Origin: Bacteroidota bacterium | Lineage (GTDB): Bacteria > Bacteroidota > Rhodothermia > Rhodothermales > JAHQVL01 | Direction of reading: 5' to 3' | DNA: 44,237 bases | Assembly (NCBI GenBank): GCA_039111535.1 | Contig: JBCCIM010000024.1 | Location: 1 to 44,237, forward strand | Shown here: piece after piece, positions 1 to 44,237 of the stretch | Layout: every line of letters starts with the position of its first letter | Position numbering within the stretch: position 1 is the first letter of the stretch | Position numbers and translations under genes: made by a program | Notes under the pieces: model-generated | The model's database searches: none | Told to the model about the DNA's origin: nothing | The model's input: only the letters and a program-made list of their open reading frames with translations

Positions 1-32
1 CGCGCAATGTTTTATGGTAGCTTTTCTTAAAG

Positions 33-65
33 AAAGCCTCTTTTTTAGCCAAAAAGAGGCTTTTT
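33..65 (+). terminator. Rho-independent terminator of the gene upstream of the window
   Basis: A perfect 13-bp stem (33-45 with 51-63) encloses a 5-nt loop and is followed by a T run. The A-rich left side and T-rich right side mean it could work in both directions. No coding sequence of the upstream gene is visible in the first 32 bases. Confidence 0.85.
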
Positions 66-124
66 CTATTGGGATGGGTTTTTGATAAACCACGAAGTCA
101 ACCCTTGTCGACGATCGTGACGCT

Positions 125-2797
125 ATGACTTTACCCATTCCAAATTCTACACCAGAATACGATACCCTTCGGAACGCCGCAGAAACATTCGGCTTCCACA
201 ATGAGGCAGCCCTGATTGCCCAGAAGGCCAATGAGCAAGAAGAGCAGTTTTCGCTCCTCATTATCGGCCAGCGCGGCGCCGGCAAATCTACTGTGGTCAA
301 CATGTTGCTCGGACGCAACATTGCTACCCCCGACGCGCCCAACAATTGGACCAACATCTTCCTCAGGGCCGAAGATAAACGGGAATATGCCGAGATCCAC
401 ACCAACCTGGAAAATGAGCCTATCCGCCGAATGCCCATTGCACAGGCGCAGGCACTGGCGCGAAATCAGAAAAATCTTTCGCCCAACCATTCTACACATA
501 TCCAACGCATTTACTGGCACCTCAATGCACCGGCCCTGCCAAAGAACATGGCCATCTCTGAAATGCCCGACATCGGACATACTGATGTAGAGCAGTCGCT
601 ATGGCATGCAGACGGTGTAATTCTGGTCTTTCGGGCAGATCAGGTTAATGAAGAATCCTCTCTTGAACTGGCGAAGAACTTCAAAAGCCGGCTTACACTG
701 CCCGTAACGTCAATGGGCGTTATTTCGCATATGGAATCCATCCCCAGAAAACGATGGATACAGATTTTGCAGCTTGCGCGGACCACGGTTGGGCAATACC
801 TGGATGTGGTGGTGCCTTGCAGCAAAGACCCGGATGAACTCGATGTGGTACTCGAAGGATCAAACGCCCTGTTACACCGCGAAATCAGGAATCGATTTTT
901 CTCCAGTGCACCGTCATTGAAAAAGCAAAACCAGGTGCTTTTTGCAACTGCTATGCGCGATGCATTGGCTACGCAGTTTGAAAGTTATGTCGACCGCGTG
1001 TTAAACAACCGGTGGGTGTATCAGAAATTCAAAATGCAGGTCGACGAAAAACTGCAGCATGTTGCTTCCGAACTGGAAGTCAAGATTCATCGGTTTATTG
1101 ACGAGCAGAAACACGTCGCCCTGGCGCGTGCAGCTGCCCTTGATGGGTTCAACAAGCAAAAGCGTAAAGCAGCAAGCGATGGCACCTCCCCTTCAGCTAC
1201 GTTCGGCAAAAGCGTTTACCAGTACATTTTCAACGCAACGCAAGACCTCTTTGCAGGCCTTTCGTTTGACAATGATATTGCAGACGATCTCAAAATCCGG
1301 CCAACAATTCCTACACAAAACACACAAACAGACGCAGACCTGCCGGCCATTTCATTCCGGCTCCCCCAGGTACCTGTAAACTATCTTGCGCAGCTTTGCG
1401 GAGAGATAGAACGCGACATCCTCCCCATGCCGGCGCAGAAACCGCGTGAAGTTATCGCCTGGGCTGATGGAGGCGAACAGGAAGACCTGTTGGGCCTTGA
1501 ATTAAAAAAGCAGGGTATTACCACAGAAAGTGAAGCAGCCATTTTCGACCCCAAGGAAGGCCTCAGCAGTGCACCTGTGCAGGCCGACCAGTGGGTAACT
1601 GCTAACGAATGGCTACCGGGTATTGCTTTAAAAGCTGAAGAGGAGCTAAACACGTGGCTCAACGCCACCCTCAAACAGCTAAAACAAAACCTGAACCGGT
1701 CCGCTGAACAAACTTTCCGCTCAATACATGGCTACCTGCCCAACGAAGTACCCGTTGTGCTTATGCCGCTGGAGCAAACGTACAGCTACCTGAACAACCT
1801 CCCGTCCCAAATCCCAACGCCACACCTGCCAGGAGACTCCCTTTCACCTGTGTTATTCCTGTGCAGGATGCAAGAACCAGAGTTCATCGACCTATGGAAT
1901 CGCCAATTGATTCAGCGTTGTTTCGACTACGTGATCCCTCGCATGGAGCGGCAACTGATCCAGGATATAGAATATGCCCGCGATGAGATGACGGAGCAAT
2001 GGCAAGGCTCTAAAGAATCCATCCACAAGCGCATTGACATTGTTTGGAAGAAATATGGCCGGCGGCTAGCCATGAAAAGCGCTGTAAAATGGTCTATCCC
2101 CTGGGTATCCACGCTAATGCGAGACCGCCTGATGGACCCTGTACAGCACCTGACCCGCACGCGCCTCAATATCCGTGCGCCTTATGAGTATCCCGTTTCT
2201 TTCTTCTTGCACAAAAACAACAGCGAATTCCTTCAGCCAATTGACCGGCCGGTTGACAAACCACTGACGCCAGATCAGTATATGGTCGACCTGATTCAGA
2301 AGAAAATCCGTAAGTCAGCCAAACACATCTGGCGCAACAAAAAGCCAATCATGATTGCGCTGCCACTCCGCAAAAAAGTGCGCCGGCGAACTACCCAGGC
2401 CCTCGGCATTCTCTTTGGCTTTTCGCTGTTATGGATTATGATGTTTGGCACCAGCAACGTCAGCCTGATTGCCTTCTCTGTAATTGCATTGCCCTATGTC
2501 GGCGTTACCGGCATGCTAATCAAACGGTTGATCGACCGGATGTATGAGTCGGGCAGTGCCATTCAGACAGAACGGATCTACAAACAAATCCAGCATATGG
2601 TGGAAGAACGGCTGGACAACCTGCGCCGGCACATCAACGGTGAGATTAGAAACGATGAGTTGTGGGATGAAGTGATGGCTGACCTGAAAGCACAGGAGAC
2701 ACCAGCGCAAGCTTCGTATCTACCATACCGGGATTTAATCAAGCGCGTCGAAGTGATGCAGGGGCGCCTTACGCCAGCTACTGAAGACGCAAGTTGA
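125..2797 (+). CDS. dynamin-like GTPase family protein, membrane-anchored
   Basis: An 890-residue large GTPase. The P-loop GQRGAGKS is at residues 48-55, and a G3-like DIG motif follows near residue 149 (PDIGHTD). The usual TKxD G4 motif is not obvious; a VISHME stretch lies in that region. A long, mostly helical middle follows, then a hydrophobic hairpin at about residues 757-800 and a charged helical C-terminus. This order (GTPase, stalk-like helices, membrane hairpin, helices) is that of bacterial dynamin-like proteins, which bind or remodel membranes. It stands alone, about 110 bp ahead of pfkA, and no paired second dynamin gene is present. The exact role is unknown. The GTPase call is firm; dynamin membership is inferred from architecture. 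Confidence 0.72.
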   Translation: MTLPIPNSTPEYDTLRNAAETFGFHNEAALIAQKANEQEEQFSLLIIGQRGAGKSTVVNMLLGRNIATPDAPNNWTNIFLRAEDKREYAEIHTNLENEPIRRMPIAQAQALARNQKNLSPNHSTHIQRIYWHLNAPALPKNMAISEMPDIGHTDVEQSLWHADGVILVFRADQVNEESSLELAKNFKSRLTLPVTSMGVISHMESIPRKRWIQILQLARTTVGQYLDVVVPCSKDPDELDVVLEGSNALLHREIRNRFFSSAPSLKKQNQVLFATAMRDALATQFESYVDRVLNNRWVYQKFKMQVDEKLQHVASELEVKIHRFIDEQKHVALARAAALDGFNKQKRKAASDGTSPSATFGKSVYQYIFNATQDLFAGLSFDNDIADDLKIRPTIPTQNTQTDADLPAISFRLPQVPVNYLAQLCGEIERDILPMPAQKPREVIAWADGGEQEDLLGLELKKQGITTESEAAIFDPKEGLSSAPVQADQWVTANEWLPGIALKAEEELNTWLNATLKQLKQNLNRSAEQTFRSIHGYLPNEVPVVLMPLEQTYSYLNNLPSQIPTPHLPGDSLSPVLFLCRMQEPEFIDLWNRQLIQRCFDYVIPRMERQLIQDIEYARDEMTEQWQGSKESIHKRIDIVWKKYGRRLAMKSAVKWSIPWVSTLMRDRLMDPVQHLTRTRLNIRAPYEYPVSFFLHKNNSEFLQPIDRPVDKPLTPDQYMVDLIQKKIRKSAKHIWRNKKPIMIALPLRKKVRRRTTQALGILFGFSLLWIMMFGTSNVSLIAFSVIALPYVGVTGMLIKRLIDRMYESGSAIQTERIYKQIQHMVEERLDNLRRHINGEIRNDELWDEVMADLKAQETPAQASYLPYRDLIKRVEVMQGRLTPATEDAS

Positions 2798-2846
2798 CGG
2801 TTTCTTCGTTTATCGTTGCACGCTTTCTTGTTAGATTGTTTTACAC

Positions 2847-2871
2847 CCGGCATCCGAACCAGGGATGCCGG
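2847..2871 (+). other. hairpin in the pfkA leader
   Basis: A perfect 9-bp GC-rich inverted repeat (2847-2855 with 2863-2871) has a 7-nt loop. It lies between the stop of the GTPase gene and the preferred pfkA start at 2910. No T run follows, so it is not a classical terminator. It covers an alternative in-frame ATG at 2865, which argues against that start being used. Confidence 0.5.
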
Positions 2872-2909
2872 CAAGTAAAACAGCTCACAAAAGCATCGAT
2901 AAACCAAAA

Positions 2910-4037
2910 ATGGCAAAACGTTTACGCGTAGGGGTGATTACAGGAGGCGGTGATTGTCCAGGACTCAATGCCGTGATCCGTGCTGTGGCCAAAAGTCTGA
3001 TTGTGCAGCATAACGCAGAAGTTCTCGGGTTTGAAGATGGGTTTCAAGGGCTCATAGAAGAACGTATTCGCCCGTTGGACTATCAGGATGTAAGCGGCAT
3101 CCTTACACGAGGCGGCACCATTCTCGGCACAAGCAACAAAGCCAATCCGTTCAGCTATTACCGCCGGGGTGATGCAGATGTATCTTCGCAAGTCACCAAG
3201 TTTGTACGCACCCTCGGCCTTGATGGCCTGGTTGTGATTGGCGGGGATGGCACCATGTCGATATCACATCGGCTGCAGCAGTTGGGCATCAACATTGTCG
3301 GGGTACCCAAAACCATCGACAACGACCTTGTTGCTACAGAGCGTACCTTTGGATTTGATTCTGCAGTAGCCGTGGCCACGGAGGCAATTGACCGGCTACA
3401 CACAACAGCGCAGAGCCATCACCGGGTTATGATTGTAGAAACAATGGGCAGATATGCCGGCTGGATTGCCCTGTATGCAGGCGTAGCCGGCGGCGCTGAT
3501 GTTATCCTTGTGCCCGAATTTGAATACGAGATTGACGAAATTGTCCGTGTCTGTAAGGAGCGGGAAGTTGGTGGGCAGAAATTCACCATCATTGTGGTTG
3601 CTGAAGGCAGCAAGCCTGTAGGCGGATCGATGGTGGTACGCGAACTGATTGAAGACAGTCCGGACCCCATTCGCCTTGGCGGCATCGGGAATATGCTGGA
3701 AAATCAGCTGGAGGTCCATTTACGAAGCGAAATCAGGACCACCATTCTGGGGCACACGCAGCGAGGCGGTACACCAACACCGTTTGACCGCAATTTAGCC
3801 ACTGCTTTTGGTGCCTATGCAGCATCTATGGTTGCTGCCGGCGAGTACGGCAGAATGGTCGCACTCCAACAAAACCGCCTGACAACCGTAGCCCTCGAAA
3901 ACATTGCGGGTAAAGTACGCACCATCCCGCATGACGCAGCCATGTTAATCACGGCAATGGCTGTTGGGACCTCTTTTGGTGTATCTAATCTTGATAGCCG
4001 TTTCCTCGGGACAGAAATCTCGACGGCAGTCACTTGA
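2910..4037 (+). CDS. pfkA: 6-phosphofructokinase
   Basis: Phosphorylates fructose 6-phosphate to the 1,6-bisphosphate in glycolysis. With the start at 2910 the protein has 375 residues and opens with MAKRLRVGV and the phosphate-binding loop TGGGDCPGLN. The start at 2865 adds 15 poorly conserved residues and lies in a hairpin. Diagnostic motifs are GGDGT with Gly at residue 114, PKTIDND with Lys at residue 134, and MGRYAGW. In the PFK family a Gly at the first position (E. coli Gly104) goes with ATP use, while Lys at the second (E. coli Gly124) is typical of the longer 'group III' enzymes that include PPi-dependent members. The combination resembles actinobacterial ATP-PFKs. ATP is therefore the likelier donor, unproven. 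Confidence 0.95.
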   Translation: MAKRLRVGVITGGGDCPGLNAVIRAVAKSLIVQHNAEVLGFEDGFQGLIEERIRPLDYQDVSGILTRGGTILGTSNKANPFSYYRRGDADVSSQVTKFVRTLGLDGLVVIGGDGTMSISHRLQQLGINIVGVPKTIDNDLVATERTFGFDSAVAVATEAIDRLHTTAQSHHRVMIVETMGRYAGWIALYAGVAGGADVILVPEFEYEIDEIVRVCKEREVGGQKFTIIVVAEGSKPVGGSMVVRELIEDSPDPIRLGGIGNMLENQLEVHLRSEIRTTILGHTQRGGTPTPFDRNLATAFGAYAASMVAAGEYGRMVALQQNRLTTVALENIAGKVRTIPHDAAMLITAMAVGTSFGVSNLDSRFLGTEISTAVT

Positions 4038-4097
4038 ACTAACTGATTCATATTGCGCCGGCGTGTGCAGTAATCCCCGGCCAAACTGCTATAAATC

Positions 4098-5030
4098 ATG
4101 CATGTATTCTTGACAGGCGCAACAGGTTTTGTTGGCTCCTATGTGCTCGAAGCACTCATCGAAGCCGGTCACACAGTGCGCTGTCTCATGCGCGACACAA
4201 CAGCACCGCTCAAAATCTCACATGACGGGATTGAAAAGGTCAAAGGGGATGTCACCAAACCCAAAACCCTCACCGGGCTGTTGCGTGGATGCGATGCGGT
4301 GATACACCTTGTAGGTATTATCCAGGAAAACTCGCGTGCCGGCATCACCTTCGAGCGTATGCATTTGGATGCAACCAAAAACGTGGTTGACGAAGCCAAA
4401 GCTTCCGAAATTGATTATTTTATCCAGATGAGCGCCAACGGTGCACGCGCATCCGGCGTTTCAGGATACCAAACCACCAAGTGGCAGGCAGAGCAATATG
4501 TCCAGAAAGCCAATTTTGGTCACTGGACTATTTTTCGGCCTTCTGTAATTTTTGGCGCCCCAATGCCGGGCCAACCGGAATTCACCTCACAGTTAACCGA
4601 AACGCTGGTATTGGCCTTTCCTATCCTGCCTGTGTTTGGAGACGGCGCCTATCAAATGCAGCCGGTAGCTGTGACGGACGTAGCCAATGCTTTTGTGCAA
4701 GCATTAACCCTCGAAACAGCCAAAAACCAGATCTATCCTGTTGCCGGCCCCGTGGCTTACGCCTATACAGAAATACTGGATATTCTTGCAGAAGGAGCCG
4801 GCATATCACCCAAACCACAGTTAAAACAACCCCTTTGGTTGGTTCGCCCGCTGATCCACACTGTTGGTAAACTTGGTGTACTCCCCATCACACCGGATCA
4901 GTTTGAAATGCTGATTGAAGGCAATACGTGTGATCCTACAGCATTCTATCGAGATTTTGAACTGGAGCGCGTACCGTTTACTGCTGCAAATCTGACCTAC
5001 CTGCAAAAAGGCCGTGCTACGGCGGCATGA
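4098..5030 (+). CDS. atypical SDR / NAD(P)-binding protein (NDUFA9-like)
   Basis: A 310-residue Rossmann protein. The nucleotide-binding TGATGFVG motif is at residues 6-13 and a basic residue pair follows beta-strand 2 (RCLMRD), which favours NADP(H). No canonical YxxxK pair stands out, though a YQTTKWQAE stretch occupies the matching place (Y and K four apart). The family includes complex I subunit NDUFA9-like proteins and NmrA-like regulators or epimerases. It starts 60 bp after pfkA in the same direction and may be co-transcribed with it. The substrate is unknown. Confidence 0.8.
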   Translation: MHVFLTGATGFVGSYVLEALIEAGHTVRCLMRDTTAPLKISHDGIEKVKGDVTKPKTLTGLLRGCDAVIHLVGIIQENSRAGITFERMHLDATKNVVDEAKASEIDYFIQMSANGARASGVSGYQTTKWQAEQYVQKANFGHWTIFRPSVIFGAPMPGQPEFTSQLTETLVLAFPILPVFGDGAYQMQPVAVTDVANAFVQALTLETAKNQIYPVAGPVAYAYTEILDILAEGAGISPKPQLKQPLWLVRPLIHTVGKLGVLPITPDQFEMLIEGNTCDPTAFYRDFELERVPFTAANLTYLQKGRATAA

Positions 5031-5205
5031 ACAGGGAATTCAGGAAAATCACAGCTTTTTCCCTCATTAAGCAGCATCTAATTGCGGTGCGCTGAGAACT
5101 TCACGCGTGCTTGCGGAGTTTGGGATACATCGTTCTTGGTCACGCCTTCCATCGACGCGGCAACTGACCCACACTTACCAGGAAAAAGACACGACACGTG
5201 TTGTG

Positions 5206-5871
5206 ATGGATTTGAATAATCTCGACAAGCAGACGAAGTACAAAGAAAAGAAACACGTCGCCATCGCCGGCAACATCGGCGCTGGGAAAAGCTCATTGAC
5301 GCAAATAACCAGCGACTACTTCGGCTGGAACTCTTACTATGAGCGCGTAGACGACAACCCGTATCTGGAAGATTTCTACAAAGACATGCGGCGATGGTCG
5401 TTTAATTTGCAGATTTTCTTTCTATCGAGCCGTTTCAACCAGCAGCAAGCCATAGAAAATAGTCCGTATTCCGTTGCGCAGGATCGTTCGATTTATGAGG
5501 ATGCCGAGATCTTTGCACGTAACTTGTACGAAATGGATTTGATGTCTGGCCGGGACTATCAGAATTACACGGAGCTGTTCCAGATCATGGTATCTTTCCT
5601 CCGTCCACCCGACCTGCTGGTTTACCTGCGCGCATCTGTACCAACGCTGGTCCGCCATATTCAGTCTCGCGGGCGAGATTTTGAAAACACGATTCGCATT
5701 GAGTACCTCGAGCGCCTCAATGTTTTGTATGATGAATGGATTGAACGATATACTGCCGGCCCGAAACTCATCATTGATGTTGATTCATACGACTTTGTAA
5801 ACAACCCGGACGACCGCAACGACATTGTTGGTCGCATCGAGAGCCGCTTGTTCGGTCTGTTTGCTGACTAA
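5206..5871 (+). CDS. deoxynucleoside kinase (dGK/dCK/dAK family)
   Basis: A 221-residue salvage kinase that transfers phosphate from ATP to a deoxynucleoside. The P-loop GNIGAGKSS is at residues 22-30, followed by an ERVDDNPYLEDFYKD stretch that contributes the substrate-site Glu. The DRSIYED motif of the family, with its catalytic and sensor residues, is also present, and a lid region rich in Arg (HIQSRGRDFE) follows. The ATG at 5206 was chosen because the reading frame upstream to 5107 encodes nothing family-like. The natural nucleoside cannot be read from the sequence. The 175 bp before it hold no gene; only a weak hairpin at 5043-5062 is seen. Confidence 0.9.
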   Translation: MDLNNLDKQTKYKEKKHVAIAGNIGAGKSSLTQITSDYFGWNSYYERVDDNPYLEDFYKDMRRWSFNLQIFFLSSRFNQQQAIENSPYSVAQDRSIYEDAEIFARNLYEMDLMSGRDYQNYTELFQIMVSFLRPPDLLVYLRASVPTLVRHIQSRGRDFENTIRIEYLERLNVLYDEWIERYTAGPKLIIDVDSYDFVNNPDDRNDIVGRIESRLFGLFAD

Positions 5872-5891
5872 AGTTGCCGGCCCATTCGATC

Positions 5892-7967
5892 ATGCACCAA
5901 TTGCACATGATTGCTTTGCGCCTCTTTTCTTGCCTTGCTTCGTCATGCGTTGCCTTCCTGGTGGCATGCCTCGTGCTTCTCCTGTGCAGCACCCTTCCCG
6001 TGTTTGCACAGGAAGCCGATACGACCATTGCACCACCGCCGCGCGATTCGCTGGCCATGCCACCGGCTGATTCTCTAAATCAGCCCTCGCCACCTCAGCA
6101 AACCATTATTTTCAAAACACCGGTTCCATTCCTTGACCTGGATACAGGGATCACTGTTGGTGACTCCCTACCAACCATCAGCGCAGCGCTCGGGCCGGCT
6201 GATTTACTGGCTGGCTACGCCGGCTCTTTTTTGTATGATTTTGGTGCCTCCGGATGGCCAGATGGCTGGAGCCCATACGGCATCGCACCCCATGATGTAG
6301 CCCTCAGTTACAACGGCATTCCTTTTGACAACAGCGTAACCGGGATAGCAAATTACGAGCTATTACCTTTTGCCTTGTTGCAACCGTTCCGTTTGCAACC
6401 CGGTCGCTTTGGCGCACCTCTCACAGTCAATACGCGGTTGCGGAGCCTGAATGAAAGCCGGCCGATCACAGAAATTCGCTACAGGCAGTCGAACAATGGG
6501 CTCAAAAGCGTCCTTGTTTTTCATAGCCAGCGCCGCAGCATACCGCTACGCCAGCGCAGCGGTATACTTGGCATTTTGCTAGCCTATGGTGGGCACGGCG
6601 CCAATGGCGAATATCCGGGTAGCCGGCTCGAAGGCGCCCGCCAATTACTTACCCGCCTGCGCTACCAGCACCCCTGGGGATCGGTTGAACTGATGAACTT
6701 GTCAAATCGCCGCAGGCTGGGTGCCCATGCCGGCGTTGTCGTAAATGAAAACAACTACGAAGCCATTTATGCACGATTTGGGGCAAGCGTCATCAACGCC
6801 AGCGCACAGCGACAAAGCCTGCGCAACGATCTGGCACTAACAATAAGAACCAATGTGCTCCCCGATACCACACGGCCATTTACAACGATGGGGTACTGGA
6901 CCGCTGGCACATTCCGATACGTCGACGGCGATACACTCCAGGCGCGTAGCAGCAGATTTGGCTACCAGCTATCACAGGCCCTGAAAGTTGGCAAAGGAGA
7001 GGTCAACGTTACCCTCGAAGGCTGGCGCGAACACCTGCGTAAAAACAGCACGGCCCTGCCCGACTCGCTTGACCCAGCCCGATCTGCGTTGCAATTGACG
7101 CTCCACACAACCCTGCCCCTGGGACCAGCACAGCTCGACATATCCCCCACGCTTTATTCAAGCAAAAACGACAGGCTCGACGACACCTTTTTGGGCGGCT
7201 CAAGCAGGCTCTCTTTTTCTGGCGGGATGCTCGGCGGCTTCCTTCAGGCAGCGTATACCACCCAGAATGGTTCGTGGATAGAAGAATATGGCTGGGAAGG
7301 GAGTATTCAGCCGTTCCGTGCGACAAGCCGCATGGCGCAGCTGCAGGCCGGCATATCGTTCGCCACAGGACCGCTCACCCTAGAAGGCAAAATCTCCACA
7401 AACAATACAGAGAATTACACAGACTTCTTTGCACGGTCAGACGCCGACTCCATCGATATCCAACTCTTCTCAACAGACGTTAACTGGGTGAGCCTTTCAG
7501 GAGAACTGGGATTGCGAAAACTGGCGCGACGCGGATTCTATCTTACTATAAGCCCAACCCTCTACACCCTGCAAAATGCCAATTCGTCAAGCGCCCACTC
7601 TACCCTTGGGGCCAGCTTACCAGAACTGTATCTCCAGGGCCGGCTGGGCATGCGTTATGTGATATTCCGAGGCGATCTCGACCTCGACCTGTATACAAAG
7701 GCAAGGCTATGGTCGGACTTTGACAGCAGAACCCTGCACGCAGAAACAGGCGTACTTGTACTCCGTCCCATCGGCAGCCGGCCCGTTGATGCCTCTGTTG
7801 CCATGGATGTTGTTATCGAAGCCGGCATCCGAACCGCTACGCTATTCCTCGCTTTCGAAAACGTCCTCAGCAACCCGTCTCTCATCGTAGGTAACCTCCT
7901 CGTCCCCGACTACCCCCTCCCTGCCCAACGCTTTCGCTTCGGCGTCTACTGGCCTATACAGGATTGA
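5892..7967 (+). CDS. putative outer-membrane beta-barrel protein (TonB-receptor-like)
   Basis: About 691 residues from the ATG at 5892; a TTG at 5874 is also in frame. A basic N-terminus and a hydrophobic stretch ending near VFAQ form a clear signal peptide. A Pro-rich linker follows, then a segment reading like a short plug (VALSYNGIPFDNSVTG). The rest is alternating short strands typical of a barrel, ending in FRFGVYWPIQD, close to the aromatic-ended last strand of barrel proteins. No TonB box or carboxypeptidase-like domain is evident. It may be one of the putative porins common in Bacteroidota. The cargo is unknown. The stop codon lies inside the first intergenic repeat copy. Confidence 0.65.
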   Translation: MHQLHMIALRLFSCLASSCVAFLVACLVLLLCSTLPVFAQEADTTIAPPPRDSLAMPPADSLNQPSPPQQTIIFKTPVPFLDLDTGITVGDSLPTISAALGPADLLAGYAGSFLYDFGASGWPDGWSPYGIAPHDVALSYNGIPFDNSVTGIANYELLPFALLQPFRLQPGRFGAPLTVNTRLRSLNESRPITEIRYRQSNNGLKSVLVFHSQRRSIPLRQRSGILGILLAYGGHGANGEYPGSRLEGARQLLTRLRYQHPWGSVELMNLSNRRRLGAHAGVVVNENNYEAIYARFGASVINASAQRQSLRNDLALTIRTNVLPDTTRPFTTMGYWTAGTFRYVDGDTLQARSSRFGYQLSQALKVGKGEVNVTLEGWREHLRKNSTALPDSLDPARSALQLTLHTTLPLGPAQLDISPTLYSSKNDRLDDTFLGGSSRLSFSGGMLGGFLQAAYTTQNGSWIEEYGWEGSIQPFRATSRMAQLQAGISFATGPLTLEGKISTNNTENYTDFFARSDADSIDIQLFSTDVNWVSLSGELGLRKLARRGFYLTISPTLYTLQNANSSSAHSTLGASLPELYLQGRLGMRYVIFRGDLDLDLYTKARLWSDFDSRTLHAETGVLVLRPIGSRPVDASVAMDVVIEAGIRTATLFLAFENVLSNPSLIVGNLLVPDYPLPAQRFRFGVYWPIQD

Positions 7968-8032
7968 AAACTGGTTTAAGGTTGGAAGTTTAAGGTTCTT
8001 GGAGGTCATCGCTTGAACCAACCTTAAACCAA
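7961..8032. repeat. intergenic inverted-repeat element, copy 1
   Basis: This copy begins with GGATTGAAAA and ends in the ACCTTAAACC arm. A perfect 13-bp inverted repeat (7973-7985 with 8018-8030) encloses a 32-nt loop that contains a second GTTTAAGGTT. The copy overlaps the last codons and stop of the upstream barrel gene. It matches copy 2, 151 bp downstream, over about 70 bp with few differences. Confidence 0.8.
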
Positions 8033-8111
8033 TTTTTCTGCACTGAATTTTCTACAACACGACGCCTACCCAACCCCTATACCCTCATAAAAATCGGCTT
8101 CTAATCGATTA

Positions 8112-8245
8112 GGATTGAAAACGGGTTTAATATTGTAAGTTTAAGGTTCTTGGGGTTCACCGCCTGAACCAACCTTAAACCAGTAACCTTAAACCTCAAC
8201 CAATTACCCGAGTAACCTTCAACCAATTAACCCGTAAAAAAATGA
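8112..8245. repeat. intergenic inverted-repeat element, copy 2, with tail of short repeats
   Basis: This copy begins GGATTGAAAA like copy 1. Here the outer left arm has decayed, and the 10-bp pair GTTTAAGGTT (8139-8148) and AACCTTAAAC (8171-8180) forms the stem. It continues into further AACCTTAAACC and CAACCAATTA(A)CCCG direct repeats up to about 8237. With copy 1 it fills nearly the whole 295-bp gap before the EcsC gene. No coding sequence is visible here. Confidence 0.75.
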
Positions 8246-8262
8246 GTTAATTTCCTGAGACG

Positions 8263-9129
8263 ATGCAAGAACGACATTTACCGGCTATTCGCTATCCCTC
8301 TGCATACGAGAAACAGGCGCTGGACGACATTCTGAAATGGCGTACGCCTGAATCTGATTGGTTTACCCGTACCTCCAACAGCCTACAAAGCGGATTGAGT
8401 AACCTTACCGAGCACCTCCGCAAGGTGCCAGGTGTCGATTGGACCATTGACAACGTGGTAACCGGACTTGTGACGGTAACCAATGAAATTGCACAAGATC
8501 TTGTATGGCGGGACGCTATTTTTGAGGAATTCAGAGATGCCGGCCACCATCATGTCGAAGCTTTCCATCATATCCCCATGTTAGACCTGGCTGCTGTCGA
8601 CGAGCGCCTCGTCGGGCTGCCCATTAAATACAAAAGCATTGCCGCAGTAGAAGGGGTTGCAACTGGATTAGCGGGCGCTGCTGGCATTTTGACCGATATT
8701 CTGGCCCTGATTACGATGAACCTCCGGGCTGCTGGAGAATACGCTACCTATTGTGGCTTTGATATATCCGAAGAACAGGAACGCCTGTTTGCCTTGCAAA
8801 TTTTGGATGTCGCTGCAAAATCCAAATCAGAACTAGGTCCGGCACTTCAAAAACAACTACACCACGCGCCCAATACCGTTGCACGCCGTAAAACGTTGAG
8901 TACCATTAGACAACTCACCGTCAGCGGCACCGTCAAAACCGTTGCCAAATCCCTGGCCCTGAAAGTCACAAAAAGCAAGTTGGCCCAGGTGTTGCCCGTT
9001 GCCGGCGCAGTGGTTGCCGGTGGCTACAACAGCCTCTACACACATACTGTATGTGACGTCGCATACCACCTCTATCGCGAGCGTTTTCTCTTCGCCAAAT
9101 ACGGCAAACACAACACCCAGCAGCGCTAA
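8263..9129 (+). CDS. EcsC family protein
   Basis: A 288-residue protein matching the EcsC family by its YEKQALDDILKW start, the amphipathic glycine/alanine-rich stretch AAVEGVATGLAGAAG, and the ending VLPVAGAVVAGGYNSLYTH followed by an AYHLYRERF segment. The Gly/Ala-rich segments suggest membrane association. The family is named after a Bacillus ABC-transporter operon gene, but its biochemical role is not known. No ABC transporter genes are next to it. It sits alone between the intergenic repeats and the transposase-like gene. Confidence 0.8.
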   Translation: MQERHLPAIRYPSAYEKQALDDILKWRTPESDWFTRTSNSLQSGLSNLTEHLRKVPGVDWTIDNVVTGLVTVTNEIAQDLVWRDAIFEEFRDAGHHHVEAFHHIPMLDLAAVDERLVGLPIKYKSIAAVEGVATGLAGAAGILTDILALITMNLRAAGEYATYCGFDISEEQERLFALQILDVAAKSKSELGPALQKQLHHAPNTVARRKTLSTIRQLTVSGTVKTVAKSLALKVTKSKLAQVLPVAGAVVAGGYNSLYTHTVCDVAYHLYRERFLFAKYGKHNTQQR

Positions 9130-9178
9130 ACAGCCCAGCTTACGCGCCTTTGTAACAAACTCGTTTCAAAAAAGAGAT

Positions 9179-9194
9179 TCTTCCACGTGGAACT
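9179..9194. promoter_or_regulatory. parS-like palindrome
   Basis: A 16-bp site around a perfect 12-bp palindrome (TTCCACGTGGAA, 9181-9192). It matches the general bacterial parS consensus as I recall it (TGTTNCACGTGNAACA) at 14 of 16 positions, and its right half-site GTGGAAC is exact. It is intergenic. Whether the host ParB binds it is unknown. A chance or other-regulator palindrome is possible. Confidence 0.4.
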
Positions 9195-9205
9195 TGCACA
9201 TATAA

Positions 9206-9229
9206 TATACATATGTTATCATATGTATA
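9206..9229. promoter_or_regulatory. AT-rich inverted repeat, possible operator
   Basis: A perfect 10-bp inverted repeat (9206-9215 with 9220-9229) has a 4-nt spacer and lies 57 bp before the start of the transposase-domain gene. A TATAAT hexamer at 9201-9206 abuts it, so the repeat would overlap a transcription start. It could be an operator or a relic of a transposon end. Confidence 0.4.
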
Positions 9230-9285
9230 CACATCACGCAGATATATACGCTGCTAACTTTCTTCATCACCTTACGCAAGCTGCA

Positions 9286-9771
9286 ATGATTGAACCTCTA
9301 GTTTTGACAGAAAAACAGACCGCCCTTACGGATAGTCAATGGGATGCCATCAAAGACCTGTTTGATTGCCGGCGCAAACGCAAACACGCCATCCGGGGCA
9401 TTATCAATGCGATTCTTTACGTGGTGCATAACGACATCCACTGGCGGATGCTACCCAAAAGCTATGCACCGTGGCAAACAGTTTATTACTATTTCGACAA
9501 GTGGAGAAAAACGGGCGTGTGGCAACGCGTGCTCGAAACCTTACCGAATGACATTCGGCAAAAAGCCATGGCATCCTCTTTTGTCTCTCCGTACCCGACA
9601 GTAGATCTCAAAATCTACCAGGCTACACCACAGCCTCGTCGCGCAAAGATTCATACAGTGGAAGCCGGCAGCAGCCTTACGCCTGAGCAACGTCAGGCAC
9701 GCCGCTACGCCTGGGTACTACGCGATTTTATCGGATCTGACGACGATTCACCACACAACCAGGCAGCCTAA
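9286..9771 (+). CDS. orphan IS5-type transposase N-terminal domain (DUF4096-like) protein
   Basis: 161 residues from the ATG at 9286. The first about 100 residues match the helical DNA-binding domain at the N-terminus of IS5-group transposases, with LTDSQWDAIKDLF, then HAIRGIINAILYVVHNDIHWRMLPK, then WQTVYYYFDKWRKTGVW. The following about 60 residues are not transposase-like: no DDE catalytic segment, a basic PRRAKIH stretch and an acidic end. No second ORF of an IS5 pair and no terminal repeats follow; the next gene begins within 75 bp. It may be an IS remnant or a domesticated DNA-binding protein. Confidence 0.65.
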   Translation: MIEPLVLTEKQTALTDSQWDAIKDLFDCRRKRKHAIRGIINAILYVVHNDIHWRMLPKSYAPWQTVYYYFDKWRKTGVWQRVLETLPNDIRQKAMASSFVSPYPTVDLKIYQATPQPRRAKIHTVEAGSSLTPEQRQARRYAWVLRDFIGSDDDSPHNQAA

Positions 9772-9812
9772 CCTGCTGGTTTAGATCAATACGTTGCTTA
9801 GTTGTTTTGCGT

Positions 9813-9846
9813 GTAATAGGGATGCGGGTTCTCGCATCCCTATTAC
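9813..9846. terminator. bidirectional hairpin between convergent genes
   Basis: A perfect 14-bp stem (9813-9826 with 9833-9846) has a 6-nt loop and is followed on the plus strand by a short T-rich stretch. It sits between two convergent genes, and its right arm includes the stop codon of the minus-strand methyltransferase gene. The 3' T run is poor, so strength is uncertain. Confidence 0.65.
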
Positions 9847-10808
9847 TTTCTCCGGCCAGTACCAGGCGACGTGGACGCGTGTTTTACCAGTTTGCAGATG
9901 AAGAACCCATCTGTATGGTAACCGGGTAGTATACGGCGTGCATGTTGCACCTGAGGATGAAAATCTTTGCCGGCCCATGTCATACACGGTGCGGCGAGTT
10001 GATCAAAATCGAGTACAAAAGGCACCGCTTCAACTACACCATCAAAGCGTTTGAGCAAGGAAGAGACCACCCCTTCGTTCTCTTCAGGTGCAAAAGAACA
10101 GGTTGAATACACAACGGTCCCACCAGGCCTTACGGCATGCAGCGCGGAATATAGCAGACGCCGTTGTTTGTGCGCCATTTCCTTGATTTTTCGTGGACTC
10201 CAGTAGGCATAGGTTTCAGGATTGCTGGTGTGAAACCGGCCCTCACTAGAACAGGGCGCATCCAGCAAAACACGATCAAAATACTCTGGGCGGTTTTTCC
10301 AGACGGCCCGGCCATCTTTCAAAAAGGTACGAACGTGCTCAGCCCCCTGTGCAGCAAGATTATCACGCAGCTTGAAAAACCTTTTCTTTACTACCTCAAC
10401 GGCAGCAAGCTCACCCGTATTTTGCATCAGACAAGCCATTTGCAGCGTTTTGCTACCTGGCGCAGCGGCAAGGTCGAGCACCCGCTCATCGGGTTGCGGA
10501 TCCAGTACGAGCGGCGGCACCATACTCGATTGATTCTGCACATAAATTTTTTGCTCCGAAAACAATATAGACCCCAGCAAGGCTTCGCGCTGATCATGCG
10601 AAATCCAGAAGCCGTTTTCGAACCATGAAAGCGGTGTAGCATCGAGGCCCGCTGCCTGTAGCATGCCGTGTACCTCTCGCTGCGATCCCCGTAACGTGTT
10701 TACGCGAAAACTGGTTGCACGCGGGCTTGAAAGCGCGGCTTCAACGGCGCTGTATTGCGCCGGCGACACAATTGCTTTTAGGCGTTCGATAAATTCGGTG
10801 GGTATCAT
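9843..10808 (-). CDS. RNA m5C methyltransferase (NOL1/NOP2/Sun, RsmF-like)
   Basis: 321 residues from the ATG at 10808. It transfers a methyl group from S-adenosylmethionine to a cytosine C5 in RNA, probably 16S rRNA. The SAM-binding motif DLAAAPGSKT is at residues 112-121. The two family cysteines are visible: Cys186 in DAPCSSEG (motif IV) and Cys237 in YSTCSFAPEENE (motif VI), respectively the release and nucleophilic residues of the family. It ends soon after the catalytic domain, without the long C-terminal PUA-like extension of E. coli RsmF. An upstream in-frame start at 10865 would add 19 atypical residues. It is divergent from clpX with about 190 bp between. The target base is not determinable. 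Confidence 0.88.
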   Translation of the reverse strand: MIPTEFIERLKAIVSPAQYSAVEAALSSPRATSFRVNTLRGSQREVHGMLQAAGLDATPLSWFENGFWISHDQREALLGSILFSEQKIYVQNQSSMVPPLVLDPQPDERVLDLAAAPGSKTLQMACLMQNTGELAAVEVVKKRFFKLRDNLAAQGAEHVRTFLKDGRAVWKNRPEYFDRVLLDAPCSSEGRFHTSNPETYAYWSPRKIKEMAHKQRRLLYSALHAVRPGGTVVYSTCSFAPEENEGVVSSLLKRFDGVVEAVPFVLDFDQLAAPCMTWAGKDFHPQVQHARRILPGYHTDGFFICKLVKHASTSPGTGRRK

Positions 10809-10997
10809 CTGTACATCCCGGTACAAAAGCCAGAGAATTCTAAATAATATGGATCCGCACAGCAAGCTCGCAATAAAAGAACACGTTGGTCCGCGAATAC
10901 AGCGATGGCACGTGCATTTTGTACCAACGGTCTATATCTTGCGTGGAGAAACGCTGCAAGACGCGAGCTTTCTGGCACATCCAAGCTTTTAAAAGGA

Positions 10998-12287
10998 ATG
11001 AGTAACCGACGCGGCGACAACGTCATAACGTGTTCATTTTGCGGCAGGTCCGCCCACGAGGTATCCTCCATGGTTGCCGGGCCGGACGTGTACATTTGTG
11101 ACCGATGCATTAACGATGCAGCCGGCATTGTCCGCAGTGACATGTCGACCTACCAGGCAGAGCCAACAAACACCAACACCAACAACACGGCACGCCGAAA
11201 AACTTCGCTACACGTCCAGTGTTCTCCCCTTGAGATCAAAGCATCCCTCGACGAATATGTAATTGGCCAGGAGCGCGCAAAAAAAGCCCTCTCGATTGCC
11301 GTATACAACCACTACAAGCGGATCGATAACGAAAACTTCCTGCCTGACTATGCAGACGTTGAGCTCGAAAAGTCTAACATCCTGCTTGTAGGTCCAACTG
11401 GGACGGGCAAAACGCTGCTCGCAAGAACACTTGCACGTACCCTAAACGTTCCGTTTTCGATTTCTGATGCCACAGCCCTGACAGAAGCCGGCTATGTTGG
11501 CGAAGATGTAGAGAGCATCCTGGCGCACCTGCTTCACGCAGCCGACTTTAACGTCGAGCGGGCAGAACGCGGCATCATCTATATCGATGAAATCGATAAA
11601 ATTGCGCGCAAAGCCGACAATGCATCCATCACCCGCGATGTATCCGGGGAAGGGGTGCAACAGGCGTTACTAAAAATACTTGAGGGTACAATTGCCGGTG
11701 TCCCGCCCAAAGGTGGACGTAAACATCCCGAGCAAAGCCTCATTAATATCGATACGCGCAACATCCTCTTTATCTGCGGCGGTGCTTTTGATGGCCTTTC
11801 TGAGCTCATCTCTCACCGTATGTCAACCAACACCATCGGCTTCCTCACAGAATCGCAGCGGAAATTCGATCGCGACGATCCGGAAATCTTCCAGCATATT
11901 GAACCTAATGACCTGCTGAAATTTGGTCTTATCCCGGAAATGGTTGGGCGTATCCCGGTTGTTGCACCGCTCAATGCCCTGTCTGATGAAGCCATGAAAA
12001 GCATTCTGCTGAACCCGCGAAATGCATTGCTCAAGCAGTACCAAAAACTGTTTGCAATGGACGGGGTTGATCTTGTGATTGAAGATGATGCACTGGACGC
12101 CATTGTTGCCAGGGCACGAAACCTCGGCACCGGTGCGCGCGGCTTACGCTCTGTGATGGAAGACACGATGCTCGACATCATGTTCGACATGCACCATCAC
12201 CAGGATATTGGTACCTGCCGGATTTCGCATGATACCGTTGTAAAAGGTACGGCCCCAATTTTTGAGAAAAGAAAAGCTTCTGCTTAG
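10998..12287 (+). CDS. clpX: ATP-dependent Clp protease ATP-binding subunit ClpX
   Basis: A 429-residue AAA+ unfoldase that delivers substrates to ClpP. The N-terminal zinc-binding domain has Cys12, Cys15, Cys34 and Cys37 (CSFC and CDRC). Walker A GPTGTGKT is at residues 132-139 and Walker B IIYIDEID near residue 195. Also present are a GYVGEDVES pore-1 motif and RPE-type sensor regions before [11 protein letters not shown]. The ATG at 10998 directly starts the zinc domain; upstream frame residues are not family-like. An AAAAGGA sequence abuts the start, closer than usual for a ribosome site. clpP is not adjacent, unlike in many bacteria. Confidence 0.97.
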
Positions 12288-12359
12288 GGCGTGTGGACAA
12301 TCAGCTGGCAAAAGGGGACACATTATGCATTTTACAAGCTAATAGTCCACATGCCCTAA
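12284..12359 (+). other. long-arm hairpin overlapping the clpX stop
   Basis: A 15-bp inverted repeat (12284-12298 with 12345-12359), perfect apart from one pair that is G-U in RNA, encloses a 46-nt loop. Its left arm includes the clpX stop codon. No T run follows. It may end the clpX transcript by a structure-dependent route or be a small dispersed repeat. The remaining sequence to 12500 shows no gene. Confidence 0.5.
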
Positions 12360-12500
12360 TCCCATTTACCCACGCAACGCTGCGCTGCTGCCTATCCGGC
12401 CGGCCTTTGGCTCCATCATTGCATTAATGCGTAGAACCCAAACTCGGGCTTACCGCTACGTACGCAAAATAGCCGCCCAGGCACCGCCGTCCCCACAAAA

Positions 12501-14702
12501 ATGACCTTAAAGCAGCCTTTTATACTTCTGATGCTGCTGATCAGCGTTCACTTTGCTGGTCAGTTGCAGGTCTATGCGCAGGACGCGTTGTATCTGGTGA
12601 ATAACGAGACAACGGTTCGCAAAATCTCGTTTAAGTTTCCCGAAGGCAACAGCACCTTCGAGCCGGCAACCCTTTTGCCACAACTGGTAACCTCTGCACC
12701 AACTTTTTGGGACAGGTTCAACGGACTCAACCCTTTTCGCCGCAAACAAGCCTATCCGTTCAATCCTATCGAGCTACAAAAAGATGTTGTGCGGCTACGG
12801 CAGTATTACCAAAGAAACGGATTCCCTTTTCCGCGTGTGGCTTACTCAGCATCACAATATGACGCTGAAGAAAACCAAATCCATGTCATATTTGCTGTAT
12901 GGGAAGGAGAACCGCAGTACCTGGAAACCATTGATGTGCTTGCGACAGACAGCGCCAGTATCATCACCCAAATACCCGAATCCCTGCAGTCCAACTGGCG
13001 AAAGTTTAGCCGATCACTCTCCTCGAATACAGGCAAAAGGTTTACCCAGGTCGAACAGATTCGGATACAGGACCTGATCTTGAAGTGGTTTCAAAATCAT
13101 GGCTATGCTTTTGCCCGCGTAGAAGCGCAGTCGCAGGCCACAGGCGAACGGCAAGACATTCAACTCACCTACCTTGTTGATGCCGGCCCGATGGGATTTT
13201 TCTCATCCATTGAGGTACAGGGCAATGAAACCGTTTCGAACCAGGTATTGCTCAGGGAGCTTCCCTTTGAAATTGGCGAACGCTACTCCGTCACAAAACT
13301 AAGAGAAGGGCAGCAACAACTATTCGGACTCAACCTGTTCCGCGTTGCCCTTGCCGATGTACCAGAGCAACCAGAAGACAGCACGGTACAGGTAAGGCTC
13401 AGGGTAAATGAAGCCAACAGGCGCTACCTCTCTGCCGAAACAGGATACTCACGGCAGGAAGGCCTCGGGCTCGAAGGTGAATGGACCCACAGAAATTTCC
13501 TCGGCAGCGCACGCAACTTATCAATCAACCTGCGGGCCAATACAGGCCTTTTGGGGAATACGACCTCTTTTACCGCAAACAATGTTGTAGGCAAACTGCC
13601 GGCGCGGCTTTTCCGGACCTCCGTAGCACTCCGTCAACCTTATCTGTTTACAACGCGCCTTTCAGGTATTTTTGCGCCGTTCATCGAATTCCAGAACGAC
13701 CCACAACTGGCTGCAAGCAACGAATTCCTCGACATCAACCGACGAGAACTGGGGCTCAATGCTACACTGATCTACGAAGTCCTCCCTTTTCGCCCTATCA
13801 GTATTCAGTATACCCTCAGCCAGTCGCTGAGCCGGTTGGATCTGTCTAGCCTCAGTACGCTCTCTCGCGACATCTATAGCAAAAGCGTGCTTGCAGTAAG
13901 TGCAACGTTTGGCAAGACCGACAATTACCTCAATCCGCGCCGGGGCTTTCTGTTCAAACCCGTCATTGAAACAGCCGGACGGCTATTTTCCTCAGGTGTT
14001 CAGTATAATAAAGTAGGATTTGAGACCACAGGATATATCCCGATCAACCGCAAACTCATGCTTAGTGGCCGGCTCTTCGGCGGTAAACTCTGGACCTTTG
14101 GCAATAGCCGCGAGGCACTTTCAGATCGTATTTGTATCGAAGATGCTGCGTTATCCGGTGCGGTGGCTGATCGGTGCCTGCTCTATGAAAACAGGTTTGA
14201 TCCCATATTCTTTTACGCTGGCGGCAGCAACGATGTACGCGGCTGGGACTTCCAGTTGCTTGGGCCCAAAATTGCCCGTGCAGATACCAGCGTTGTCAAC
14301 GGCGTCGTGCAAACAGATGCCAACGGCAACCCGGAATTCAACAACTTCTTTTATGAACGCACCGGTGGCACCTCCAAACTCATCGGCAACCTGGAGGCCC
14401 GTATGCGTATTCCCGGCTTCGGGCCAGCGTGGCAGGGCGCTACCTTTTTTGATTTCGGACAGGTCAGTAACGGCGCCATCCGATTCAGTGACTTCCGCTA
14501 CAACGTGGGAGCCGGCTTGCGGTATCAGACCGTTGTGGGTTTCATTCGGGTGGACCTCGCCTATAAGCTCAACCCCACTACAGCCGACCTTACAAATCCG
14601 GAGGATGCGTTCCTCTTTGAGAACGGGTTCAGCACTACGCCACCCGAAGAAAAGTTTTTACGCCGATTTGGGCTTCACATCAGCATAGGACAGGCTTTCT
14701 GA
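12501..14702 (+). CDS. tamA: Omp85-family outer-membrane assembly factor (TamA/BamA-like)
   Basis: A 733-residue protein with a signal peptide ending around YAQ (residue 26). POTRA-like segments follow, the clearest near residues 227-300 (FFSSIEVQGNETVSNQVLLRELPFEIG). The C-terminal barrel shows the surface-antigen motif GGSNDVRGWDFQLLGP, where the conserved Arg of the Omp85 loop 6 (VRGW) is visible, and ends in HISIGQAF with a terminal Phe. It is followed 9 bp later by a tamB gene, so TamA (or a BamA paralogue working with TamB) is the best name. Its role is insertion or transport of proteins or lipids at the outer membrane. Confidence 0.85.
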   Translation: MTLKQPFILLMLLISVHFAGQLQVYAQDALYLVNNETTVRKISFKFPEGNSTFEPATLLPQLVTSAPTFWDRFNGLNPFRRKQAYPFNPIELQKDVVRLRQYYQRNGFPFPRVAYSASQYDAEENQIHVIFAVWEGEPQYLETIDVLATDSASIITQIPESLQSNWRKFSRSLSSNTGKRFTQVEQIRIQDLILKWFQNHGYAFARVEAQSQATGERQDIQLTYLVDAGPMGFFSSIEVQGNETVSNQVLLRELPFEIGERYSVTKLREGQQQLFGLNLFRVALADVPEQPEDSTVQVRLRVNEANRRYLSAETGYSRQEGLGLEGEWTHRNFLGSARNLSINLRANTGLLGNTTSFTANNVVGKLPARLFRTSVALRQPYLFTTRLSGIFAPFIEFQNDPQLAASNEFLDINRRELGLNATLIYEVLPFRPISIQYTLSQSLSRLDLSSLSTLSRDIYSKSVLAVSATFGKTDNYLNPRRGFLFKPVIETAGRLFSSGVQYNKVGFETTGYIPINRKLMLSGRLFGGKLWTFGNSREALSDRICIEDAALSGAVADRCLLYENRFDPIFFYAGGSNDVRGWDFQLLGPKIARADTSVVNGVVQTDANGNPEFNNFFYERTGGTSKLIGNLEARMRIPGFGPAWQGATFFDFGQVSNGAIRFSDFRYNVGAGLRYQTVVGFIRVDLAYKLNPTTADLTNPEDAFLFENGFSTTPPEEKFLRRFGLHISIGQAF

Positions 14703-14711
14703 TTTTAGACT

Positions 14712-17700
14712 GTGAAACCGCAACTCTATAAATATCTCGTGCGCCCAACCCTCGGCCTCCTGGGGGTTTGCCTGCTCTTGCTCTTTTTGCTGCATACCAG
14801 TTGGGGGTTAACGCTGGTTGGCAAAACGGTATTGAGGCAACTGGATATCTTCCCCGGTGCGACGCTCACCATCGACAAAATCTCCGGCAGTCCGTTTGGC
14901 AGTCTCAGCATTGAATCCATTGAACTGACAGCTGAGAACGACTCACTACTGGCAGATATTGAGCACGTTGACCTGGAATACAGCCTGCGCCAAATACTCC
15001 GCGGCACATACGTCTTTGAGAAACTGGCCATCACCTCACCGCAGATCCGGATGACACAGATCGAAGATGCATCATGGGATTTGATGAACGTTCTTCCGGA
15101 AAGCGACACCACAGCAGCAACACCTTATGTGCAATTCGACCACCTCTCGATAACCAGGGGCACAGTTGCAGCACATACGTATACCGCCGGCACCGATTCA
15201 ACTTACTACATCCGGGACCTCAAGCTCTTGCTTGCGCCACTCACGTTGGATGAGGGCCTCACAATGTCGCTCGAACACCTGGCCGGCGAAATTTGGGTAC
15301 CAGACACACACGAGCCGGTGGATTTGTGGCTTGCTGCACAATATGACGGCGCGGCCTTAGCGCTCGACAGTCTGCAACTAAGTTCTTCGCGAAGCAACGT
15401 AGTAGGCGAGGGTACGCTTTATCTAACGACGGCGGACTCGTTACTTTACCAGAATACGCTGTCCCTTTCTGCAGATCCGCTTTCTTTTGATGACATTCGC
15501 CTTTTTGCACCCTCGCTACAACCTGGTGCAGAGGTTGAGATGACAATCGCTGTTGATGGCAGATCAGTTGCCGGCGCAGGCAACCAGTTGATCGCTGATG
15601 CCGACGTAAGCTTCTCCGACGGCGCGAATATTCAGCTGGCCGGCACGTGGCAGAAACAGGAAAGCGGTATTGGTAACATCGCACTTACAAGTAACATCCG
15701 CGGCCTCAATCCTAAAATCCTGACGACGAATCCGAATCTGGCTGCCGATCTAAACGCAGACCTCAAGGCGTTATTGTCAGGCGAAACGTTCAAAACCATT
15801 GATGGCACCGGCAACCTGACGCTGGTTGAGTCGACTATACAGACCTATTCACTCGACAGCACGGCCGTCAATCTGACGTTTGACAACGGGGTAGCTACCC
15901 TTGATGTCGTTACGGGATTAGAGACATCTTCCTTAAAAATTGCCGGCACCCTCGCCCCATTCAGCACGCAACCCGCATACAACTTAACCGGTGATGTCGC
16001 ACAATTAGACCTCAGTCCATTTCTCCCTGAACAGACCATGGACACCAACCTCAATGGGGCGATAAAACTTGAAGGCAACGGCTTTTCTTTGGCAGATGCC
16101 GCGACAAGCCTCACACTTGAGCTGGCACCATCGCGGATTAACGATTACCAGGTATCCAACGGCACCCTCAACGCCGATTTATCTGATCAGCAGCTAACAC
16201 TCGGACTGCAACTGTACGGCCCGGCAAGTCAGGTTTCATCTGAAGGCATTGCCCAATTGGGAAGCGAAATCGAGGTAGATACGCTACGTCTTTCCCTTGA
16301 TAATTTTGATTTGATGGCTGTACTTGGAGACACTACGTCATCTGCAATTACAGCAACAGCAGCGCTAGCTGGTACAGTCGCTAAAGATGGAGGCATTGAT
16401 GTAATTCTTCGATCAACCTTTACCGAAATCGCCTACAACTCAATTTCAGTTACCAATACAGCGCTAAACGCCACCTGGGCCAAAGATCAGATTAGCGTGG
16501 TGGGTGATGGAAATCTGGGGCCAGGGTCGTTTAATATCGCCGGCCAGGTACAACTGGGAGAGGATAACCTGTCTTATGAAATTACAGAAGGGCAATTCAG
16601 CAACCTCGACATTGGGCAATTTGCACCGCAATCTGCACAGACATCTGCATTAAACGGTTCTTTCTTTTTGGTTGGCAATGGCACTGCGCCTGCTGTGCGC
16701 ACAGTTTCCGGGCAGGTAGAATTGCAAGCGTCGCGTTTAAACAGACAGGAAATCAACGACGCCAGTGTATGGATTGCCATGCATGCAGACACACTTGATA
16801 TTGACCTTGCCCTCAACCTGCCAGAAGGCAAATCTTCATTGGGTGGTCGGATCTCTTCCCTACAATCTTCGCCGACATATCAGATTTCGCGCGGCGAAAT
16901 GCAAGGCATCAACGTCGGAGCGTTGGCCGGCATCGATTCCCTCTCAACAGACCTCAACGGCGCGCTGTTGCTATCGGGCCAGGGCACAAAACTGGCAGAC
17001 ATGACAGCCCGCGTCGACCTGGTCTTGACGCCTTCACAAATCAACAACTTTAGCTTTAGCGAGAGCAGATCCACCCTCAGTCTTTTCAAAAACGAAGCGG
17101 CTGTGTCATCATCATTTGTGTTTGAAGAGGGCTTGTTTGACGTTAAAGGCGCATTACAGCAAGTTGCAGAAGCACCCGCATTCACGTTCACTGGTAAAAC
17201 AACGGCCTTCGATCTCGCCGGCCTAATCGGAGCAGACTCGGTTGCCTCGGGCCTCAATCTGCATATGGAGGGAAGCGGACAGTTTGACAATGCGGATAGC
17301 ATTTCAGTAAAGCACCTTTCCCTGAACAGCAAAATTACAGCCACAGAGAGCCACTATGGCGAGGTCAACATCGATACCCTTGCGCTGGACCTCTCGCTTG
17401 ATGATGGCCGGCTAATGGTTGACACCTTGCTGGCCGTTTCCAATGTAGCGTTGGCAAATGGCAGCGGCCCTATTGTCCTGGATAACAACGGCAATCTACC
17501 ACCCGATGCGCGTGCTTCAGCGTTCAACATGGTGACAACCTTACAGGATCTCGCTCCGCTTGCCCCGTTGATTGGGGCATCACTCATCTCGGCACAAGAA
17601 GGCACATTGCGCACACGGATTTTTGGCGAAGCAGACAACCTGCGCATGGACACCCGCATCGATGGGAATGGGTTTGTATTCAACACTTTTCATCTTGGAG

Positions 17701-19853
17701 AGCTCGATGCACGCGTCACCAGCGAGTTTGACGCAGCGCAGTCCCTTTCATACACCGATGTAACGGGGCAAATCACAGCCGTTTCTATTCCGGGGTTTGT
17801 CTTTGAGGAAATCAACCTGGAAGCAACGTACGATACAACGGCAATCCGTTTTGCAACCAATGGCCGGCTCGATAAAGACCGGCGCGTCGAGGTTTCGGGG
17901 CGCTTGATGCAAAATAAAGAAGGTCAGGAAGTTCAACTGGACCTCATCAACCTTAATCTTGATGAAGACCAGTGGTCGCTGAATGAGTCTGCGCGCATCA
18001 CGCTTGGCCCCTATTATGCCGTTGAGAACTTCCTGATGCAAAGCGGCGACCAGCATATCGAACTGGATGGCGTGATCGATCTGGAAGGGGAGCAGGACCT
18101 GCGGCTGGATATCAAAAATTTCGGCGTAGGCACTGTGGCCGACCTGCTCGGCTTCACCGGACTGGATGGACCGGTCACCAGCCAGCTTGACCTCAAGGGG
18201 CCTGCTGCGGCACCTATACTCGAGGGTACGCTCAACATGGCGCTGGTTGCGTTTGATCAACCCGCCGGCGACCTGTCGATTGAAGTTGACTATGACAGCT
18301 TGCAGTTAAACCTGGACGCCTCGTTAACGCAGACAGGCAAACAGGTGGGCAGCGTAAACGGGGTGCTTCCTGTCGACCTGTCGCTGACAACGCCGGAAGC
18401 ATCCACAACGGGCGCCGGCATTTCCCAGAACGTCGCGATGGAAGGAGGCGTCGATTTTGCGATTGCAGCTGATTCAATGGCCATAGACTGGCTTTTGCCT
18501 TTCATTGACCCAACCTTGCTCAACCGGCTCGAAGGCTCCCTGACGGCTGACATCAAGATTGAGGGTACTGCACAGGACCCGACCCTGGAAGGCGCTGGCC
18601 GGCTCGTCAATGGAAAAATCAGATCACCAATCCTGGGTGTCACCTACGAAGACTTTTCGTCAGATATTGCCCTGAATGACAACATCATCCAGCTTACAAA
18701 CGCTTCCATGCGATCCGGGGAGGGCTTTGTATCGGGCAACGGCTCAATTGAGTTGAGTGATCTCACCAGCGCCATCCTTAACATAGATGTGACGGCATCA
18801 GATTTTCTGGCCATTGATACGCGGGAATACCGGGCGACAGCTTCAGGTGCAATGGACCTGACAGGTACACTCCAGGCGCCGGTACTCAATGGAGATGTAA
18901 CAGTACTCAGCGCAGACCTATTTCTCAATGAATCCACGTCTTCCGAACTGGCTGATCTCAACGTGCAGCTCACCAAAGAAGATTTGCTGATGCTCGAACG
19001 GAATTTTGGTATTCGGGCGAGTGCCGCAGATACAACAACGTTTGACTTCCTTGATGCACTGGAAATGGACGTGGAAATTCTGTTTGGCCGGGATGTATGG
19101 ATACGCTCCAACAAAAATCCTGAGATGAATATCCAGTTCTCCGGAGAGCTCGACGTAAGCAAAGTGCCTTATGAAGAATACAGCGCGTTTGGCAATATTG
19201 AAATCATTCCTGATCGTAGCTACATCAACCAGTTCGGCAAACGCTTTGAAATAACGCTGGGCAACCTGACGTTCAACGGGCCAGCTACTGATCCACAACT
19301 CGATTTTGAAGCGCGATACGAAGTCCCTGCCCGGCGAAGCAATGAGAATGCAGTAACCATCTATCTGGATGCTGACGGCAAAGTAGAAGACCTGAACCTT
19401 ACGCTGCGAGCAGAGCCGACGATGGAGTTAACAGACATCCTGTCGTATATCGCAACCGGCCAGCCAGCCAGTGAAGCGCTTCAACTCGGCGGTATCAACT
19501 CACAATCGCTTGCGTCAACCGGTGCCGGCTTTGCACTCAACCAGGGCGTTGGCCTGTTAACGGGCGCCATTGAGTCCCTGCTCCAGGATTCAGGCCTTGA
19601 ACTGGATGTGATCCAGATTGAACCGCAGGACAATGCGCGTGGCGCAACCATTACAGCCGGCAAATACGTCACCCCGCGCATATTCACAGCCGTAAGCCAG
19701 CCTATTGGCGCAGCGGATAGCGACGGTACGTCAACCCGGGAAGAAGGCACCGTAATCACCCTTGAATTGGAATTAATTGATTCACTACTCCTCCGGCTCC
19801 TGGGCGGTGAATCTGTCCTGCAAATTAACCTCCTGTGGCACCATTCATATTAA
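14712..19853 (+). CDS. tamB: translocation and assembly module subunit TamB
   Basis: A 1713-residue AsmA-like protein starting with GTG. One membrane helix lies at residues 12-34 and is followed by the repeated beta-strand architecture of TamB. The C-terminus carries the conserved DUF490 segment (IEIIPDRSYINQFGKRF, then ITLGNLTFNGPATDPQLDFEARYEVP). TamB is anchored in the inner membrane and spans the periplasm to the Omp85 partner. Recent work on the AsmA family points to bulk phospholipid transport. It is 9 bp behind the Omp85 gene and surely co-transcribed. It is longer than E. coli TamB (about 1260 residues), as is common in Bacteroidota. Confidence 0.92.
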   Translation: MKPQLYKYLVRPTLGLLGVCLLLLFLLHTSWGLTLVGKTVLRQLDIFPGATLTIDKISGSPFGSLSIESIELTAENDSLLADIEHVDLEYSLRQILRGTYVFEKLAITSPQIRMTQIEDASWDLMNVLPESDTTAATPYVQFDHLSITRGTVAAHTYTAGTDSTYYIRDLKLLLAPLTLDEGLTMSLEHLAGEIWVPDTHEPVDLWLAAQYDGAALALDSLQLSSSRSNVVGEGTLYLTTADSLLYQNTLSLSADPLSFDDIRLFAPSLQPGAEVEMTIAVDGRSVAGAGNQLIADADVSFSDGANIQLAGTWQKQESGIGNIALTSNIRGLNPKILTTNPNLAADLNADLKALLSGETFKTIDGTGNLTLVESTIQTYSLDSTAVNLTFDNGVATLDVVTGLETSSLKIAGTLAPFSTQPAYNLTGDVAQLDLSPFLPEQTMDTNLNGAIKLEGNGFSLADAATSLTLELAPSRINDYQVSNGTLNADLSDQQLTLGLQLYGPASQVSSEGIAQLGSEIEVDTLRLSLDNFDLMAVLGDTTSSAITATAALAGTVAKDGGIDVILRSTFTEIAYNSISVTNTALNATWAKDQISVVGDGNLGPGSFNIAGQVQLGEDNLSYEITEGQFSNLDIGQFAPQSAQTSALNGSFFLVGNGTAPAVRTVSGQVELQASRLNRQEINDASVWIAMHADTLDIDLALNLPEGKSSLGGRISSLQSSPTYQISRGEMQGINVGALAGIDSLSTDLNGALLLSGQGTKLADMTARVDLVLTPSQINNFSFSESRSTLSLFKNEAAVSSSFVFEEGLFDVKGALQQVAEAPAFTFTGKTTAFDLAGLIGADSVASGLNLHMEGSGQFDNADSISVKHLSLNSKITATESHYGEVNIDTLALDLSLDDGRLMVDTLLAVSNVALANGSGPIVLDNNGNLPPDARASAFNMVTTLQDLAPLAPLIGASLISAQEGTLRTRIFGEADNLRMDTRIDGNGFVFNTFHLGELDARVTSEFDAAQSLSYTDVTGQITAVSIPGFVFEEINLEATYDTTAIRFATNGRLDKDRRVEVSGRLMQNKEGQEVQLDLINLNLDEDQWSLNESARITLGPYYAVENFLMQSGDQHIELDGVIDLEGEQDLRLDIKNFGVGTVADLLGFTGLDGPVTSQLDLKGPAAAPILEGTLNMALVAFDQPAGDLSIEVDYDSLQLNLDASLTQTGKQVGSVNGVLPVDLSLTTPEASTTGAGISQNVAMEGGVDFAIAADSMAIDWLLPFIDPTLLNRLEGSLTADIKIEGTAQDPTLEGAGRLVNGKIRSPILGVTYEDFSSDIALNDNIIQLTNASMRSGEGFVSGNGSIELSDLTSAILNIDVTASDFLAIDTREYRATASGAMDLTGTLQAPVLNGDVTVLSADLFLNESTSSELADLNVQLTKEDLLMLERNFGIRASAADTTTFDFLDALEMDVEILFGRDVWIRSNKNPEMNIQFSGELDVSKVPYEEYSAFGNIEIIPDRSYINQFGKRFEITLGNLTFNGPATDPQLDFEARYEVPARRSNENAVTIYLDADGKVEDLNLTLRAEPTMELTDILSYIATGQPASEALQLGGINSQSLASTGAGFALNQGVGLLTGAIESLLQDSGLELDVIQIEPQDNARGATITAGKYVTPRIFTAVSQPIGAADSDGTSTREEGTVITLELELIDSLLLRLLGGESVLQINLLWHHSY

Positions 19854-19939
19854 GAATGTAACAAGCCTTTAAAGGGGGTATGATTTTCGATCCGTGATGG
19901 GAAAGCTCTCATCAACCCATTCAACTCCTCGTTGCACGG

Positions 19940-21343
19940 ATGTCGTCATCAACGCCCCATGAACACAAAGGCCCTGAACCAGCCTTTATTCTTGGCTATA
20001 CGGCGCTTGAAATTACGCTGACCGTCTGTGGTGCCCTGTTGTTTATAGCATTCCTGTTTTTAATGCAGGGTATGCTTAATCCCCCAATAATTGCCGGCGC
20101 AGGAATTATTTTACTGTGGCCGGTACGCCACCACCGGTCTGTGCAAGCTATTTTATTGGCCGGTGGGTTTTTACTGGCGATCTGGTTTTTGCACAAGCTC
20201 CGTGCAATTCTAATCCCATTCGGGAGTATTTACCTGGTTGCTTACCTTTTCGACCCACTCGTGGCATTTCTACACCATCGCAAAGGAGTCCCGCGAGGTA
20301 TTTCATCGCTGGTGGTTACGCTGTTGCTGATCAGCGTTATCGGCCTTTTCGTACTTCTGCTTGCTCCCCATCTTATTGGGGAATTAGATGCGCTTGGAAC
20401 GCGCGCGTTGATGAGCATCGAAGTATTCCATGAATGGTTGTTGGCGTCTACGCTGCTCGATGAATTGGTGGGCAGTGCCGAACAGAAAGAAGAACTCATC
20501 AGCCAAACCATGGCATCGATTCAGAGCTTTCTAAACTACCTGACCAGTAGCATACCACGCGGCCTTGAGCATCTGCTGTTTTCGGTTGGATCTATTTTCG
20601 GGTTCATGACCATTATCGTCATCACCCCGGTCATCCTGTTTTATACGCTGAAAGATTACCGCATCATCAAGAACGGTATCAAGTATCTGCTGCCTACCAT
20701 AGACGGCCAGCAAAATTACCTTACTCAGGCCGGCCAAATAGTAGGGCGGTATCTGCGCGGTCAACTGACCATCAGCGCCATCACTGCCTGTATCGTTTCA
20801 GTAGCGTTGATGCTGGGCGACATCCCATTTGCGCTGCTAATCGGGATTCTTGCCGGCCTGCTCAACCTGATCCCAAGCCTCGGCGCAATCATCACCATGC
20901 TTACCGCTATCGGCATTGCGCTGGTCTTCGGAGAACGTGGCCTGGTCGACATAATTATTGTTGTTACGGTATTGCTCGGCCAGGGGCTGCTAGAGCAAGC
21001 CATCCTCGTCCCGAAAATATTGAGCCACCACGTAGGGTTGCACCCCGTGGTAATCTTGCTGTCACTCTTTGTATTTGGCTTCTTTTTTGGCTTCTTTGGC
21101 CTCTTCATCGCCGTTCCCCTGATGGCGCTTATTATCACCGCCTACGATGCGATGCGGCAGCAAACCACACTGGACTTATCCGGATTCCTCGACCCGCCTA
21201 TTGCCTCCGTGGATCTGTTTCAGCATGGACCTCCGCCGGCAGAGAACCCTCCTGATCTTGAGCGCGTAACATTTTCATTCCCCGATCAACGCAAAGAGCA
21301 TGAGCAGTATTACCCTACGCACGCAGGCTTAGGAGAGGAATAA
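19940..21343 (+). CDS. AI-2E family transporter (PerM-like permease)
   Basis: A 467-residue membrane protein with an N-terminal group of helices and a soluble middle. A conserved C-terminal block reads GRYLRGQLTISAI, then GILAGLLNLIPSLGAIITM, then GQGLLEQAILVPKILSHHVGLHPVVILLSL, which is diagnostic of the family. Members export small molecules or exchange Na+ and H+; the autoinducer-2 link holds for only some. A polar tail of about 70 residues follows the last helix. It begins 86 bp after tamB and is 6 bp ahead of a small membrane protein gene. Confidence 0.9.
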   Translation: MSSSTPHEHKGPEPAFILGYTALEITLTVCGALLFIAFLFLMQGMLNPPIIAGAGIILLWPVRHHRSVQAILLAGGFLLAIWFLHKLRAILIPFGSIYLVAYLFDPLVAFLHHRKGVPRGISSLVVTLLLISVIGLFVLLLAPHLIGELDALGTRALMSIEVFHEWLLASTLLDELVGSAEQKEELISQTMASIQSFLNYLTSSIPRGLEHLLFSVGSIFGFMTIIVITPVILFYTLKDYRIIKNGIKYLLPTIDGQQNYLTQAGQIVGRYLRGQLTISAITACIVSVALMLGDIPFALLIGILAGLLNLIPSLGAIITMLTAIGIALVFGERGLVDIIIVVTVLLGQGLLEQAILVPKILSHHVGLHPVVILLSLFVFGFFFGFFGLFIAVPLMALIITAYDAMRQQTTLDLSGFLDPPIASVDLFQHGPPPAENPPDLERVTFSFPDQRKEHEQYYPTHAGLGEE

Positions 21344-21349
21344 AACGCT

Positions 21350-21958
21350 TTGTCACAAACCTACTTTGTAAAACGCCGATTCCACATCGGTTATTCGCTA
21401 CTCGGTCGACAAATCAGGAACCGGATCACTGATCAGCACTATGCAGAAGGGGTATTTATCCTGACGTTTGCTGCAGTGTTTTTCAGCCTTGTGATCGCCA
21501 ACTATCTCGGTTGGGCAGTCATGCAGGCAATCCTGATAAATCCATCGAACGACATTACCAATCCGGAATCCGTAACCATGGGCTTTTGGATAGGGCAACT
21601 GGCTCTGGGCGCCCTTTTCCTATTTGGCTGCCTGCTCGGATTTAAGCCGGCGTTAATGGTAAAACACGAAGCAGGACGCGGGCTTTACATCAAACAAGGG
21701 AAACGGGAGGCGGTTGTCCCAACAGAAGACATCACCTCTGCCACCTTGATCCCGGCAAAGCGGTATCACCGGCATTACGCCAAGTACCTTGGTACCCGCG
21801 CTTTCTTAGTGAAAATGCCAGCAGCATTGGTCCTCATTTCTACAAAAGGTGGCCCCGTTATACTCGGCCTTTCCGATCAAGACCAGAAAGAATTACTCAA
21901 CGCATTGCAACCTCAGTCGGAAAAGATCGTTTTTCCGAGCCTTAGTCCTACCCTTTAG
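21350..21958 (+). CDS. hypothetical membrane protein with two helices and a PH-like tail
   Basis: 202 residues from a TTG start preceded by an AGGAGAGG ribosome site. Two membrane helices lie at about residues 36-60 and 82-105. The cytoplasmic tail reads like a bacterial PH-type domain, with LYIKQGKREAVVPTEDITSATLIP then PAALVLISTKGGPVILGL. It is packed 6 bp behind the AI-2E transporter, so it may be an accessory of that protein. I do not recognise a named family with certainty. Confidence 0.65.
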   Translation: MSQTYFVKRRFHIGYSLLGRQIRNRITDQHYAEGVFILTFAAVFFSLVIANYLGWAVMQAILINPSNDITNPESVTMGFWIGQLALGALFLFGCLLGFKPALMVKHEAGRGLYIKQGKREAVVPTEDITSATLIPAKRYHRHYAKYLGTRAFLVKMPAALVLISTKGGPVILGLSDQDQKELLNALQPQSEKIVFPSLSPTL

Positions 21959-21990
21959 GCTGTCCCCTTTGCAATTTCCCCCTTCGCAGC

Positions 21991-23121
21991 ATGCGTTTTG
22001 ACCTGGAGCAGCGCGATCCTTCTACGGAAGCTCGCGCCGGCATAGTACACACAAATCACGGCCCCATTGAAACACCCATCTTTATGCCGGTCGGGACTGT
22101 TGGCTCGGTTAAAGGTGTTACTCCCCAGGAATTGGAAAAGGAAATAACCGCCCAGATTATACTGGGCAACACCTACCACCTCTATTTGCGCCCGGGGGCT
22201 GACTTGCTCGAACAGGCAGGAGGGCTCCACAAGTTTATGCAGTGGAACGGCCCGATTCTCACAGATTCTGGTGGATTTCAGATTTATTCACTGGCCAGCC
22301 GGCGCAAGCTCACAGAAGAAGGTGCCCTCTTTCAAAGCCACATTGACGGCTCACGGCATCAGTTTACGCCAGAGTCTGTTGTAGATATGCAGCGGTCTAT
22401 CGGATCAGACATCATGATGGTGTTGGATGAGTGCCCTGCTGCTGACGCCTCCCTGGAATACGTAAAAAAATCGCATGAGCTAACCATGCGCTGGGCCGCA
22501 CGATGCCAAAAACATGCTGCGGCAACTGAAGGTAAATACGGCCACAAACAACATCTGTTTGCCATTGTGCAGGGCGGCATCTTCGAAGAAGTGCGCAAGG
22601 ATTCAGCGCGCAGGCTTGTTGAAATGGACTTCCCGGGCTATGCCATCGGCGGCCTCTCTGTAGGAGAACCTGCACCGCAAATGTATGCGATGGTTGAGGT
22701 TGTAAATCAGTTTCTCCCTCCAGAAAAACCCCGTTACTTGATGGGTGTAGGTACCCCGGCTAACCTGCTCGAAAACGTGGCGCGCGGAATTGACATGTTT
22801 GATTGTGTAATGCCAACGCGCAATGGTAGAAACGGCATGTTGTTCACCACTGAAGGCATCATCAACATTAAAAACAAAAAATGGCAGGAGGATTTTTCGG
22901 TTATTGATCCGGGCCTGCATACCTATCACGCACAGACGTTCACAAAAGCATATCTGCGCCATCTTTTTGTCGCGCGTGAACTTCTGGGATTACAAATTGC
23001 TTCAATTCAAAACCTCTCTTTCTACCTCTGGCTCATGAAAGAGGCGCGCAAAGCCATTATGGAGGGCCGCTTTCTTTCATGGAAAAACGAGATCCAACCC
23101 CGCGTAAGCCGGCGCCTGTAG
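21991..23121 (+). CDS. tgt: queuine/preQ1 tRNA-ribosyltransferase lacking zinc ligands
   Basis: A 376-residue TIM-barrel enzyme that exchanges guanine-34 of tRNAs for a queuosine precursor. The general-base Asp92 is in ILTDSGGFQ and the nucleophile Asp271 is in FDCVMPTRNGRNG. The C-terminal CxCxxC..H zinc site of the family is gone: the equivalent stretch at residues 306-316 (DPGLHTYHAQT) has no cysteine, and the usual His in IHNL is Gln340. From memory, Bacteroidota Tgt proteins also lack the cysteines but keep IHNL. All barrel residues are intact, so activity is expected. Confidence 0.95.
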   Translation: MRFDLEQRDPSTEARAGIVHTNHGPIETPIFMPVGTVGSVKGVTPQELEKEITAQIILGNTYHLYLRPGADLLEQAGGLHKFMQWNGPILTDSGGFQIYSLASRRKLTEEGALFQSHIDGSRHQFTPESVVDMQRSIGSDIMMVLDECPAADASLEYVKKSHELTMRWAARCQKHAAATEGKYGHKQHLFAIVQGGIFEEVRKDSARRLVEMDFPGYAIGGLSVGEPAPQMYAMVEVVNQFLPPEKPRYLMGVGTPANLLENVARGIDMFDCVMPTRNGRNGMLFTTEGIINIKNKKWQEDFSVIDPGLHTYHAQTFTKAYLRHLFVARELLGLQIASIQNLSFYLWLMKEARKAIMEGRFLSWKNEIQPRVSRRL

Positions 23122-23206
23122 CCTTCTTGTGCAAACGGACAAAACTTAACATATCAGATGCTTAAGGATGCCCACGGTGCGTCGAAATTTTAAAGGTACC
23201 TAATCC

Positions 23207-24139
23207 GTGGAGACTGAAGTGAAAGAAACACCTGCACACGATCCTTTTGCAGAAGTGGCATCAGCCAGCGATGCAACTTTGGATGCGCTCAAAGCTGCTG
23301 AAGAAGCGCTGAAAGCCGTCAAAGCTGCACAGCCGGCCCCTGAACGCCCGCGTCTTTCCAATATTCAGTTTATGGGTACCATTAGCCACGAATTACGTAC
23401 ACCGCTGGCTTCAATTCTCGGTTATACACAAATACTTTACGACGAACTCGGCACCGTGCTGGCGCCGCATCACCGAGAATTCTTCCAGACAATCCTGACC
23501 AATGTCGAGCTTTCCCTCGAGCTCGTGACTGACCTCCTCGACTTCGCAAGACTCGATGCGGGTCAACTAGCTATTCAGCCATCTCCTGTGGCGCTGCAAC
23601 CGCTCATTACACAGGTCATTGACCAACTGTACCCTTTTGCCCTCGAAAAAAAGATCACCCTGTCTGCAGATCTGAACGAAGAGATTTGTTATATCGCTGC
23701 TGATGAAGTGCGGCTACGGCAGGTCCTGATCAACCTTATCCTCAATGCCATCAAGTACACCGAGGAAGGCAGCATTACCATCCAAATTGTTGCCTCAACC
23801 CTCAAAGAACAAGAGGCCTACACAATCGAAATCATCGATACGGGCCGTGGCATTACCGAGGAGTTCAAAGCCATCATGTTCGACAGGTATTCGCGGGACG
23901 AGCGTATGGCTCGTCTCATCGAGCAAGGGGCCGGCATCGGGCTGGCCGTCGCCCTGGAGTTTATTCGTACCATGAACGGTGCAATCGAAGTTGACAGTTC
24001 CATTGAAGTAGGCACCACATTCCGCCTTACATTCGAACAGGCGCTTCTCGATTACTTTTGCGATGATATACCGTTCGACGAAGATGTTGAGGGGGAAGCT
24101 ATCGTAGAAATAGAAGATCCTACGCCGTTTAGCGATTAA
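23207..24139 (+). CDS. soluble sensor histidine kinase without an input domain
   Basis: 310 residues from a GTG start with an AAAGG site 10 bp upstream. An Ala/Lys/Glu-rich helix (residues 20-42) leads straight to the phosphoacceptor HisKA domain (His61 in SHELRTPL). The HATPase domain follows: N box NLILNAIKY, G1 DTGRGI and G2 GAGIGLAVA. No membrane helix, PAS or GAF domain is present. An acidic tail follows the ATPase domain. No response-regulator gene is nearby, so it is an orphan kinase whose signal must come from a partner protein. Confidence 0.9.
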   Translation: METEVKETPAHDPFAEVASASDATLDALKAAEEALKAVKAAQPAPERPRLSNIQFMGTISHELRTPLASILGYTQILYDELGTVLAPHHREFFQTILTNVELSLELVTDLLDFARLDAGQLAIQPSPVALQPLITQVIDQLYPFALEKKITLSADLNEEICYIAADEVRLRQVLINLILNAIKYTEEGSITIQIVASTLKEQEAYTIEIIDTGRGITEEFKAIMFDRYSRDERMARLIEQGAGIGLAVALEFIRTMNGAIEVDSSIEVGTTFRLTFEQALLDYFCDDIPFDEDVEGEAIVEIEDPTPFSD

Positions 24140-24222
24140 TCTCGCCTCCTGTCGCAGCAGCCACATTCTAGCCGCAAGAATACCTTACCTTAAGGTTTGT
24201 TATTCAGCTCTGTTACAGGTAA

Positions 24223-24897
24223 ATGGTTAAGGAACTTGTTGCGCGCATTATGCTGTCTAGCCTCAAAAAAGGCTTTCGCAGGATATGCTGGGTTGGCCCT
24301 GAGCCTTCCTTTGAAGAAAATCTACCCATTGTTGCTTATGCCAACCATCACACCTTTTATGACGGGTACGTGATGTGGCTGCTGGCCCAGCGACTTTTAG
24401 GAAGGGATACGCTACTGTGGATGGAGGATTGGGACCGATTTCCGTTTTTTGCAGCGGTTGGCGCATATCCTTTCCCATCCGAAGACCCGGCTCGCCTGCT
24501 CGCAACAATTCGCAAAACAGCACGACGCCTCGCAACCGATCAGGACAGCTTTCTGATCTATTTCCCGGAAGGGGAATTACACCCGCCGGAAGCCGGCCTC
24601 CTCCCCATCGATACCAACAACCTGAAACGGCTCGACCGTATTTTCCCGGATAAATACTGGTGGCCCATTTCCATTCACATGACCAACAGGGGTGAAACTT
24701 TGCCCACTTTGTTACTCAGTGGCGGCACACCCCACCGCACAGTTACCGGCCATGAAAGCAAAAACCTTGCAGCTGGACTCAATTTCCTGCGCCAAGCACC
24801 GCACCCTTGCACCAGGATTTTGCTCGAAGGCAAGAAAAGCGACGATGAGAGTTGGAATATGCAGTTTATGGCGCGCTGGTTTTCACGTTACCTGTGA
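24223..24897 (+). CDS. PlsC-like 1-acyl-glycerol-phosphate acyltransferase family protein
   Basis: A 224-residue acyltransferase. The catalytic Hx4D motif is NHHTFYDG (His42, Asp47) and the phosphate-binding motif is FPEGE at residues 114-118. No clear membrane helix is present apart from moderately hydrophobic segments. The family acylates lysophospholipids or, in some bacteria, sugars on carotenoid glycosides. It lies 3.7 kb from the carotenoid genes with a different module between, so a pigment role is only a guess. Confidence 0.82.
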   Translation: MVKELVARIMLSSLKKGFRRICWVGPEPSFEENLPIVAYANHHTFYDGYVMWLLAQRLLGRDTLLWMEDWDRFPFFAAVGAYPFPSEDPARLLATIRKTARRLATDQDSFLIYFPEGELHPPEAGLLPIDTNNLKRLDRIFPDKYWWPISIHMTNRGETLPTLLLSGGTPHRTVTGHESKNLAAGLNFLRQAPHPCTRILLEGKKSDDESWNMQFMARWFSRYL

Positions 24898-24983
24898 TAT
24901 CCCATAGCCACGTTATACGCGATTAGGCATTTTCGACTATATTCAGCAAGTAATATCAGTGAAAACACCTGCTTTTACTTGCT

Positions 24984-25910
24984 ATGGTCGAGAAACTTAC
25001 CGGGCTGATTGCAGCTCCCCATACCCCTATGCATTCCGATGGCCGTCTGCATCTTGATGTCGTAAAAGCACAGGCCGCGCTGCTCCGGAAAGAAGGCGTC
25101 CGCGGGGTTTTCATTGGGGGGACCACCGGTGAAGGTGCCTCCTTAACCTTCACCGAACGCAAGGCGCTTACCGAAGCCTGGGCCTCGGTTACTGATTCAG
25201 ACCTTGCGCTTATTGTACACGTGGGACACAATGCACTTCATGAAGCTTGCGCCCTCGCGGAACATGCCAAAGCATCAGGAGCCCACGCAACAGCCGCGTT
25301 AGCCCCATCTTTCTTCAAACCGGCCGACATTACCACCCTTGTTGATGTTTGCGCAACCATCGCGCGTGTTACCCCGGACCTCCCGTTTTACTATTACCAC
25401 ATCCCTTCAATGACTGGCGTCGCGCTATCGATGCCCGATTTTCTTCGTGTAGCCGGCCCGCGCATACCGAATCTTGCCGGCATCAAGTTCTCCACGAGTG
25501 ACCTCATGCAATTTCGAAGCTGCCTGACACTCGATAACAGCCGTTACACCATGTTTTTCGGTTCGGATGAAATGCTGCTCGGAGCGATGGCGATGGGCGC
25601 AACGGGCGCAGTAGGCAGCACTTACAATTACGCAGCGCCAAACTATGTGCGCATGATCCAAGCATATGAGGAGGGAGACATAGAAAAAGCTGGGAAATAC
25701 GCAGGCCATGCGGTTGCGCTTGTTGAAGTCCTCATTAAATATGGGGTAATGCAGGCCGGCAAAGCCATCATGCAGATGCGGGGTGTTAACTGCGGCCCAG
25801 TCCGGCTTCCGCTAAAGCCCCTTTCTTCAACTCAAAAAGGGCAACTGTTCGAAGAAGTGCGTCAGCTCGGTATTTTTAAATCTGTACAGCTTACCCCGCC
25901 GGAAAAATGA
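24984..25910 (+). CDS. nanA: N-acetylneuraminate lyase
   Basis: A 308-residue class I aldolase that cleaves N-acetylneuraminate to N-acetylmannosamine and pyruvate. The Schiff-base Lys168 lies in GIKFS, Tyr138 in YYYHIP, and the carboxylate-binding GTTGEG at residues 46-51. The motif set GTTGEGASLTFTER, FYYYHIPSMTG and GSTYNY matches sialic-acid lyases of the animal type better than dihydrodipicolinate synthases. Its stop overlaps the start of the next gene (ATGA), which encodes a Kelch-symporter fusion fitting sialic-acid uptake. No nanE, nanK or nag genes are in the window. Confidence 0.88.
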   Translation: MVEKLTGLIAAPHTPMHSDGRLHLDVVKAQAALLRKEGVRGVFIGGTTGEGASLTFTERKALTEAWASVTDSDLALIVHVGHNALHEACALAEHAKASGAHATAALAPSFFKPADITTLVDVCATIARVTPDLPFYYYHIPSMTGVALSMPDFLRVAGPRIPNLAGIKFSTSDLMQFRSCLTLDNSRYTMFFGSDEMLLGAMAMGATGAVGSTYNYAAPNYVRMIQAYEEGDIEKAGKYAGHAVALVEVLIKYGVMQAGKAIMQMRGVNCGPVRLPLKPLSSTQKGQLFEEVRQLGIFKSVQLTPPEK

Positions 25911-28534
25911 AATCGACGCTGCTTGCCCTGTTTTCGGGCATTCTCTTCTTTCTGACACCGCAAGCCGATGCATTTACGGTTGGGATCTCCTCTGATTCAC
26001 TACAATGGCAACAACTCACACCTTTGCCAGATGCCTTTGGTTTTGCCGGCGTTTTTGCTGGCGTAACCCATGATGCCCTCCTGGTAGCCGGCGGTGCCAA
26101 CTTCCCAGCCGGCTCCAATTTTGATGGACACCCAAAAGTGTGGCACAACCAGATCTACCTCTTGCCCGAACCAAACGGCGAATGGCAAACCGGATTCTCG
26201 TTGGCAACACCATCTGCATACGGCGTCTCCATAACCTGGCAAAATGGGGTCGTGTGCATTGGAGGGGGGGACGCCAACCAGCACTTCAACAGCGTTTTCC
26301 TGCTCGAATGGGATGGCAACCAAATCCAGCAAACGGACCTGCCAGACTTGCCCGGCCCAATGGCATTTGGCGCCGGCGTGCTGCTCGGGGAAACCATTTA
26401 TGTCGCCGGCGGCATCAGTACCCCCGATGCAACAGCAGCCATGCACACGTTTTGGGCGTTAGACCTCTCAAAACCGCAGCCTGAATGGGAAACGTTGCCG
26501 GCGTGGCCGGGGCCGGGCAGAATGCTGCCCGTAATGGCAAAAACCTCGCAACATCTTTACCTCTTCAGTGGCACAGCACTCACAACAGACCAGGCCGGCA
26601 ATCCAGCCCGCCAGTTACTCACTGATGGCTACCGATACAATCCGGCGCTAAAGACCTGGGAGCAATTGGGAGACACACCACAGGCCATGGTAGCAGCCCC
26701 GGGGCCGGCAATACCTGTTGGGGCGTCCCATCTATTCTTTCTACCGGGAGACGATGGTCAACATGCTGCACAGGCCGCCATATTGCGCGACAATCACCCC
26801 GGATTTTCTCCTGCCTTATATGCATACAACCATTCAACAGACACCTGGCATCAGCAAGGCACGTTTCCAAAAGAGATCCCAGAAAACCTCGGGCCAAACC
26901 GCAATGCCGGTTTCTACCCACCCGTAACAACGCCGATTGTATTGTGGAAAGATGCTTACGTTTTACCTACCGGCGAAATCAGGCCAGGTGTACGGACGCC
27001 CCTCGTTTGGGCCGGCAACTGGCGTACAGTGGGTAGTGCATTTGGCACTACAAACGCAGCTGTGCTTGGCGTATATCTGCTGCTGCTTGTCGGAATGGGC
27101 GTCTATTTCGCCACAAAAACTACGTCTGCCCGCGCGTATTTCCTGGCCGGACAACAAATGCCGTGGTGGGCAGCCGGCCTGAGTATTTTTGCAACCATGC
27201 TATCTGCCATCACCTACCTTTCTATCCCGGCCACAGTCTATGCAACCGACTGGACCCGCTTTCTGCTAAACATGGGCATCCCACTCGTCGCACCCATTGT
27301 CATTCTTTTCTTCCTGCCATTTTATAGAAAGCTGGATGTTACCAGCGCGTATGAATACCTGGAAAAAAGATTCGACGTCTCCTTACGCTTGCTGGGTTCA
27401 CTTTCTTTTATCCTCTTTCAACTCGGCCGCATGGGCATTGTACTGCTCCTGCCGGCACTCGCGCTGAGTGCGGTCACCGGACTCAACTTATTTTTATGCA
27501 TTGGCTTGATGGGCTTGCTCAGTACCCTCTACACCGTACTTGGTGGCATGGAGGCGGTTATATGGACAGATGTTATCCAGGTCTTTGTGCTCCTTGGAGG
27601 CGCCATAGCAGCGCTCTTCATTATTGGCAACGCGCTTCCTGATGGCTTTGCACAAATCATCGAAGTGGCTGAAGCGCGCAACAAGTTCACTGTTGTCAAT
27701 CCGGGCTGGGACCTGACGACAGATTCCTTGTTTGTCATTATTCTCGGGATGCTGTTTGCCAATCTGCTTCCTTATACAACCGACCAAGCTGTTGTACAAC
27801 GCTACATGACAACAGCATCTGAAAAAGCAGCACGGCGGGCGATATGGACGGGTGCGTTGGTAGCTGTACCCGCTTCAGTGTTGTTCTTTTTCCTTGGCAC
27901 AGCACTTTTTGTCTTTTATATCGACTTTCCAGCCAGTCTTGCCCCCATCGAAAAAATAGATCAACTGCTGCCGTGGTTTATTGTGCAGGAAATGCCGGCA
28001 GGACTTGGCGGGCTCGTAATCGCCGGCGTATTTGCCGCGGCGATGTCCAGCCTCGACTCGTCCATGCATGCAATCTCGACAGCAGTTACAACCGACTTCA
28101 TTCAGCGATTTAAACCAGTTGATAACAATATCAACTGGTTAACCCTCGCGCGCTGGATCACCGTGCTGCTCGGCGTACTTGGCACCGCCAGTGCCATGCT
28201 AATTGCAACCTGGGACCTCGGTTTGATGTGGCGGATTTTCCTCGATATTACCGGACTCTTTCTAGGCACCCTGGGAGGCTTGTTTTCGCTCGGTATTTTC
28301 ACCGCAAGAACAACCGCTCGGCATGCATGGATTGGAGCCGCATTTTCTGTGGCCTGCCTCGGATACCTGACTTTTGCCACATCGATAAACGGCCTGCTTT
28401 TTGGCGCTGTAGGTACGCTTATATGTTTTATCGCCGGCTGGATCAGCAGCCTGATATTTCCTGCAAAAACACTACCTGACACCCAGGGGCTCACCGTATT
28501 CAGTAAAGAGACGGCTTTACATACATCAGCCTAA
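25907..28534 (+). CDS. Kelch-type sialate mutarotase fused to a sodium:solute symporter
   Basis: 875 residues. A signal-like helix (residues 1-22) is followed by a Kelch beta-propeller to about residue 375, with repeats such as VAGGANFP, CIGGGDANQ and YVAGGIST. This resembles the cyclically permuted relatives of the NanM sialic-acid mutarotase. From about residue 384 it is a full SSS-family symporter, with SAITYLSIPATVYATDW and the sodium-site helix AAAMSSLDSSMHAIST. SSS proteins have a periplasmic N-terminus, so the propeller would sit outside beside the transport path. The gene overlaps nanA by 4 bp. Substrate assignment to sialic acid rests on this context. Confidence 0.85.
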   Translation: MKSTLLALFSGILFFLTPQADAFTVGISSDSLQWQQLTPLPDAFGFAGVFAGVTHDALLVAGGANFPAGSNFDGHPKVWHNQIYLLPEPNGEWQTGFSLATPSAYGVSITWQNGVVCIGGGDANQHFNSVFLLEWDGNQIQQTDLPDLPGPMAFGAGVLLGETIYVAGGISTPDATAAMHTFWALDLSKPQPEWETLPAWPGPGRMLPVMAKTSQHLYLFSGTALTTDQAGNPARQLLTDGYRYNPALKTWEQLGDTPQAMVAAPGPAIPVGASHLFFLPGDDGQHAAQAAILRDNHPGFSPALYAYNHSTDTWHQQGTFPKEIPENLGPNRNAGFYPPVTTPIVLWKDAYVLPTGEIRPGVRTPLVWAGNWRTVGSAFGTTNAAVLGVYLLLLVGMGVYFATKTTSARAYFLAGQQMPWWAAGLSIFATMLSAITYLSIPATVYATDWTRFLLNMGIPLVAPIVILFFLPFYRKLDVTSAYEYLEKRFDVSLRLLGSLSFILFQLGRMGIVLLLPALALSAVTGLNLFLCIGLMGLLSTLYTVLGGMEAVIWTDVIQVFVLLGGAIAALFIIGNALPDGFAQIIEVAEARNKFTVVNPGWDLTTDSLFVIILGMLFANLLPYTTDQAVVQRYMTTASEKAARRAIWTGALVAVPASVLFFFLGTALFVFYIDFPASLAPIEKIDQLLPWFIVQEMPAGLGGLVIAGVFAAAMSSLDSSMHAISTAVTTDFIQRFKPVDNNINWLTLARWITVLLGVLGTASAMLIATWDLGLMWRIFLDITGLFLGTLGGLFSLGIFTARTTARHAWIGAAFSVACLGYLTFATSINGLLFGAVGTLICFIAGWISSLIFPAKTLPDTQGLTVFSKETALHTSA

Positions 28535-28560
28535 ACCAAACCTTAAATAGCTACGCATAA

Positions 28561-28971
28561 TCATACCTGAGCAACGGGTTCAGCCGACTTCCTTGCCGGA
28601 TCACCGATATGCAGAAAAAGAAACAATCCCTGCGTAACGAGCAGGTTGGTAACCAGAAAAAAAGTGGCTTCTTCAATAGGCAACCCAAACAAGTGCCAAC
28701 CGGTGGTGTATTCCTCAGCGATATACCAAATGCCCAGTTCGAGCGCTACCCGATCAGCTATCCATAAATAAATGGTTGGGATGATAGTGCTCCAGAACCA
28801 TAGCTTGCGTTCTGCCCAAATCCAGTTGCCCGCATAAGCCCACTGTCCGGCCAGTACAGGAAGCGCCCACACCAGAATCAACCCCATGTACAAACCCGAA
28901 TCATGGGCGAAATGAAAGATACCAGCAATAGCAAGTAGGAGATAAATCAAGGCGCCGACAATACGAGGCAT
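28561..28971 (-). CDS. crtYd: lycopene beta-cyclase, CrtYd-like half
   Basis: A 136-residue protein with several membrane helices and the catalytic-type motif LPIEEATFF of the CrtYc/CrtYd cyclase family. The start at 28971 is the first Met after an in-frame TGA that ends the CrtYc half. It has no visible ribosome site (CCCTTCC precedes it). The reading frame is open and the same as crtYc back through codons R-Q-E-S-F-T-A-G-P-S-N to that TGA. It may be made by reinitiation or readthrough, or this may be a broken fusion gene. It is convergent with the symporter gene, 26 bp apart. Confidence 0.85.
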   Translation of the reverse strand: MPRIVGALIYLLLAIAGIFHFAHDSGLYMGLILVWALPVLAGQWAYAGNWIWAERKLWFWSTIIPTIYLWIADRVALELGIWYIAEEYTTGWHLFGLPIEEATFFLVTNLLVTQGLFLFLHIGDPARKSAEPVAQV

Positions 28972-29004
28972 ATTGGAAGGGCCGGCGGTGAATGATTCCT
29001 GGCG

Positions 29005-29307
29005 TCACAACACGAGGATATAAAAGAATAAACCCGTCAGTAGGGGCTGCAAGAGGAAAAACATGTATTCCTCGATGGGTACATACCCGATGGTAGCCAT
29101 CACGCGTTCGGGTCCATATCCCCAGACACCCCGATATACCAGGTAGTTGTCCCACGCTGTGGTGTATATAAGTGCAATGCCGGCAACCGCAAACATCCAC
29201 TTTAGTGAGTAAGACTTCATTGCAGCAGCAACAGTTCGGCGGTAAACTAGCGCCAGCAGAAAAATGACCGGCAAAATAAATACAAAGTGAAACTGGAGGT
29301 ACGTCAT
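29005..29307 (-). CDS. crtYc: lycopene beta-cyclase, CrtYc-like half
   Basis: A 100-residue protein with about three membrane helices and the PxEE motif VPIEEY, typical of the N-terminal half of carotenoid cyclases of the heterodimer or fused type. It ends FFYILVL then TGA. The next 11 codons contain no stop and lead in frame into the CrtYd half, so without the TGA a single protein of about 248 residues, near the usual length of fused cyclases, would be made. It is 30 bp behind the CrtO-like gene. It forms beta-ionone rings on lycopene. Confidence 0.85.
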   Translation of the reverse strand: MTYLQFHFVFILPVIFLLALVYRRTVAAAMKSYSLKWMFAVAGIALIYTTAWDNYLVYRGVWGYGPERVMATIGYVPIEEYMFFLLQPLLTGLFFYILVL

Positions 29308-29337
29308 GTTGTCGAAAATTGGGTGGGTAAAAGGGTG

Positions 29338-30870
29338 CTAAACACGTTTTTTCTCGAGGTCTTTTAAAACTACCGTGGCGGCATTACGGCCGGAAGCGCC
29401 CATGATGCCGCCACCCGGATGGGTACTGGCCCCCGTGAGGTAAAGGCCTTTGATGTTTGACTTGTAGCCGGCCATGCCAAGTTGTGGACGCAACGCAAAC
29501 ATCTGGTCTATACTCATTTCAAGATGCATCACATTGCCCTTAAACAAGCCCAACTCGCGTTCGAGGTACAGGGGATGCTGAAAGAGAGAGCCTACCACCG
29601 AATCGCGTGTGCCCGGTGCATAGGCCTCAAAAGTATCCAGCAACCGATCAGCCACAGCATCCCCGCGCGTATCCCAGTCGCCTTCTGCCAATTCGTATGG
29701 GTAATACTGTCCCCAAAGCCACAGCACTTCTCCTCCTGGTGGTGCCAATGTATCATCTACCGCACTAAAGGTCATGGCTACAATGGGTGGATCGGATGCA
29801 GGTTTCCCGGCGAGGTAATCACCGTATGCGGCGTTAATTTGCTGCCGATCGCGGCAAATTAGCTGCAAGGCCGTGCGTGCTTCAATACCCGGACTCGCTT
29901 TATAGCTGACCGGTTTATCCAGCGCCAGGCGCAGAATCGCGCCAAATCCATTCCCAACCCGTAACCGATTTATACCTTTAGGGTGGTGGGCGGTATCGAG
30001 CAATTTGCCAAAGGTTTCGAGAATGTGGGTTCCCGACACAATTGCACGCGATGTGTAGACCTGTTTATTCACCCGAATGCCGGCGGCACGGCTATGCTTT
30101 ACCAGGATCTCATCAACCGGCGCATTCACAAAAATTTGACCGCCATGTGCCTCTATAAACTTCCCAAGCGCTTGTGTTAACATTCCCGAACCACCGCGTG
30201 GCCGAGCAATGCCGCCCACGTGGTACAGCGCCTGCCACAACACAAATGGACCGGTGATGGGTTCCGTTGGCGGCGGCCCAGACTGGGCAGCCATCCATAC
30301 CAGCATTGCTTTCAGCTTTTCTTCGCTGAAATAGTCATCGACTACATCGCCGTACGGTTTCAGAATTTTCTGCAAGGCCTCCTGCCACGTAGAGTTGGGG
30401 GTCCGCCCTTTCATCATCATGCGCCCCATTTGTAAGGGTCCAGGCGCACTCAAAAACATCTCTCGCACCGATTCACCAAAAGGCCGCCACTCATCAACAA
30501 AATGACGATATGCCGATCCTTCTCCCGGAAACTTCGCATCAATGCCGGCGGCTGTCTTGTCGACATCCCGATAAATAAACAGGGCATCGTCATCCGGGAA
30601 AGGCGCAAAAAACAAGGGATCAAGTTCGAGATAATTGAGGCCGTATTTCTCCAGCTCTAGCTCTTCAATAATGGGCGTGAGGCGGATTAGAATGTGCGCA
30701 CTTCCTCCCAAATCAAACTGATAGCCCGATACAAGCTCTTTGGTAGACACTGCGCCACCAATAATATCCCGTCGCTCAAATACCCCCACTCTATAACCTG
30801 TTTTTGCCAGATATGCTGCAGTAATCAGGGCATTATGTCCTGCCCCAACAACAATCACATCAAAGTCCAT
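29338..30870 (-). CDS. crtO: CrtO-type FAD-dependent carotenoid oxidase (probable 4-ketolase)
   Basis: A 510-residue flavoprotein of the phytoene-desaturase superfamily. The dinucleotide motif [17 protein letters not shown] at residues 5-21 has the GAGHN variant typical of CrtO ketolases and PYROXD2-like proteins. The C-terminal FAD-closing motif [24 protein letters not shown] is also present. CrtO adds a keto group at C4 of beta rings, which suits the adjacent lycopene cyclase. It is the first gene of the leftward operon, divergent from carH. A desaturase or isomerase role cannot be excluded from sequence alone. Confidence 0.78.
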
Positions 30871-30988
30871 ATCGTCCTCTTTTCCGCTCCATTGAGATTT
30901 TTACAAAAAAACACACGTTACGACCAAAATAGCAAAGTGAACTTTTTATTTCTGCCACACATATAAATGGAAATAAATTTTCGATCAC
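30871..30988. promoter_or_regulatory. divergent crtO / carH control region
   Basis: A 118-bp AT-rich gap between divergent carotenoid transcripts. It must hold both promoters and is the natural place for CarH binding. A short imperfect dyad AAAGT-GA-ACTTT lies at 30934-30945. A TATAAA at 30962-30967 fits a promoter for carH. No strong operator could be proven by eye. Confidence 0.55.
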
Positions 30989-31951
30989 ATGCCTAAAATA
31001 GCCGAACAGAACCTGTTAACCACAAAGCAGGCTGCACAACTTATCGATGTGCATGAGTCTTCTGTCAAGCGTTGGTGCAAAGAAGGTAAAATTCCGTGCG
31101 ATGTCACCGAGGGCGGACATCGCAGAATTAGCCTGCACGAACTGCTTGAATTTGCAGATACCCGCAACTTGCATTGTTCACTCAGCCATTTCCTTCCAGA
31201 AATACAGCTTGTGTGGCGTGGGTTAAGGAATGCGCAAAATAAGAAGAATTATGACATCCTCTTCAATAAGGGATACACGTGGCTCCGCCAGGAGAACCAG
31301 CAATTGTTCACACATTTAGTTAAATTTTGCCTGGAGCAGGGCATCTCTTTCAGTGAGCTGTTTGATGAGTTGATTTCTCGGGCGTTAAGACAAATGGGTG
31401 TTGACTGGCAGTCGAACGTGCTTGATATCGGGACTGAGCACCATATGACGGAAATTGTCCGTGATATTTTGCATGAGATTCGTCTGAATCCTGTTGAACT
31501 ACGTGTTGGTAGCAAGAAAGGCGGCAGAAGCAGACAAACGATCGATCCGCAACCCGTAGCAGTGGTTGGATGCAACGCAGGCAACTTGCACGACCTTGGC
31601 GCCCATGCCATTCGGATTATACTCGAAGAAAGAGGCTGGAGAGCAATCTATGTTGGCGCAAATGTGCCGGCAGACGATTTGGCAAAGTTGCAGGCTAGGC
31701 ATAATGCATCTTTGGTGTGTATCTCGTTTGTCTCGGCTAGCATGATCAATGAAGCAGAAAGATTTATTGAGATATTGAGTCGATTCTACAACCCAAGCCA
31801 TCCTTACCACCTGGCCATTGGCGGATACGATTTCCCTCCCAATGCCGGATTACAGTTGGAGCGGCCTCCTTTCATAGAAATCAACACCTATCGATCCACC
31901 AATGCATTTACGCAATGGCTCGATCAATACGCGAAATCAGTAACTGTATAG
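30989..31951 (+). CDS. carH: CarH/LitR-type B12-dependent light-sensing MerR-family repressor
   Basis: 320 residues. A MerR-type DNA-binding domain (residues 9-55, LTTKQAAQLIDVHESSVKRW) is followed by a helical bundle and a cobalamin-binding Rossmann domain with NLHDLG (His201 as lower ligand), SFVSAS and IGG. The bundle has Trp140 and, nine residues on, Glu150-His151: the W-x9-EH adenosyl-pocket motif of CarH. The residue after the Trp is Gln141; in Thermus CarH it is His132, which binds cobalt after light exposure. In the dark CarH tetramers repress carotenoid genes and light splits them. It lies 24 bp ahead of the cruF-crtB fusion, so it probably also represses itself. Confidence 0.93.
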   Translation: MPKIAEQNLLTTKQAAQLIDVHESSVKRWCKEGKIPCDVTEGGHRRISLHELLEFADTRNLHCSLSHFLPEIQLVWRGLRNAQNKKNYDILFNKGYTWLRQENQQLFTHLVKFCLEQGISFSELFDELISRALRQMGVDWQSNVLDIGTEHHMTEIVRDILHEIRLNPVELRVGSKKGGRSRQTIDPQPVAVVGCNAGNLHDLGAHAIRIILEERGWRAIYVGANVPADDLAKLQARHNASLVCISFVSASMINEAERFIEILSRFYNPSHPYHLAIGGYDFPPNAGLQLERPPFIEINTYRSTNAFTQWLDQYAKSVTV

Positions 31952-31975
31952 CGTTATTCAGGTAGCCCTTTTTTT

Positions 31976-34408
31976 ATGAAGCAATCCCCAAGATCTATTT
32001 CTGGCAGCGCCTGGGCCACCAGGTGGCCCCTTGCCATTCTTTTCGTATTTACTGCCATTGCAGGCATCGGATACGCGACGTTTGGCCGGCACCCACAGCT
32101 GTTACAACACACCCCGCAGTTTGCCGAATTTTTCAGTATATCGTTCACCTTTTTTGCGCAGACGCACATTCTGTTAACGGCGCTTTGCCTTTGCATCTAT
32201 CTGACGTACCGCGTGCAATTGCGGTGGTTGGGCGGATTTGCAGCAGTTTATCTTATCAGCCTTGGCAGTGAGCTTACAGGCACGGCAACGGGTCTGCCTT
32301 TTGGCCCTTATTCGTATACTTCCTTGCTTGGCCCCAAATGGCTCGACCTTGTCCCGGTACTCATTCCGTTGAGTTGGTTCACCATGGCGTTGCCGTCGTA
32401 TTTTCTGGCCTACATCACATTCCCGAACAGCAAACAATTTTTGCAGCGCATTGGCTTCGGTGGCTTATTGCTCATGTTATGGGACCTCGCCCTCGACCCG
32501 GCAATGAGTTACCTGACCCCATACTGGCAATGGGGTGAAACCGGCACCTATTATGGTATGCCGTGGATCAATCTTGCCGGCTGGCTACTCACCGGTATCG
32601 TGCTCATGGCAGCACTTTATTTGTTAAAGGTCGACAATTGGATCTCCAGGCTTTCTGCTTCATGGATGGTCAAGTATTACCTGCTCGTGCTGATGATGCC
32701 GATGGTTATGGTGGTTGTGGCCGGCCTGTGGTGGAGCGTTGGGCTTACCGTCGTTTCAATGGGGCTTTGTGCGCTTTACATCAATCACAAAGCGGTGCGT
32801 TTCCCCGGCGCCGACAACGATGGCCCCAAGCCATTACACGAAGCGCTCGAAACGGAAGAGCTGAACGATTATTTCATGCACCACTCCCGCTCCTTTTCTT
32901 TTGCAGCGCGCTTTTTCTCCCCTGAACAACACCGCCTGGTAACGAGGCTCTATGCTTTTTGCCGGACTACAGATGATATTGCAGATATCTATGGTGTTCG
33001 CAATGGAAAAGAGGAGGCCCTGAAACAACTGGAAGAATGGGAACGGCGGGTGCACCTTTCTTACCAGGGTATTCCATCCAATATCACCTGGCTGGATGAA
33101 TTGATGACACGCTCCGTGCAATCGGGCGTGCCTTACCAAATTATCAGCGACCTGATCGAAGGGGTACGTTCAGACCTCGACAAAGTAGAACTGCAGACCA
33201 TGGCGCAGCTAGATCGCTATACGTACTGCGTAGCTTCTGTTGTTGGGATCTGGTTGTGCTACCTGTTTGGTGTACGTGAACAAGAAGTACTCGACCGGGC
33301 TGCTGCGCTTGGTCGTGCAATGCAGGTTTCCAACATCATGCGAGACGTAGGAGAGGACTTGCGAATGCACCGCCTCTACTTGCCGGCCGAATTAATGAAG
33401 CGACATGGCGTAACGAAAGACGAACTACTGGCCATGGAAGCCGGCACGCTCCGCCCAACTGAAGCCTACAAAATTCTTGTTGAAGACCTCCTCGAACGCG
33501 CAGAGGCAGATTACAACTTTGCCTTCCGCGGCCTTTCTGCCATTCCACCCTCTTTTGCCAGGGCAGCTGCTGTTGCATCCGAGGTGTACAAAGGTATTCA
33601 TCGCTCCATTCGACGTAACAAATACAATAATTTCCAGCGCAGGGCCTACACCCGGTGGTATGAGAAAATTTACCTTGCCGCGCGCGCACTCAACCGGCTC
33701 AGAAAAACGCAGAAAAGACCGTTTATACCAGCAAACCAGTCTTTGCCCGTAGCAGACAAAAATATGGGAAACGGTAAGCAGATCCCTTTCTCGATTATTG
33801 TTGTCCTGCTGGTATTTATCCAGAGCTTGTTTATAAACCAGGCTACGTTTGCCACGCACGGTCGAACCCACACCGCTAACCTAACAGTTTTACAACAGCA
33901 GGTGGTTTTGATGCACGAGTCTGTCATTGAGGAGTTACGTGCAAAATATATTGCGGCCGTCGAAAACGAGGCGATGATTGTTCAGGCCATGACGCTTATT
34001 GAAAAGGTCGACGACAAAACGCCGGCCATTCAAGCTTATGCCGCCGCATTTGATGTACTCCGCGCAAAACACGCATTCTGGCCGCTAAAGAAAATGAAAC
34101 ACCTCCGGAACGGTTTGCCCAGGCTTGATGCATTGGTTGCAAGGCATCCGGTTGAAGTTGAAATCCGCTACCTGCGATTACTGAGCTGCTATTACCTGCC
34201 ACGTTTCCTTGGCCGCAGCGACACAGTAACCCAGGATTTTAAAGCATTGGCCTACCTGTTACCCGACGCACGCGCATCCTACCCTTCACAACTGTATTAC
34301 GATATGGTTGAGTTTGTCGCATCCAACAGCAATTTAAGCCAGGAAGAGCGATCATCACTCCATGTGATCTTGCAAGAAGCCCCCAGGATGTCGACTGCCT
34401 CACGGTAA
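31976..34408 (+). CDS. crtB: CruF-like carotenoid hydratase fused to phytoene synthase and a C-terminal exported domain
   Basis: 810 residues in three parts. Residues 1-275 form a multi-helix CruF/DUF422 domain (GLPFGPYSYT, WDLALDPAMSYL, YYGMPWINLAGW), a 1',2'-hydratase of acyclic end groups. Residues 288-580 are a complete phytoene synthase with the prenyl-diphosphate motifs DDIAD (333-337) and DVGED (457-461). Residues 597-810 start like a signal peptide (Met597, helix 604-622) and continue in an uncharacterised domain (RYLRLLSCYYLPRFLG). The topology puts the third part outside the cytoplasm if residue 597 onward is not separately translated. It lies between carH and crtI in the light-regulated operon. 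Confidence 0.88.
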   Translation: MKQSPRSISGSAWATRWPLAILFVFTAIAGIGYATFGRHPQLLQHTPQFAEFFSISFTFFAQTHILLTALCLCIYLTYRVQLRWLGGFAAVYLISLGSELTGTATGLPFGPYSYTSLLGPKWLDLVPVLIPLSWFTMALPSYFLAYITFPNSKQFLQRIGFGGLLLMLWDLALDPAMSYLTPYWQWGETGTYYGMPWINLAGWLLTGIVLMAALYLLKVDNWISRLSASWMVKYYLLVLMMPMVMVVVAGLWWSVGLTVVSMGLCALYINHKAVRFPGADNDGPKPLHEALETEELNDYFMHHSRSFSFAARFFSPEQHRLVTRLYAFCRTTDDIADIYGVRNGKEEALKQLEEWERRVHLSYQGIPSNITWLDELMTRSVQSGVPYQIISDLIEGVRSDLDKVELQTMAQLDRYTYCVASVVGIWLCYLFGVREQEVLDRAAALGRAMQVSNIMRDVGEDLRMHRLYLPAELMKRHGVTKDELLAMEAGTLRPTEAYKILVEDLLERAEADYNFAFRGLSAIPPSFARAAAVASEVYKGIHRSIRRNKYNNFQRRAYTRWYEKIYLAARALNRLRKTQKRPFIPANQSLPVADKNMGNGKQIPFSIIVVLLVFIQSLFINQATFATHGRTHTANLTVLQQQVVLMHESVIEELRAKYIAAVENEAMIVQAMTLIEKVDDKTPAIQAYAAAFDVLRAKHAFWPLKKMKHLRNGLPRLDALVARHPVEVEIRYLRLLSCYYLPRFLGRSDTVTQDFKALAYLLPDARASYPSQLYYDMVEFVASNSNLSQEERSSLHVILQEAPRMSTASR

Positions 34409-34471
34409 CTTCGCTAACGGTACGCCTTACCAGGTGGCTGTTACTGTTAATGATTAAGCACGTACATACCC

Positions 34472-36001
34472 ATGATTGCTTCCCATGATATAGATAAAGG
34501 TGCAGACAAGCATGCTGTTGTAATCGGCGCCGGCTTTGGCGGGCTTGCCATTGCTAACCGACTTCAATCAGCCGGCATGCAGGTAACCCTGCTGGAAAAA
34601 CGCCCTAAAGTAGGGGGCCGCGCCTACCAGTTTGAAGAAAAAGGATATCTGTTTGACATGGGCCCCAGCCTTATTACCGCGCCGGCCCTCATTGATGATA
34701 TTTTCCAGCAAGCCGGGCGTTCAGCATCTGAATTCTTCAGCCTCATCCCACTTGACCCTTACTACCGCGTCTATTTCCACGATGGCACGTACTTCGATTA
34801 CTCGGGTGATACCGAGAAAATGAAGGCGCAAATGCGAAAATTCAATCCAGGTGATGCAGATCGCTACGATGATTTTATGGCTGCCATCGCCCCGATTTAT
34901 GACGAGGTCATCACCAAAAAACTCGGCGCTCAACCTTTTGATACGCCGGGTTCTATGCTGCGTTTTACTCCCCGCGCCCTCCAGCTTAAAGCATTCCTGC
35001 CTGTAACGGCTTACGTAAACCGGTACTTCAAAGATTTTCGGCACCGGTTTATGTTCAGCTTCCACCCGCTCTTTATCGGTGGACACCCGTTCAGGGCTCC
35101 CTCCATCTACTTGATGATTCCTTTCCTGGAAAGGGTTGAAGGCGTATGGTTTACCAAAGGCGGCATGTATACCGTAGTCGATGCGCTGAAGCGGCTTTTC
35201 ATTGAGCAAGGCGGCAAACTACAAACCGATGCTGAAGTATCGGAAATTGTGGTTGAAAACGGTAAAACATCTGGCGTCAAAGTTAACAACGAATACATGC
35301 CGGCAGATGTAGTGGTCTCCAATGCAGACTTTGCCCACACCTACAAACATCTGATCGACGCGCGTTGGCGAAAGAAATGGACCGACAAAAAGCTGGATAA
35401 AATCAAGTACAGCATGAGTTGCTTCCTGCTGTACCTTGGCGTCAAAAAACAATTCCCCGAGCTTGAGCACCATACCCTCATTCTCAGTGAACGATACAAA
35501 GGGCTGGTCGACGATATTTTCGACAACGCCCCCCTCCCGGATGACTTTAGCATGTATGTGCATGCGCCAACCAAAAGTGATCCGGATATGGCGCCTCCGG
35601 GATGTGAGAGTATCTACATCCTGATCCCGGTCTCCAACCTTACTTCAGAAACGGACTGGAACAAGGAGCGCACAGCGTTTACCGACAAAGTGCTCAATTT
35701 CCTCGAGGCCTGGGGCATGGATGGGCTAAAAGAGAATCTGGAAGTGTTGAAAATCTTCACCCCGCTGGAATTTGAAAGCGAGCTGAATGCTTATCAAGGC
35801 AATGCTTTTGCCATCGAACCCAAGCTAACCCAGACTGCTTATTTCAGGCCGCATAACCGCAGTGAAGATGTTGACGGCCTCTACTTTGTAGGCGCTGGCA
35901 CACATCCAGGCGCTGGGGTGCCCGGGGTCATTCTGTCTGCAGAAGCCACTGCAGGCTGCGTGATGCATGACCTTAAAATTGAAGCCCCGGCCCTGACCTG
36001 A
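34472..36001 (+). CDS. crtI: phytoene desaturase
   Basis: A 509-residue FAD enzyme converting phytoene to lycopene. The Rossmann motif VVIGAGFGGLAIANRL is at residues 16-31 and the family ending is GLYFVGAGTHPGAGVPGVILSA. Also seen are GGRAYQFEEKGYLFDMGPS and the KGGMYTVVDAL segment. It is 63 bp behind the cruF-crtB fusion in the same operon and followed by a terminator. Length and motifs are those of bacterial CrtI. Confidence 0.95.
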   Translation: MIASHDIDKGADKHAVVIGAGFGGLAIANRLQSAGMQVTLLEKRPKVGGRAYQFEEKGYLFDMGPSLITAPALIDDIFQQAGRSASEFFSLIPLDPYYRVYFHDGTYFDYSGDTEKMKAQMRKFNPGDADRYDDFMAAIAPIYDEVITKKLGAQPFDTPGSMLRFTPRALQLKAFLPVTAYVNRYFKDFRHRFMFSFHPLFIGGHPFRAPSIYLMIPFLERVEGVWFTKGGMYTVVDALKRLFIEQGGKLQTDAEVSEIVVENGKTSGVKVNNEYMPADVVVSNADFAHTYKHLIDARWRKKWTDKKLDKIKYSMSCFLLYLGVKKQFPELEHHTLILSERYKGLVDDIFDNAPLPDDFSMYVHAPTKSDPDMAPPGCESIYILIPVSNLTSETDWNKERTAFTDKVLNFLEAWGMDGLKENLEVLKIFTPLEFESELNAYQGNAFAIEPKLTQTAYFRPHNRSEDVDGLYFVGAGTHPGAGVPGVILSAEATAGCVMHDLKIEAPALT

Positions 36002-36040
36002 TCAACGGGTTAGGCATCCCCTTTCAACTTGTCTTCTTTA

Positions 36041-36078
36041 AAAAGCACATCTGTGTCACTGGCGGGTGTGCTTTTTTT
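36041..36078 (+). terminator. Rho-independent terminator of the carH-crtB-crtI operon
   Basis: The stem AAAAGCACA (36041-36049) pairs with TGTGCTTTT (36067-36075) and extends by four more pairs if G-U is allowed. A run of seven T follows. It lies 40 bp after crtI, so ispH downstream needs its own promoter. Confidence 0.85.
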
Positions 36079-36198
36079 ATGTTTTGTGCCGTAGCGGCTT
36101 TTGTTGCAGAATACGCAGTAGAAGGCGACGACCTGAAAGCTGATCTGGCACGCCCCCAGGAAGCCGGCATACCGGTCGACATTGTTTACGAACAGTAA
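36079..36198 (+). CDS. possible 39-residue small ORF or gene remnant
   Basis: An ATG in the T tail of the terminator opens 39 codons (MFCAVAAFVAEYAVEGDD...) ending in TAA. The end part (ADLARPQEAGIPVDIVYEQ) has ordinary protein-like composition. No ribosome site is visible and the start lies in a terminator, so it is more likely the tail of a decayed gene than an expressed peptide. I cannot name a parent family. Confidence 0.2.
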   Translation: MFCAVAAFVAEYAVEGDDLKADLARPQEAGIPVDIVYEQ

Positions 36199-36232
36199 AA
36201 CGGGGCGCAACCCCTACCGTACATATGTTTGC

Positions 36233-36265
36233 CCCACCTGCAGCAAATGAACGGCTGCAGGTGGG
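36233..36265. other. GC-rich hairpin between crtI and ispH
   Basis: An 11-bp perfect stem (36233-36243 with 36255-36265) has an 11-nt loop and no T run. It lies in the 345-bp gap that otherwise holds only the crtI terminator and a doubtful small ORF. It could be a dispersed repeat or a leader structure of ispH, about 80 bp upstream of its start. Confidence 0.4.
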
Positions 36266-36346
36266 CACTATTTACCCCGGTAATCATCTGAACCGATACT
36301 GCTGCGCGTCGTATTAGCCGCTGAACCTCAGCAAAATTCCCCACCC

Positions 36347-37582
36347 ATGGCGCGTAAGTTTGATGTCCCTGTTTTTTACCGGAGCCCTTTCATTACCAAG
36401 GTAAAAGAAGCCCGGCGCATACAGGATCCTCGGAAGAAAGATTTTACTCCTTCCACACTCGATTTTGGACCGATACGATTCCACATTGCACGCCATTTTG
36501 GCTTTTGCTATGGCGTAGAGCAAGCTGTAGATATTGCATACAGGGCACTTGAGGAAAACGAAGGCAAGCGAATTTTCCTGCTTTCCGAGATGATTCATAA
36601 CCCACATGTAAACCGGGATTTACAAGATCGGGGGATGCAATTTCTCCGCACAACGTCCGGTGAGCAATTGATTCCATTCGACACGCTCACGCCGGAAGAT
36701 GTTGTCCTCATTCCTGCCTTCGGCGCGTCGGTCGAGATTGAAGCGGATTTGAGGGCGCGCGGGATTGATACAATCAGCTACAACACGACGTGTCCGTTTG
36801 TCGAGAAGGTTTGGAAACGAAGCGACCAACTCGGCAACAAGGACTACGCAATTGTTGTGCACGGCAAGCGGTACCACGAAGAAACACGCGCAACGTTTTC
36901 GCATGCGCGACAAAAAGCGCCGGTTGTTGTGGTGCTAAATATGGAAGAAGCGCAGGATCTTGCAGACGTAATCACAGGCAAAAAGGATCGTGCGTTTTTC
37001 TACACCCGGTTTGCTGACAGATATTCTGAAGGCTTTGATCCCGATTTACACCTGTCTCGTATTGGCGTGGTAAATCAGACGACGATGCTCGCCTCGGAGA
37101 CTGCAGCCATTGCGGCCCTGTTACGCAGGGCCATCATCGACAGGTACGGCGAAGACAACCTGAAAGACCACTTTGCAGACACAAGCGATACGCTTTGTTA
37201 TGCAACCAACGAAAACCAGCAGGCAACCCAGGCGCTAATAGAAGCCGGCGGTGATCTGGCAATTATTGTTGGCGGCTACAACTCATCTAACACCAGCCAC
37301 CTTGTGGAATTGGCAGAACTGCATATGCCGGCCTATTTTGTAAATGGTGCGGAGGCCATTGGTTCGCCACAAGAGATCTCCCACTTTGATCTCCATCGAA
37401 AACAAGTAGTAGCAACCCAAGACTGGCTGCCAGAAAAACAACCGGTAGACATTGTGCTAACAGCCGGCGCCTCCTGCCCGGATGCCGTGCTCGATGAAGT
37501 CATGCGAAAACTGCTCTCATGGTTCCCAAACGCACGTAGCGAAGCAGAAGTCTTGCAACCGTTTGTGAACGCTACTGACTAA
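36347..37582 (+). CDS. ispH: 4-hydroxy-3-methylbut-2-enyl diphosphate reductase
   Basis: A 411-residue iron-sulfur enzyme, the last step of the MEP pathway, giving IPP and DMAPP. The three cluster cysteines are Cys54 (FGFCYGVEQA), Cys149 (NTTCPF) and Cys377 (GASCPD). Family motifs include LSEMIHNPHVN, VVHGKRYHEETRAT and NQTTMLASE. It is longer than E. coli IspH (316 residues) and resembles the long cyanobacterial and plant type with an N-terminal extension. It lies next to crtI in the same direction, so precursor supply and pigment synthesis are neighbours. Confidence 0.96.
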   Translation: MARKFDVPVFYRSPFITKVKEARRIQDPRKKDFTPSTLDFGPIRFHIARHFGFCYGVEQAVDIAYRALEENEGKRIFLLSEMIHNPHVNRDLQDRGMQFLRTTSGEQLIPFDTLTPEDVVLIPAFGASVEIEADLRARGIDTISYNTTCPFVEKVWKRSDQLGNKDYAIVVHGKRYHEETRATFSHARQKAPVVVVLNMEEAQDLADVITGKKDRAFFYTRFADRYSEGFDPDLHLSRIGVVNQTTMLASETAAIAALLRRAIIDRYGEDNLKDHFADTSDTLCYATNENQQATQALIEAGGDLAIIVGGYNSSNTSHLVELAELHMPAYFVNGAEAIGSPQEISHFDLHRKQVVATQDWLPEKQPVDIVLTAGASCPDAVLDEVMRKLLSWFPNARSEAEVLQPFVNATD

Positions 37583-37682
37583 ATTGCGTTTTAAAAACAC
37601 CCGGCGGCCATGCACGCGAGATTCAACCTGGTGAAGACTTTATCTCAGCAAAATGAATAGCTGCAATAATGAAAGCATGAAG

Positions 37683-38312
37683 TCAGGCTCGTCGCAAAAT
37701 TGAAAATCCAAAATCAGATCCCCAACCTCTGCCAAAAGCCTGGGAGATCCATAACATGGCCAGTGTTTCCAGATAGTACGCCTGTGCCAACCCACCAGCA
37801 TCTGCAACTTCAAAGCCGAGTTGCTCTACCAGGCCCGCAACAACCTGTTTAGCATGATCATCGTCACCACAAATGAACATGACGAGTCGATTTTTACCTA
37901 CAACAATTGGGGCAGCCATATTTTGAGCACCTGTTGTGTTCAACGCTTTGACAACCCGCGCACCAGTAGCCTTTGCAGCGATACGCTCAGCACCTGATGC
38001 ACCGAGCTTTCCTTCAAATGTAAAATTTGGACCAACAGGATTGGTACAGTCAATCAGAATTTTACCATCCAGTGAATCAAGCGATGCAATTACATCTTCT
38101 GCTGCTGACCAGGGTGTAGCAAGTACAGCGATGTCAGCGCCCGCAACAGCTTCTAGAGGTGTCATTACCGACACACCCTCTAGCGCACCAAGCTCGGCAT
38201 TTCCTGCTGTACCCGGGGTACGCGACCCAAAAGCTACCGTATGCCCGGCAGCAGCCCAACGTCGGCCCAGCACACGGCCAACTCTTCCAGTACCAAGAAT
38301 TGCAATTTCCAT
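37683..38312 (-). CDS. NADPH-dependent F420 reductase-like oxidoreductase
   Basis: A 209-residue Rossmann protein with GTGRVG at residues 7-12, an SRTP stretch after strand 2 suited to NADP, and later VVKALNTTGAQNM and GDDDHAKQVV. These are motifs of the F420H2:NADP oxidoreductase-like family, many members of which do not use F420. It follows the DJ-1/PfpI gene with a 2-bp gap, so the two form an operon divergent from an HxlR regulator. A role in reducing reactive quinones or carbonyls is inferred from that context. Confidence 0.82.
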   Translation of the reverse strand: MEIAILGTGRVGRVLGRRWAAAGHTVAFGSRTPGTAGNAELGALEGVSVMTPLEAVAGADIAVLATPWSAAEDVIASLDSLDGKILIDCTNPVGPNFTFEGKLGASGAERIAAKATGARVVKALNTTGAQNMAAPIVVGKNRLVMFICGDDDHAKQVVAGLVEQLGFEVADAGGLAQAYYLETLAMLWISQAFGRGWGSDFGFSILRRA

Positions 38313-38314
38313 AG

Positions 38315-39052
38315 TTATACCCCAAGCGCTTCAACGATAAGGGTAGCAGCAGCCGTACCTGAATACTGCTGCTGTCCCGTAATCAAATTGCCGTCACGTA
38401 TAGCATGAGGCTTGAAAGCGCTGTTCACAATAAAATTGGTGTCGGCCAGTTTTTTCGCTTCAGTCTCAATCCAAAAGGGCTGGATTTTCTGGCCGACATA
38501 CTGATCAGCAAAAGCCTCTTCTGCATCTGCGAAGCCCGTCCATGTTTTGCCCTCAACCAGTAATGAGCCATTTGAAAGGTACGTGTGCAGCAGAATGCAG
38601 GTTGCATGACAAACTACTGCGACAACCTTGCCGGCTTCGTAACACCGCGCCACCATGCCGGCCAGTTCCTGGTTGTCGTAGAACGTGTACATTGGCGCCT
38701 GACCGCCACAAATGAAAATGGCATCATAATCGTCAAGATTAACCGTAGCGAGTTTTAAGGACTGCTCGACGCGTGCCATATGTTCGGGTGAATGGATAAA
38801 TCCGAGACTGATCAGATCATCAGCAGAATACCCACTATCATCGCGTGGATCACTCCAGGAATCACCGCGTAAAGCACCCCCTTCGGGACTGGCTATGTCT
38901 ACCGTATATCCGTTTTCAGAAAACACCCAATAGGGATGCGTTAATTCTGCCCACCAGAATCCAATGAGCCATCCCGTTTGTGCAGATGTAGCAGGATTAG
39001 ACGCAACCATCAGGATGCGACGTGGCTGTAAAATGTCTATTGATGCACTCAT
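38315..39052 (-). CDS. DJ-1/PfpI (Hsp31-like) family protein
   Basis: 245 residues. The nucleophile-elbow Cys148-His149 (VVCHATC) and the partner Glu36 in AELTHPYWVF form the active site of class I glutamine-amidotransferase-like DJ-1 proteins. SPEGG at residues 55-59 is also typical. Relatives act as glyoxalase III or chaperones, or protect from carbonyl stress. It is divergent from hxlR with inverted repeats between, which fits induction by electrophiles. Confidence 0.88.
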   Translation of the reverse strand: MSASIDILQPRRILMVASNPATSAQTGWLIGFWWAELTHPYWVFSENGYTVDIASPEGGALRGDSWSDPRDDSGYSADDLISLGFIHSPEHMARVEQSLKLATVNLDDYDAIFICGGQAPMYTFYDNQELAGMVARCYEAGKVVAVVCHATCILLHTYLSNGSLLVEGKTWTGFADAEEAFADQYVGQKIQPFWIETEAKKLADTNFIVNSAFKPHAIRDGNLITGQQQYSGTAAATLIVEALGV

Positions 39053-39140
39053 AATTGACCGTTTTTTTAGGGTTGCTTAATTTTCGGTCAATTGTATATA
39101 TTAGTCAAGAACACACCCAAAAGTAGCATACTATACTTTT
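39053..39140. promoter_or_regulatory. divergent control region with two inverted repeats (HxlR operator candidates)
   Basis: Repeat 1 is a perfect 9-bp pair (39053-39061 with 39085-39093), directly against the start codon of the DJ-1 gene. Repeat 2 is a 7-bp pair AAAAGTA/TACTTTT (39119-39125 with 39134-39140) ending 8 bp before the hxlR start. A possible promoter for hxlR is TTGCTT (39073) with TATATT (39097), spacing 18. Binding of HxlR to either repeat is inferred. Confidence 0.55.
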
Positions 39141-39148
39141 AGTTAGAT

Positions 39149-39499
39149 ATGGCCACATTTGCGCATAACGGCAAGTCTTTTTCTTGCCCGGTAGAGTTAT
39201 CACTCAGCGTAATTCAAGGGAAGTGGAAAATTTTGATACTTTGGCACCTGCGAGGCGATACATTACGCTACAGCGAGTTGCGCAAAGCGCTCCCCAGAAT
39301 CACGCATAAAATGCTTTCACAACAGTTGAAAGAACTTGAAGCAGATGGTGTTGTGCACCGCGAAGTTTATCCGGTTGTGCCTCCCAAGGTTGAATACTCT
39401 CTTACACCAGAGGGCATGACCCTGCTGCCCATGCTTATAGAAATGCAGCAGTGGGGCATGCGGTTCAAACAAACCCACCACATCCAGATCAACAGATGA
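39149..39499 (+). CDS. HxlR-family winged-helix transcriptional regulator
   Basis: A 116-residue DNA-binding protein with the family pattern [51 protein letters not shown] and [14 protein letters not shown]. Cys13 near the N-terminus is the position used by quinone- and aldehyde-sensing members such as YodB, HypR and HxlR. It is divergent from the DJ-1 and F420-reductase-like genes, its likely targets. Its stop overlaps the start of the lipoprotein gene. Confidence 0.93.
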
Positions 39500-40080
39500 T
39501 CGCATCCGCGGGCCGTTTACGTAGCGCCGGCTTGTTGCTCTTGTTGCTGGTGCTGCAGGCATGTAGCCTGTTTTCCACCCGGGATCCTGAAGAACCGGTT
39601 GACGAAGCCGGTACCTTTTTGCAACCCGACACTCCCGAGCAGGTGGTTGAAAACATTCAAGCTGCTATTGCAGAATTGAATACCCCGAACTACGGCCGCT
39701 CCATTAACCTGGAAATTGCCTTTACGCCTACCGCAACCGCAACAGCCCAGGACCCCACGATCTGGCAGAACTGGAGCCAGACTGAAGAACAGCAGTATTT
39801 CAGTACGATGGCTGCAGCAGCGGAATTTGGTATCGGGCACAACCTCCAACTGAACGACGAGACCCTTTCGATTATTTCAGAAGATCGGTTCGACCTCGAC
39901 GCGTCGTACACCTTGACGATCAACCACAACCGTCCCAATGTCCCGACAACGGTCCAGGGCCGGCTTGTCTGGGTCATCCGCCAGGGAGAAGACGGACTTT
40001 GGAGCCTTGCGGAATGGACCGACCGGGAAGTGGGCAGCTCAGATTCGTGGAGTACGTTAAAAGCAGAGTTTATCAAATAG
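39496..40080 (+). CDS. putative lipoprotein of unknown function
   Basis: 194 residues from the ATG at 39496, overlapping the hxlR stop (ATGA). The N-terminus has a hydrophobic run ending in the lipobox LQAC, so lipidation is likely. The mature part begins acidic, then has a helix ([16 protein letters not shown]) and strand-rich segments with several Trp, ending LAEWTDREV. This could be an NTF2-like fold but I cannot assign it. Translation coupling to hxlR is suggested by the overlap. A start at 39451 would spoil the signal peptide. Confidence 0.72.
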
Positions 40081-40094
40081 CGTGGCGGATTAAT

Positions 40095-41600
40095 TTATGG
40101 AAGATCAGCCGGCTGTAGTGGCAAGGGCAATTGACTGACAATCAAACCGCCCTGGCTCATGCTTTTTTCCATCGCCACGCGTGCCCGGTAGTGTGATAAA
40201 TTCCAGGAACGCCAGTCATTTTCCGGCTGCGTCTGCCAGGCTGCATACAGACTTCCCGCAAGCTTGCGCTGATCTGCCATATTTAGTTCTGGTAGCAACT
40301 CCAGCATTGCAGGGACAGCGTCTGCACTCAGGGTTAACAGGTATTCATGGTCCAATTCGGCGCCAGCAATCGCGCGCTGCATATTTGTTTTAACAATGAG
40401 TGCTTCGGGATTTACTATGTGTAACCCTAACACTACAACCGCACCCGCCACCACTGCACCGCGCATGAAGTTTAGGGTGTCATTTTTGATTGTAGACCAG
40501 CTAAACCAACCCAGCACAAACGCGAGCCATACTATAAATGCGCTTGCATAAAGTCTTAGTTCAGTAAGCCCATACGCCCCGGCATACAACCACATGCGCT
40601 GCGCTGCTGATACCAGCATCACCAACAATAAGCCCACTTGAATTACAACCAGGGCGTTGAATATAGCCGTGTGCCCCTGATGGGTGGGTTTAAAACACCG
40701 CTTCAAAATCAACGTCATACCCAAAGAAATAGCGGCAACTGCAATCAGTTCAAAGAATCCGTGGCGCGCATAGCTTGAAAGCGTTATGCCGCTGGCGGCC
40801 TGGATGTATTCAGCGCCGCCAAACAGATAGCCAAGTTGCATAATAACGAAGGTGGCAAACATCAGATTGACCAGCCCCAGAACAATGCCTACCTCCAGCA
40901 TAAGCAACTTGAGCTTTTTACCTTTCGCCTGCTTACTCCGCTGATCAGTCACAACATCTGTAATAATACCACGCAGGTACGCGCCAGCTAGTAAAGTATA
41001 CACCCCAATAACCAGCAGCCGCGTTGGCAACGAACCCATATCAACGGAAATCAAATTGTACATCAGGTCGCCAAACCCGGCATCTGCGGCAGAAAGTAAC
41101 AATCCAAACACCAGCAGTACAGGCATAACAAGCAAAACGCCGCGGACAATTGACCGTGCAGTTTCTTTGTCAAGGCCGGCAAAGAGTACCTCCCAGCGTA
41201 CGGTATTCCTCAAAAAGCGCGGGTAGCCAAGCAAGGAATGAAAGCCTGTTGAGAGCAAGCCTGGAACGCGGCCGGCTACCCTGTGCAGTTGCCTGGATTG
41301 CATGGAAAGCCCAAGCACAGCAAACAATCCCATTGTTGTAGCAAATTTCAACATGCTTGCATCGCGGCCTATAAACGACAGCGCAAGCATCCCGAGCGGC
41401 AATAGTAACCAACGTTCAAATTTCAACAGCGGAGCATCCCAGCGCGCTACAAGCCAGACACCAAGCGCAGCCACCGCCCCGACCCAAAGCATGGCACCAA
41501 CACCCCAACCGGTTTCAAAAAGCAGCCTTTCGCCAATAATGCCCAGCAAAAGGGCGCCTAGAAATACCTCAATTCCAAGTTCAGATTTTTTGATCGTCAT
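40095..41600 (-). CDS. DUF4173/DUF4153-like multi-spanning membrane protein
   Basis: 501 residues from the ATG at 41600 (MTIKKSELG). About ten to twelve hydrophobic helices are followed by a soluble tail (from about residue 405) with LPELNMADQRKLAGSLYAAW, then DWRSWNLSHYRARVAM. The tail pattern with W..WN.S...A is characteristic of DUF4173/DUF4153 proteins. Function is unknown. The gene is convergent with the lipoprotein gene and divergent from the glycosidase gene. Confidence 0.72.
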   Translation of the reverse strand: MTIKKSELGIEVFLGALLLGIIGERLLFETGWGVGAMLWVGAVAALGVWLVARWDAPLLKFERWLLLPLGMLALSFIGRDASMLKFATTMGLFAVLGLSMQSRQLHRVAGRVPGLLSTGFHSLLGYPRFLRNTVRWEVLFAGLDKETARSIVRGVLLVMPVLLVFGLLLSAADAGFGDLMYNLISVDMGSLPTRLLVIGVYTLLAGAYLRGIITDVVTDQRSKQAKGKKLKLLMLEVGIVLGLVNLMFATFVIMQLGYLFGGAEYIQAASGITLSSYARHGFFELIAVAAISLGMTLILKRCFKPTHQGHTAIFNALVVIQVGLLLVMLVSAAQRMWLYAGAYGLTELRLYASAFIVWLAFVLGWFSWSTIKNDTLNFMRGAVVAGAVVVLGLHIVNPEALIVKTNMQRAIAGAELDHEYLLTLSADAVPAMLELLPELNMADQRKLAGSLYAAWQTQPENDWRSWNLSHYRARVAMEKSMSQGGLIVSQLPLPLQPADLP

Positions 41601-41868
41601 GATGATGTGCTGTGATGAGTTCAAGAATGGAGGCAATAATCAAAGTACTTTACATCACAAAGTGCATTAATGTTGCAAAGCTTATAGTTTTTTTCTCAGC
41701 TCCCCACCTCGCGCCAAAACGCACTACGAAACATGCGCCCTTTGAGCGGGTAGCTGCTTGTAATTGCGGGCAGCGGTACCATTTCGGCCCAGACATATCT
41801 CCACATGGATACTGCTTTACAATTTGATAATATGCGTCGATACCAGGAAGATCTATTCAGGGCAGAAA
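41601..41868. promoter_or_regulatory. divergent gap between membrane protein and glycosidase genes
   Basis: A 268-bp gene-free stretch holding the promoters of both flanking genes. A perfect 10-bp palindrome AAAGTACTTT lies at 41642-41651. No terminator, RNA gene or clear promoter hexamers were recognised. Confidence 0.4.
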
Positions 41869-44237
41869 ATGACAGACTTCAATACAGCTGAACACAAAAG
41901 ACTTTCAGATTCCGAAAAGCGAAAAGCCGACTGGAAGAACTGGGGCCCGTATGTAAGTGACAGGGCCTGGGGAACGGTCAGGGAAGACTACAGCCCTGAT
42001 GGTAAGGCATGGGATTTTTTCCCGCATGAGCACGCAAGAAGCCGTGCCTATCGCTGGAACGAAGACGGTATAGGCGGATTTTGCAACCGCATGCAGAATC
42101 TTTGCCTTGGGGTTGCATTCTGGAATGGGCACGATCCCATCCTGAAAGAGCGCCTCTTTGGCCTCAATGGCAACGAAGGTAACCACGGTGAAGACGTAAA
42201 AGAGTACTACTTCTACCTGGACTCAACGCCGACGCATTCTTATGCAAAGATGCTCTACAAGTATCCGCAGGTGGCATTCCCCTATGAGCATTTGATTGCA
42301 GCCAACAATGCGCTCGGCAAAACGGACCGTGAATACGAGCTGATTGATGCATTGCAAGAGGCTTTTGAAGCGCAACGCTACTTTGATATTTACATCGAGT
42401 ACGCCAAAGCAGATGAGGAAGACATTATCTGCAAAATAACCGCAATAAATCGCGGACCAGAAGCAGCTGAGTTGCACATTCTGCCCCATGTTTGGTTTAG
42501 AAATACGTGGTCCTGGGGTCACAATGACACCAAGCCTACACTGGAAGACCGGTCAACAAAGCGGAATTCGGGTATCCGCGCTACACACAGACATCTGGGT
42601 GAACGGTGGTGGTATGCGGAAGCAAGCGATACCACTAAACCGCGCCTCCTGTTTACGGAAAACGACACAAACGCCGAACGCCTGTTTGGTGCGACCAATC
42701 CTTCGCCTTATGTAAAAGATGCGTTTCATAGCGCAGTCATTGAACAAGCAGAAGGCGTAACCAACGAGGCCGGTGTCGGGACCAAAGCAGCAGCGCACCT
42801 GGCCACGGTAATTGAGCCAGGCGCCTCTTATACCGTTTCAGTTCGCTTTGCCAGCAAGCGACTCACCAACCCGTTTGACGATTTTGACGACATTCTGGAA
42901 AAACGCATTGATGAAGCCAATGCGTTTTACCACGCTGTTCAGAGTCCTAATTTGAACGAAGATGAGTTACGGGTCCAGCGCCAGGCTTTTGCCGGCCTGA
43001 TGTGGAGTAAACAATTCTACCATTACAGCCTTGAGAAATGGCTTGAAGGAGACAAGAACTTCCCGCAACCGCCCGATGCCCGCAAACGCGGCCGTAATTC
43101 GGATTGGCAGCACCTGTACAACCTCGACGTCATCTCGATGCCTGACAAGTGGGAATACCCCTGGTACGCGGCATGGGACCTGGCATTCCACATGATTCCG
43201 GTTGCGATGATTGACCCTGAATGGGCCAAGCGGCAGTTGATTCTCATGACACGGGAATGGTACATGCACCCCAACGGGCAGCTGCCGGCTTACGAGTGGG
43301 CATTTGGTGATGTAAATCCACCTGTACATGCATGGGCCGCCTGGCGCGTCTATAAAATTACAGAAAAAGCAACGGGGCATGCCGACACGGTCTTTCTGGA
43401 AAAGATCTTCCACAAAATGTTACTCAACTTTACGTGGTGGATTAACAGAAAAGATGACAGTGGTAATAACATTTTCCAGGGTGGTTTTCTCGGCCTGGAT
43501 AACATCGGTGTATTTGACAGAAGCGCGTCGCTACCATCTGGCGGATACCTCGAACAGGCGGATGGCACTGCATGGATGGGCATGTTTTGCCTGAATATGT
43601 TAACGATATCACTTGAACTGGCCAAAACCCGGCCGGCGTATGAAGATGTAGCAACCAAGTTCTTCGAACACTTTGTCTACATAGCCAACGCTATCAACGC
43701 CCAGTACGAAGAAAACGGGCTCTGGCACGAAGAAAACGGCTTCTATTATGACGCCCTGAAAACCCCGAATGGCCAGCACATCCCGCTCATGATTCATTCA
43801 TTTGTGGGCCTCATTCCGCTGTTTGCAGTTGAGACCATCGAGCCGGAAGTGCTCGAACGCTTGCCACGATTCCGCCGGCGTATGGAGTGGTTCATCAAGC
43901 ACCGCAAGCACCTGATGAAAAACCTGACTCTGCTGAATCCGCATAAAAATGAAGGGCGGTGCCTGCTCTCGCTTGTAAATGAGAAACAGCTGCGGCGCAT
44001 TCTAAAGCGTATGCTAGACGAGGACCAATTCCTCTCAGACTACGGCCTCCGGGGGCTCTCGAAAGAGCACGAAGACAATCCGTTTGTGATAAATATTGAC
44101 GGCAATGTTCACTCAGTAGAATATGAGCCGGCAGAATCAAAAACCTATCTCTTTGGCGGCAACTCCAATTGGCGGGGGCCCATCTGGTACCCGGTCAATT
44201 ATCTCATGATCGAGTCGCTCCAGAAGTTCAATCACTA
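41869..44237 (+). CDS. GH63-type glucosidase, cut by the window end
   Basis: The frame is open from the ATG at 41869 to the end, giving 789 codons without a stop. The N-terminal part carries a beta-sandwich-like region (FGLNGNEGNHGEDVKEYYFY). The (alpha/alpha)6 catalytic part shows WDLAFHMIPVAMIDPEWAK, then PNGQLPAYEWAFGDVNPPVHAWA and GNSNWRGPIWYPVNYL, motifs of GH63 and related MGH1-like glucosidases. Relatives trim glucose from mannosyl-oligosaccharides or hydrolyse glucosylglycerate-type compatible solutes. No signal peptide is present, so it is cytoplasmic. The substrate is unknown. Confidence 0.88.
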   Translation, partial: MTDFNTAEHKRLSDSEKRKADWKNWGPYVSDRAWGTVREDYSPDGKAWDFFPHEHARSRAYRWNEDGIGGFCNRMQNLCLGVAFWNGHDPILKERLFGLNGNEGNHGEDVKEYYFYLDSTPTHSYAKMLYKYPQVAFPYEHLIAANNALGKTDREYELIDALQEAFEAQRYFDIYIEYAKADEEDIICKITAINRGPEAAELHILPHVWFRNTWSWGHNDTKPTLEDRSTKRNSGIRATHRHLGERWWYAEASDTTKPRLLFTENDTNAERLFGATNPSPYVKDAFHSAVIEQAEGVTNEAGVGTKAAAHLATVIEPGASYTVSVRFASKRLTNPFDDFDDILEKRIDEANAFYHAVQSPNLNEDELRVQRQAFAGLMWSKQFYHYSLEKWLEGDKNFPQPPDARKRGRNSDWQHLYNLDVISMPDKWEYPWYAAWDLAFHMIPVAMIDPEWAKRQLILMTREWYMHPNGQLPAYEWAFGDVNPPVHAWAAWRVYKITEKATGHADTVFLEKIFHKMLLNFTWWINRKDDSGNNIFQGGFLGLDNIGVFDRSASLPSGGYLEQADGTAWMGMFCLNMLTISLELAKTRPAYEDVATKFFEHFVYIANAINAQYEENGLWHEENGFYYDALKTPNGQHIPLMIHSFVGLIPLFAVETIEPEVLERLPRFRRRMEWFIKHRKHLMKNLTLLNPHKNEGRCLLSLVNEKQLRRILKRMLDEDQFLSDYGLRGLSKEHEDNPFVINIDGNVHSVEYEPAESKTYLFGGNSNWRGPIWYPVNYLMIESLQKFNH

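Follow-up and report, generated by a model that had tools for sequence, protein, structure and literature searches.

A fused-type lycopene cyclase gene split by one in-frame stop codon in a Rhodothermales carotenoid cluster

Lycopene cyclases composed of two chains, CrtYc and CrtYd, occur naturally (PMC2889829). In the actinobacterium Mycobacterium kansasii, the chains are encoded by two adjacent half-genes that overlap by about two bases (crtYc extends to position 2346963 and crtYd begins at 2346962), and disruption of either gene alters the pigment (PMC9861118). In Rhodothermales, Halobacteria and Deinococci, the two halves are fused into a single protein, CrtYcd, encoded by one uninterrupted frame. 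In the salinixanthin cluster of Rhodothermus marinus, the cyclase is proposed to form gamma-carotene, with CrtO acting as the ketolase; the genes for the cyclase and the CrtO-type ketolase share one operon, and those for CrtB and CrtI lie in a divergent one (PMC5822342).

The locus described here lies in a contig of 44,237 nucleotides (the window) from a Rhodothermales genome represented by one assembly (6.59 Mb, 355 contigs, 97.6% complete, 0.06% contamination). Its cyclase shares the family, the two TIGR03462 domains, the length and the linker of the fused CrtYcd proteins, and its gene stands behind a CrtO-like gene, as do the fused genes of its relatives. Unlike these uninterrupted genes, however, it is parted into two halves by one TGA (Table 1). 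As in M. kansasii, the result is a pair of neighbouring half-genes, each complete and distinct from the other, that run in the same direction. The stop and start do not overlap as they do there; instead the window genes are 33 nt apart and in one frame. They also derive from a fused ancestor, in a phylum other than Actinobacteria; this comparison draws on the actinobacterial literature alone.

Table 1. Features of the split cyclase locus and the adjoining carotenoid genes (window coordinates).
Feature	Coordinates	Strand	Description
crtYd	28971-28561	minus	C-terminal half, 136 aa, ends with TGA at 28561; four predicted membrane helices
Gap of 33 nt	28972-29004	minus	11 open codons, RQESFTAGPSN
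In-frame TGA	29005-29007	minus	Codon 101, opening the interhelical linker; flanked as TTG TGA CGC
crtYc	29307-29005	minus	N-terminal half of a fused-type lycopene cyclase, 100 aa, ends with TGA; three predicted helices
CrtO-like FAD oxidoreductase	29338-30870	minus	Best NCBIfam match CrtO NF045689, E 2.4e-95, under the strict cut-off
CarH-like B12-binding regulator	30989-31951	plus	NF052513, E 4.5e-10, under the cut-off
CruF-CrtB fusion	31976-34408	plus	Carotenoid 1'-hydratase and phytoene synthase; PF04240, PF00494
CrtI-type desaturase	34472-36001	plus	PF01593, E 2.5e-41

Both halves match the NCBIfam model TIGR03462 above its curated cut-off of 39.4 bits (74.3 bits for crtYc, 70.8 bits for crtYd) and keep the conserved motifs, which places the gene in the CrtYcd-type family by sequence. 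The two starts are 336 nt, or 112 codons, apart in the same frame, and the TGA is the sole interruption of a 248-codon CrtYcd frame. Read through, this frame matches fused CrtYcd proteins along its whole length, with 50-58% identity and no gap at the stop site, and the codons between the halves align with the variable linker of the fused homologues. The original prediction had reported these coordinates, the shared frame, the 112-codon spacing and the lone TGA, all of which were exact on recheck, as well as the 11 open, linker-like codons, which the alignment confirms. That a fused lycopene cyclase gene has been split here by one stop codon is well supported.

The column occupied by the stop holds arginine in 60 of 97 homologues, encoded by CGC (26), CGG (14), CGT (11), CGA (7) or AGA (2). 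Given the prevalence of arginine at this column and the seven CGA codons, the stop is most simply explained by a C-to-T transition. A CGA-to-TGA change at residue 101 would therefore most likely account for the stop, in keeping with the earlier proposal that one nonsense mutation interrupted a gene that used to be fused.

In the AlphaFold2 prediction for the read-through protein, made with arginine at residue 101 and 50 sequences (pLDDT 94.2, pTM 0.90), helices lie at residues 3-29, 36-58 and 78-100 in crtYc and at 113-134, 136-165, 167-190 and 211-234 in crtYd, with residues 101-112 predicted to be non-helical. The last codon of crtYc, residue 100, coincides with the modelled end of helix 3, and the initiating methionine of crtYd, residue 113, with the modelled start of helix 4. 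Both chains are thus predicted to end or begin at helix boundaries, with the stop in the loop between membrane helices three and four. By rough calculations made after the case was seen, the linker would receive about 7% of the possible stop-making single-base changes in homologous genes, and for 0.5% an ATG would also remain downstream within it, which points to more than chance; only 18% of homologues have an ATG in the linker. A solved structure for the family was found neither by sequence nor, at E <= 0.001, by fold. Among solved folds, the read-through model comes nearest to MvINS, an Insig homologue from mycobacteria (4xu4/4xu6; Foldseek probability 0.99), a weak match with E of 0.1-0.2 and TM of 0.43-0.59.

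The nearest records to the window cyclase are from Rhodothermaceae and Rhodothermia metagenome-assembled genomes, at 56-57% identity. No nearer relative was found, and the age of the split is therefore poorly bounded; viral contigs and plasmids likewise yielded no near relatives or copies. When stops were counted in read-through matches, the window copy was the only stop-bearing one among 61 full-length copies of its class. Among the matches listed, those from Halobacteria (>150), Deinococci (about 52) and Gemmatimonadota (about 10) were free of in-frame stops, as were six additional copies from Bacteroidota, and the best 80 loci of genome contigs had terminal stops only. The comparison comprises 60 other full-length copies of the class and >210 from other groups, among the matches listed. 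In-frame stops initially reported for two genes, G059 and G039, proved to be the terminal stops of those genes. Two Deinococci loci (G690:C2:291447-292114 and G691:C1:797677-798347) have the CrtYcd parts in different frames, with a break near profile position 160; these breaks appear to be frameshifts and are away from the linker.

In the maximum-likelihood tree, whose inner support is moderate, two fused Rhodothermales sequences join the window copy in one group (95/60), nested in a clade of seven (86/93). Inheritance from an older split ancestor was considered and rejected, since the relatives examined are all unsplit and the gene branches from within the fused copies of Rhodothermales. The lack of an in-frame stop in the other listed full-length CrtYcd copies indicates that the split is derived and, judging from these sequences, lineage-specific, although it has been seen only once. 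The comparison with relatives suggested in the original prediction, which had envisaged that all of them might have separated genes, instead found the examined relatives fused.

The two halves show no sign of decay. Of 52 columns with at least 90% conservation across 49 relatives, one differs in the window copy (P51A), a change also present in its sister. With eight outgroups, relative-rate counts gave no significant excess for the window copy over its sister in either half; the sister was faster with two outgroups. The end branch of the window copy is 0.40, compared with 0.53 (sister) and 0.41, and its identity to the outgroup G019 is 56.8%, compared with 48.4% for the sister. No further lesions were found in either half. 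Conserved columns, relative rates and identity thus argue against a long-standing pseudogene. The gene displays neither the relaxed constraint nor the added lesions of a pseudogene, a state compatible with a very young one. The absence of decay in either half implies that the split is young or still under constraint. A very young pseudogene and a gene under selection are indistinguishable by these data, so that the earlier description of the split as very recent is only partly borne out: the lack of decay fits it, but a split gene that works and remains under constraint would give the same picture.

The genomic context of the gene is that of a carotenoid pathway. The CrtO-like gene is directly upstream of crtYc in the same direction, an order common to three other genomes (G001, G002 and G019), and the two genes are likely co-transcribed. 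The gene for the CarH-like regulator diverges from the CrtO-like/crtYc/crtYd unit, as do those for the CruF-CrtB fusion and the CrtI-type desaturase. The CruF-CrtB fusion protein (810 aa) includes a C-terminal region of about 230 residues for which Pfam gave no match; G002 also has this fusion (827 aa), adjoined by a CrtI-type gene as in the window. This arrangement resembles the two divergent operons of R. marinus (PMC5822342), with two differences. The window has a CruF, fused to CrtB, whereas no CruF homologue was found in the R. marinus study (PMC5822342), and its cyclase is split, unlike that of the R. marinus cluster.

Elsewhere in the window, a gene at 25907-28534 encodes a sodium:solute symporter joined to a Kelch-type N-acetylneuraminate epimerase domain and shares four bases with a DHDPS/NanA-like lyase gene (24984-25910); together these look like a unit for sialic acid uptake and use. 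A piece of an IS4/5-family transposase (9187-9771, 194 aa), matching DUF4096 only, is possibly one part of an insertion element.

The genome contains one other CrtYcd locus, unbroken (C21:25391-26092), between genes for a bacteriorhodopsin-like protein and a beta-carotene dioxygenase, and this copy falls into a separate, supported clade of the maximum-likelihood tree. The retinal gene set to which it belongs (L113:6082-10252) consists of a CarH-like regulator, the bacteriorhodopsin-like protein, the fused CrtYcd and the beta-carotene dioxygenase. We infer a division of labour in which the C21 copy would serve retinal synthesis and the window copy a monocyclic pigment. This second cyclase, the pathway context and the fit of the stop and start to helix ends had been overlooked in the original prediction.

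Bacteroidetes generally lack Shine-Dalgarno sequences and prefer an A at position -3 (PMC6847099). The ATG of crtYd has an A at -3, as does the start of crtYc, and lacks a Shine-Dalgarno sequence. The lack of a ribosome site had been noted before and is correct as an observation. Shine-Dalgarno-like motifs precede only 3 of 27 window genes, compared with 8.7% expected at random sites; since this is near chance, their absence at crtYd is uninformative, and its earlier use as evidence was rejected. In E. coli and Haloferax volcanii, a gap of 33 nt is beyond the measured range of termination-reinitiation, and coupling is nearly abolished (PMC10666635). This disfavours the reinitiation proposed earlier, and crtYd would need an independent start. 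Given the gap, it may be poorly translated.

Four readings of the locus were weighed. The one we place first, tentatively, is a young and probably functional two-chain cyclase, derived from a split CrtYcd in one Rhodothermales lineage. In its favour, two-chain cyclases occur in nature (PMC2889829, PMC9861118), and a start with A at -3 but no Shine-Dalgarno sequence is normal in this setting. Against it, the linker is split in none of the >270 other listed copies, from which it follows that the split is probably not neutral, and the second intact cyclase could make the window copy dispensable. Next in order comes a recently inactivated gene, a real possibility that we nevertheless consider somewhat doubtful: the TGA would have removed the cyclase of the pigment cluster and decay would not yet have begun, with the C21 CrtYcd sufficing or the pigment being dispensable. 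Loss of the window cyclase might be tolerated, since the intact copy between the rhodopsin and dioxygenase genes could compensate; coupled translation of crtYd is unlikely across the gap (PMC10666635), and broken copies of the family do exist, in G690 and G691. Against inactivation, the stop occupies the one type of site at which neither half is truncated, and a start codon stands at the helix that follows; the conserved sites have not loosened and no second lesion has been added, and the remaining genes of the cluster are intact. The helix-end fit in the model and the lack of decay favour two-chain function over recent inactivation only modestly.

An error of sequencing, assembly or strain mixture, with a sense codon at 29005-29007 and an ordinary fused crtYcd as the true state, is unlikely. 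The case for it is that the split depends on a single base in a draft of 355 contigs, that the TGA is unique among the surveyed copies listed, and that arginine is the usual residue at the column. However, single-base consensus errors are rare, and rarer still in a linker ahead of an ATG; the other conserved genes of the window match their families over almost their entire length and give no hint that false stops are frequent, and the assembly is nearly complete with little contamination. Least probable of all is readthrough, in which the TGA would be partly decoded as an amino acid and some full-length CrtYcd made. In E. coli, termination is weak at a TGA with C as the next base, and the frame beyond the stop is open over a linker of the usual length, but an open stretch of only eleven codons says little. 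In the window, TGA serves as a normal stop, ending 11 of 27 genes, and TGAC ends 3 of 29. A search of the genome for tRNA-Sec (RF01852) gave nothing over the cut-off, the two best candidates being tRNA-Ser, and the RNA fold around the stop is unexceptional (z of 0.28 and -1.45). Selenocysteine or other recoding signals, which would combine a tRNA-Sec with a special structure at the stop, were therefore rejected, and the readthrough suggested in the original prediction has gained no positive evidence.

The preferred reading, a two-chain cyclase, suggests the following scheme. One nonsense change would have split a fused CrtYcd into a three-helix CrtYc and a four-helix CrtYd. A single transcript would carry the CrtO-like gene, crtYc and crtYd, and crtYd would initiate on its own at the ATG at 28971 without a Shine-Dalgarno sequence, like most genes of the window. 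CrtYc and CrtYd would then associate in the membrane and close one end of lycopene, and the putative product, gamma-carotene, would be available for ketolation by the CrtO-like protein and hydration by CruF, in a pathway of the salinixanthin type.

The locus may, more speculatively, be a gene fission caught in the act, in which one substitution converted a single-chain membrane enzyme into a functional pair of chains. The frame would be unchanged, the stop and new start would mark the two ends of the interhelical loop, and every other examined member of the clade is fused. If so, the CrtYc and CrtYd form could arise naturally from fused CrtYcd in one step. We know of no described intermediate between the one-chain and two-chain forms of CrtYcd; if real and functional, the window gene would be a one-mutation intermediate in the fused-to-split direction. 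If inactive, it would be a just-lost cyclase beside a retinal-pathway copy, a situation that tests the interchangeability of the two.
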